In this document: one piece after another, positions 1 through 42,640 of the stretch
Layout: each line of letters starts with the position of its first letter
Numbering within the stretch: position 1 is the first letter of the stretch
The notes under the pieces: generated by a model
What the model saw: the letters and a program-made list of their open reading frames with translations, nothing else
The model's database searches: none
What the model was told of the DNA's origin: nothing
Made by a program: the position numbers and the translations under genes
Assembly: GCA_003602595.1 (NCBI GenBank)
Contig: QQRX01000012.1
Coordinates: 750 to 43,389 of the forward strand
Length of the DNA stretch: 42,640 bases
From: Candidatus Poseidoniales archaeon
Lineage (GTDB): Archaea > Thermoplasmatota > Poseidoniia > Poseidoniales > Thalassarchaeaceae
Direction: 5' to 3'

Positions 1-305
1 GTTATTCCTTCAATTTTAGACATCAAAATCCATCCCTGTTCTAAGTCTAAATCGATTATAGAAGGAGCAGATAGTTCATGATATTGAAGTCGACCTAATG
101 CCCTAGCCTCTACAGTCAATCTTTGACGTGTCAACTTACGATCTAAATGAGGAGTCCTATATCCTCTTGGTTTTCTCATCTTCAATACTGCGGATTTACC
201 CATCCAAGATCCTGAAGTAACGGTAGCTTCTGCTCCTTGATGAACTACTTTATCGACTATCCACATTGGAACATCGGCGGCTTCCATGCTCACGGGATAT
301 GACAT
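1..305 (-). CDS. bud32: Bud32 / KEOPS-complex serine/threonine kinase (5' part only)
   Basis: Only the N-terminal 101 codons lie in the window; the gene runs off the left edge. Visible kinase features are the glycine-loop equivalent QGAEATV (residues 23-29), the ATP-binding lysine in VLKMRKPRGYR (about residue 42), and the Bud32 signature that follows it, with HLDRKLTRQRLTVEARAL (53-70). It then has the APSIIDLD and ILMSKIEG strands. Bud32 is the small atypical kinase/ATPase of KEOPS, which makes the t6A modification at A37 of ANN-decoding tRNAs. In many archaea it is fused behind Kae1. Here the reading starts at an ATG only 39 nt from the divergent nadA start, so it is not fused to an upstream Kae1. 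The ATG at residue 7 is an alternative start. Family call is firm; fusion at the C-terminal side cannot be judged. Confidence 0.88.
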   Translation of the reverse strand, partial: MSYPVSMEAADVPMWIVDKVVHQGAEATVTSGSWMGKSAVLKMRKPRGYRTPHLDRKLTRQRLTVEARALGRLQYHELSAPSIIDLDLEQGWILMSKIEGI

Positions 306-328
306 ACCTTGAAAGCGGTTTCATTCGA

Positions 329-333
329 GGAGG
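329..333 (+). promoter_or_regulatory. Shine-Dalgarno GGAGG for nadA
   Basis: GGAGG lies 11 nt before ATG 345, with a purine-rich GAAGAAG between. It favours this ATG over the upstream TTG at 309 in the same frame, which would place the motif inside the coding region. Confidence 0.5.
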
Positions 334-344
334 GTTTGAAGAAG

Positions 345-1430
345 ATGACCATGGAGATGCCCGGGCTGCCTAAACAAAAAGGCATTATTGCCCCAAAAAT
401 TTATTCTGAGGCAGATATTCAATTAGAAGCAGAGCGATTAAATGAGGTAATCCAGCAAAAAGAAAGATGGGATATTGAAATGTGTAAGACTATAGCACCT
501 TTGACGCTAGAAATTAATAATTTAAAAAAAGAGAAAGATGTTTTCATAATAGCGCATTCATATCAAACCCCTGATATTATTTATGGAGTAGCTGATGAAG
601 TTTCGGATAGTTATTCATTATCTAAAGCTGCAAGAGATGCTCCTCAACAAACAATTTTATTTTCGAGTGTTAGATTTATGGCGGAAACAGCAAAGATTGT
701 CAGCCCACATAAAACAGTTTTACATCCTTCTCCAGATGCTGGATGTTCGCTGAGTGATGGTATCAATGGACAAGACGTAAGGAATCTAAAAAAGAAATAT
801 CCCGGAATTCCTGTTGCATGTTATATTAATACCACTGCAGAAGTAAAGGCAGAGTGTGATGTATGCGTTACAAGTAGTAATTATCTATCTATTTGTGAAA
901 AATTACCTGGCAATAAGTTGATTTTTGTACCTGACAAATTTATGGGCAAACATCTACAAGAATCCCTTAAGGGAAAGAAAGAAGTTATCGTATATGATGG
1001 AGAATGCGAAGTACATGCAGTTTTTACAGGAGAGAAAATAAAATCATGGAGAAAAAGAATGAGCCAACAGGGTATTGAATTAACTGTTTTGAGCCATCCG
1101 GAATGTGATTCGGATGTTTTAGAAGAAAGCGATATAATTGGAAGTAGTGAAACTTTAATAAAAAATGCATTAGAATTATCTGCAAATGGAAAAAAGGATA
1201 TTATGCTCATTACTGAATGTGGTACTGCTGAACGAATTATGGCAGAATCAGAAAATGAATTGAATCTTATTGGTGCTTGTGTGATGTGCAAGCATATGAA
1301 AAAGACGCAACTAGAAGATATATTACAAGCATTAAAGCATCCTAAACCGGAACAAATTATTCAAATAGATCAAGATATCATAAATAAAGCTAGAATAAGT
1401 CTTGATCAAATGTTTAAACTTGCAGAATAA
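345..1430 (+). CDS. nadA: Quinolinate synthase NadA
   Basis: Condenses iminoaspartate with dihydroxyacetone phosphate to quinolinate in de novo NAD synthesis, using a [4Fe-4S] cluster. Three repeats of the NadA fold are readable: AHSYQTPDIIYGVADEVSDS, then HPSPDAGCSLSD with the first cluster cysteine and CYINTTAEVKAECDVCVTSSN. Next come FVPDKFMGKHL and HPECDSDVLEESD, and finally ITECGTAERIM and CVMCKHMK, which carry the other cluster cysteines. At 361 residues from ATG 345 it is somewhat longer than the usual ~300-350. Other in-frame starts are TTG 309 and ATG 351 or 357. The gene is divergent from bud32, and its TAA abuts the stop of the PAP2 gene with no spacer. No nadB or nadC is adjacent. 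Confidence 0.95.
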   Translation: MTMEMPGLPKQKGIIAPKIYSEADIQLEAERLNEVIQQKERWDIEMCKTIAPLTLEINNLKKEKDVFIIAHSYQTPDIIYGVADEVSDSYSLSKAARDAPQQTILFSSVRFMAETAKIVSPHKTVLHPSPDAGCSLSDGINGQDVRNLKKKYPGIPVACYINTTAEVKAECDVCVTSSNYLSICEKLPGNKLIFVPDKFMGKHLQESLKGKKEVIVYDGECEVHAVFTGEKIKSWRKRMSQQGIELTVLSHPECDSDVLEESDIIGSSETLIKNALELSANGKKDIMLITECGTAERIMAESENELNLIGACVMCKHMKKTQLEDILQALKHPKPEQIIQIDQDIINKARISLDQMFKLAE

Positions 1431-3503
1431 TCACGAATCTTGCTCTCTTGCAGATTGAGATGCCCAGACAAATGTCAAGGGAATTAGCATCAGAATTGCG
1501 GATTGAATTAAAACTGATGAATAAGGGCGGAAAATTTCTTCTAATGGATATACGATAACTTCTAAGTCGCCATTATCCTTTATATCCGTCCATGCGATAC
1601 TCTTTTCCAAGGCATGTGGCTGAATTTGATTTATATCATCATATGTTAAACGTGATGATTGATTTGTTACAGTGTCATATAACCAAACATCATTTGGTTC
1701 AGATGGTTCTTGATTTAACAAAGTAGGATTCCAAGAAGATATTTGTAAGAAGGCGACGTTGTTACCATAGATACTAGGGGAAGAGGAATGCCATAATGGA
1801 TCTCCCAAGATACTTTGATTACCGGAGAAAATATCTACTAATACTAATCTATCCATATATCCTAAATCAACTAGTGCAATCAGCCATTTACCATCTAATA
1901 TCAGCTCTTTAATTGTTGAGTTGGAATAATCTATCTTTATATCCTCGGACAATAAAGTAGTGTCGGAAAGTGAGTCTCTTGGATTGATTTCAATATTTGA
2001 CTTTAATTGAGAGTCAAAAGAAGTAATATTAACTAAGAGATTTTCAGTAGAGTTTGAAGACCAAGCAATTAAATTTTCTGAGGATGTTACGGCATTAAAT
2101 GGACCATTCACAGGGGGCGAGAGTAAAAGACCATCTATATTTACCAAACTCAAAAATGAATCGTGAGAGATTACTATAACAAAGCCATCTGAATTAGAGC
2201 CTAGAGAGACATCGACTACTTCAGTTTCAGGGTAATATCTGAATATAGGTTGTAATATTTCAAAATCGTCATTAAATTCAAAGTAGTCAATCCTTTCATC
2301 AGTGAACAAAGCAAAACCCTCATCCGATGTTACCACATCTGGCAGCATACTCCAAGGCTTGGTAGAAACGGAATAATTTTCTAGAGTAGTAGTATTCCAA
2401 GTGGTAATAGAAACAGTCTCATCAGGTAATTCTTCAATTGTTACAAGCCATCCTCCTGTTCCAGAAGTAGAAGTGGGCCATTCTGAACCTTCAATAGGAA
2501 AATGTTGATGTGTAGCATCCCATAATAAAACACTGCCTGTAGATAGCAGAAGTACTGTTATGAAGAGGCTGGTTTGTTTCTTTCCTGGCTCTCTAAATGG
2601 CTCAATGAGAGAGTCTAATCCTTCTAGAGATTCTGAGAAAGACCTTTTTGGATTATCTAATGCTCTTGCTAAACGGAAAGAGAATCGTCTTTCGTCCAGA
2701 ATATTCCATATTCTTTTATGAGTTCTGTCGGTCATTCTAACTGCTAAAATTGCAATTACCATTCCTCCAATAATGTCAACTAGCCAATGGATTCCAAGAT
2801 AGATTATCGAAAAGGCAGTAAATGAGATGAATATTAACAAAAAGTTTCTGAATTTTACCCATCTTCCATCCTCATCCCATTTTTGCATAGAAAGCCAAAC
2901 AGCAAAAGGTAATCCAATATGTAAACTTGGCATTCCATTAGTAAATGGATCAATACGAGTAAACCAATTATGTATTTCAGGAGTTAGGTCATATGCAATC
3001 GTCTCCATTGCCGGTATGTGATCTCCAGTCACTCTTACATTGAAAAATAAATAGAAAGGGATAGCAAATGTATAAACCCAAAAAATAGACAAGCAAACGC
3101 GATCTGCCATATGACGGTCATCAAAATAAATAGGATATATTAGTGAGCAAAAAGTTACTGCCATAAATCCCATAACATAAAAATGAGTCAATACTTGATC
3201 AAGTAATATTGTTCGGAAGCCTTCTTGTATCCACAGGACTACGTCACCTTCAATTGCATAAACATAAGGAGTCATGTCTATTCTAGTATTTGCCATTAAA
3301 GATCTATCCAAACCGTCAAACAAGTCTTTCCAAATATAGACTGAAAAAACAATAATTATATGTGCCCAATATCTTCTAAACATATCAATGAAGCCATCTG
3401 TTGTTATTTTGGCATAAGGTGGCTTAAAAATCGGCATAAAAATAATACTCAAAAGGATTGCACCCGTAACCCAAGTGATGTATATTCCCGTCTCAGCAAC
3501 CAT
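1431..3503 (-). CDS. PAP2-superfamily membrane enzyme with C-terminal propeller-like domain
   Basis: A 690-residue fusion. The first ~260 residues carry about six membrane helices and the PAP2/inositolphosphotransferase motifs: GMPSLHIGLPFA (PSLH at 192-195) and YLGIHWLVDIIGG (H239 and D243), the catalytic histidine/aspartate pair. The classical KxxxxxxRP motif is not evident, which fits the PAP2_3 (inositol-phosphoceramide-synthase-like) branch rather than PgpB. A cytoplasmic-looking linker and another helix (about 313-330) follow. Residues ~335-660 are beta-rich and contain Trp/Asp blade-like repeats resembling TolB/WD propellers, and a last helix sits near 668-684. The likely reaction is phosphate-ester cleavage or transfer on a lipid or isoprenoid phosphate at the membrane; the substrate is unknown. 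Start is ATG 3503. Confidence 0.8.
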   Translation of the reverse strand: MVAETGIYITWVTGAILLSIIFMPIFKPPYAKITTDGFIDMFRRYWAHIIIVFSVYIWKDLFDGLDRSLMANTRIDMTPYVYAIEGDVVLWIQEGFRTILLDQVLTHFYVMGFMAVTFCSLIYPIYFDDRHMADRVCLSIFWVYTFAIPFYLFFNVRVTGDHIPAMETIAYDLTPEIHNWFTRIDPFTNGMPSLHIGLPFAVWLSMQKWDEDGRWVKFRNFLLIFISFTAFSIIYLGIHWLVDIIGGMVIAILAVRMTDRTHKRIWNILDERRFSFRLARALDNPKRSFSESLEGLDSLIEPFREPGKKQTSLFITVLLLSTGSVLLWDATHQHFPIEGSEWPTSTSGTGGWLVTIEELPDETVSITTWNTTTLENYSVSTKPWSMLPDVVTSDEGFALFTDERIDYFEFNDDFEILQPIFRYYPETEVVDVSLGSNSDGFVIVISHDSFLSLVNIDGLLLSPPVNGPFNAVTSSENLIAWSSNSTENLLVNITSFDSQLKSNIEINPRDSLSDTTLLSEDIKIDYSNSTIKELILDGKWLIALVDLGYMDRLVLVDIFSGNQSILGDPLWHSSSPSIYGNNVAFLQISSWNPTLLNQEPSEPNDVWLYDTVTNQSSRLTYDDINQIQPHALEKSIAWTDIKDNGDLEVIVYPLEEIFRPYSSVLIQSAILMLIPLTFVWASQSAREQDS

Positions 3504-3562
3504 GTCAGTATTACATGGGAGTCGTCTTTATGAAATCAATTCGACCCATAATTATTGCTAAA

Positions 3563-4621
3563 TTAAGTAATTTTAAGAGATGGAGTAGTATCTTCATTAA
3601 GTGAATTTGTAATGTTATCAACAATTATATTGAATGCCTGTGCAGTATCTCCTTCAGGCTCAGCAATGATCCTATGAACGCCATCATCTCCTCCCCTAAC
3701 TATTCCTGGATCAAATGGCAAAGACCCCAAATATGGAACAGATAATTCCTCTGCTGCGGAAAGTCCTCCTCCTTTCTTGAAAATATCAAGAGTAGTGGAC
3801 CAATTTCCTTCATCATCTGAGATACAATCTATCGAAATTCCCTCAGGACCAATTAAAGATACTTTAGAATTAGGTTCGGATTTTCCCCTAATCATGTATC
3901 CACTCATATTTTCTACAACACCTAAAACTGGAACAGAAATTGTTTTTGCGAAATTGATAGATTTCCTACTATCCAACAATGCAACTTCTTGTGGAGTAGT
4001 TACTATCACTACGCCATCAATTCCAGGAAGGTGTTGACTTACTGTCAATGGTTCATCGCTAGTGCCGGGCGGGAAATCTACAATTAGTGCATCTAATTTT
4101 CCCCAAGCAACATCTCCGATAAATTGTTGGATTGCACCTAATTTAATTGGCCCTCGCCATATAACAGGTTTATCTGGATCTTCAATCAAAAAGGCCATTG
4201 AAATTACTTTAACTCCGTGTGGACCTTTTGCGGGGAAAATTTGGCCATCTTCAACATTAAGATCCATATCTTCTAAACCTAACATCTTTGGAATATTTGG
4301 TCCTGTTATATCAATATCCATTAACCCAACTTTCAAACCTTTTCTAGCCAATGATAAAGCCAATCCTGCTGCGACAGTAGATTTACCAACACCACCTTTT
4401 CCTGAAAGAACTAAGATTTTATGTTTTATATCATCGTTTAATTTAGCTATTCGCATCTTTCTTTGCATTTCCCTATATGCTTGTTCCATCTGTGATTTTT
4501 GCTCATTAGTGGCAGTTTCTTGTGTAGATTTTTCTTGTCCAGATCCTTTGTGATGACTTATTGGAGAATCTCCCATAATTTGTCGCAATAGTAATTGTAC
4601 TTCAACTATATCCCATGACAA
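3563..4621 (-). CDS. Mrp/NBP35-type P-loop ATPase (Fe-S carrier family), lacking the CxxC pair
   Basis: Deviant Walker A LSGKGGVGKST (72-82), switch I region LMDIDITGPNIP, Walker B region LIVDFPPGTSDEP and the C-terminal AAEELSVPYLGSLPFDP/GGDDG block identify the Mrp/ApbC/NBP35 family of Fe-S cluster carriers. There is no N-terminal DUF59 (MIP18) domain; residues 1-60 are polar and low in complexity. After ENMSGY (237-242), where the family normally has CPxC, the protein reads MIRGKSEPN and then a ~30-residue insertion. The only cysteine is C266. It may therefore bind a cluster differently or not at all. The longest reading starts with TTG at 4621 without a clear ribosome site; ATG at 4576 (residue 16) is an equally plausible start. 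The gene is divergent from the ArsC-like gene. Confidence 0.85.
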   Translation of the reverse strand: MSWDIVEVQLLLRQIMGDSPISHHKGSGQEKSTQETATNEQKSQMEQAYREMQRKMRIAKLNDDIKHKILVLSGKGGVGKSTVAAGLALSLARKGLKVGLMDIDITGPNIPKMLGLEDMDLNVEDGQIFPAKGPHGVKVISMAFLIEDPDKPVIWRGPIKLGAIQQFIGDVAWGKLDALIVDFPPGTSDEPLTVSQHLPGIDGVVIVTTPQEVALLDSRKSINFAKTISVPVLGVVENMSGYMIRGKSEPNSKVSLIGPEGISIDCISDDEGNWSTTLDIFKKGGGLSAAEELSVPYLGSLPFDPGIVRGGDDGVHRIIAEPEGDTAQAFNIIVDNITNSLNEDTTPSLKIT

Positions 4622-4696
4622 TCATGAAAAATTAAATTTTATCGAACTATAAAATATATTAGATAAGTTGATTAATATGTAACTTATACAAAGAAT

Positions 4697-5053
4697 GTGA
4701 AAATTCTGTTTGTTTGTGTTGGCAACACATGCCGCAGTCAGATGGCTGAGGCAATAGCAAGAGATCTAGGTTACGAGGCGTCCTCTGCTGGCACTCATCC
4801 TGGAGAAGAAATCGCTCCCAATGCGATCAAAGTATTATCGGAGATTGGCTTATCTGTTAAAAATCAATTTCCTAAATCAACTGATGATATTGAAACCGAT
4901 AGTTTTGATAAAATAATTAGCATGGGATGTGGAGTAAATTGCCCTAACTTAAGAATTTCACAAGATTGGAATTTAGAAGACCCTCATGGGCGAGAAATAG
5001 ATTTTTATCGAGAGACTAGAGATAAAATTTTCAATTATCTATCTGACTTATGA
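4697..5053 (+). CDS. Low-molecular-weight phosphatase / ArsC-type arsenate reductase
   Basis: The N-terminal loop FVCVGNTCRSQMAEAIA contains CX5R(S), the phosphate-binding catalytic loop of LMW protein tyrosine phosphatases and thioredoxin-type ArsC. The C-terminal part reads MGCGVNCP and then WNLEDPHG, whose DP pair matches the general-acid aspartate. The GCGVNCP segment resembles the redox-cysteine region of ArsC proteins, so arsenate reduction is favoured over protein-tyrosine phosphatase activity, but this is inference. At 118 residues it is slightly short for the family (130-150). Start is GTG 4697; an overlapping ATG at 4695 is out of frame. It stands alone upstream of tRNA-Gly, and no ars transporter or ArsR is nearby. 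Confidence 0.85.
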   Translation: MKILFVCVGNTCRSQMAEAIARDLGYEASSAGTHPGEEIAPNAIKVLSEIGLSVKNQFPKSTDDIETDSFDKIISMGCGVNCPNLRISQDWNLEDPHGREIDFYRETRDKIFNYLSDL

Positions 5054-5103
5054 TGATTATTCACCGACGTATAGAAAAGTGAATTCCGTTTCCATTTAGA
5101 TAT

Positions 5104-5178
5104 ACGAGTGTAGTGTAGTGGTTATCACCGGGCGTTGCCAACGCCTGAACCCGGGTTCAAATCCCGGCACTCGTACCA
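5104..5178 (+). tRNA. tRNA-Gly (anticodon GCC), CCA encoded
   Basis: Acceptor arms ACGAGTG and CACTCGT pair over 7 bp. The anticodon stem GGGCG/CGCCT (one G-U) encloses the loop TTGCCAA with anticodon GCC, which reads GGC/GGU glycine codons. The T arm is CCGGG-TTCAAAT-CCCGG. Discriminator A is followed by a genomic CCA at 5176-5178. No intron is seen. An AT-rich TATA-like stretch, GTATAGAAAAG, lies near 5069-5079, about 30 nt upstream, and could be its promoter. Only 11 nt separate it from the stop codon of the convergent gene. Confidence 0.95.
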
Positions 5179-5189
5179 TTTTCAGAAAG

Positions 5190-8100
5190 TTATAATTCTG
5201 AGTTTTTCAATAAATAGTATGCTCCACCAAAACCAATTAATAATAAAATTAACATCAAAAATGATATTAAAAACATCGAATTTTCCGATAGCCAATTATC
5301 AAATTCAGAACTACCGGAATTACCTCTTTCTAAAATTAAGGTGTGCTCTTGCGATTCTATCGGCGTTATTGAGAGAAAATTATCAGTAGCCCGTATCAAA
5401 ATTATGAATTCTCCTTCTGATAATGTGTTTCTAACATCGAAAGAAATAGTATATATGTTGTCATCAGCGATTCTGTCTCCATTGTTACCATTATCCTCCA
5501 ACAATAGCCATGAATTGGAACTACCTATTGGAGCTAATCTACCAATTTTAATCTGCGCTGAAGAAATATCATCCACATCATGTACCGTAACTTCAAGTGT
5601 ATGAGTTATTGGATCACCACTTTCAGGAATGAGTATTTTACTAACGATTTGACCATTTCTATACAGTGTGACATTATTTATTGATGGTGCATCATTTAAA
5701 ATTGTAAGTCTTTTTGCATCTTTGAATTGTCCATTTTCAAATATCTGAGAGGTTGTTCTAGATTCTCCAGTGCTATCTACGAGTCTTATCATCAAATTTC
5801 TCTCTCCGGGAGTAAAGGTCTCAGGAATATTAAAATCACCAATCCATAATTCTTCAACTAATTCTAAAACAGTAAGTCCCCCTCCATTACCAAACATATC
5901 AATAGATACAGAATCAACGCCATGACCGTCAACAGCCTTTATTGAAACAGATACCTGCTCACCTCTGAAAACTTGGCTTGGAGTAAAATCAATTGAAATC
6001 ATCCTTGGTGGTTCATTGAGAACAATTATAGTAATATTTTGAGTTACAGTGGTCCATATATCTTGTAATGTTACAGGTATCTCGATAACACCATATTGTA
6101 ATCCATTATGAATTATTTCAGTAGTCCAAATATTATCTCTTATCACTAAGTCTCCATTTAATCCCGAATCAGAAAGTGCTATTTTTCCTAATCCTAGTGC
6201 AGAAAAATCTGCTATTACCGAAATCACATCAGTATCTATATCAGTAACTAAAATTTCTAGATTAGCTTTACCTCCTTCATTGAATAAAAAACCTTCTCTA
6301 AACCTAATAGATGAGTTTGAAGATGTATTTATAATGGGAGCAGAATTTTCACTTGAAGTTATTATTGAAGGATATAATATAGTATCAGTTAGTTGATATT
6401 CTAAGAATCTTATGCTTTCATTATTTGAATTTTCATTACCAAAATCTACAGTTCGGTATACTTCATGTAGTAATCCTGCAAGTAATCCCTCATTTACTAC
6501 ACTACCGAAAGCAGTATTAGAATTGAAATAAGTACCTTCCCAGAGGGCAATTGAAACGGTATGAGAATCTATATTTACAGCATCCAAATCAACTACACTT
6601 ACTTCAAGAGGGAGTGCTAAATTACCAATTAGATGGAAATGATCTCCTAAAAATAATATTTCAGGACACAATCCAGTTTCCCTAGATATTGGATTAGAAA
6701 AAATAGATTCTGAGGCAGGAGGTTGTGGCTGGATAATTGTGGGAGAATTTGGAGGGTATTCATATTGAACAGAACCATTGTCCTCGACGTATTCATATTT
6801 CAGGATTCTATTATCCCAATCTTCTTGAGGTACTGTGTATTCATACGTAAGATTATGTTCTGCACTAAATTCTTGATCTATTGGACCTATTGGGGTAGCT
6901 GAAACATTAAACCAAAATTCGTTTCTTATTTTATCTGCTTCAAAATACTCTCCACTCTCATTTGCATAGGCATCGGAATCTACTATTTCTCTGACTATTC
7001 CAAAACTACCTTCAGCGTCTCCACTATAACTTCCGTCTACTATAATCGTATCAGAAACAGTTTCACCGCCCATTGATTCCATGTTAATAATAGGAATAGT
7101 ACCATTAACTTCTATATATGGAGATTCAGATGCTATGAAATCAAAATTTCCAGCACCAGACATTTTCATATATTGATGTTCGCGTATTCCATCTTCCCAT
7201 CTTTCACTAGTCATGAAATCATCTAATTCAAACGAAAAAGAGTCGCCAAAGCCACTGATTCTTACAGAAACATTTGCCTCTACTTGGGTATCTTGTAAAC
7301 GTCTAAAACCGTTTTCATCCCATGTTTCATAATAAAATAGAGAAATTTCTCCAAAACCTCCTTCAGAACTATCATTAGAGCCTCCGTTAAAAGAAAGCCA
7401 GCCAGATGCCTCTATTCTGATACGCTCAGTGAGGGTATTTTCTGACCATGAGCGAACAATAAATGCATCCTTTACTTGTGCTTCAATTAACAAACCCTCT
7501 CCTTCTTCAGAGTCCGATAGAAATATTGAACCACTGCCCAACATTTCGAAATCTTGTGTGATTAACTCTGAGCCATCATATGATTCATTTAGCCAAACTT
7601 TACTCAAATCTAAAGAAAGAGTTGTCGTTCTTTCTCCGTCAGATAAATCAAGTAGTAGTGAGCCATTACCCAATTCATTTGATTCAAGTAATGAATTGGT
7701 TCTTTTTTGCCAACCTCTTCCTTCAAATAGAATTGATTGATTAGTATCTGTTTGCCCTCCCTCCATTGACCAAATAGTTTCTCTTGTAACTTCATGATCA
7801 GAAATTGGTTGATTCCATTGGGTTATTGATAATTCCCTTATACATGATGTTTCACTAGTTTCAACAGATAAAATTATTTTATCATTAAAAATGGGTTGAG
7901 ATTTTAAAACAATATCAATGACGCCTCCAGCATTCACAGATGTAATTTCTTCTTGAGATAAAATATCTAATCCATTACGAAGATGTTGTGCCTGAATGGA
8001 AACTCCTCCAGGAGAAGTACCATTGACATAAATTGGTTCAAAATTGACAACATATCGATGAATAATTTCTGTAGAAATGTTAGACTCAGGGCTGTTATAT

Positions 8101-8261
8101 TGAACATCCCAATCTACCAAAATCTCACAAGATCTTTCTATGTTTGTGTTGTCTCCGAAGGCATTGATAGGAGTAGTGCCACAAATTAGAATGATGAAAA
8201 TCAATACAGGTGCTTTTTGACTTGTCACAATTAATGGATGACCTATTGACCTTTGAATCAA
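5190..8261 (-). CDS. Large exported protein with C-terminal membrane anchor
   Basis: No enzyme family recognised. The 1,023 residues begin with a hydrophobic signal-like segment (PVLIFIILICGTTPINA, about 18-34) and end with one membrane helix (about 995-1018) plus a short basic tail, so the body is probably outside the cell. It is rich in Asn, Ser, Asp, Glu and aromatic residues and looks all-beta, with Ig/cadherin-like stretches after about residue 620. Two related segments, DSGLNGDLVIRDNIWT (about residue 695-712) and EDNGNNGDRIADDNIYT (about 918-936), resemble a module in the 1,554-residue protein at 28-33 kb. The longest reading starts at TTG 8261; GTG 8228 is a good alternative that keeps the signal peptide. 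Likely a surface or adhesion protein; function unknown. Confidence 0.8.
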   Translation of the reverse strand: MIQRSIGHPLIVTSQKAPVLIFIILICGTTPINAFGDNTNIERSCEILVDWDVQYNSPESNISTEIIHRYVVNFEPIYVNGTSPGGVSIQAQHLRNGLDILSQEEITSVNAGGVIDIVLKSQPIFNDKIILSVETSETSCIRELSITQWNQPISDHEVTRETIWSMEGGQTDTNQSILFEGRGWQKRTNSLLESNELGNGSLLLDLSDGERTTTLSLDLSKVWLNESYDGSELITQDFEMLGSGSIFLSDSEEGEGLLIEAQVKDAFIVRSWSENTLTERIRIEASGWLSFNGGSNDSSEGGFGEISLFYYETWDENGFRRLQDTQVEANVSVRISGFGDSFSFELDDFMTSERWEDGIREHQYMKMSGAGNFDFIASESPYIEVNGTIPIINMESMGGETVSDTIIVDGSYSGDAEGSFGIVREIVDSDAYANESGEYFEADKIRNEFWFNVSATPIGPIDQEFSAEHNLTYEYTVPQEDWDNRILKYEYVEDNGSVQYEYPPNSPTIIQPQPPASESIFSNPISRETGLCPEILFLGDHFHLIGNLALPLEVSVVDLDAVNIDSHTVSIALWEGTYFNSNTAFGSVVNEGLLAGLLHEVYRTVDFGNENSNNESIRFLEYQLTDTILYPSIITSSENSAPIINTSSNSSIRFREGFLFNEGGKANLEILVTDIDTDVISVIADFSALGLGKIALSDSGLNGDLVIRDNIWTTEIIHNGLQYGVIEIPVTLQDIWTTVTQNITIIVLNEPPRMISIDFTPSQVFRGEQVSVSIKAVDGHGVDSVSIDMFGNGGGLTVLELVEELWIGDFNIPETFTPGERNLMIRLVDSTGESRTTSQIFENGQFKDAKRLTILNDAPSINNVTLYRNGQIVSKILIPESGDPITHTLEVTVHDVDDISSAQIKIGRLAPIGSSNSWLLLEDNGNNGDRIADDNIYTISFDVRNTLSEGEFIILIRATDNFLSITPIESQEHTLILERGNSGSSEFDNWLSENSMFLISFLMLILLLIGFGGAYYLLKNSEL

Positions 8262-8282
8262 ACGGTATGTTGCTCTTAATTA

Positions 8283-8705
8283 TCAGAATAGTGGCTCTTC
8301 ATAATCATCATCAATACCGGAACGTTCTCTCCATAATTCGGTGGGAACATCATCATATACTCCTGCATATGGATCTTCATCGATCAAAGATTGTTGATTT
8401 TTTGCAGCCTCTGCTGCAGCGAGTGCAAATGCTTCGGCACTGGCTTTGAATTTCCAATAATGAATTCTCCATTCTCTACCATCCCATAATGTGGTTTCTT
8501 CTGACTCGGTAGTCAGCAAATCATAATCTTGTAATTGATAAAATAAGTTTCTATCTGTTGGCTCTAAAGCATTATCTATTATTCTATTTGAAAACCCAAA
8601 GAATCCAAGTGCATGTTCAGCTATATTTTCAGCAACAACAGTTTCCATATCCATATCAACTTTAGTCCTTATTGCTTGAGTTAATTGTGCTAAAGTCAGA
8701 CCCAT
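8283..8705 (-). CDS. Small conserved protein resembling DUF6015
   Basis: A 140-residue soluble protein. The first ~105 residues read as a compact helical domain followed by TTLWDGREWRIHYWKF (about 90-105). The combination of a FGF...IIDN motif, the phrase RNLFYQLQDYDLLTTE and WRIHYW matches my memory of DUF6015, a family of Thermoplasmata and related euryarchaea with no known function. The C-terminal ~35 residues are acidic and variable (Ala-rich, then DDDYEEP). ATG 8705 is preceded by AAAGGAG at 8 nt. It lies 21 nt upstream of the large exported protein on the same strand, so the two may be cotranscribed. Family assignment is from memory of the pattern. Confidence 0.72.
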   Translation of the reverse strand: MGLTLAQLTQAIRTKVDMDMETVVAENIAEHALGFFGFSNRIIDNALEPTDRNLFYQLQDYDLLTTESEETTLWDGREWRIHYWKFKASAEAFALAAAEAAKNQQSLIDEDPYAGVYDDVPTELWRERSGIDDDYEEPLF

Positions 8706-8713
8706 TACAATAA

Positions 8714-8720
8714 CTCCTTT
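8714..8720 (-). promoter_or_regulatory. Shine-Dalgarno AAAGGAG for the DUF6015-like gene
   Basis: On the minus strand AAAGGAG ends 8 nt before ATG 8705, an ordinary archaeal spacing that fixes the start of this gene. Confidence 0.55.
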
Positions 8721-8826
8721 ATGATTAATGCGAAGGACGTCGTTATTTCAAACATCTCACTTAAAGTGTAGTTTTCATAAGAAAAGATTCCGAAGTGATT
8801 AATCTTAAGATGCTGTCGGAACATTT

Positions 8827-9744
8827 GTGGAAGGCTTAGGGAATGGAAAATTTCTTGGTTTGGAAGAGGTCGAAAATGGTCCTTTCGATTTGGTAATATT
8901 GCCCATTCCTTTGGAAATGACAGTTAGTTGGATGGAAGGTACTTCAAATGGCCCAAGTGCTTGCATAGAAGCTAGTTCCCAAGTTGAATTATTTGATCCC
9001 ATTTTGAATTCTGAAATTCCATGTGGATTATCTTTTCATACAGCTAAAGAGTGGACGTCAGAAGAGTCGACCTTGAGAAAACAATTAGATTCAATACAGG
9101 AATATGTCAGACCTTGGTTTGATGGGCGCCAATTTCCAATTGTTTTAGGAGGAGAGCATGGAATTTTACTCCCTATAATTCAAGTTTTAGAGGAACATCC
9201 ACAAATTGATGATTTGAGTCAGATTACTCTTATACAAATAGATGCACATGCAGATTTGAGAGATATTCTAAATGAAGAACGATATTCCCATGGTACAGTA
9301 ATAAGAAGATGTTTGGATGAAGGAGTTGGTAGAGTCATCCAGATAGGAATTAGGGCATATAGTGAAGAAGAGTCAAGAATAATCAATGATGATGATAGGA
9401 TAGAAACTTGGTTTGCTAGAGATATACTTGGCGTAATGGAAAGAAATACCGGTTGGCCAAAATTAGTAAAGCGTATTTCAGAATTAGAAGGTCCGATTTG
9501 GATTACTTTTGATATTGACGGTTTAGATGGTGGGTTAGTTCCCTCTACAGGAACGCCAGTTCCTGGAGGATTGTCATATTGGGCAGCAGTAGAATTAATA
9601 GAAAGCATTTTTAAATCAGAAAAAACAAATATTATTGGTGCAGATATCAATGAAATAGCCCCAGGTATTGAGAATAGATTAACTCAATTTAATGCAGCTT
9701 TAATTGCAACAAAAATAATTGCTTGCCATATTTCGACACTTTGA
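8827..9744 (+). CDS. Agmatinase / ureohydrolase-family enzyme
   Basis: Binuclear-manganese hydrolase of the arginase/agmatinase/formiminoglutamase family, which releases urea (or formamide) from guanidino compounds. Metal ligands are readable in order: GGEHG (H111), IDAHADLRD (D139, H141, D143), then FDIDGLD (D229, D231). SHGTVIRRCLD and GTPVPGG are typical of agmatinase (SpeB) rather than arginase. The usual DP after the last aspartate motif is DG here. At 305 residues the length is normal. GTG 8827 is the first usable start; a nearby ATG at 8810 is out of frame and closes quickly. It could convert agmatine to putrescine for polyamine synthesis, but substrate specificity cannot be read from the sequence. 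Confidence 0.88.
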   Translation: MEGLGNGKFLGLEEVENGPFDLVILPIPLEMTVSWMEGTSNGPSACIEASSQVELFDPILNSEIPCGLSFHTAKEWTSEESTLRKQLDSIQEYVRPWFDGRQFPIVLGGEHGILLPIIQVLEEHPQIDDLSQITLIQIDAHADLRDILNEERYSHGTVIRRCLDEGVGRVIQIGIRAYSEEESRIINDDDRIETWFARDILGVMERNTGWPKLVKRISELEGPIWITFDIDGLDGGLVPSTGTPVPGGLSYWAAVELIESIFKSEKTNIIGADINEIAPGIENRLTQFNAALIATKIIACHISTL

Positions 9745-9807
9745 CTTAGTATATTCTAAAAAATAACATTTAAAGTTATAATTATCTATTAAAGAATTCA
9801 AAAAATG

Positions 9808-9830
9808 ATATAAAAATCTATTTTTATAAG
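9808..9830 (+). promoter_or_regulatory. Candidate TATA elements upstream of pepA
   Basis: Two AT-rich boxes, GATATAAAAAT (9808-9818) and TTTTTATAAG (9821-9830), sit 46-68 nt before ATG 9876. Either could place a transcription start roughly 10-35 nt ahead of the gene. The 131-nt gap 9745-9875 contains nothing else recognisable. Confidence 0.35.
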
Positions 9831-9875
9831 GTAAATTTTGTATACAAGTAATTAATCGGATATTTAGGCATAATA

Positions 9876-11402
9876 ATGAAATGGAAAATAAATGAAATTA
9901 ATAAAGTAGGCATGCAACTAATACTACCGTTATTCGAAGGAGTCTCAAAAGCTCCAAATAATTCACTAAATGGAATGGATAGAAAACAACGCAGTTTGAT
10001 TAGAGCTGCTATTTCCTCAAAGGACTTTGAAGGTAAAAAGGGCCAAAGATTATCTGTTTGGACAGAGGGTTGTAGAGTATTACTTGTTGGAATGGGTAAA
10101 AAGGAAAAGATTACAGGAAAATTGATTCGAAATACGGGAGCCAGAACCATTGGAATATTATCAAAGAAAAAAGGAATAGATATTACGATTAGATTTACTT
10201 CTGGTTGGAACTTGGAAAATATGCTAATATTTGCAGAGGGGATGATGTTAAGAGATTATAGTTTTGATGAACATAAAAAATCTGATGAAGAGAAAATTTC
10301 TGATCCTTGGAATGTAGATTTTCAGGCTAATGATAGATATCGAGAATCTTTAGAAATGGGTTTGAAGAGAATTAATTCAATAGTAGGAGGAGTTCATCTT
10401 GCAAGAGATCTGGGTAATGAACCTGCTAATATATTATACCCAATGGAATTTGCAAACAGAGCCATTGAATGGGCTAAGAACAAGAAAAATGTGAAAGTTG
10501 AAGTTTATGACTGGGAAAAGTTACAGGAATTAGGAATGGGTGGTTTAGTAAATGTGGGTAAAGGAAGTGACAGGAAGCCGTGTATGGTTTTGTTTACTCT
10601 CAATCCAGATAGAGATGTAGATATTCGTAGGCCGTGCATAGTAGGTAAAGGCATTACATTTGATACTGGAGGGATTTCTATTAAACCGACTAGTGGGATG
10701 TGGGACATGAAATATGATATGTGTGGTGCAGCAACCGTATTTGGACTAATGGAGGCATTATGGTCAACTGGATATAAGAGGAGAGTGAATGGGATAGCTT
10801 GTTTGGCTGAGAATATGCCAGGATCTGGTGCTTACAGACCAGGTGACGTCATACCTACTTATTCTGGAAAAACTATTGAGATATTTAGTACAGATGCAGA
10901 AGGAAGAAATGTTTTAGCCGACGGATTATGGAAAGCAGGGGAATTTAATCCTGAATATATTATTGATTTAGCTACTTTGACAGGAGCGGTTGTAGTGGCT
11001 TTAGGCAATCAAATAACTGGGATGTGGAGTAATAATTACTTATTACAACAAAAACTCAAGAATGCAGCAAAAATTGAGGGCGAAAGTGTCTGGAGAATGC
11101 CATTGAATTCAGATTTTGAGAGGTATATGACTGATTCTGCATTTGCAGATGTTAGAAACGGATCTGCAGGAGGAAGAGCTGGTTCTTCAAACTCTGCTGC
11201 AGCTTTTCTGAAACAATTTGTCCCAAACTATAATTTTGATAAAGAAGAAGAGCAAATTCCTTGGATTCATTTAGATATAGCAGGTACTGCATGGGGCCCA
11301 GGAGGTAAGGCTAAATCAGAAGCAAGTAATCCTTTATTCAAATATGGAACATCAGGGGTGCATGTGAAGACGCTGCATAGAATGATTACAGAGAATGACT
11401 AA
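9876..11402 (+). CDS. pepA: Leucyl aminopeptidase, M17 family
   Basis: Cytosolic dizinc/manganese aminopeptidase that removes N-terminal residues from peptides. The M17 metal ligands are all present: [11 protein letters not shown] (K258, D263), [11 protein letters not shown] (D281) and [15 protein letters not shown] (D340, E342, with catalytic R344). [11 protein letters not shown] (175-185) is the conserved entry to the catalytic domain. The first ~150 residues are the variable N-terminal domain that usually mediates hexamer assembly. At 508 residues the length is typical. Its stop TAA overlaps the dnaK stop in the tetranucleotide CTAA (11399-11402). Confidence 0.95.
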
Positions 11403-13285
11403 GAATCTTCATTTTCTTCATCAGAATCCACTACTTCAAAGTCTGCCTCTACTACTCCGTCATCGGATTCTCCCTCAGAATCTTGTTCTGCCATTTCTGC
11501 AGCGGCTGCTTCATATATCTTTGTAGAAAGGCCATGCATCAATTGTTCTATTTCTGCTAATTTTGCCTGTATTGCAGCATCATCTATATCTTCCAGAGAT
11601 ATAGGTTGATCATCCTTTACAATTAGATTTTCCAGCTCATCTAATTTTTCAAGAACTGGTTTTGTATCTTCTTCAGAAAGTTTATCACCAGTTTCTTCAA
11701 TTGTTTTGCGTGTTTGGTAGATTATGCTATCTGCCTGATTTCGAAGTTCAACTCTAGTTTTTCTTAACTTATCTTCTTCAGCAAATTTTTCTGCCTCTGC
11801 TATTTTTTGTTGAATTTCATCCTCAGATAAAGATGTTTGACTTTCTATCTTAATCGATTGTTCAGTCCCTGTTCCTAGGTCTTTTGCAGAAACGTTAACT
11901 ATTCCATTTGCATCTATATCAAAAGTTACTTCAATCTGTGGAACGCCACGAGGAGATGGTGGAATGCCAACAAGATGAAATTGCCCCAGAGTAATATTAT
12001 CTTTAGCAAATTCTCTTTCTCCTTGTAAAACATGAACTTCAACTGCAGGCTGATTATCGGCTGCTGTAGAGAAGGTTTCAGATTTACGAGTGGGTATAGT
12101 AGTATTTCTCTCAATCATTGGAGTTGTAATTCCTCCTAAAGTCTCTATACCTAAAGATAGAGGAGTGACGTCCAGTAATAACACATCGGTGACTCCTTCA
12201 TCACCTACGATTATTCCTGCTTGTAATGTAGCGCCTACGGCAACTGCTTCATCAGGATTTATGCCCTTGAAAGGAGCTTTACCAACTTCTTTCTCAATTG
12301 CAGATTGTACAGCAGGAACTCGAGTTGATCCTCCTACAAGGATTACTTTATCGACATCTCCTTTCTTTACTCCAGAATCTTTCATTGCCCTTCTTGTTGG
12401 AGCCATAGTTCGTTCAACTAATTTACTAATTAATTTCTCAAAATCCGATCTCGATAGTGACAAATCTAAATGCTCTGGTTGACCATCTTTATTTTGTGTA
12501 ATAAATGGTAAATTAACTTGTGTTGATGCAGAAGATGATAATTCTATTTTGGCCTTTTCAGCCGCTTCTCTGAGCCTACTCATTGCCTGAAGATCTTTTT
12601 GTAGATCTATTCCAGTAGATTTTTTGAATTCAGAAACTAACCAATCTACTACAACATGATCGAAATCATCTCCTCCTAAACGATTATCACCACTTGTTGC
12701 CTTAACTTCGATTTGTGGTTGCCCATCGACTTGATATATTTCTAGGACTGAAACATCAAAAGTACCTCCTCCGAGATCATAGACCAATATTGTTTGGTCA
12801 TCGTCTTTATCTACTCCATATGCTAATGCTGCTGCTGTTGGCTCATTTATAATTCTAAGAACTTCTAAACCAGCAATTCTTCCAGCATCTTTTGTAGCTT
12901 GCCTTTGTGCATCTGAAAAATAAGCAGGACATGTTATTACGGCTTGTTTTACTTCTCTACCAAGGTATTCTTCTGCATCGGCTTTTAGTTTTTGCAAAAT
13001 AAATGCAGAAACCTCTTGTGGGGAAAATTCATCTTTATCGATTTTTTGTGACCAATCAGTCCCCATTTCTCTCTTGACTGAAAGTATTGTTCGATCTGAG
13101 TTAGTAACAGCCTGTCTTTTTGCTGTTATTCCTACTAAACGCTCTCCATCTTTTGTAAAAGCTACAACACTAGGAGTAGTTCTTGAACCCTCAGAATTTG
13201 GGATAACTACTGCTTGACCTCCTTCTAATGTAGCAACACAACTATTTGTCGTACCTAAATCTATTCCTATTACTGGTCCACTCAT
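11399..13285 (-). CDS. dnaK: Molecular chaperone DnaK (Hsp70)
   Basis: ATP-driven folding chaperone. Phosphate-1 motif [13 protein letters not shown] at the N-terminus, [27 protein letters not shown] and the linker region [16 protein letters not shown] are all standard. The substrate-binding domain and helical lid follow, and the protein ends in an acidic tail (DSDEENEDS). At 628 residues it is full length. In archaea DnaK is patchily distributed and generally regarded as acquired from bacteria. It follows the Hsp20-like gene by 18 nt on the same strand and is probably cotranscribed. GrpE and DnaJ, its normal cofactors, are not in this window. Confidence 0.98.
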
Positions 13286-13290
13286 TTTTT

Positions 13291-13297
13291 CATCTCC
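13291..13297 (-). promoter_or_regulatory. Shine-Dalgarno GGAGATG for dnaK, beside a TATA-like run
   Basis: On the minus strand GGAG ends 8 nt before ATG 13285. Just upstream, the end of the Hsp20-like gene reads TATATATAA followed by A's (about 13297-13312), a perfect TATA-like string that overlaps the stop codon. It could be a secondary dnaK promoter or chance in AT-rich DNA. Confidence 0.5.
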
Positions 13298-13303
13298 TTT
13301 TTT

Positions 13304-13939
13304 TTATATATACATTGTTGAATTAATATCAAAAGTAACATCTAAAATACCGTTATTAAATGTCCATTTGATAATTCGACTAGCTGGTTCTGGTAGGTTA
13401 AATTTTTTGAAAGGACGCAATTGCGTAGTTTTCATGACTTGCAGTGATAAACCTGCATCTGCAAGATTTAATTCTATTGAATTAGCTTCTAAATCAGTAT
13501 GTCTAGAAATATCTACAGTAAGATACATGCGGTCTTCATGAATATAAAAATTATCTTCATCGATTTCATCTTCGATATTGGAATCTGAATCATTGATTTC
13601 TGCCTTTACTTCAATTACTGGTTCATTTATTTTCATATTTATTCCCATGTTCTTGAGAAAATCACTAAATCCTTCCGTATTGCCTATTCCCATCAAATTT
13701 TCCATCATCTTCTTTATTTCTTGAGGTTCTAAATTTGAATCTATTTTATTGAAATCCATCTTGATATTTGTTTTGGCCATATCTTCGGGATTCATACCCA
13801 TTTCTTCTAAACGATTTTTTAATTGGTGCATTAATGATTTTAACATATCATAATCGACATTCATGCCCATTGTAGAAAATAATTTTGCCATCTCCTTTAG
13901 CATGTTTTCTTCCCATTCCTCTTCACTTGAGTCAGACAT
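13304..13939 (-). CDS. Hsp20/alpha-crystallin-like small chaperone with Met-rich N-terminus
   Basis: A 211-residue protein directly upstream of dnaK. Residues ~130-211 fit an alpha-crystallin domain: an alternating beta pattern beginning MYLTVDISRHTDL and closing with FNNGILDVTFDI, which corresponds to the NGvLei signature of Hsp20 proteins. The first ~105 residues are helical and unusually rich in methionine (16 Met by residue 102), with MxxMGMN-type repeats, and are followed by an acidic spacer. The GxL motif and the C-terminal IxI tail are not obvious. Location next to dnaK and opposite the thermosome supports a protein-folding role. Homology is weak by eye, so a divergent CS/Hsp20 fold of other function remains possible. 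Confidence 0.65.
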   Translation of the reverse strand: MSDSSEEEWEENMLKEMAKLFSTMGMNVDYDMLKSLMHQLKNRLEEMGMNPEDMAKTNIKMDFNKIDSNLEPQEIKKMMENLMGIGNTEGFSDFLKNMGINMKINEPVIEVKAEINDSDSNIEDEIDEDNFYIHEDRMYLTVDISRHTDLEANSIELNLADAGLSLQVMKTTQLRPFKKFNLPEPASRIIKWTFNNGILDVTFDINSTMYI

Positions 13940-14075
13940 AATTCATCACTACTTAACTTGTGGTTGTATAGTGGGAGATATGGGAGGTATATTAATACAA
14001 CGTTTCTTAGATTTTGTAAATAAGTGTTAACAAAGCAAGCGAATTAAAAACGAATTCTTTTCTCGGGGGGTCATA
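13940..14075. promoter_or_regulatory. Divergent chaperone promoter region
   Basis: These 136 nt separate the Hsp20-like/dnaK unit from the thermosome gene and must hold both promoters. On the plus strand, AATTAAAAAC (14042-14051) is TATA-like, about 25 nt before the thermosome ATG, and GGGGGGT (14065-14071) is its ribosome site. No clear palindromic heat-shock operator was found. Confidence 0.4.
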
Positions 14076-15686
14076 ATGAGTGAAACTGAGCATGATATTG
14101 CATTAGAAGATACTGATCGTATTCAGGGGCGTGCAGCATTGGTTAACAACGTAAAAGCCTCAATTGCTCTTGCAGGGGCAGTAAGATCGACTCTAGGCCC
14201 GCGTGGCCTAGACAAAATGTTAGTTGAAGATGATGGTTCTGTTCTTGTAACGAATGATGGAGTTACAGTTCTTGAAACCGCAAAAGTAGATCATCCTACT
14301 GCCAGATTATTGATATCTGCATCTTCCTTACAAGATAGATCTGCAAGAGATGGTACTACAACAACAATATTATTGACTTCGGAATTACTTCAGAATTCTC
14401 TTGAATTGGTTAGGATGGGTATACATCAATCGGTAATTTTGAATGGGTATAATATAGCTCTAGAAGAATCATTAAAAGAATTAAAAAAAATATCTAAAAA
14501 ATCAGTCAGTTCAGATATGGAATTAGCCATTGTTTCTACTTCTTTAGCTGGAAAGATAGAAGAAAGTACTTCGAAAATATTAGCATCTTGTGCCTTAGAA
14601 GCAGCTAAATTATTAGCGAATGAAGAAGGAGGAGATGACTTAGAAAGATTACGAATAAAAAGACTTCAAATCGACAATGGTAAGATGAAAAATTCACGAT
14701 TAGTACATGGATTAGTATTAGCAAAAACTAGACTTGATAAATCGACACCATCATTTTCAAAGAATGGTAAAATAGCGATAGTTGATGGAGAACTAGAAAA
14801 TAAAAAAATAGGTTTAGAGGCTTCTATTGAGATAAGTGATATTGGAGCATTGGAGAGTTTTCATAATAGAGATGCGGAGAAAATTCAACAGATAGCAGAC
14901 CATTTTTCTTCATTAGGTGTCAATATACTTATTGTTCGAGATGGAGTTACTGATGCAGCAATAACCCCTCTGAAGAACGCAGGAATAATAACATACAGGA
15001 GAATGGAGAGAGATGATATGGAATTATTGGCAAAAATAACAGGTTCTGTACCAATAAGGAACCCATTGAATATTAGTAAAGAACATATTGGAAAATATAC
15101 AAATCATTCCGAGAAATTAATTGCAGGTGTAAAATATACTAGTATCGAAGGAGAGAATAAAGGTGGGATGACATTTATCATTAATGGTACAACTCCTGAA
15201 ATAAGAAGTGAAGTGAAAAGGGCTTTTGATGATGCGTTGGGCGTCGCACATCGCTTGAAACGTGATGCTTTTATTTTACCTGGAGGAGGAGCAAGTCATA
15301 TTCATCTTGCTAGGCATCTTCGAATGTATGCAACGAGTCAATCTGGAAGAGAACAATTGGCTATAGAAGCCTATGCAGCGGCACTGGAAATAATTCCTAG
15401 AGTATTAGCAGAAAATTCAGGATTGGATCCAATTGATACTATATTATCACTTTCTGCAGCACAGAATAATGATACTGAAAACGGCTCTTGGATAGGATTA
15501 GATGCGAAGACTGGGCGGAATGTTTCAATGGAAGTTGCAGGTATTCTTGATCCATTATTTGTAGCAAAACATGCACTTTCAGGTGCAACTGAAGCGGCAA
15601 TAAGTGTTCTTCGGATTGATGACGTATTGTGGGCTAAACAAGATGCCCAAACCCCTGATTGGCAAAATGAAATTGAAGATGATTAA
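14076..15686 (+). CDS. Thermosome subunit (group II chaperonin)
   Basis: Subunit of the archaeal double-ring, CCT-like ATP-driven folding chamber. The equatorial domain shows [17 protein letters not shown] (38-54), [11 protein letters not shown] with the nucleotide-contacting D61, and RDGTTTT (91-97) with the catalytic aspartate D92. The apical domain lies in the middle, and the C-terminal equatorial half has [16 protein letters not shown] and [13 protein letters not shown]. At 536 residues it is normal length, but the tail lacks the GGM-rich ending of many thermosomes. Start ATG 14076 follows a G-rich ribosome site. Its TAA abuts the stop of the convergent dehydrogenase gene. Only one subunit gene is visible here. 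Confidence 0.96.
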
Positions 15687-16640
15687 TCAATCACTCAAAC
15701 CTTCTATCATTGAATCAACTATATTTTCGAGATTATATTGGGCTTCCCAACCCCAATCATCTTTTGCTTGTGAATCATCAATTGAATCAGGCCATGAGTC
15801 TGCATATAATTGTCTCTTATCTGGAGTAAAAGTACATGTGAATCCATCAACCCTCTCAGAGATAGTATCAACTAATTGTTGAGCGGTAAATGAAATTCCA
15901 GAGATGTTGTATCCTGCTCTTGAATCTCCAATATTGTCGACAGGAGAATTCATCAATTCTAATGTAGCTCTTATTGCATCATCAATATACATCATTGGTA
16001 ATCTTGTCTCTGGACCTACAAAACAATCATAATGTCCCTTTTCAAGTGCAGCGTGAAATATTTCTACTGCATAATCCGTAGTTCCGCCTCCTGCAGGAGA
16101 TTTCCATGAAATTAAACCTGGATATCTGAGTCCTCGTGTGTCTAGGCCGTGTTTTTGCCAATACTCATTTGCAAGATTTTCTCCAATAACTTTAGTTTGC
16201 CCATAAACTGTGGTTGGATTTAGAGGAGTTACTTGTGGTGCATTTTTTGGAGCATCGGGGCCGAAAACGGCTATTGAAGAGGGAGCGAAGATTTTCAAAT
16301 TGTTATTTAGGGCAGTTTCTAAAACAGAAATAGTTCCTCCAATATTGATTTTTTTACAGAGTTCTGGTTTTTTTTCACCTGTAGCGGAAAGTATGGCAGC
16401 TAGATGATAAATTTCTTGGATATCATATTCTTTCACTAGCTTGTCCATCGAATCGGAGTCAACTACACTTAGAATCTCGAACGGACCATTTTGCACCCCT
16501 GGATTATCATCTAATTTTCTAACATCTGTGGCTAAAATATTCTCATTTCCATAGATTTTTCGAAGTTTCTCAACTAATTCTGTTCCGATTTGCCCTAGTG
16601 CTCCCGTGACCATGATTTTTTTCGGCCCTGACACAGACAT
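15687..16640 (-). CDS. tdh: SDR-type L-threonine 3-dehydrogenase
   Basis: Extended short-chain dehydrogenase that oxidises L-threonine to 2-amino-3-ketobutyrate with NAD. The Rossmann entry is MVTGALGQIGTELVEKLR, and the active-site YGQTK supplies Tyr and Lys, preceded by SSIAVFGP. The phrases RGLRYPGLISWK, GGGTTDYAVEIF, LPMMYIDDAI and ADSWPDSIDDS..DWGW are diagnostic of the epimerase-like threonine dehydrogenases rather than UDP-sugar epimerases. ATG 16640 (317 residues) is preferred; a TTG at 16661 would add seven residues and crowd the pyrG promoter. The partner 2-amino-3-ketobutyrate CoA-ligase is not in the window. Confidence 0.9.
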   Translation of the reverse strand: MSVSGPKKIMVTGALGQIGTELVEKLRKIYGNENILATDVRKLDDNPGVQNGPFEILSVVDSDSMDKLVKEYDIQEIYHLAAILSATGEKKPELCKKINIGGTISVLETALNNNLKIFAPSSIAVFGPDAPKNAPQVTPLNPTTVYGQTKVIGENLANEYWQKHGLDTRGLRYPGLISWKSPAGGGTTDYAVEIFHAALEKGHYDCFVGPETRLPMMYIDDAIRATLELMNSPVDNIGDSRAGYNISGISFTAQQLVDTISERVDGFTCTFTPDKRQLYADSWPDSIDDSQAKDDWGWEAQYNLENIVDSMIEGLSD

Positions 16641-16690
16641 GAGCCTGGGTATAGTACTCAATAAATGAACCTAAAGTAACATTTAGGAGT

Positions 16691-18400
16691 ATGAACATGG
16701 CCAATGTTGATATGTCTAGTATATCCGGTTCAAATCCCGTTGATTACATGAAGTATGTCGTTGTCACCGGAGGAGTGCTGTCAGGATTAGGTAAAGGAGT
16801 GACGGCAAGTAGTATCGGAGTACTGCTTAAGTCGGCAGGATTACATGTTACTGCAGTGAAAATTGACCCCTATCTAAACAGTGATGCTGGCACAATGAGT
16901 CCTTTTGAACATGGAGAAGTATTTGTATTGGATGATGGAGGAGAAGTGGATCTAGATTTAGGGAACTATGAGAGGTTTCTTGATATTGCACTTTCTAAAG
17001 ACAATAATATTACAACCGGGAAGGTATATTCTTCGGTTATAGAGAAGGAGAGAAGAGGAGATTATCTAGGTAAAACAGTCCAAGTTGTACCACATATAAC
17101 TGATGAAATACAAGATTGGATTGAAAATGTTGCTAATAGGTACAGTAATGGAGAAAACAAGCCTCCTGATGCTTGTGTTATTGAACTGGGCGGAACCGTT
17201 GGAGATATTGAAAGTGCTCCATTTGTAGAAGCACTTAGGCAATTCCAATTTAGAGTAGGTAAAGAAAATATTTGTTTTGTTCATGTAAGTTTAGTACCAG
17301 TAATGGGTCCGGTTGGAGAACAAAAAACAAAACCGACACAACATACAGTGAAGGAATTGAGAGGTTTAGGAATAATCCCAGATATTTTAGTATGCAGGTC
17401 TGAAGTTGCATTAGTCGATGAAACTCGTGAAAAATTAGCTAAGTTTTGCCATGTATCTTCTGAAGCTGTAATTTCGGCACACGATGTTGCTAACATATAT
17501 CATGTACCAATTATGATGAATCGACAAGGAGTAAGAGAATTGTTAGCATCCAAACTCAATTTTGACTTACCAGATAATAGTAAATTATTACAAGATTGGG
17601 AGACCATGGCAAATCATGTTAATTCCTTGGAAGAAGAAATTCACATAGCAATGGTTGGTAAGTATACTGGACTGTCGGATTCATATCTTAGTGTTACCAA
17701 GGCACTTCAGCATGCCTCATATAGTGTCGGTAAAAAATTAATTATTGATTGGATAGAATCGGTTAATTTAGAAGAAGGAAGTGGATCTGAATATGAAGTA
17801 TATCAAAAATCATGGGATTTACTAAAAAGTGCTGATGGAATACTTGTTCCGGGAGGTTTTGGAGGCAGGGGTATTGAAGGAAAAATTAGTGCTGCAAAAT
17901 ATGCAAGAGAAAATAATATTCCATATCTTGGAGTCTGTTTAGGATTGCAAGTAGCAACAATAGAATTTTGTAGGAATGTTCTTGGAATAAGAAATGCTAA
18001 TTCTGCTGAATTTGATGATAATGAAGAGAATCATGTTGTAGTTTTTATGCCTGAAATTTCAAAGACCCATATGGGAGGGACTATGAGACTAGGTTCTAAA
18101 CCAACTCCTTTTCTTGTGGATGATTGTAAGATTAGGAGACTATACAATAATGAAGAATATGTTAATGAAAGACATAGACATAGGTATGAAGTTAATCCCG
18201 AATTAATAATAAAAATTGAAGAGGCTGGATTGATTTATGTTGGAAAAGATGAAACTGGTCAAAGATGTGAAATAATGGAGTTGAGAGATCATCCATATTA
18301 TGTTGGAACACAATATCATCCAGAATTTAAATCTAGGCCCGGTAGGCCAAGCCCTCCATTCCTGGGATTGCTGAAAGCCGCTTGCGGGATTGATATCTAA
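16691..18400 (+). CDS. pyrG: CTP synthase
   Basis: Makes CTP from UTP, ATP and glutamine. The amidoligase domain begins [20 protein letters not shown] and continues with [27 protein letters not shown]. The C-terminal class I glutamine amidotransferase domain (about 310-560) has PGGFGGRG, the nucleophile elbow GVCLGLQ with catalytic Cys, and the HPEF triad end (QYHPEF). At 569 residues it is slightly long, because about 19 residues precede the usual start. ATG 16691 follows AGGAGT at 4 nt. Its stop overlaps that of the convergent NAD-kinase-like gene in CTAA (18397-18400). Confidence 0.97.
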
Positions 18401-19545
18401 TCTACAGCAATAGGTAAAATTCTAGTTGTTCGATATCCTTGTAATACTTTCATGTATTTTTTTGATGCGAATTTTGAATCTAAGTCCTCATCTCCTGTTT
18501 CAATCCTTAATTTCCTTACAGTTAACAGTTTAGCTGGCGTTACTACTCCAAGAATATTATCAATTCCGATTTTACTTATTACTGTATGAGATAATTGAAG
18601 ATTTCCTCTTCCTATCAAAAAACCTTGTCCCCCCATTGGGGATAAAAGTGCAATAAATTTTCCAGAATGAGATTTTAAGAGTTTTAAAATTCCTTTTTCA
18701 TCTAAATCTGAACCTACTATGCTTCTGCCGAGAGAAATATCTATTCCCAGAGTCGTTAGATTAAACCCAATATATTCGCCTATAGATTGTAACGTCCCTC
18801 CTGAACCCCATATTATCATTGTATCTTCTTTAACTAGAGTTTCTCGGATGTGTTCTGCTAAACCTTCAATAATTTCTTCCTCACTACTAACTTCAACTCT
18901 CTGTTTTGAACCCTGCATCCAACGAGGACTAGATGGCGTGTATGCTTCTGCATAATGCCTTACCATCCATTCTCCGTCCCTATATCTCTCTTCATCCAAA
19001 TCTAATACTTCAGTGCTTGCTACTAATAAATCGCCTCTAATCCAAGCAGAAAGAACTTCAGCAGCTGCCTTGGGAGATGCAGCAAATGACCCAGAATACA
19101 TTTTTACACCAGTTGGTACGCCAATTAAAGGTAATTTAGGATTATTTAATTCTATTAACTCCGCCACAATATCTCTGGTAGTACCATCTCCTCCTGCATA
19201 AACTATTAAATCAACTCCATAATCAATTATTTTTCTGATTACCTCTTTCGTATCATTAGAACTTGTTTCTCTTTGAGATTTGTGGATAATCCTTATTTCT
19301 CCTAAATTAATTCCTGAAGGAATCCATTCTGTACCCATCCTTCCTTCACTTGTTATCCAAGATATATCTGAAGAATCCGCTTTGTGCAAAGAAGAGAAAT
19401 AATTTAGAAAAGTCGTTATTCTAGGTCCTGATCTATCATCTGCGCCCATTGAGCGAGCAAAATTAGCCTTGCCATCAGATCCTTTAAGTCCTAATTTACC
19501 ACCCAATCCCGCGTCTGGATTGACCACTAGCCCTAGTCTAATCAT
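18397..19545 (-). CDS. ATP-NAD kinase-like protein (COG3199 type)
   Basis: The N-terminal [10 protein letters not shown] (7-16) and [11 protein letters not shown] (117-127) are the GGDGT phosphate-binding signatures of the NAD kinase/diacylglycerol kinase superfamily. [17 protein letters not shown] then matches the COG3199 branch, predicted NAD kinases of archaea and some bacteria. At 382 residues it is longer than canonical PpnK (~280-300). The C-terminal ~150 residues include a segment that may bind a nucleotide ([11 protein letters not shown]). NADP formation is the family prediction; lipid or sugar kinase activity is possible. Start ATG 19545. It is divergent from arcC, with 14 to 53 nt between start codons depending on the arcC start. 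Confidence 0.82.
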
Positions 19546-19598
19546 AAGCCCGGGTAGGGATGGTCGTTATTATCGCTACACACTCCCCCCGTCATTAT

Positions 19599-20507
19599 AT
19601 GAGAGCAGTGGTGGCACTCGGCGGAAATGCACTTCTACGTAGAGGAGAGGAATTAAGTGCAGAAAATCAACGTAATAATGTAAAGATAGCTGCCAAAGCA
19701 CTTGCTCCACTTGTAGGGAAATATCAATTAGTTATTACACATGGAAATGGGCCACAAGTTGGACTTTTATCACTTCAGTCGGCTGCTTATACTGATGTTA
19801 AAGAGTATCCTTTAGATGTATTAGGAGCTCAAACAGAAGGAATGATTGGGTATATGATTGAGCAAGAATTAGGGAATTTGCTTCCAATTGAAATCCCATT
19901 TGCTACAATTTTAACAATGGTTGAAGTTGATCCAGAAGACCCGTCTTTCAATGAACCAACCAAACCAATTGGACCATTATATGGAGAAGACGAAGCAAAA
20001 AGGTTGGCAAAAGAAAGAGGATGGACGATAAAACTTGAGGGAGATAAATGGAGAAGAACCGTTCCTTCTCCTGTACCTCAAAGGATCTTTGAATTACGAC
20101 CTATACATTGGTTATTAGAAAAGGGGACTGTAGTAATCTGCGCTGGCGGAGGAGGGATTCCAACAATGTATCAGAAAGATGGTAGTTTGGAAGGAGTAGA
20201 GGTAGTAATAGATAAAGATAGAGCAAGTTCTTTGCTAGCTACGCAACTAAATGCTAGAGTATTGATTTTAGCTACAGATGCAGATGGAGTTTACTTAGAT
20301 TGGGGCACTGAAAATGCTAAAAAGTTGCACAGAGTTACCCCTGATGAAATGGAGAATTATACTTTTGAATCTGGATCTATGGGGCCAAAAGTAGAGGCTG
20401 CTTGTGAATTTGTAAATAAGACAGGGGAAAGAGCCGTCATAGGTTCACTTTCTGAATTAGAGAAAATGATTTCTGGAGATGCCGGGACACAATTTGTAAT
20501 ACGTTAA
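19599..20507 (+). CDS. arcC: Carbamate kinase
   Basis: Interconverts carbamoyl phosphate plus ADP with carbamate/ammonia plus ATP. The amino-acid-kinase fold shows [16 protein letters not shown] at the N-terminus, [41 protein letters not shown] and [12 protein letters not shown], followed by [12 protein letters not shown], all diagnostic of ArcC. ATG 19599 (302 residues) matches the family N-terminus; an in-frame ATG at 19560 would add 13 residues. No arginine deiminase or ornithine carbamoyltransferase is visible, so it may recycle carbamoyl phosphate or supply it, for example to pyrimidine synthesis, rather than serve an ADI operon. ThrRS follows 76 nt downstream on the same strand. Confidence 0.95.
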
Positions 20508-20571
20508 TTTTGTACTTTTGAAGAGATGTTTTGCAAATGTCTTCATACGATAGATGTATCTCGGTTATACT

Positions 20572-20577
20572 GGAGGG
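20572..20577 (+). promoter_or_regulatory. Shine-Dalgarno GGAGGG for thrS
   Basis: GGAGGG with a 6-nt spacer precedes TTG 20584. It makes this TTG a better start than ATG 20554, which lies upstream of the motif. Confidence 0.6.
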
Positions 20578-20583
20578 ATAGTC

Positions 20584-22536
20584 TTGTCAAGGGTGAAAGT
20601 AGAATTTGAAGATAATCAATTTCGTGAATATGAGGCTGGAATTACAGCTGGTGATGTGGTTAGAGATATTCATGGCCGTAAATCTGGCTTTGTAGCAGTA
20701 TTTATTGATGGAATAGAAAAGGATATGTCAACAATTTTGGAATCAGATTGTAAAATTGACCCCATAGATGGCGAGTCAGATGCTGGACTATTTATCCTTA
20801 GGCATTCATGTGCTCATCTTCTAGCTCAAGCGGTCACACAATTGTATCCTGATGCAAAACCAACAATAGGGCCTCCAATAGAACATGGTTTTTATTATGA
20901 CTTCTTTATGCAACCTGTCGGAGATGAAGAATTAAAAAAAATAGAAAATAAAATGAAAGAAATAATGAAAGAAAATTTACCCATAATACGCGAAGAACAT
21001 TCCAATATTTCATTAAGAAAGATGTTTGGTGAAAATAAATTTAAGATTGAAATAATGGATGATAAAATAGGTCAGGAAGTTGGTTCAACGGCTTACAGAC
21101 AAGGAGAATTTGTAGATTTATGTATAGGTCCGCATGTAGAATTTACCTCTCAACTAAGATGGTTTAAGTTAACAAGTTCTAGTCAGGCATATTGGAGAGC
21201 AGACTCAAAACGAGAATCATTGACTAGAATTTATGGCATGTGTTATGCAACAAAAGAAGGATTAAGAAATAGAGAGAAACAAATACAAGAAGCGGCAAAA
21301 CGGGATCATAAAAAAATAGGTAGAGAAATGGAACTCTATATGATTGATGAAATGATAGGTAAAGGCCTACCTGTTTGGCTTCCCAATGGCGAAATTTTAA
21401 AATCATCTATTGAAGAATTTGCCTTAAAAACTGAAGAAGAATATGGTTATCAGAGAGTAACTACACCTGTTCTAGGTAAAAAACAGCTTTTTGAGGCGAG
21501 TGGTCACCTTCCTCATTATGCTGAAGGGATGTATCCTCCAATGGAAATGGATGATGGGACTTATTACCTTAAGGCGATGAATTGTCCAATGCATCATCTT
21601 GTCTACAGAAATAAAAAACGCTCATATAGAGATTTGCCTCTAAGGATTGCTGAATATGGTACTGTTTATCGTAATGAAATGTCAGGTACACTTGCAGGAT
21701 TATTAAGAGTGAGGATGTTATCAATGAATGATGCTCATATTTATTGTACTTTAGACCAAGTTGCTCAAGAGTTTGAAAGTAATATAAAAATGGTACAAGA
21801 TTATTATGCTGCGTTTGGATTTGAAAACTATTATTTCAGACTTTCACTATGGGATCCAGAAAATACCGAGAAATATATAGATCAGCCTGAGAATTGGGAA
21901 AAAACACAAAATCATCTCAGAAAAATACTGGATAGTTTAGAAGTACCATACATCGAAAGCATAGGAGAAGCCGCATTCTATGGTCCAAAAGTCGATATTC
22001 AATTTACTACTGCGATAGGTAGAGAAGAGTCAATGTCTACAATACAACTTGATTTTGCCGCTAAAGAAAGATTTGGTTTGACTTATACTGATGAAACTGG
22101 ATCAGATAACGGAGAAGTATTTGTCATACACCGTGCACCTCTATCGACACATGAAAGATTTGTTGCCTTTCTAACTGAACATTGGTCGGGTAATTTTCCC
22201 ACTTGGTTATCTCCAATCCAAGTACAAATAATTACTATTTCTGAGAAACATAAAGAGTATGGAAAAATAGTTTCTGAAGAGTTACAAAAATCAGGAATAA
22301 GAGTTAAAATTGATGATTCGGATAATACAATTGGTAAAAAAATTAGGATACACAGGAAAATGCGTCCTGCTTACATGGCAATTATCGGAGATGATGAGGT
22401 TAAAAATAACACAATTTCAATAAGAACGAGAAAGGGGGCACAAAAAAATGACATTCCACTTGATGAATTTATCCAAGCGATAGGGAGAGAAATAAGTAAT
22501 CGTGATACTATCTTGGGAATAGTTCCGGTAGAATAA
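20584..22536 (+). CDS. thrS: Threonyl-tRNA synthetase, bacterial-type architecture
   Basis: Charges tRNA-Thr. Domain order is TGS (residues 1-60), then the N2 editing domain with HSCAHLLAQAV (H-x3-H) and the later DLCIGPHV. The class II catalytic core has motif 2 YRNEMSGTLAGLLRVRMLS and motif 3 VIHRAPLSTHERFVAFL, and the C-terminal anticodon-binding domain starts near FPTWLSPIQV. This is the bacterial/eukaryotic layout. Canonical archaeal ThrRS instead carries a D-aminoacyl-deacylase-like editing domain, so horizontal origin is likely. The start is taken as TTG 20584 (650 residues). trhO follows after 4 nt. Confidence 0.95.
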   Translation: MSRVKVEFEDNQFREYEAGITAGDVVRDIHGRKSGFVAVFIDGIEKDMSTILESDCKIDPIDGESDAGLFILRHSCAHLLAQAVTQLYPDAKPTIGPPIEHGFYYDFFMQPVGDEELKKIENKMKEIMKENLPIIREEHSNISLRKMFGENKFKIEIMDDKIGQEVGSTAYRQGEFVDLCIGPHVEFTSQLRWFKLTSSSQAYWRADSKRESLTRIYGMCYATKEGLRNREKQIQEAAKRDHKKIGREMELYMIDEMIGKGLPVWLPNGEILKSSIEEFALKTEEEYGYQRVTTPVLGKKQLFEASGHLPHYAEGMYPPMEMDDGTYYLKAMNCPMHHLVYRNKKRSYRDLPLRIAEYGTVYRNEMSGTLAGLLRVRMLSMNDAHIYCTLDQVAQEFESNIKMVQDYYAAFGFENYYFRLSLWDPENTEKYIDQPENWEKTQNHLRKILDSLEVPYIESIGEAAFYGPKVDIQFTTAIGREESMSTIQLDFAAKERFGLTYTDETGSDNGEVFVIHRAPLSTHERFVAFLTEHWSGNFPTWLSPIQVQIITISEKHKEYGKIVSEELQKSGIRVKIDDSDNTIGKKIRIHRKMRPAYMAIIGDDEVKNNTISIRTRKGAQKNDIPLDEFIQAIGREISNRDTILGIVPVE

Positions 22537-22540
22537 TGGT

Positions 22541-23365
22541 GTGAAAATGATTGTTAATATTGCTGGATATAAATTCATAAATATTAATAATACTGAGGAA
22601 ATGAAAGACAAATTTTTAGAAAAATGTTTGGATCTAGGATTAAAAGGGACTATTTATTTTAGTAATAATGGAATTAATTTCTTCGTGGCAGGAACCCAAG
22701 AAATGATAGATAAATACATTCATTTTATGGAGCTTGATGAACGATTAGTAGGGATTTCTCTGAAAATAAGTTACACTGAATACCAACCATTTCGAAGGAT
22801 GATAGTAAAGAAAAAGAAAGAAATTATTGCATTAGGATTGGATGAAGTCAGGCCAGCAGAATATACAAGTCCGTCAATTAATCCGAAAGAATTGAAAAAA
22901 TGGTTAGATGAGGAAAGAGACATACTATTACTAGATACAAGAAATGATTATGAATTAAGAATTGGTACATTTGAAAAGGCAATAGACTTGGATATTAAAA
23001 CCTTCAGAGAGTTTCCATTCGCTGTAGAAAAACTAGATGTGGATAAAAATAAAACGGTAGTGATGTTTTGTACCGGAGGGATACGTTGTGAAAAGGCATC
23101 AGTTGTTATGGAAAATCAAGGTTGGAATAATGTTTTTCAATTAGAAGGAGGTATACTGAATTATTTTGAAGAAGTCGGAGGAGAACATTGGAATGGGGAT
23201 TGTTTTGTTTTCGATCAAAGGGTTGCATTAAATTCTGAACTCTTGGAAACTGAGATAGAAATGTGTTTTATTTGTAGAGAGCCTTTATCTAAAGAAGAAC
23301 AAAAATCTGAGTACTATAAAATTATGGAATATTGTCCATATTGTATAAATAAAAATAAGAAATGA
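22541..23365 (+). CDS. trhO: tRNA uridine-34 hydroxylase TrhO (YceA-type rhodanese protein)
   Basis: The N-terminal ~95 residues match the TrhO-specific domain (GTIYFSNNGINFFVAG, then KISYTEYQPFRRM). A rhodanese domain follows with LLLDTRNDYELRIGTF and the active loop FCTGGIRCEKAS (Cys177). The tail has two paired-cysteine motifs, CFICREPL and CPYC, typical of the family. In bacteria TrhO performs the oxygen-dependent hydroxylation of U34 to ho5U in tRNAs for several four-codon boxes, including Thr. Start is GTG 22541 (or ATG 22547), only 4 nt after the thrS stop, so the two are very likely cotranscribed. An archaeal TrhO is unusual and consistent with transfer into an aerobic lineage. Confidence 0.9.
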   Translation: MKMIVNIAGYKFININNTEEMKDKFLEKCLDLGLKGTIYFSNNGINFFVAGTQEMIDKYIHFMELDERLVGISLKISYTEYQPFRRMIVKKKKEIIALGLDEVRPAEYTSPSINPKELKKWLDEERDILLLDTRNDYELRIGTFEKAIDLDIKTFREFPFAVEKLDVDKNKTVVMFCTGGIRCEKASVVMENQGWNNVFQLEGGILNYFEEVGGEHWNGDCFVFDQRVALNSELLETEIEMCFICREPLSKEEQKSEYYKIMEYCPYCINKNKK

Positions 23366-23408
23366 TTGAGAGTATTTATTTGGATTGATTATTTGGAAAA
23401 TACAAGAC

Positions 23409-24443
23409 ATGGCAGATGAAGCAGTTTTTGAGAATTATTCTCAAGCAGAGATTATCGAATCTATGCTTGTTTCGGCACGTTCGATAATTAGAACTTGTAT
23501 GGAAATCAGAAATCATGAAGATGTAGTTATTATTACTGATACACACACATCTGAGATAGGTAGAGCGTTATATGAAGCAGCAGCTGAAGTAACTGATAGA
23601 GTACTCTTGATGATGATTCCTCCCGCTTTCAAGTCTGGAAATGAGCCCCCAAGTCCAGTAGGAGATTTGATGAGAAAGTCTAGAGTTGTCCTAATAGCAA
23701 CAAAAGAGTCATTAACGCATACAAAAGCAAGAATTAATGCTTCCAAGGCTGGAGTCAGAATAGCATCTATGCCAGGAATAAGTAAAGAGACCTTCATTCT
23801 TGGAGGAATGACTGCGGACTATAATGCCCTTCAATTAGAGATATCAGGAATGAATAATGTTTTACGAAGAAGGAGAGAAGTACATGTCACATCTCCTTCA
23901 GGAACTGATGTAACTTTTACTACTGGATCTAGGTGGATTCTAGAAGATAATGGAATTTGTAACAGGCCTGGACAAGTAACAAACCTACCCGCTGGAAGGA
24001 TATTTACTATGCCAAAAGAGGGTTCGACTAATGGGAAAATAGTATTTGATGGATCATGGGAAGGAAAATTACTACCAAAAAAGGTTGAAATGAAAATAGT
24101 AAATGGAAGGGTTACAGAAATATCAGGATATGAGGGCGTTGAGGAAATAATTGAAAGTTTTAATATCCCTCCTCATAGTAAAAGAGTCTTGGATTTACAA
24201 TTGAATAAGACCGTAGCAGAATTTGGATTTGGAATGAATTCTAGAGCCAAAGTTATTGGAAACGTATTAGAAGATCAGGTAGTTAGAGGAAATTCATATT
24301 TTAGTTTTGGAGACAATACAGCATTAGGTGGAAATTCAAATACAGGCATACAGAAGAGAGGAGTGATGAATAAAACAAGCGTTACTTTAGAAGATGTTGA
24401 TTTAGTCTTAGAGGGAAAAATTGTTGCACGTAAAAGGAAATAA
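23409..24443 (+). CDS. M29/NicX-like protein lacking most metal ligands
   Basis: The C-terminal half aligns by eye with the COG2309 family (aminopeptidase T, M29, and the dioxygenase NicX): NLPAGRIFTMPKEGS, KIVFDGSWEGKLL, AEFGFGMNSRAK and GNVLEDQVVRGNSYFSFGDN. Compared with the family pattern as I remember it, the glutamate near NLPxxE is Arg/Gly, the histidine in GTxHxAFG is Tyr (GNSYFSFG), and the HxD pair is replaced (GIQKRG). The glutamate in AEFGFG remains. It is probably not a standard metallopeptidase. ATG 23409 (344 residues) is preferred to an upstream TTG at 23385. Its TAA overlaps the next ATG by one base, so translation is coupled to the TPK-like gene. Confidence 0.78.
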   Translation: MADEAVFENYSQAEIIESMLVSARSIIRTCMEIRNHEDVVIITDTHTSEIGRALYEAAAEVTDRVLLMMIPPAFKSGNEPPSPVGDLMRKSRVVLIATKESLTHTKARINASKAGVRIASMPGISKETFILGGMTADYNALQLEISGMNNVLRRRREVHVTSPSGTDVTFTTGSRWILEDNGICNRPGQVTNLPAGRIFTMPKEGSTNGKIVFDGSWEGKLLPKKVEMKIVNGRVTEISGYEGVEEIIESFNIPPHSKRVLDLQLNKTVAEFGFGMNSRAKVIGNVLEDQVVRGNSYFSFGDNTALGGNSNTGIQKRGVMNKTSVTLEDVDLVLEGKIVARKRK

Positions 24444-25054
24444 TGAGAAACATGATTGCTATATTGTGGTGTAATGGTAAAACTCCTTCGAATGATTTGA
24501 TAAAAAGAGTCTTGACGAAAGGCAAAAAAATTTTTGGAGTAGATGGAGGGGCTGAAATAGCATTGTCCTTAGGAAAAAAAGTTCAAAAAGTATTAGGAGA
24601 TTTTGATTCTATAAATATTGATGAATGGAAAGGTGAGAGTGAGTATTTACCAGATCAGGATATGAGTGATTTTGGTAAATCCATAAAATACCTTGTAGAA
24701 AAGGGATACACACAAATAGAGGTTATAGGAATCGATGGAGGAAGTCCGGAACATTTTCTCGGTGTATGGGCAGTATTAGCGGAAATTGAGGATAATGTGA
24801 AAATAATACTTTATCATGAAGAGAGGATTACTTATAGAATTCATCCTGATTATGATGATACTCAAATATATATTGAAAATGGAAAGGAGTTTTCTATTTT
24901 CGCCCTCACTCATTGTAATGACATAACACTCACTGGAGCAAAATGGAATATGAAGAATGAAAAACTCTCATTATCGAGCAGGGGTTTGCATAATCAAGGA
25001 ACTGGGAAAAATATCTCAATAAAGGCTGATGGGATAGTGGTTTTAATAATTTAA
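24443..25054 (+). CDS. Thiamine-pyrophosphokinase-like protein (degenerate)
   Basis: A 203-residue protein with the layout of thiamine pyrophosphokinase: FGVDGGAEIALSLG (31-44), LGDFDSI (51-57), then DQDMSDFGKSI (71-81) where the enzyme has DQxxTDLxKA, and GIDGGSPEHFLG (96-107) where it has GGRxDH. A C-terminal beta domain ends SSRGLHNQGTG, comparable to the thiamine-binding SxGxSN segment. Loss of the RxDH residues means thiamine may not be the substrate. A related pyrophosphokinase role (for example on a pterin or nucleoside) or a non-catalytic role is possible. ATG 24443 sits on the stop of the M29-like gene (TAATG). Its stop lies 2 nt from that of the convergent AI-2E family gene. Confidence 0.72.
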   Translation: MRNMIAILWCNGKTPSNDLIKRVLTKGKKIFGVDGGAEIALSLGKKVQKVLGDFDSINIDEWKGESEYLPDQDMSDFGKSIKYLVEKGYTQIEVIGIDGGSPEHFLGVWAVLAEIEDNVKIILYHEERITYRIHPDYDDTQIYIENGKEFSIFALTHCNDITLTGAKWNMKNEKLSLSSRGLHNQGTGKNISIKADGIVVLII

Positions 25055-25056
25055 TG

Positions 25057-26109
25057 TTAATCACTTTTAGGATTCATAGAAAGCATCATTGCAATTGGTT
25101 TTGTACGAGGGTCGCTTTCCAAAGCTCGCTTCATTATTACAGCTAGAGGGACGCCTAATATCATTCCCATAACCCCCCAAGCCCAACCCCAGAAGGCTAC
25201 CAAAAGAAGTAATACTATTGGAGAAATATCCAAACGTTTTCCTGCTATTTGAGGTTCAATAACTCCTCCCCATAATTGTTGATTTGCTATTAATAGTATA
25301 ATCAAGAACACTGCAGAAGAAGGTGAAAGTATAATCAGACCCAGAACAATTGGGAATAAAAGTGATATTAATGCACCTACATATGGTATAAAATCCATCA
25401 TGAAGGTGATACAAGCCCACAAAAACCAGCCTGGGATACCGAAAAAATACAAAATTATAGCGGCTAAGACTGCTTGCCCAAATGCTACTGAAGCCCTGGT
25501 AACAACATAGACATTGATTCCCTTCGAGGAAGATGATGCTAATGCGATGATTCTATCTACATCATCTGGATAAGCTGCTTTGATACGCTTAGGGAGTGTT
25601 TCTGCTTCTAATATGATAAAAAGTAAAAATATCAATACAGTAACCATGCCTGCTGTGAAACTTGCTAAAGATCCAACAAGTCCTGTAGCGAATGATTCAA
25701 TTTTCTCAACGGTAATCAGGCCAGTAACTTCGGAAGTATCAAATGAGAAGCCCAAAATTGTTGCATTATCTTCAAACCAGAGAAGTTTATTTTGTAGTTT
25801 CTCCGAAAGTGTAGGGACTTCTTCTGTAAAAGATTGTAAATTTGAAAAAAGGATATTTGAGGCTACGAATAAGAAAGCCATTACGATTCCAACTAGTGCC
25901 CCGTAGGCTAAAAAGGGGTGTCTACCTATCTTTTTCTCTAGCCATTCAGCAGGAGGACGGATTAGGAAGAACAGTAATATAGCGACTACCAATGGTTGTA
26001 ATATAGATTTTAAATGTACAATTGCCAGTACTGCAATCAAAAGTAATATTGCTATATTAGAAGCCGTATTAAATTTTAGTTTACGCAATTTCACTTCTTC
26101 TCCCATCAT
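25057..26109 (-). CDS. AI-2E family (PerM/TqsA-like) membrane protein
   Basis: A 350-residue integral membrane protein with the hallmark layout. Two helices near the N-terminus (about 18-48) are followed by FLIRPPAEWLEKKIGR and a third helix. A soluble helical segment of about 70 residues comes next, then a block of four to five helices. The motifs PYVGALISLLFPI and GGVIEPQIAGKRLDISPIVLLLLVAFW (20-residue core around VIEPQIAGKRLDISP) are diagnostic. Family members export varied substrates: autoinducer-2 in one case, sodium-proton exchange in others. The substrate here is unknown. It may be in one unit with the upstream glycosyltransferase (gap 53 nt, same strand). Start ATG 26109. Confidence 0.92.
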   Translation of the reverse strand: MMGEEVKLRKLKFNTASNIAILLLIAVLAIVHLKSILQPLVVAILLFFLIRPPAEWLEKKIGRHPFLAYGALVGIVMAFLFVASNILFSNLQSFTEEVPTLSEKLQNKLLWFEDNATILGFSFDTSEVTGLITVEKIESFATGLVGSLASFTAGMVTVLIFLLFIILEAETLPKRIKAAYPDDVDRIIALASSSSKGINVYVVTRASVAFGQAVLAAIILYFFGIPGWFLWACITFMMDFIPYVGALISLLFPIVLGLIILSPSSAVFLIILLIANQQLWGGVIEPQIAGKRLDISPIVLLLLVAFWGWAWGVMGMILGVPLAVIMKRALESDPRTKPIAMMLSMNPKSD

Positions 26110-26162
26110 ATTCTCAAGTTGGGGAGAATGGTTTCACCATCAAGTTTTTCGCCTGCACACTT

Positions 26163-27395
26163 CTAAATAATAATACTTTGATACAAATTCAAAAAATCAA
26201 TTGCATTTTGTTTGAAAGTGAATTTTTCAGACACTAAATTACGTCCTGCTCTACCTTTTTCTAATAATTTGGATTTATCATTCAATTCAGATAAAATTAT
26301 TTCTGACATTGAATTAATATCTCCCATAGTAAATAATGCTCCAACAGAATTGTCAACCATTTCAGGCAATGGTCCATGGTTGACAGTAATAACGGGAGTT
26401 CCAGAGGCCATTGCTTCCAGTGGAATAAGCCCCTGTCCCTCATAATAAGAGGGATAAACAACAATATCGGAAACACGATACAATAATGCTAATTCATCAA
26501 ATTTCATACTCGATTCAATAAATACAGATCCTTCTAGTCCTAATTTCTTTGCTTGTTTTAATAATCTAGATCGGAGTTGACCTCTCCCAACTATGACTAA
26601 AAACGAATTAGGAGATTCTTTCTTAACCTTTACAAACGACTGAAGTAACATACCAAAACCCTTTCTTGCTGCTAAACGGCCAACTGCAAGTAACAGATAC
26701 GAATCTTCTTTGACATTAAATCTGGAACGGACTTCTGAATAAATGGTAAAATCATCTTCATCATCCCGCCTTAATGGAAGAAACATGTCAGTATCTACTC
26801 CCCAATGAATTACTTTACAATTCCAGTCATTTGGAGTGGAATATCGATTTAGGAAATCTTCCCTGGTGGCATTTGAGTTAGCAACACATATATTCGAATG
26901 ATTAATTGCAAAATTTTCAAATTTAGCATATCTTTTTGCCGTAAATCTCATAATGAGATCATTTGGGTTTGCCCATACTGCAGATTCTTTATATTTTGAT
27001 GCAATAAAAAGACCATCTCGCTCTCCAAGCCAAGAGCCATGGAGAGAAGAAATAACGGGGGCTATTTCTTTCTTACATTTTTCAAATTGTTTTTCATCCC
27101 ACGAAATCATAGGACAGTGTAAATGGACAACGTCTACTGGATTAATTTCATTAATTTTTTTTAGTTTTCTTAGAGCATATTTCCCATAGGAACGTGTGAA
27201 TTCCATTGGTATTTTTTTCCAAGAAACTGTAAATACTTGTACTCCATTTATTTCAGGCGGTTTATCCATCCCTTTACGTGTAATTATAGATATTTTATGG
27301 CCCATTTCGGCTAGAGCAGCGGATAAATGAAAGACTGTGGAACCCATTCCTCCCCATCTAGGAGGGTATTCAGCAGATAACATTGCGATATGCAT
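26163..27395 (-). CDS. Glycosyltransferase family 4 (GT-B fold)
   Basis: N-terminal acceptor domain begins MHIAMLSAEYPPRWGGMG, with HLHCPM and SSLHGSW. The C-terminal nucleotide-sugar domain has LLAVGRLAARKGFGMLL and the EGQGLIPLEAMASGTPVI motif, whose glutamates bind the donor. At 410 residues from ATG 27395 it is typical. An upstream in-frame ATG at 27464 would add 23 unrelated residues; a ribosome site GGAG 8 nt before ATG 27395 decides for the shorter form. No signal or membrane helix, so it acts in the cytosol. Likely adds a hexose to a lipid or surface glycan; donor and acceptor cannot be read. It is divergent from a GT2 gene. Confidence 0.9.
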   Translation of the reverse strand: MHIAMLSAEYPPRWGGMGSTVFHLSAALAEMGHKISIITRKGMDKPPEINGVQVFTVSWKKIPMEFTRSYGKYALRKLKKINEINPVDVVHLHCPMISWDEKQFEKCKKEIAPVISSLHGSWLGERDGLFIASKYKESAVWANPNDLIMRFTAKRYAKFENFAINHSNICVANSNATREDFLNRYSTPNDWNCKVIHWGVDTDMFLPLRRDDEDDFTIYSEVRSRFNVKEDSYLLLAVGRLAARKGFGMLLQSFVKVKKESPNSFLVIVGRGQLRSRLLKQAKKLGLEGSVFIESSMKFDELALLYRVSDIVVYPSYYEGQGLIPLEAMASGTPVITVNHGPLPEMVDNSVGALFTMGDINSMSEIILSELNDKSKLLEKGRAGRNLVSEKFTFKQNAIDFLNLYQSIII

Positions 27396-27408
27396 AGGAG
27401 ACTCTCCT
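27396..27408 (-). promoter_or_regulatory. Palindrome covering the ribosome site of the GT4 gene
   Basis: The 13 nt just before ATG 27395 read AGGAGAGTCTCCT on the minus strand. They are a perfect inverted repeat that contains the GGAG ribosome site. A 5-bp hairpin with a 3-nt loop could hide that site. Confidence 0.45.
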
Positions 27409-27498
27409 GTAGCGCTAGACTGTTTTCTTTCAAGATAATGTTGGTGATTTAGCAATAGTATCATTCAAAATAGATATCTTCCTCGCATAGCCAGTAAT

Positions 27499-28236
27499 AT
27501 GTCAGATACGTTGCCCGCTCACGTCACTGTAGTTATTCCTACACGAAATGAAGAAGCCGCAATTGTAGATACGATAAGGTCTGTTCCAAATGATGGATGG
27601 TGCGATAAACTAGATTTCTTAATTATAGATGGAAATTCTACTGATGCAACTAGAGAATTGGCCGAAAAAGAAGGTGCTACAGTCTATTTAGAAAAAAGGA
27701 AAGGTTACGGTCGTGCTTATAAAACTGGTTTTTCAATAGCACCTGGAGAAATCATAGTTACAATGGATGCTGATTGCACATACCCCGGAGAAGAAGTTCC
27801 GGAGTTGGTAGGTAGATTACTAAATGAAAATTTGGACTGGATTACCTGTGATCGTCTAACAAAGGCTGAAGAAGGAGCGATGTCAGGAATGCATGGATTT
27901 GGAAATTGGACTTTGTCGACAATCGCTAGGATGCTATTTTGGTATGGAATAAAAGACTCACAAAGTGGCATGTGGGTATTTAGAAAATCAATTTTCGATA
28001 ATGAGAAAGTTAGGCCTATGCATGATGGTATGCCTTTATCTCAAGAATTTAAAATAAGAGCGAGGAGATATCTTCCTTCCAACAAAACTACCGAAATTAG
28101 TGTCCCTTACAGAGTTAGAGTTGGAGATGCTGAGATTAATACATGGGGCGATGGATTACTAAACTTACGAAGATTATTCTGGTTAAGATTTGGATTATTC
28201 AGTAAAAGTACGCCTTGGGGAGTAGAAGAAGATTAG
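27499..28236 (+). CDS. Glycosyltransferase family 2 (polyprenyl-phosphate sugar transferase-like)
   Basis: GT-A fold enzyme of 245 residues: TVVIPTRNEEAAI (10-22), LDFLIIDGNSTDAT (38-51), GYGRAYKTGF and the metal-binding DAD (90-92) in VTMDADCTYPGEE. This arrangement resembles dolichyl-phosphate mannose/glucose synthases, which load a sugar on a polyprenyl carrier for surface glycosylation. There is no C-terminal membrane domain. A conserved acceptor-side segment follows (DSQSGMWVFRKS, then LSQEFKIRARR). Start ATG 27499. Its TAG overlaps the TAA of the giant beta-helix gene in the tetranucleotide TTAG (28233-28236), hinting at a shared surface theme but not at cotranscription. Confidence 0.9.
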   Translation: MSDTLPAHVTVVIPTRNEEAAIVDTIRSVPNDGWCDKLDFLIIDGNSTDATRELAEKEGATVYLEKRKGYGRAYKTGFSIAPGEIIVTMDADCTYPGEEVPELVGRLLNENLDWITCDRLTKAEEGAMSGMHGFGNWTLSTIARMLFWYGIKDSQSGMWVFRKSIFDNEKVRPMHDGMPLSQEFKIRARRYLPSNKTTEISVPYRVRVGDAEINTWGDGLLNLRRLFWLRFGLFSKSTPWGVEED

Positions 28237-31200
28237 TTTTCTTTATTATCAAATTCTTCGTCCAATTCTCTTGGAACAAATGCTGACCAAGACTCAATTA
28301 ATTCAATATCTTTAGCGATTTGAATACGCCTTTTATTAGCATAGGCTACTCCTAATAAAGAAAATATTATTATTAAAATTATTAAAAGTGGAAAACCAGC
28401 GCTAAATAGCCAATCCAATGTATTTTCATTACTTTGTTTCACCACAGGAATGGATTCTATTTGTGATTGACTAACAAGTTCTCCATCAACAGCCCATATC
28501 TCGACTTTGACCCAATTCCCTTCGGTAATATCCCAATTAGACCTATATGTCCAAACATTATCATCGGCTACTTGGTCACTACCTTTTCCGTCATCTCTGA
28601 AAATCATCACTTCAGATACACCTCCGCTAAGCATTTCTCCATTGACTTGAGTTGTCGTTCTATCTGGATCGTCAAGGTTTACATAAATATAAACCTCGGT
28701 AGGTACATTAATTTCAATTGAATCGATTGAAATGACTAAATTATCTAATTTTGGATAGCTCGAACCTATTGTTAGATTAATAGAATTAAAATCTTGTGCA
28801 CCTCTAGAATCTTGAACAAGTAAATTAATCTGAACAGAACCTGGATTAAAATAAACTAAATCTTGTTTTTTATCACTAATTATTGTTCCATCATTTAATG
28901 ACCATTGATACAAAATAATATCATCATCATAGTCAAATGAAGAAGAGGCATCTAGATTTACTGGCTCACCAGGAGAGATATACTGACCATTTTCTAAATT
29001 ATTAATATTAGCAATTGGTGCAGATTCAAGAATAGAAATTTTTTGGGTATACTTTCTCTCCATTTTATCAGAATCGACTAATGTTATGGTCAAATTATGT
29101 TCACCTGCTGGAAGATATTCATTATACGAAATATCTGTTGTTTTATTTTCTAAAATAGTACCCATTAAGTCTGATTCAATACTTACAGTAAAAAAATCAC
29201 CATCTGGGTCAAAAGAATTTTGGAAATCAAATAAAACTGCAGAATTGGAATTTACTTTTGTATTAGGCATTGGAGAATTTAAAATCATTATTGGGGCAGA
29301 TTCGGTTATTATGATATTAATTGGTGGACTAATTACTTTTTGATTTCCGTCGTCCAAAGATAGAGTGATGTTATGATTTCCAGAAGGAAGACGGGATTGG
29401 AAAAACCAATCAGTTCCAATTGGCTCAGATAATTTATCACTAATCCATAAAATACTCACTAAGTCATTATTTCCTTCCAAATATGGATTGCAAAGTAAAT
29501 TACTTCCATTATCGACTAAATCTGAACATGCTAAATCCCAATCCCCCGATCCAGTAGATTGGAAGTCCAATATATCACCTGATTCGGCCATGATGCCATT
29601 AATTGGTTGTGAAATTAATGCCGCAGGAGGAGCATTCAATACCTCAACTTCAAATGAATAATACGTCCAAAGTCCTGCATGACTTGGTAGATTATCGGTG
29701 GCCTTCATTGTAATGTTATGAATTCCTTTTGAAAGATATCCCATCCACTCAATTGTATTTGTCGATTCTAGGCCTGAAAACAAGAGGCCATCGATACTAC
29801 TAATAAATTCAAATTTTACAATATCGCCTTCTGGATCAATGGTATCAGTTCCATCAAGCCTGACTAAGCTAGATGAAATATTATCAACTCTTGAAATTTC
29901 CATTATTGCAGAAGGCAATTCGTTTACTAATACCACATTGAATGACCAACTTCGACTAGGATTTATTCCGTCTGAAGCAAATACTGTGACATTAAATTGC
30001 CCAGGAGCACCGATAAATGATCTAGAAATTTCGTTAGGACAATTAGGATCTCCATCAGTTACAGGTGTTGGGTCTTCATATGAAGTTTCTAACCAGCACC
30101 AAAGATCACCATTCTCTGGATCATAAGTACCATCTAATATTATACTGACATTTGCTGTTTCACCAAGATATAGAATCCCTCTTGAGTTAATTTTTGGGAC
30201 AGAACCAACAGAAAGGATTGGAGGAAGATTGATTAATTCAATTCTCCTTGTTTCATTGACGCATTGATTTTCAATATCGCACACTTCTAAAGTTATTTGA
30301 TGAACTCCATCGGACAAACATTGAGATTCATTATTTGCAATTATATGAGAATAATTCGCTGTATTTTCTTCCTGGACACAAGAATATGTAAAATCTCCAT
30401 CCAAATTACTTGTCCATGTAAAAGTAATTTCATCTAAATCTAGATCCCAAGAATTAGAAGCATCAAAGACGACTACGCTAGCACTAGAATATTGAGAATC
30501 ATCTTCAGGAAGTTGCCAAATAATAAATGGCGCTTGATTTGAAATATCTAGTCTACAGATAACTACTGTATCGGAACTTAAAACGAAGGAGTCTGTATTA
30601 TTGTAAATTCCATCATAATTACAACTAGAATTTACTATGTTCTCTGATGACCATCCTTCTTGCGGAAGCCATCTTTTACCAATGAATGGGCCATATAGAT
30701 AATCACCAGAATAAGGTTGAGTAGCGGTTATATTATCTTCATAAATATCAAAATAAATATTCACCTCAGCATACGGGATATTCATGAAATATTGATTTAC
30801 GGTATGTATTTCCAAATTCCACATTATATCAAATATATTATTTTCAAAAGAAGAAATAGGAGTAAGAATATCTTGAGATGAAATCCACTTAATATGATTA
30901 TTATCTCCTAAAATAAAGGAGTTTTGCATTGATGAATTTTGCATTAGGAAAGTATCTGTAAAGTTTAGAATACTATTTTCGGAGGTTGGATTATTTGAGT
31001 AACAATTAATATTAGTATTGGCAATTATTAGTTCTGCATGATCTGATAAATCAAAGCAGGCATTATTTCTACCATAAATGATACTATTTTCAATTGATGA
31101 ACTGGTTATCCCCTTGCCGCTCCAATATAATCCATCATTGGAATCCATGATTTGTAGATTATTTATTTTGGCATCAACCTCAACCATCTTTAAGGCATAA

Positions 31201-32897
31201 TCTGAAGAATTAGAAAATATTGTAATATTATCAAGTATAATATTTCCAAAATAAGTTATTTCTGAGTTATCAATATTCAATGGTATTGGAGAAATGGTAT
31301 CTTTAATTAATACTGATTTCAATTGTAAATCGATACTATTTTTTATGAAAATACCATATTGATCATTCGTAGAAGAACATGAATTGCAACTAACATTTTT
31401 ACCACCACTCATCACCGTATTAGATTCATGGAAAAATATTCCAGAACCATCTTCGGGATTATTTTGTCCTATACCATTTTGAGATGTTACCACATTGGAT
31501 AATTCAACATTACTAGAGTCAAAAACATACAATCCATTTAATGAATTATTGGTACTTATAATTGTGTCAACTCTAGGGTGGAATTCTCGAAAATCTACGC
31601 CATTACCTCCGTTTTCTGATGTAAACCAATTACTACCTATTACTCCTCCTTTCATCATTAATACTCCTGGGCCTATTGAATTATTTACAATTAGATTGTT
31701 GACTATTGCCGGACCTTTGGAACTCCAACTTGCACTTCTGAAAAATAAGCCTGCGCGGTCATTTATTGGTACAGAAGATGATGTTTGACCATTTCCAATG
31801 AAAGTAGCATTCTCTATTTTAGTAGAGGAGTCTATCATATATGCCCTTAAACCTACGGCAATATTATCTTCAATTAATGCCCCCTCTATGTGGACACCAC
31901 TTGTATTGATATCAAATGCCGCATATCCTAAACCAGAAGTTTTTGCATCTGGCCCTCCTGTCCCTCTGAGTTGTAAATCTTCAAAAACAGCATTGGTTAG
32001 GAGGTTTGAATATTGACTATGATTATACCTTTCAACCATTATTCCTCTGTATTGACTATTTTCAATTACTATATCTGAGAAAGTAGGTCTAGTAGTCCAT
32101 CCTTCTGTTTGATGACGAACAAAAACGCCATTATCACAACGATTTATTTTAATATCTGTCAGTAAAGGAATTGAGTCTTCTACCCATATTCCTGCAGAAA
32201 CTGAAAGAGTTGCGCCAGAAATATTTGAAATATTGATATTAGTAAATAAACCCCCTGCTTTCCCCCAAAAATTTAATCCACGAGTTATCAAACCATCTAT
32301 ATTAACTCCATCGACAATTGGCGCTGATTCAAATCCAATAGAAAGTCCTATTCCATACCTCCATGATGAAGAAAAACCATGAACGTCTTGCCCTCCTCCA
32401 TCAATAGTGAGGTTCTTTATCGTTGGCGAGGCCCCATCGAATAAATCAACAGCTACACTATCGGCATTAACTACAAGTAAATTGGAAATAATAGGATCAC
32501 TATCATAGATTGTAATGCCATACTTTGCATCATTAATAGTCAAGTTATCAATTGCAGAATTATGGCCATTACTAGTTGCATTAAATACGATGCCATGATG
32601 ATTACCAGAACTAGCATCCAATATGACGGGAGAAGATATTGTACCTTGTATATTTATTCTGCCATCAACTATTATTCTTTCTTCATCTCCTAATACAATA
32701 TTTGTACCTGGCTGCACGATAAGTATTTGACCAACTTCAACATTAAAACCATCTTCAAGAAAAACAGAATCAGACCATATTATCGTAGTCTTACCAGTTT
32801 GTGAAGCATTAGATGCAATAGTTCCAAAGGTGGAGCTAATTATTAGAAATACCAGAAAAATGGCACGCTTCTGAAAATGGGATAGCGGTGCGGCCAT
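28233..32897 (-). CDS. Giant exported parallel beta-helix / PKD-repeat surface protein
   Basis: 1,554 residues. A signal peptide (about 10-30, AIFLVFLIISSTFGTIA) precedes LIVQPGTNIVL, a typical entry to right-handed beta-helix proteins. Residues ~50-720 repeat short N/I/G/S-rich coils such as NLTINDAKYGITIYDSDP, as in NosD/pectate-lyase-like folds. Roughly six PKD/Ig-like units follow (about 780-1420), seen as repeated phrases like FDASNSWDLDLDEITFTW, LDGTDTIDPEGD and LDASSSFDYDDD. A final module with DDGKGSDQVADDNVWT precedes one membrane helix (about 1495-1518) and a ~35-residue cytoplasmic tail. Beta-helices often bind or cleave polysaccharide; no catalytic residues could be assigned. Likely adhesion or glycan handling at the cell surface. 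ATG 32897. Confidence 0.85.
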   Translation of the reverse strand: MAAPLSHFQKRAIFLVFLIISSTFGTIASNASQTGKTTIIWSDSVFLEDGFNVEVGQILIVQPGTNIVLGDEERIIVDGRINIQGTISSPVILDASSGNHHGIVFNATSNGHNSAIDNLTINDAKYGITIYDSDPIISNLLVVNADSVAVDLFDGASPTIKNLTIDGGGQDVHGFSSSWRYGIGLSIGFESAPIVDGVNIDGLITRGLNFWGKAGGLFTNINISNISGATLSVSAGIWVEDSIPLLTDIKINRCDNGVFVRHQTEGWTTRPTFSDIVIENSQYRGIMVERYNHSQYSNLLTNAVFEDLQLRGTGGPDAKTSGLGYAAFDINTSGVHIEGALIEDNIAVGLRAYMIDSSTKIENATFIGNGQTSSSVPINDRAGLFFRSASWSSKGPAIVNNLIVNNSIGPGVLMMKGGVIGSNWFTSENGGNGVDFREFHPRVDTIISTNNSLNGLYVFDSSNVELSNVVTSQNGIGQNNPEDGSGIFFHESNTVMSGGKNVSCNSCSSTNDQYGIFIKNSIDLQLKSVLIKDTISPIPLNIDNSEITYFGNIILDNITIFSNSSDYALKMVEVDAKINNLQIMDSNDGLYWSGKGITSSSIENSIIYGRNNACFDLSDHAELIIANTNINCYSNNPTSENSILNFTDTFLMQNSSMQNSFILGDNNHIKWISSQDILTPISSFENNIFDIMWNLEIHTVNQYFMNIPYAEVNIYFDIYEDNITATQPYSGDYLYGPFIGKRWLPQEGWSSENIVNSSCNYDGIYNNTDSFVLSSDTVVICRLDISNQAPFIIWQLPEDDSQYSSASVVVFDASNSWDLDLDEITFTWTSNLDGDFTYSCVQEENTANYSHIIANNESQCLSDGVHQITLEVCDIENQCVNETRRIELINLPPILSVGSVPKINSRGILYLGETANVSIILDGTYDPENGDLWCWLETSYEDPTPVTDGDPNCPNEISRSFIGAPGQFNVTVFASDGINPSRSWSFNVVLVNELPSAIMEISRVDNISSSLVRLDGTDTIDPEGDIVKFEFISSIDGLLFSGLESTNTIEWMGYLSKGIHNITMKATDNLPSHAGLWTYYSFEVEVLNAPPAALISQPINGIMAESGDILDFQSTGSGDWDLACSDLVDNGSNLLCNPYLEGNNDLVSILWISDKLSEPIGTDWFFQSRLPSGNHNITLSLDDGNQKVISPPINIIITESAPIMILNSPMPNTKVNSNSAVLFDFQNSFDPDGDFFTVSIESDLMGTILENKTTDISYNEYLPAGEHNLTITLVDSDKMERKYTQKISILESAPIANINNLENGQYISPGEPVNLDASSSFDYDDDIILYQWSLNDGTIISDKKQDLVYFNPGSVQINLLVQDSRGAQDFNSINLTIGSSYPKLDNLVISIDSIEINVPTEVYIYVNLDDPDRTTTQVNGEMLSGGVSEVMIFRDDGKGSDQVADDNVWTYRSNWDITEGNWVKVEIWAVDGELVSQSQIESIPVVKQSNENTLDWLFSAGFPLLIILIIIFSLLGVAYANKRRIQIAKDIELIESWSAFVPRELDEEFDNKEN

Positions 32898-32979
32898 GAA
32901 TTAGCGAAACATTGACACTATGTAATCTCTTACTTAGAGTGATTGTAATTGCCTCATCGATGGTAGAAGTCATAAACAT

Positions 32980-33243
32980 ATGACAAGGGCGAGTATTAGT
33001 GAAGGTATGAGTACGGCTTTTGTTTTAATCAGAGCGACACCCGGGAGTGAGCATTTGGTCTATCAAAAATTACTCGAAATTGAAGAAGTTACAGAGACGC
33101 ACGTTTCTTATGGAGAATATGATTTAGTAGCTAGAATTGACTTTGAAGATGAGCGAAAAATGGCCAAAACATTGATTGGAGTTATGAGAGCCATACCAGG
33201 AGTTCAACATACTGAAACATTGATTGCAGTGGAGGCTCACTAA
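32980..33243 (+). CDS. Stand-alone Lrp/AsnC ligand-binding (RAM) domain protein 1
   Basis: An 87-residue protein that is essentially only the alpha/beta effector-binding domain of Lrp/AsnC regulators: STAFVLIRATPGSEHLVYQKLL, then VSYGEYDLVARIDF and GVMRAIPGVQHTETLIA. No helix-turn-helix is present. RAM-only proteins assemble into dimers and rings, bind amino acids, and may form mixed oligomers with full-length Lrp. The longest reading starts at ATG 32980; ATG 33007 begins exactly at the domain (MSTAFVLI) and may be the true start. Its TAA overlaps the ATG of a second RAM gene by one base, so the two are translationally coupled. Confidence 0.88.
   Translation: MTRASISEGMSTAFVLIRATPGSEHLVYQKLLEIEEVTETHVSYGEYDLVARIDFEDERKMAKTLIGVMRAIPGVQHTETLIAVEAH
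33231..33235 (+). promoter_or_regulatory. Shine-Dalgarno GGAGG for the second RAM gene
   Basis: GGAGG inside the end of the first RAM gene lies 7 nt before ATG 33243, supporting the overlapping start. Confidence 0.55.
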
Positions 33244-33476
33244 TGGCAGTTGGTTTTGTATTGGTAACAACCAGTCCAGGAAAGGAAATAGAAGTTCGAG
33301 AAGCGGTGAGTAAATTCGAAACTGTTGTTGGGCAATGGATTGTTTTTGGGATGCATGACTTATTTGTAAAAATTGAAGCTGAAGACGAAGCTGAATTAAC
33401 AAGATGCATTATCCAAGATATTAGAAATGTACCAGGTATTTCAGAAACTAGAACATTGATTGGAGCAGAGATATAA
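33243..33476 (+). CDS. Stand-alone Lrp/AsnC ligand-binding (RAM) domain protein 2
   Basis: A 77-residue second RAM domain: VGFVLVTTSPGKEIEVREAV, then VFGMHDLFVKIEAED and DIRNVPGISETRTLIGAEI. It has the same fold and length as its upstream partner but clearly different sequence, which suggests a hetero-oligomer with two kinds of ligand pocket. It has its own strong ribosome site inside the first gene. No DNA-binding domain is present. The pair ends 1 nt from the stop of the convergent STAND ATPase gene. Confidence 0.9.
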   Translation: MAVGFVLVTTSPGKEIEVREAVSKFETVVGQWIVFGMHDLFVKIEAEDEAELTRCIIQDIRNVPGISETRTLIGAEI

Positions 33477-33477
33477 G

Positions 33478-35649
33478 TTATATTATTGCTGAGATTTTTC
33501 TTAATAGTTCATCTGCTGCATTGCTACATTCAGCTTTTCTAAATCTATCTAATGCTTCTCTCCAATGTGATAATTTTCTATCAGGTTCTAATACTCCTCT
33601 CCAAAACCATTTTTGTGCAGCAATTCTCCTGTAAGCCGCTATATCTTCACGTAAAAATTCCTCGGAAACTTTAGAATGTATCTCGATTAACCATTCAGGA
33701 TAATTCTGTCCTGATGCCTCCAAAGTAGCATGTATTAGACTTATTTTATCAAGTAAATTGTCGCATTTATTAATTTCAATCTTGGCGGCTTCAATTGACT
33801 CTGGTGATGCTACATTACCTTCTCTTGCGAGTAATCTTGACCTCAGGTCAAGTATTCTCAATCTTGGATGATCATAACCTAGTTGTGACTCCAATAAACT
33901 TCGAGCAGATGCAGCAGAAGAAAGGTTTTGTGATTCAGATGCTATTGAAAATTTCAGAAGATTGACAGATAGCATTGCTGGATTTTTCTGATCAAGAGAT
34001 AATTTAGAAATATCTAAAGATTCTATTCTCTTGTTTATTTTTGACGCCAAAGTAGATTCTAGAGGACCAGGGAGTCTGTCGTCATATAGTCTGACAAGTT
34101 GTGAGATTTCATATTTTATCTTTTCATCGTTATCAAGATTGTTAATTGCTTCCAAATCTAATTTTTCAGCAAGTTTAGAATTTCCTCTAATTCTTGCAAG
34201 GCGTGCCTTACGGAGTTTTTTCTTTGGCCCATCAGGAAGGGAATCGATATGTAAATTAGCGATATCTGTTTCTCCCCTCTCTAGTGCTATATCAGACGCT
34301 GTCTCTCTTAAACTAGTGTCATTACTAAGTTCTATGGCTTGTTCAATGATAATAGCTGCTGCTGCACTGTCTTGACTCATAATCTCTAAAATATTAGATA
34401 TTAACCACTCAGAATCAATATCTTTCCCAGAATTTAGGCGAAAATGAGTCTCTATCCTCTTCGCTTTATTTCCTTGGCGTTTAGACCATTTTTTGGCCAT
34501 TTCAGAATTTAATTTGTTCAGATTTTTTATAGATATATCATTCTTTCGAACGTTTCTAATCAAGTGATGAGGTTCTATTTCGCTATTCTTCCACCTCAAT
34601 ATTGCTGAATTGTCTAATTCATTAGCTCCTGAAGGGAAAAATAATTCATCAACATTCAAAGGAATAGGAGATATAGATAATTCATCTAAGGTTTCTAAAC
34701 CTTCATGACTAAGTCTTTTTATCACTGTAGATCTTACATATTCTTGAACTGCCTGAACTTTCTCTGGAATTTCCTCTTCAGGAGACCAAAGATGTAGAGC
34801 CAATGGATGCCCCCCTAATGACTCTGCTATTTTGAATGCTGATTCCTCATCTAAATCGGAAGGAAGGATTTCTCTAGCATCATCATAATTTAATCCATCT
34901 AACCTAATACTTTCAAAATTTAATAATTCTTTGAATGGACTGGGTGCCCTTACCATAATTAAAACGGAAGATTTGGTATTAGAAATTTGAGATAATAGAT
35001 TCTCAACATTGGTCAAATGACGTTGATTCAATTCTTGGATTTCATCAATGACTAATAATGTTCGAGCAGAATCTAAATTCATTGCTATGGCTTCTGGAGA
35101 GGACCATCCCGGCTGCCCTAACCACATTTCTGCTATTGATGAAACATCTGAATCGCCATTACAAGAAGCCCATCTTAAAGTCCATCCTTTCGCCATCAGA
35201 GAGTCTGCAACGCTACGTGCTAAACTAGTCTTACCTATCCCCGGAAGTCCATTAAGAACTATATTCTTTCCATTTTCTAATAATTCAGTTATTTTTTCAA
35301 CTTCTATTTGCCTTCCATGAATTATTGATAGATTAGGGACTGGCCCAAAGTTACGATATTTCCTTGATTTTGGTTTTCCACTGTCAGAAAGAGCAGATAA
35401 CCCTTTTTCAGTAATATGAATAACAGTTCTTTTTCTAGATTTTGTGCCTGAGACTCTTGCATTTCTGGATATGACAAAATTAGCTTTTTCTAAAGAATTC
35501 AATGGAACATGTAAAGCAGATCTTACAACTCCTAATGATTCTGCAATACCGGGAAGAGATTGTTCTCGTGGAATGTTCCATTTAGCGCCCTCATTACCTT
35601 GAAACTGGGATAAATGAGAGAGAATTCTCAGCTCTGCCCCAGATAGCAT
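33478..35649 (-). CDS. Winged-helix STAND-type ATPase with helical-repeat C-terminus
   Basis: A 723-residue signalling ATPase. Residues 1-90 form a winged helix (ELRILSHLSQFQ, then a recognition region and the basic wing SGTKSRKRTVIHITEKG). The P-loop NTPase follows with Walker A LNGLPGIGKTS (132-142) and Walker B TLLVIDEIQEL (197-207). The GGHPLALHL motif (279-287) is the GxP sensor typical of STAND/AP-ATPases. Residues ~400-720 are leucine/alanine-rich paired helices like TPR repeats. STAND proteins act as ligand-gated switches; with an N-terminal winged helix this resembles MalT-like transcription regulators in reversed domain order. Target and ligand are unknown. ATG 35649; 56 nt separate it from the divergent uvrC start. 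Confidence 0.85.
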   Translation of the reverse strand: MLSGAELRILSHLSQFQGNEGAKWNIPREQSLPGIAESLGVVRSALHVPLNSLEKANFVISRNARVSGTKSRKRTVIHITEKGLSALSDSGKPKSRKYRNFGPVPNLSIIHGRQIEVEKITELLENGKNIVLNGLPGIGKTSLARSVADSLMAKGWTLRWASCNGDSDVSSIAEMWLGQPGWSSPEAIAMNLDSARTLLVIDEIQELNQRHLTNVENLLSQISNTKSSVLIMVRAPSPFKELLNFESIRLDGLNYDDAREILPSDLDEESAFKIAESLGGHPLALHLWSPEEEIPEKVQAVQEYVRSTVIKRLSHEGLETLDELSISPIPLNVDELFFPSGANELDNSAILRWKNSEIEPHHLIRNVRKNDISIKNLNKLNSEMAKKWSKRQGNKAKRIETHFRLNSGKDIDSEWLISNILEIMSQDSAAAAIIIEQAIELSNDTSLRETASDIALERGETDIANLHIDSLPDGPKKKLRKARLARIRGNSKLAEKLDLEAINNLDNDEKIKYEISQLVRLYDDRLPGPLESTLASKINKRIESLDISKLSLDQKNPAMLSVNLLKFSIASESQNLSSAASARSLLESQLGYDHPRLRILDLRSRLLAREGNVASPESIEAAKIEINKCDNLLDKISLIHATLEASGQNYPEWLIEIHSKVSEEFLREDIAAYRRIAAQKWFWRGVLEPDRKLSHWREALDRFRKAECSNAADELLRKISAII

Positions 35650-35705
35650 ATGATATCGGACGTGTCAAGGGTTCATGGGTATTAACCTGCGGCGCATCAT
35701 CTAAC

Positions 35706-37436
35706 ATGCCAGTTGAGCAGGCCAAATTGAGTCTCCCCGATAAATCGGGAGTATATCTTTTTCGTAGAAAAGATGGGCGAGTAATGTATGTAGGAAAAGC
35801 AACTAATTTGCAAACTAGAGTACGATCTTACTTCTCTTCTAATCCTGATAGGAAAATGATACCTCAGCTTGTTTCTGATGCCGACGATGTTGAATACATC
35901 GTGACTCAGTCTCCTAGTGAAGCACTCATACTTGAAAGGCAATTAATTCGTAAACACAAACCAAGATATAATTCTAGGTTAAAGGATGATAAATCATACC
36001 CATTTATTTCTTTAACAAAAGAAGAATTTCCTAGAATTCTATACACTAGATTTCCAGCTGAAGGAGACTTAAGATGGGGCCCGTTTCCTGATGCAGGTGC
36101 TGCAAAAAGAGTAATACAGCTCCTTAGAAGTCAATTTGGTATTAGAGACAAAGATTGTAGAGGCCAAGAAGGTTGTTTCTCAAAACATATTGGATTATGT
36201 AAAGGCCCTTGCGTAGATCCTGAAGGTTATCCAGAAATAGTAAAAGCAGTGACAAGTGTATTAGATGGAAATGCTGGTGTATTAATTAGATCGTTACAAA
36301 AAGAAATGGATAAAGAATCTAAAAATCTCCAATATGAAAGGGCAGCAAGGATTAGAGACATGATTAGTACTGTACAAAAAACAATTTCACAACAGATTAT
36401 TCATAGTCGTTTTTATCAAGATTGTGATGCAGTTGGTTTTGCATCTAGAGAAGATAGAGGTTCGGTAACAATATTACATGCTAAAAATGGTGTAATACAA
36501 GGAAAGGCAGATTATCCGCTAATCCATAGAGGTGATATTTCAGAATCGGTTGCGTGCGTTTTGTCTGAGCATTACACAAATAGAAAGCCGCCTAAAACGC
36601 TTCTTATTCCATCACCTTTGGGGAGTTCAATGAAAAAATGGTTAGATGAAAAAAGAGGAAGGGGTAAGATTGAGATAAAAATTCCAAAAAGAGGAGAATT
36701 GGCTAAATTACGAAAAATGGCTGATCAAAATGCTGAAATAAATGTATTAAGATATCGGAAAACAAGCTCAGGAAGTTTGGAACAAAATGCAGCAAACGAT
36801 TGTGCAAAATTATTGCAATTAGATTCAATGGATTATGTAGTATGCTTTGATATGGCACAAATTTTAGGAGAAGAAAGAGTTGGTGCTTCGATAGTCCTAA
36901 GTAAAGGAAGACCACATAAGAAAGAATATCGTACTTACAGAGTTAAAACTGATGCATTAGATGATTTAAGAATGATGTCTGAGGTCGTTGAAAGATGGTT
37001 AAAGAGGCAGAAAGAATGGCCAGATTTATTACTCCTTGATGGAGGGGAAACACATCTAAAAGTAATTACTAATATGCTAGAAAAATATGGATTGAATGGG
37101 CGATTTCCTGTAGCGGCATTGGCGAAAAAAGAAGAGACATTATACATGTTAGATAGAGAACCAATAATTCTCAAACGTAATGGAAGATTATTAGTACATG
37201 CTAGAGATGAAGCGCATAGATTTGTCAATAAATATCATAGAAAAAGAAGGGGTAAAAAAACACTTTTAGACCCATTGGAGGAAATTGAAGGCCTGGGTGC
37301 AAAGAAAATACAATCATTATTACGTTATTTTGGAGGAAGGAAGGGTATAGAATATGCAAGTGTGGATGAATTAGTTAAAGTCCCGGGAATTGGTAAATCT
37401 ATGGCAAGAAAAATATATCAACATTTTAATGGATAA
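35706..37436 (+). CDS. uvrC: Excinuclease ABC subunit C
   Basis: Dual-incision nuclease of nucleotide excision repair. The N-terminal GIY-YIG nuclease shows GVYLFRRKDGRVMYVGKATNLQTR, a Cys-containing stretch follows, and the UVR motif (UvrB contact) falls at KESKNLQYERAARIRDMI. The C-terminal RNase H-like nuclease has the metal-ligand aspartate in VVCFDMAQ, then DLLLLDGG, and two helix-hairpin-helix units end the protein (IEGLGAKKIQSLLRYF and VPGIGKSMARKIYQHF). 576 residues is close to the bacterial norm. In archaea Uvr genes come from bacteria and usually occur as uvrABC; uvrA and uvrB are not in the window. The tyw2-like gene follows by 12 nt. Confidence 0.97.
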   Translation: MPVEQAKLSLPDKSGVYLFRRKDGRVMYVGKATNLQTRVRSYFSSNPDRKMIPQLVSDADDVEYIVTQSPSEALILERQLIRKHKPRYNSRLKDDKSYPFISLTKEEFPRILYTRFPAEGDLRWGPFPDAGAAKRVIQLLRSQFGIRDKDCRGQEGCFSKHIGLCKGPCVDPEGYPEIVKAVTSVLDGNAGVLIRSLQKEMDKESKNLQYERAARIRDMISTVQKTISQQIIHSRFYQDCDAVGFASREDRGSVTILHAKNGVIQGKADYPLIHRGDISESVACVLSEHYTNRKPPKTLLIPSPLGSSMKKWLDEKRGRGKIEIKIPKRGELAKLRKMADQNAEINVLRYRKTSSGSLEQNAANDCAKLLQLDSMDYVVCFDMAQILGEERVGASIVLSKGRPHKKEYRTYRVKTDALDDLRMMSEVVERWLKRQKEWPDLLLLDGGETHLKVITNMLEKYGLNGRFPVAALAKKEETLYMLDREPIILKRNGRLLVHARDEAHRFVNKYHRKRRGKKTLLDPLEEIEGLGAKKIQSLLRYFGGRKGIEYASVDELVKVPGIGKSMARKIYQHFNG

Positions 37437-37448
37437 TTGGTGAATAAA

Positions 37449-38331
37449 ATGACTCCCTATGAAAGATTAGTATTATCAATTAATGATTACTTAATAACAA
37501 AAAAATACTGTTCTCGATGATATAGAGAGACTGAAGAAAGAAATACCTAAGCGTTGGGAAAAATTTGATGATGTAGTTCTTCTTCCAAGTTCATCATTTA
37601 CAGATAGAGAATGGATAGTAAATTGTAATGATATATGGAGAATTATTGGTCAAACATTAGGTGTAAAAAGAGTTGGTAGAAGTGGGGAAATAATTGGGGA
37701 AAAGAGAGAGTCGACTGTAGAAATGTTACTTGGAGAAAAAGATTGGGTCGTTCGGAAGGAAAATGGGATAAAATACGGTTATCATCTAACTAAATGCATG
37801 TTTTCTTCAGGAAATATAAATGAAAGGAGGAGAATGGGAGAAGTAGTCTCAGAAGGAGAAGTGGTGATCGATTTATTCTGTGGTATTGGATATTATACTT
37901 TGCCTATATTGGTCAATAGTGATGTGAAACATGTATATTCCTGTGAATGGAATGATGATGCGATAAAGGCATTAAAATTTAATTTGAAAAATAACAATGT
38001 AGAAAGAAAATGTACTATAATCGAAGGGGACAATAGAATTACTACTAGAGAATTGAGAGATGTCGCAGATAGGGTTTTGTTAGGTCTTCTACCAACAGCT
38101 GAAAAATCATATCACATTGCACTAAATTGCCTGAAAGAAAATGGAGGAATACTACATATTCATGGATTATCTCCTTCTGATAATCATGAAGAGTTAGTCA
38201 TCAAAACAAAAAAAATATTAGGAAAAATTAACAAAAATTATGAAATAAAAAATATTGATATAAATAAAATAAAATCATATGCACCTCACTGGAATCATTT
38301 AGTTTTGGATATTGAAATTATAGGAATATGA
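37449..38331 (+). CDS. TYW2/Trm5-like tRNA methyltransferase-fold protein, frame broken at an A7 run
   Basis: Two frames join into one 293-residue protein if one A is removed from the run at 37499-37505. The first frame starts at ATG 37449 after GGTGA (MTPYERLVLSINDYLITKK...) and meets TGA at 37518. The second has no start codon until ATG 37723, yet encodes family sequence before it (IPKRWEKFDDVVLLP, then LGVKRVGRSGEI). The class I methyltransferase part has KCMFSSGNINERRRM, VVIDLFCGIGYYTLPIL, CEWNDDAIKALKFNLKNN, EGDNRI and LGLLPTAEKSY. The last motif fits TYW2 (aminocarboxypropyl transfer in wyosine synthesis at G37 of tRNA-Phe) better than Trm5. A sequencing or assembly indel is the likeliest cause; real inactivation is possible. 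It follows uvrC. Confidence 0.82.
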
Positions 38332-38394
38332 CATATCACTTGATAAGGTCGCCAATACATCAATTACAATAATAAAAATCACTTCGCATACATA

Positions 38395-40182
38395 ATGAAC
38401 AAACATGTGTATGTAACTGGTGTTACTCTAATGTTTGTATGCGTGGCACTATCTGGTTGTATATTTTCCAATTCCAATGAAACAAAAAGCAATAACTCAG
38501 AAAGTGAATGGTGGAATACTACTGTACATGAAAGGCAAGATATGTACCTAAATATGTCCGGATGGAGGAGTCAATTACCTGTTGAGGGTTTATACTCATG
38601 GACAGGACCTACGGAACACTTTGTAGAAGTAGAATTACCACTTTCTGAGCAAGATGTTGGATACCCAGAACCTGCCTTAATGCATGTCTCGTTATGGATG
38701 CCAGATGTACCTAATGGAACTAAAGTACCTGTAATTGCTACTGTTCATCCTTACTATGACTTTGGAGGAGAGGGAGTAGTAGGAGAAGACTCAAATCCCA
38801 ATACGATTCCTGATTTAGGAGTTGGTTTATGGGTTTTAGAAGAATTTGTTCCACATGGATATGCTCTAGCGCAAATTTCGACATTCGGGACAGGTAAATC
38901 TACACATTGCCAAGATGTTAAAGGCCTTGGGGAGCAAATTGGCATACAAGCAGCTGTTCATTGGCTTGGCGAACAAGAATGGTCGAATGGTAATGTTGGA
39001 TTAATGGGAAAATCATATGCAGGGACTACAAATTGGGAAGCAGCACAAAATCCTTCTGAGCACCTAAAAACAATAGTCCCAATATCTGGTTCAATAGGAG
39101 TGCAACAAATGTTCTATCGAAATGGATCTAGTGAGGCTAGAGCATTACTATATGACGTCCTTTATGAAGGTGCAACAGCAGATGCTACAAGTGATGATAT
39201 GAGATTTTGTAGTGATGATGCAATTGGTCCTCTAAGTCCTTTCACTACATGGATTGGTGCAGGTCTTGGAGGAGACGAATGGAATGATTATTGGGAAGAA
39301 AGATATCATCTACAAGATGTGCTTGATAATTATGAAGGAAGTGTGTACATAGTATGGGGCTTACAAGATTGGAATGTAGATCCTTATCATGCATTTCCAA
39401 CTCATCAATTACTGAAAGATGCTGGAATTAATGTGAGAACGATTGCTGGACAATGGGGTCATAATTATCCTGATCAACCTACTGTTCATGAAGAATTAGA
39501 ATCTGGATATGGAGCAGAAGCATTTCCAAGTGTATCGAGAATGGATTGGGCAGTAGAGCTTTTTCCATGGTTTGAATATTATTTAAAAGACATAGGAGAA
39601 GAACCGGAATCTTATGTTCAAGTACAAAGAAACGATGGAGAATGGCATATAGAAGAAACTTGGCCCGCTAAAGATACTAATTATATCCAGTATGCAATTG
39701 CTGATTGGGATGGAGGAATGTCTGGAACGGTCAACTCTCAACAATCAATGACCATTACTAGTTATCCCCTCACAGATGATTTACATATCTCAGGATTGCC
39801 AACCTTACATTTGGATGCTCGAACAAATACTTGTAATGGAGGTCAATTGTTTGTAACAATGTTTGATGGAACTACAGGACTAAGATTGGGGCATGCTACT
39901 ATGGACGTTAGATATAGAGATGGTGGATATGAGGCGCAACCAACTTCACCTATGACGAGCTATAGAATGCTTATGGAATTCAATCCAATGGATGTAATTG
40001 TTCCCAAAGGACATACTATTCAATTAGTGATTACAGAGACTGGAGAGGATTATCTGCCATCGCCCTGTGCGGCCGTGGGAATGACTATTTTTGCAGGTTA
40101 TCAGACTCTCACGCTGCCTACCGTGGACAGGCCTATTGACCATGAAAATTGGTTCAATGCCCCAAATTGGTGGGATGAATAA
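38395..40182 (+). CDS. Lipoprotein hydrolase of the X-Pro dipeptidyl-peptidase / CocE family (S15-like)
   Basis: The 595 residues begin with a lipoprotein signal peptide whose lipobox is ALSGC (Cys22), so the enzyme is probably tethered outside the membrane. The alpha/beta-hydrolase core has the nucleophile elbow MGKSYAG (Ser207, GxSYxG as in S15), then WGLQDWNVDP (Asp325) and QWGHNYP (His356) as the likely triad. The last ~170 residues are a jelly-roll PepX_C-like domain, including LPTLHLDARTN and VPKGHTIQLVITETG. Family members cleave dipeptides after proline or hydrolyse esters/acyl groups; the substrate is not readable. It may scavenge peptides, consistent with PepA and a heterotrophic life. 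Stands alone, with 63 nt upstream and 18 nt to the JAMM gene. Confidence 0.9.
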   Translation: MNKHVYVTGVTLMFVCVALSGCIFSNSNETKSNNSESEWWNTTVHERQDMYLNMSGWRSQLPVEGLYSWTGPTEHFVEVELPLSEQDVGYPEPALMHVSLWMPDVPNGTKVPVIATVHPYYDFGGEGVVGEDSNPNTIPDLGVGLWVLEEFVPHGYALAQISTFGTGKSTHCQDVKGLGEQIGIQAAVHWLGEQEWSNGNVGLMGKSYAGTTNWEAAQNPSEHLKTIVPISGSIGVQQMFYRNGSSEARALLYDVLYEGATADATSDDMRFCSDDAIGPLSPFTTWIGAGLGGDEWNDYWEERYHLQDVLDNYEGSVYIVWGLQDWNVDPYHAFPTHQLLKDAGINVRTIAGQWGHNYPDQPTVHEELESGYGAEAFPSVSRMDWAVELFPWFEYYLKDIGEEPESYVQVQRNDGEWHIEETWPAKDTNYIQYAIADWDGGMSGTVNSQQSMTITSYPLTDDLHISGLPTLHLDARTNTCNGGQLFVTMFDGTTGLRLGHATMDVRYRDGGYEAQPTSPMTSYRMLMEFNPMDVIVPKGHTIQLVITETGEDYLPSPCAAVGMTIFAGYQTLTLPTVDRPIDHENWFNAPNWWDE

Positions 40183-40200
40183 TAATTCTAGAGTTAGGTA

Positions 40201-40932
40201 ATGGTTTTAATTCAAAGGCGTCTTCTAAACAGATACATGGTTGATGAGTGGTTAGTGAAATCTGCTCATAAATACAATAAACAGTCTCTTGAAAATAAGG
40301 ATGGTTATCCAGCATTTATTCTAATGCCAATTACTACTTTAGAAAGAATAATAAATTGGACTTTTGAGTCACTTCCAGATGAAATATTGGTAGGAATTGA
40401 TCCAAATCCAGAAATTAAAAATCCTAAAGAGATAGATGATTTATACAGAGGAGTAAATTTTCAAAATAAATTATTTGCTGGTCAAGGCTACGTCCTGGGA
40501 GAGCCTCATTTAGTAAATCGTGGTGATGCATTTTCGGTTCATCATGTCCCTGAAGAGTGGAATGATGGGATATTCGGTGAAGAAAGAGGAGTTAGGGGAG
40601 GCCGTTTCACAACTTGGTTACATACGCACCCAAATGCACCTGCAATACCTAGTATGGCTGATGCAGATGCTGCTCAATGGACTGAGGGTTGTGATATGAT
40701 ACTAGGAGTAAAATTTTCCCCTGAAGGAATTTTTCCATGGTTTGATGACATTGAAGGCACGAGAAGAAAATTAACTCCACAGGAAATATATCAAAAAAAA
40801 GATGATTTGAAACCCTACATTGGTACTGCAATCACTGGACATAGAATACATGAATTAGAATTAATATCGTTTCATAAACGAGGATTTGGAATAAATATAA
40901 TCCTCACAGATGATGAAGGAAATCATATCTAA
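40201..40932 (+). CDS. JAMM/MPN-domain metalloprotease-like protein
   Basis: A 243-residue protein with a perfect JAMM zinc motif: LHTHPNAPAIPSMAD gives HxH (141, 143), seven residues, then S151 and D154. An upstream acidic residue (E61 region or the PDEILVG strand) could be the catalytic glutamate. JAMM enzymes cleave isopeptide bonds of ubiquitin-like modifiers (SAMPs in archaea) or act in cofactor and cysteine biosynthesis. Here the domain is embedded in extra N- and C-terminal sequence of about 50-100 residues that I do not recognise. Start ATG 40201, or ATG 40237. Lies downstream of the S15 gene and 81 nt before a tiny zinc-ribbon gene on the same strand. Confidence 0.85.
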   Translation: MVLIQRRLLNRYMVDEWLVKSAHKYNKQSLENKDGYPAFILMPITTLERIINWTFESLPDEILVGIDPNPEIKNPKEIDDLYRGVNFQNKLFAGQGYVLGEPHLVNRGDAFSVHHVPEEWNDGIFGEERGVRGGRFTTWLHTHPNAPAIPSMADADAAQWTEGCDMILGVKFSPEGIFPWFDDIEGTRRKLTPQEIYQKKDDLKPYIGTAITGHRIHELELISFHKRGFGINIILTDDEGNHI

Positions 40933-41013
40933 AATGGAAAAATATTTTTGAAAGAAAATAGAAATACTTCTTTAATTAGGTGTAAAAAAGACACTAACTT
41001 TATAGAGTAAAGC

Positions 41014-41169
41014 ATGGATGGGTACTTGAGAGATATGGAAATATTAGCTATCTTTAATTGCCCTGCTTGTGGATCGCCTCTATTGTACCAAGAGTACATT
41101 ACCAGAGAGTTAAGAAGTACTACTTGTATGACTTGTAATGTTACTTCAATTACGATTAGTGAGTATTGA
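41014..41169 (+). CDS. 51-residue zinc-ribbon protein
   Basis: ATG 41014 to TGA 41169. Cysteine pairs CPAC (16-19) and CMTC (38-41), separated by 18 residues, form a classic zinc ribbon of the kind seen in small archaeal regulators and in subunits of transcription, translation or sulfur-carrier systems. The sequence between them is a plausible beta hairpin (SPLLYQEYITRELRSTT). ATG at residue 8 is an alternative start. Position 81 nt after the JAMM gene on the same strand, and 21 nt from the stop of a convergent membrane protein, leaves room for a real gene. No upstream ribosome site is clear. Function unknown. Confidence 0.65.
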   Translation: MDGYLRDMEILAIFNCPACGSPLLYQEYITRELRSTTCMTCNVTSITISEY

Positions 41170-41190
41170 TAACAAAATTTGATGCAAATT

Positions 41191-41457
41191 TCACTCTTCT
41201 TCATTAAGGTAAGTAAATAATTCAACTGGATCATATTTTTCAGATATTCTAGAAAATATGATCCATCCCAAATTCAGTAATAATGTAGCCATGGTTAAAG
41301 AGCAAAGAAGCCATATTCCTAAATTATTTGGACTGTAATACCAACCTAAATAGATTGAGAAGGATATAATCAGTATAAACCAAATCCTTGAAGCAGTACT
41401 TGGAGTTTTATTCCCAGTTTGATCTCTTCGTGGAGAGTGTAAGGAACTGTTAGGCAT
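41191..41457 (-). CDS. Small two-helix membrane protein
   Basis: An 88-residue protein with a basic, polar N-terminus (HSPRRDQTGNK), two membrane helices (about 24-42 and 47-68, WFILIISFSIYLGW and GIWLLCSLTMATLLLNLGWIIF) and an acidic C-terminal tail (YLNEEE). The positive N-terminus suggests both ends lie in the cytoplasm. I do not recognise the family. Start ATG 41457; an in-frame upstream start is absent. The upstream SDR gene ends 53 nt away on the same strand, so cotranscription is possible. Confidence 0.65.
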   Translation of the reverse strand: MPNSSLHSPRRDQTGNKTPSTASRIWFILIISFSIYLGWYYSPNNLGIWLLCSLTMATLLLNLGWIIFSRISEKYDPVELFTYLNEEE

Positions 41458-41510
41458 GGTTAAGATTAATCATATTTATTTTTTAATATATGTTCATAAA
41501 TTGATATTAT

Positions 41511-42170
41511 TCATTCTTCTGAAACTGTCACACATCTCCTGTAGAATCCTGGTTCATCAATTATATCTACAATCCATTTAGCTAAGTCGGGCCGAGAGAT
41601 TGTGGTATTACTCCTAGTAATCAGCAATTCATCTCCAATTATTTTTTTCCCTCTAGATTGATTTTTTAGCATAGGAGGACGAATTATGGTCCAATCCAAA
41701 TCTGTATCTTTCAACATCATATCGGCTTTTTCATGATCATTGAATGCAAATCTAAGGTTGCTCATTTTAATTAAGATTCTAAAGAATATACCTGTACGAT
41801 TCTTTGAATTACCTACACCTTGTGCAGAAATCTTAATGATTCTTTTATCTTTAGATTTATCTAAATTTTTTAATAAAATTTTCATAGAATTGCTATGCAA
41901 ATCTAAAGGTCCAGTTACTCTGGCGAATGGTGATTTAGAAGTTCTTGGAATTGATAATGCTAAGATTACTACATCAAACTGGTTAATTAACTCAGAAATT
42001 ATACTTTCGTCGGTAACATCTCCTTGTAGTGGTAATGCTCCATTAGGAATATTTTCAAGAGATGCAGAGCGGCCAAGGCAAGTTACTTCGTACCCTTTTT
42101 GAATTGCCATTTTTGCGATTTGATTTCCTATTCTTCCATTTCCTCCGAAGACTATGATTCGCTTATTCAT
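41511..42170 (-). CDS. Atypical SDR, NAD(P)-binding (NmrA/YwnB-like)
   Basis: A 219-residue single-domain Rossmann protein: IIVFGGNGRIGNQIAKMAIQ (GGNGRIG at 9-15), ending the first strand pair with LQGDVTD, then VVILALS and a late DWTIIRPPML. This is the NAD(P)H-binding PF13460 pattern of atypical short-chain dehydrogenases. The usual Tyr-x3-Lys is missing, so it may act as a redox sensor, flavin reductase or quinone oxidoreductase rather than a standard dehydrogenase. A preserved RPPxL motif near the C-terminus and the absence of a signal peptide place it in the cytosol. Start ATG 42170. It is divergent from the alpha/beta hydrolase, with 124 nt between starts. Confidence 0.82.
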   Translation of the reverse strand: MNKRIIVFGGNGRIGNQIAKMAIQKGYEVTCLGRSASLENIPNGALPLQGDVTDESIISELINQFDVVILALSIPRTSKSPFARVTGPLDLHSNSMKILLKNLDKSKDKRIIKISAQGVGNSKNRTGIFFRILIKMSNLRFAFNDHEKADMMLKDTDLDWTIIRPPMLKNQSRGKKIIGDELLITRSNTTISRPDLAKWIVDIIDEPGFYRRCVTVSEE

Positions 42171-42294
42171 GGTCTTAAAGAATAGATATTTTTTATATAT
42201 TATCGATTAATGAATAAAAACAAAAAGATATCATCAAATATTATTTAAAACATTTTAACAATGAATATATTACTTACTTATACTTGGTTTAGTT

Positions 42295-42640
42295 ATGCCA
42301 CACATAGAGATCGAAGGGCACAGTTTCTATTACTTCGAAAAAGAAGGAGTAGGGAGGACGGTTATGTTGCTATGTAGTACTGGATTAGATTCTAGACAAT
42401 GGAGTGACCTATTACCTATGCTAGAAGGGAGGAAAGTTATATGTCCACATTATCTATGTTATTCCGGGACTGATAGTTGGAAAGGAGATGGGGAAATTAA
42501 TCCTTGGCTTGACTTCTTGGCCGCTGAATCACTTTTAATGTCAGAGGATAAATCTATTGATATTATTGGACATTCATATGGTGGTTTTATCGCACTAAAA
42601 CTGGCAAAAAAATATCCTGAAAAAATAAGAAAAATAGCAA
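42295..42640 (+). CDS. Alpha/beta hydrolase (5' part only)
   Basis: The reading frame from ATG 42295 continues off the right edge; 115 residues are visible. The oxyanion region LLCSTGLDSRQWSDLLPML (25-43) takes the place of the usual HG loop, and IIGHSYGGFIALKLAKKYPEKI (core GHSYGG, Ser94) is the nucleophile elbow of haloperoxidase/esterase-type hydrolases. Asp and His of the triad would lie beyond the window. Substrate cannot be read. The 124-nt gap upstream is AT-rich and contains no other gene; the stretch TACTTATACTTGG near 42276-42288 could be promoter sequence. Confidence 0.85.
   Translation, partial: MPHIEIEGHSFYYFEKEGVGRTVMLLCSTGLDSRQWSDLLPMLEGRKVICPHYLCYSGTDSWKGDGEINPWLDFLAAESLLMSEDKSIDIIGHSYGGFIALKLAKKYPEKIRKIA

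Follow-up and report, generated by a model that had tools for sequence, protein, structure and literature searches.

Two overlapping genes of a marine archaeon, a member of the Poseidoniales, probably encode a working thiamin pyrophosphokinase (TPK) and a metal-free protein of the M29/NicX fold, and their adjacency more likely stems from shortening of the genome than from an old partnership. Positions given here are those of the window, the whole stretch of 42,640 nucleotides that was analysed, which comes from a genome that is 80.61% complete and whose nearest relatives carry the labels Candidatus Thalassarchaeaceae, Poseidoniales or marine group II. The features on which the analysis is based are the following:

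23409..24443, plus strand: M29/NicX-fold protein without a complete metal site (M29-like), 344 aa, intact ORF
24443..25054, plus strand: probable thiamin pyrophosphokinase, 203 aa, intact ORF
24441..24445, plus strand: TAATG overlap of the M29-like stop and the TPK start, from the sequence
23997..23999, plus strand: codon of Arg197 (M29-like), replacing a metal Glu (LPAGE), in the column of a Glu of AmpS
24219..24221, plus strand: codon of Glu271 (M29-like), the sole retained metal-site residue, in 132/132 rows
24276..24278, plus strand: codon of Gln290 (M29-like), Glu in non-adjacent relatives, from row counts
24297..24299, plus strand: codon of Tyr297 (M29-like), replacing a metal His, in the column of a His of AmpS
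24351..24359, plus strand: codons of Gln315-Lys316-Arg317 (M29-like), replacing HxD, from row counts
24743..24754, plus strand: SPEH of the TPK-like protein, replacing RxDH, from sequence and row counts

The M29-like stop codon TAA (24441-24443) and the TPK start codon ATG (24443-24445) have one base in common, the A of TAATG, so the one-nucleotide overlap of two intact frames given in the preliminary description of this DNA is correct. The two genes are probably read as one transcript that yields two unlike proteins. Among 59 relatives the TPK is found in 55 and the M29-like protein in 56, with a single match per genome. Comparison of closely related genomes in 11 pairs gives a low dN/dS for both genes (M29-like gene 0.047-0.126, TPK gene 0.050-0.205), so neither gene seems to be decaying. 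Pseudogene decay of the pair is ruled out by the intact frames together with these ratios, as the preliminary description had argued from the frames. Directly upstream of the M29-like gene, at 22541-23365, lies a gene for a TrhO-like tRNA uridine hydroxylase (rhodanese). A 1554-codon ORF on the minus strand (28236-32897) is kept downstream of the pair in most loci of the clade in which the two genes are adjacent.

Profile search and structure prediction, both proposed earlier as checks, place each protein with the profiles and folds of its family. The TPK-like protein passes the cut-off of TIGR01378, the NCBIfam thiamine diphosphokinase equivalog (103.1 bits against 76.4), and is above the gathering threshold for both Pfam TPK domains, PF04263 and PF04265; many TPKs of the adjacent clade fall slightly under the TIGR01378 cut-off. 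In a fold search with the predicted model (pLDDT 93.3), solved TPKs are at the top with Z from 20.5 to 16.8 (14 TPK entries among the matches listed), followed by SteA and an archaeal HPPK (Z 10.0-10.9). With the solved TPKs (3lm8, 2f17, 2g9z) the protein shares the common fold, both domains, the four Mg-binding Asp, the Lys, the Asn and the aromatic position that stacks on thiamin, whereas it has SPEH in place of RxDH and its identity to them is low (24% to 3lm8). SteA has a TPK-like fold in a non-thiamin role; its fold match to the window TPK is partial (Z 10.9 over 117 residues), and against the SteA family the protein scores far below the cut-off (11.5 bits against 150).

The replacement in the RxDH motif has to be weighed against the residues that TPKs strictly conserve. 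The part of PMC2515308 on the Candida TPK structure names four Asp, a Lys and an Asn as strictly conserved, with one position always aromatic; neither the Arg nor the Asp of RxDH is in that list. The equivalents in the window TPK, matched to the Candida enzyme by order, spacing and motif, are D34, D53, D55, D76, K79, N184 and W168. In our TPK alignment (127 rows, 100 from loci with adjacent and 27 with separated genes, three short TPKs of named loci being omitted), D34, D53, D55, D76, N184 and His104 are present in 127/127 rows and K79 in 126/127, the remaining row having an unread residue (X). At position 168 every one of the 100 adjacent rows has Trp, and 25 of the 27 separated ones have Trp, Tyr or Phe. 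The window protein reads GGSPEH where many TPKs have GGRxDH, so that the Arg and Asp are missing while the His is invariant. Arg at position 101 occurs in 15/27 separated rows (it is absent from 12/27) and in 0/100 adjacent rows; Asp at position 103 occurs in 17/27 and 22/100, respectively. The change from RxDH to SPEH claimed in the preliminary description is thus real, but the conclusion that it altered the catalytic residues does not hold, since the strictly conserved TPK residues are all there.

Gene content points in the same direction. The TPP-enzyme domain PF02775 was found in 57/59 genomes, and ThiL over its curated cut-off in none of the 59. A weak ThiL match is present in 52/59 genomes, and the one example examined is PurM. 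In the control set of 14 known genomes ThiL gave a match in all 14, yet above the cut-off in just 9; an atypical, lower-scoring ThiL in the relatives is therefore conceivable. ThiE was found in 0/40 relatives and ThiC in 1/40 (G001). This sole ThiC, at G001:C1:17118-18467, is in a genome with a contamination of 6 and possibly on a foreign contig. A search of positions 22300-26300 around the pair for a TPP riboswitch gave no such element, and three sub-threshold matches to other families. As judged from gene content and sequence, with searches covering ThiL, ThiE and ThiC, the TPK is probably the only TPP source of the archaeon; a cell that depends on TPP and makes it through this TPK alone would need the enzyme to work. 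Most likely, then, the TPK-like protein is a working TPK, which the catalytic residues, the equivalog cut-off, the fold match and the presence of TPP enzymes without ThiL over the cut-off all support. Weighing against it are the many adjacent-clade TPKs with scores slightly under the TIGR01378 cut-off and the loss of the RxDH Arg in all 100 adjacent rows. It would move diphosphate from ATP-Mg to salvaged thiamin, and thiamin salvage via TPK is the probable TPP route in Poseidoniales archaea.

The M29-like protein differs from metal-bearing relatives in residues of the metal site. It scores 40.9 bits against Pfam PF02073 (gathering 27) over a central stretch, and the top fold match of its predicted model (pLDDT 83.0) is NicX, at Z 33.8 across 315 residues; PepS, AmpS and AmpT come next (Z 19.9-23.9), with CgnE (Z 13.3) and CgnB (Z 12.4) lower. 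Column matches to AmpS, PepS and NicX are taken from alignments; AmpT numbers serve as labels, and the columns of CgnB were matched by order, spacing and motif. The M29 aminopeptidases AmpS, AmpT and PepS have the same fold and belong to PF02073, but their dinuclear metal ligands are gone here: in the columns that hold Glu, Glu, His, His and Asp in metal-bearing relatives, it has Arg197, Gln290, Tyr297, Gln315 and Arg317, respectively. This agrees with the preliminary description, which had noted that the H and HxD ligands and one E are lacking. The fold and the Pfam score are thus those of the M29 family, whereas one of six ligand positions is retained, and because the dinuclear ligands are not kept we do not file the protein as an M29 peptidase. 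NicX, a 2,5-dihydroxypyridine dioxygenase (7cn3), is the closest solved fold. Its iron site (His265, Ser302, His318, Asp320) is not retained, since Glu271, Gln315 and Arg317 take the places of the Fe ligands His265, His318 and Asp320. Its substrate-side His is retained: His104 of the M29-like protein is at or near the position of NicX His105, which part of the NicX literature describes as substrate-guiding. Both this match and that of Glu271 to NicX His265 were made via the homologue L216.

The alignment of M29-like proteins has 132 Poseidoniales rows, 103 from adjacent and 29 from separated loci, some genomes being counted twice where named loci overlap the other set. Position 197 is Lys or Arg in all 132 rows. 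Position 271 is Glu in 132/132 and is the only fixed one of the six metal-site positions. Position 297 is His in 11/132 rows and position 315 in 67/132, while position 317 is Asp in none and, in the adjacent clade, Arg in 98 and Lys in 2 of the 103 rows. Position 290 is Glu in 29/29 separated rows and in 0/103 adjacent rows; the adjacent clade has therefore gone one step further in ligand loss. The replacement residues, whose conservation the preliminary description had proposed to check, differ in constancy, the basic residue at M29-like position 197 being fixed and TPK positions 101 and 103 varying among separated relatives. That the ligands are merely displaced, which the preliminary description had considered, was not borne out: when a fixed His, Asp or Glu was sought at the old positions across the 132 rows, Glu271 was the only one. 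In one set all 52 Poseidoniales rows show the ligand loss, 29 of them from loci with separated genes. Among homologues from other families of the Thermoplasmatota, the His and HxD are intact in 13/20 and at least one of these three residues is changed in 7/20, which argues that erosion of the ligands happened repeatedly; one homologue (L219) has Lys at the position of residue 197 and retains the His and HxD. Degeneration is stronger in three Poseidoniales proteins (L062 12027-13085, L063 11859-13007 and L116 1830-3032), from which the GDN...GG loop is also partly or wholly missing.

The M29-like protein has thus lost its metal ligands across the whole order under strong purifying selection, as read from the aligned sequences, and it is apparently metal-free. 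Weak or single-metal binding is possible, since position 315 is His in 67/132 rows. The basic residue at 197 and the Tyr and Arg at 297 and 317 stand where acidic and His ligands once held the metal. It is conceivable, though unlikely, that the protein is still an enzyme, with a rearranged or single-metal site or with a metal-independent reaction via His104, Glu271, Asp289 and the basic residue 197. Conservation is very strong, with His104 present in 132/132 rows and many further residues invariant, and speaks for an enzyme. Against it, there is no conserved set of His, Asp or Glu replacements at the old positions, where Glu271 alone of the six remains.

A parallel for the fate of the metal site is found in crocagin biosynthesis, in which, according to parts of PMC10070186, CgnB and CgnE are both peptide-binding proteins. 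In CgnB, two zinc ions are bound at a dinuclear site (Glu161, Glu252, Glu274, His280, His291, Asp293), whereas in CgnE no metal was found and the site carries Glu274Lys and His280Tyr; the same parts of that paper describe recurrent loss of the metal site following independent duplications. CgnE (6zsu) and the Poseidoniales proteins both show a change from Glu to a basic residue (Lys in CgnE, Lys or Arg here) and from His to Tyr, although the Glu-to-Lys change of CgnE, judged by order and spacing, probably affects a different ligand. The profile search from the M29-like protein did not reach CgnB or CgnE, the fold match to CgnE is just Z 13.3, and no RiPP context was seen here. The resemblance concerns the fate of the metal site and is not proof of peptide binding. 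By analogy to CgnE, the old pocket of the M29-like protein probably serves to bind a small ligand or a peptide that is neither hydrolysed nor oxidised. Poseidoniales would be a further lineage, beside the crocagin case, with metal-free M29-fold proteins. The analysis also drew on PMC7910607, PMC12236431 and PMC12977500.

The preliminary description had read the pair as two degenerate enzymes that lost catalysis in parallel within an old, conserved partnership, a reading that we consider very improbable. The loss of the M29 ligands and the SPEH motif are both real. However, the catalytic residues of the TPK are invariant, searches for ThiL, ThiE and ThiC revealed no other TPP route, and the M29 loss is order-wide and does not track adjacency; as the TPK is not shown to be degenerate and adjacency is a feature of one clade, parallel loss in a coupled pair is not supported. 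Because the loss is order-wide and adjacency is confined to one clade, the two are not linked in time.

Within that clade the arrangement is tight. In all 80 named loci the next ORF after the M29-like one, on its strand, is that of the TPK, and in 76/80 a start codon falls in the range from 4 nt upstream to 10 nt downstream of the M29 stop, so the arrangement is not due to chance. Of the four exceptions, L191 and L202 have no start and L156 and L196 have only more distant upstream starts. In the phylum-wide sample, with 117 listed members of the order that have both genes, adjacency occurs in 43/43 genomes of seven genera of family f1 (g1, g4, g6, g8, g9, g10, g11), and in the tree all adjacent rows group together as a single clade (SH-aLRT 100). 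In the other f1 genera (g2, g3, g5, g7), five pairs are about 7.7-8.2 kb apart, the strands differing in one of them, and in four the genes fall on different contigs. In family f2 the distance is 7.7-8.9 kb for 40 same-strand pairs, about 1.4 kb for two pairs and 16 kb for one pair whose genes are on opposite strands; in 22 more, the genes fall on different contigs. Outside the adjacent genera, 44 same-strand pairs in total are 7.7-8.9 kb apart. Relatives without adjacency, which the preliminary description had named as evidence against its reading, are thus found in part of the order: none of the pairs in g2, g3, g5 and g7 of f1, or in the whole of f2, is adjacent.

The gap in the separated lineages holds two genes, c12 (about 500 codons, with weak EF-hand matches) and c3 (about 2,100 codons, with FG-GAP repeats); as a rule both are encoded on the opposite strand. 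A match to c12 is present in 33/34 genomes outside the adjacent clade and in 1/25 inside it, this last being marginal and on another contig. In the two 1.4 kb cases (genus g20, L241 and L242) c12 is present and c3 is missing, an intermediate state. In another locus, L243 (G223), the M29-like and TPK genes are spaced more widely and point in opposite directions. The simplest reading is that the block was lost in the adjacent clade: the M29-like and TPK genes would at first have been near neighbours on one strand with the two opposite-strand genes (about 2,100 and 500 codons) between them, and loss of this block in one Thalassarchaeaceae clade would have left the tightly spaced pair. Insertion of the block elsewhere is less likely but conceivable, as the tree does not fix the root within Poseidoniales. 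The genes probably became neighbours through loss of intervening genes, and a jointly decayed enzyme team is therefore unlikely. An old partnership, as claimed at first, is not needed to explain adjacency in one clade that also lacks the intervening two-gene block.

It is less likely that a partnership arose in the adjacent clade itself, with the M29-like protein recruited after adjacency as a subunit, chaperone or regulator of the TPK or as a binder of a thiamin compound. Same-strand succession in 80/80 named loci and 43/43 genomes would fit such a partnership, and a joint functional change would fit the loss of M29 Glu290, the mostly basic residue at 317 and the lack of TPK Arg101 in the same clade; the SteA-SteB operon, in the part of the literature on it that describes a TPK-fold protein working in a complex, is a precedent. 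Against it, the genes are apart in the rest of the order, TPK Arg101 is also missing from 12/27 non-adjacent rows, and all the changes are on a single branch and count as one observation. Outside the order the genes part company, which makes an obligate pair unlikely: family f3 of the same class has the TPK in 5/7 and the M29-like protein in 0/7 genomes, many genomes of other Thermoplasmatota families have an M29-like homologue and no listed TPK, and a TPK is absent from the 20 outgroup M29-like loci (3.8-15 kb long). Identified neighbours of the outgroup homologues include PurM, PdxS and UMP kinase, with no thiamin gene among them. A more specific version, in which the metal-free protein of the Thalassarchaeaceae clade is a dedicated TPK partner whose Arg/Lys197 and Arg317 bind the TPP diphosphate or hold the TPK, is rather doubtful; if true, a dead peptidase fold would serve vitamin B1 salvage. 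A link of the M29-like protein to the TPK acquired in the coupled clade is possible, at low confidence.

These marine archaea have an order-wide, strongly conserved protein with a metallopeptidase fold and no complete metal site, which Pfam-based annotation would label a metalloprotease. Among open-licence PMC papers we found none on the M29-like/TPK pair or on metal-less M29 proteins in Poseidoniales; the text of PMC6461757 gave no match to the terms sought, and the single aminopeptidase passage seen in PMC9723583 concerns peptidase transcription.

The AIRS-family gene upstream of the M29-like homologue in L217 and L218, a candidate ThiL that would have tied the M29 family to thiamin elsewhere, proved to be PurM. 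In two other Thermoplasmatota families, f20 and f13, PurM is the immediate upstream neighbour of the M29-like homologue (L217 2088-3104, L218 7205-8230, L225 5158-6189), the L225 gene being assigned by its 62% identity to PurM.
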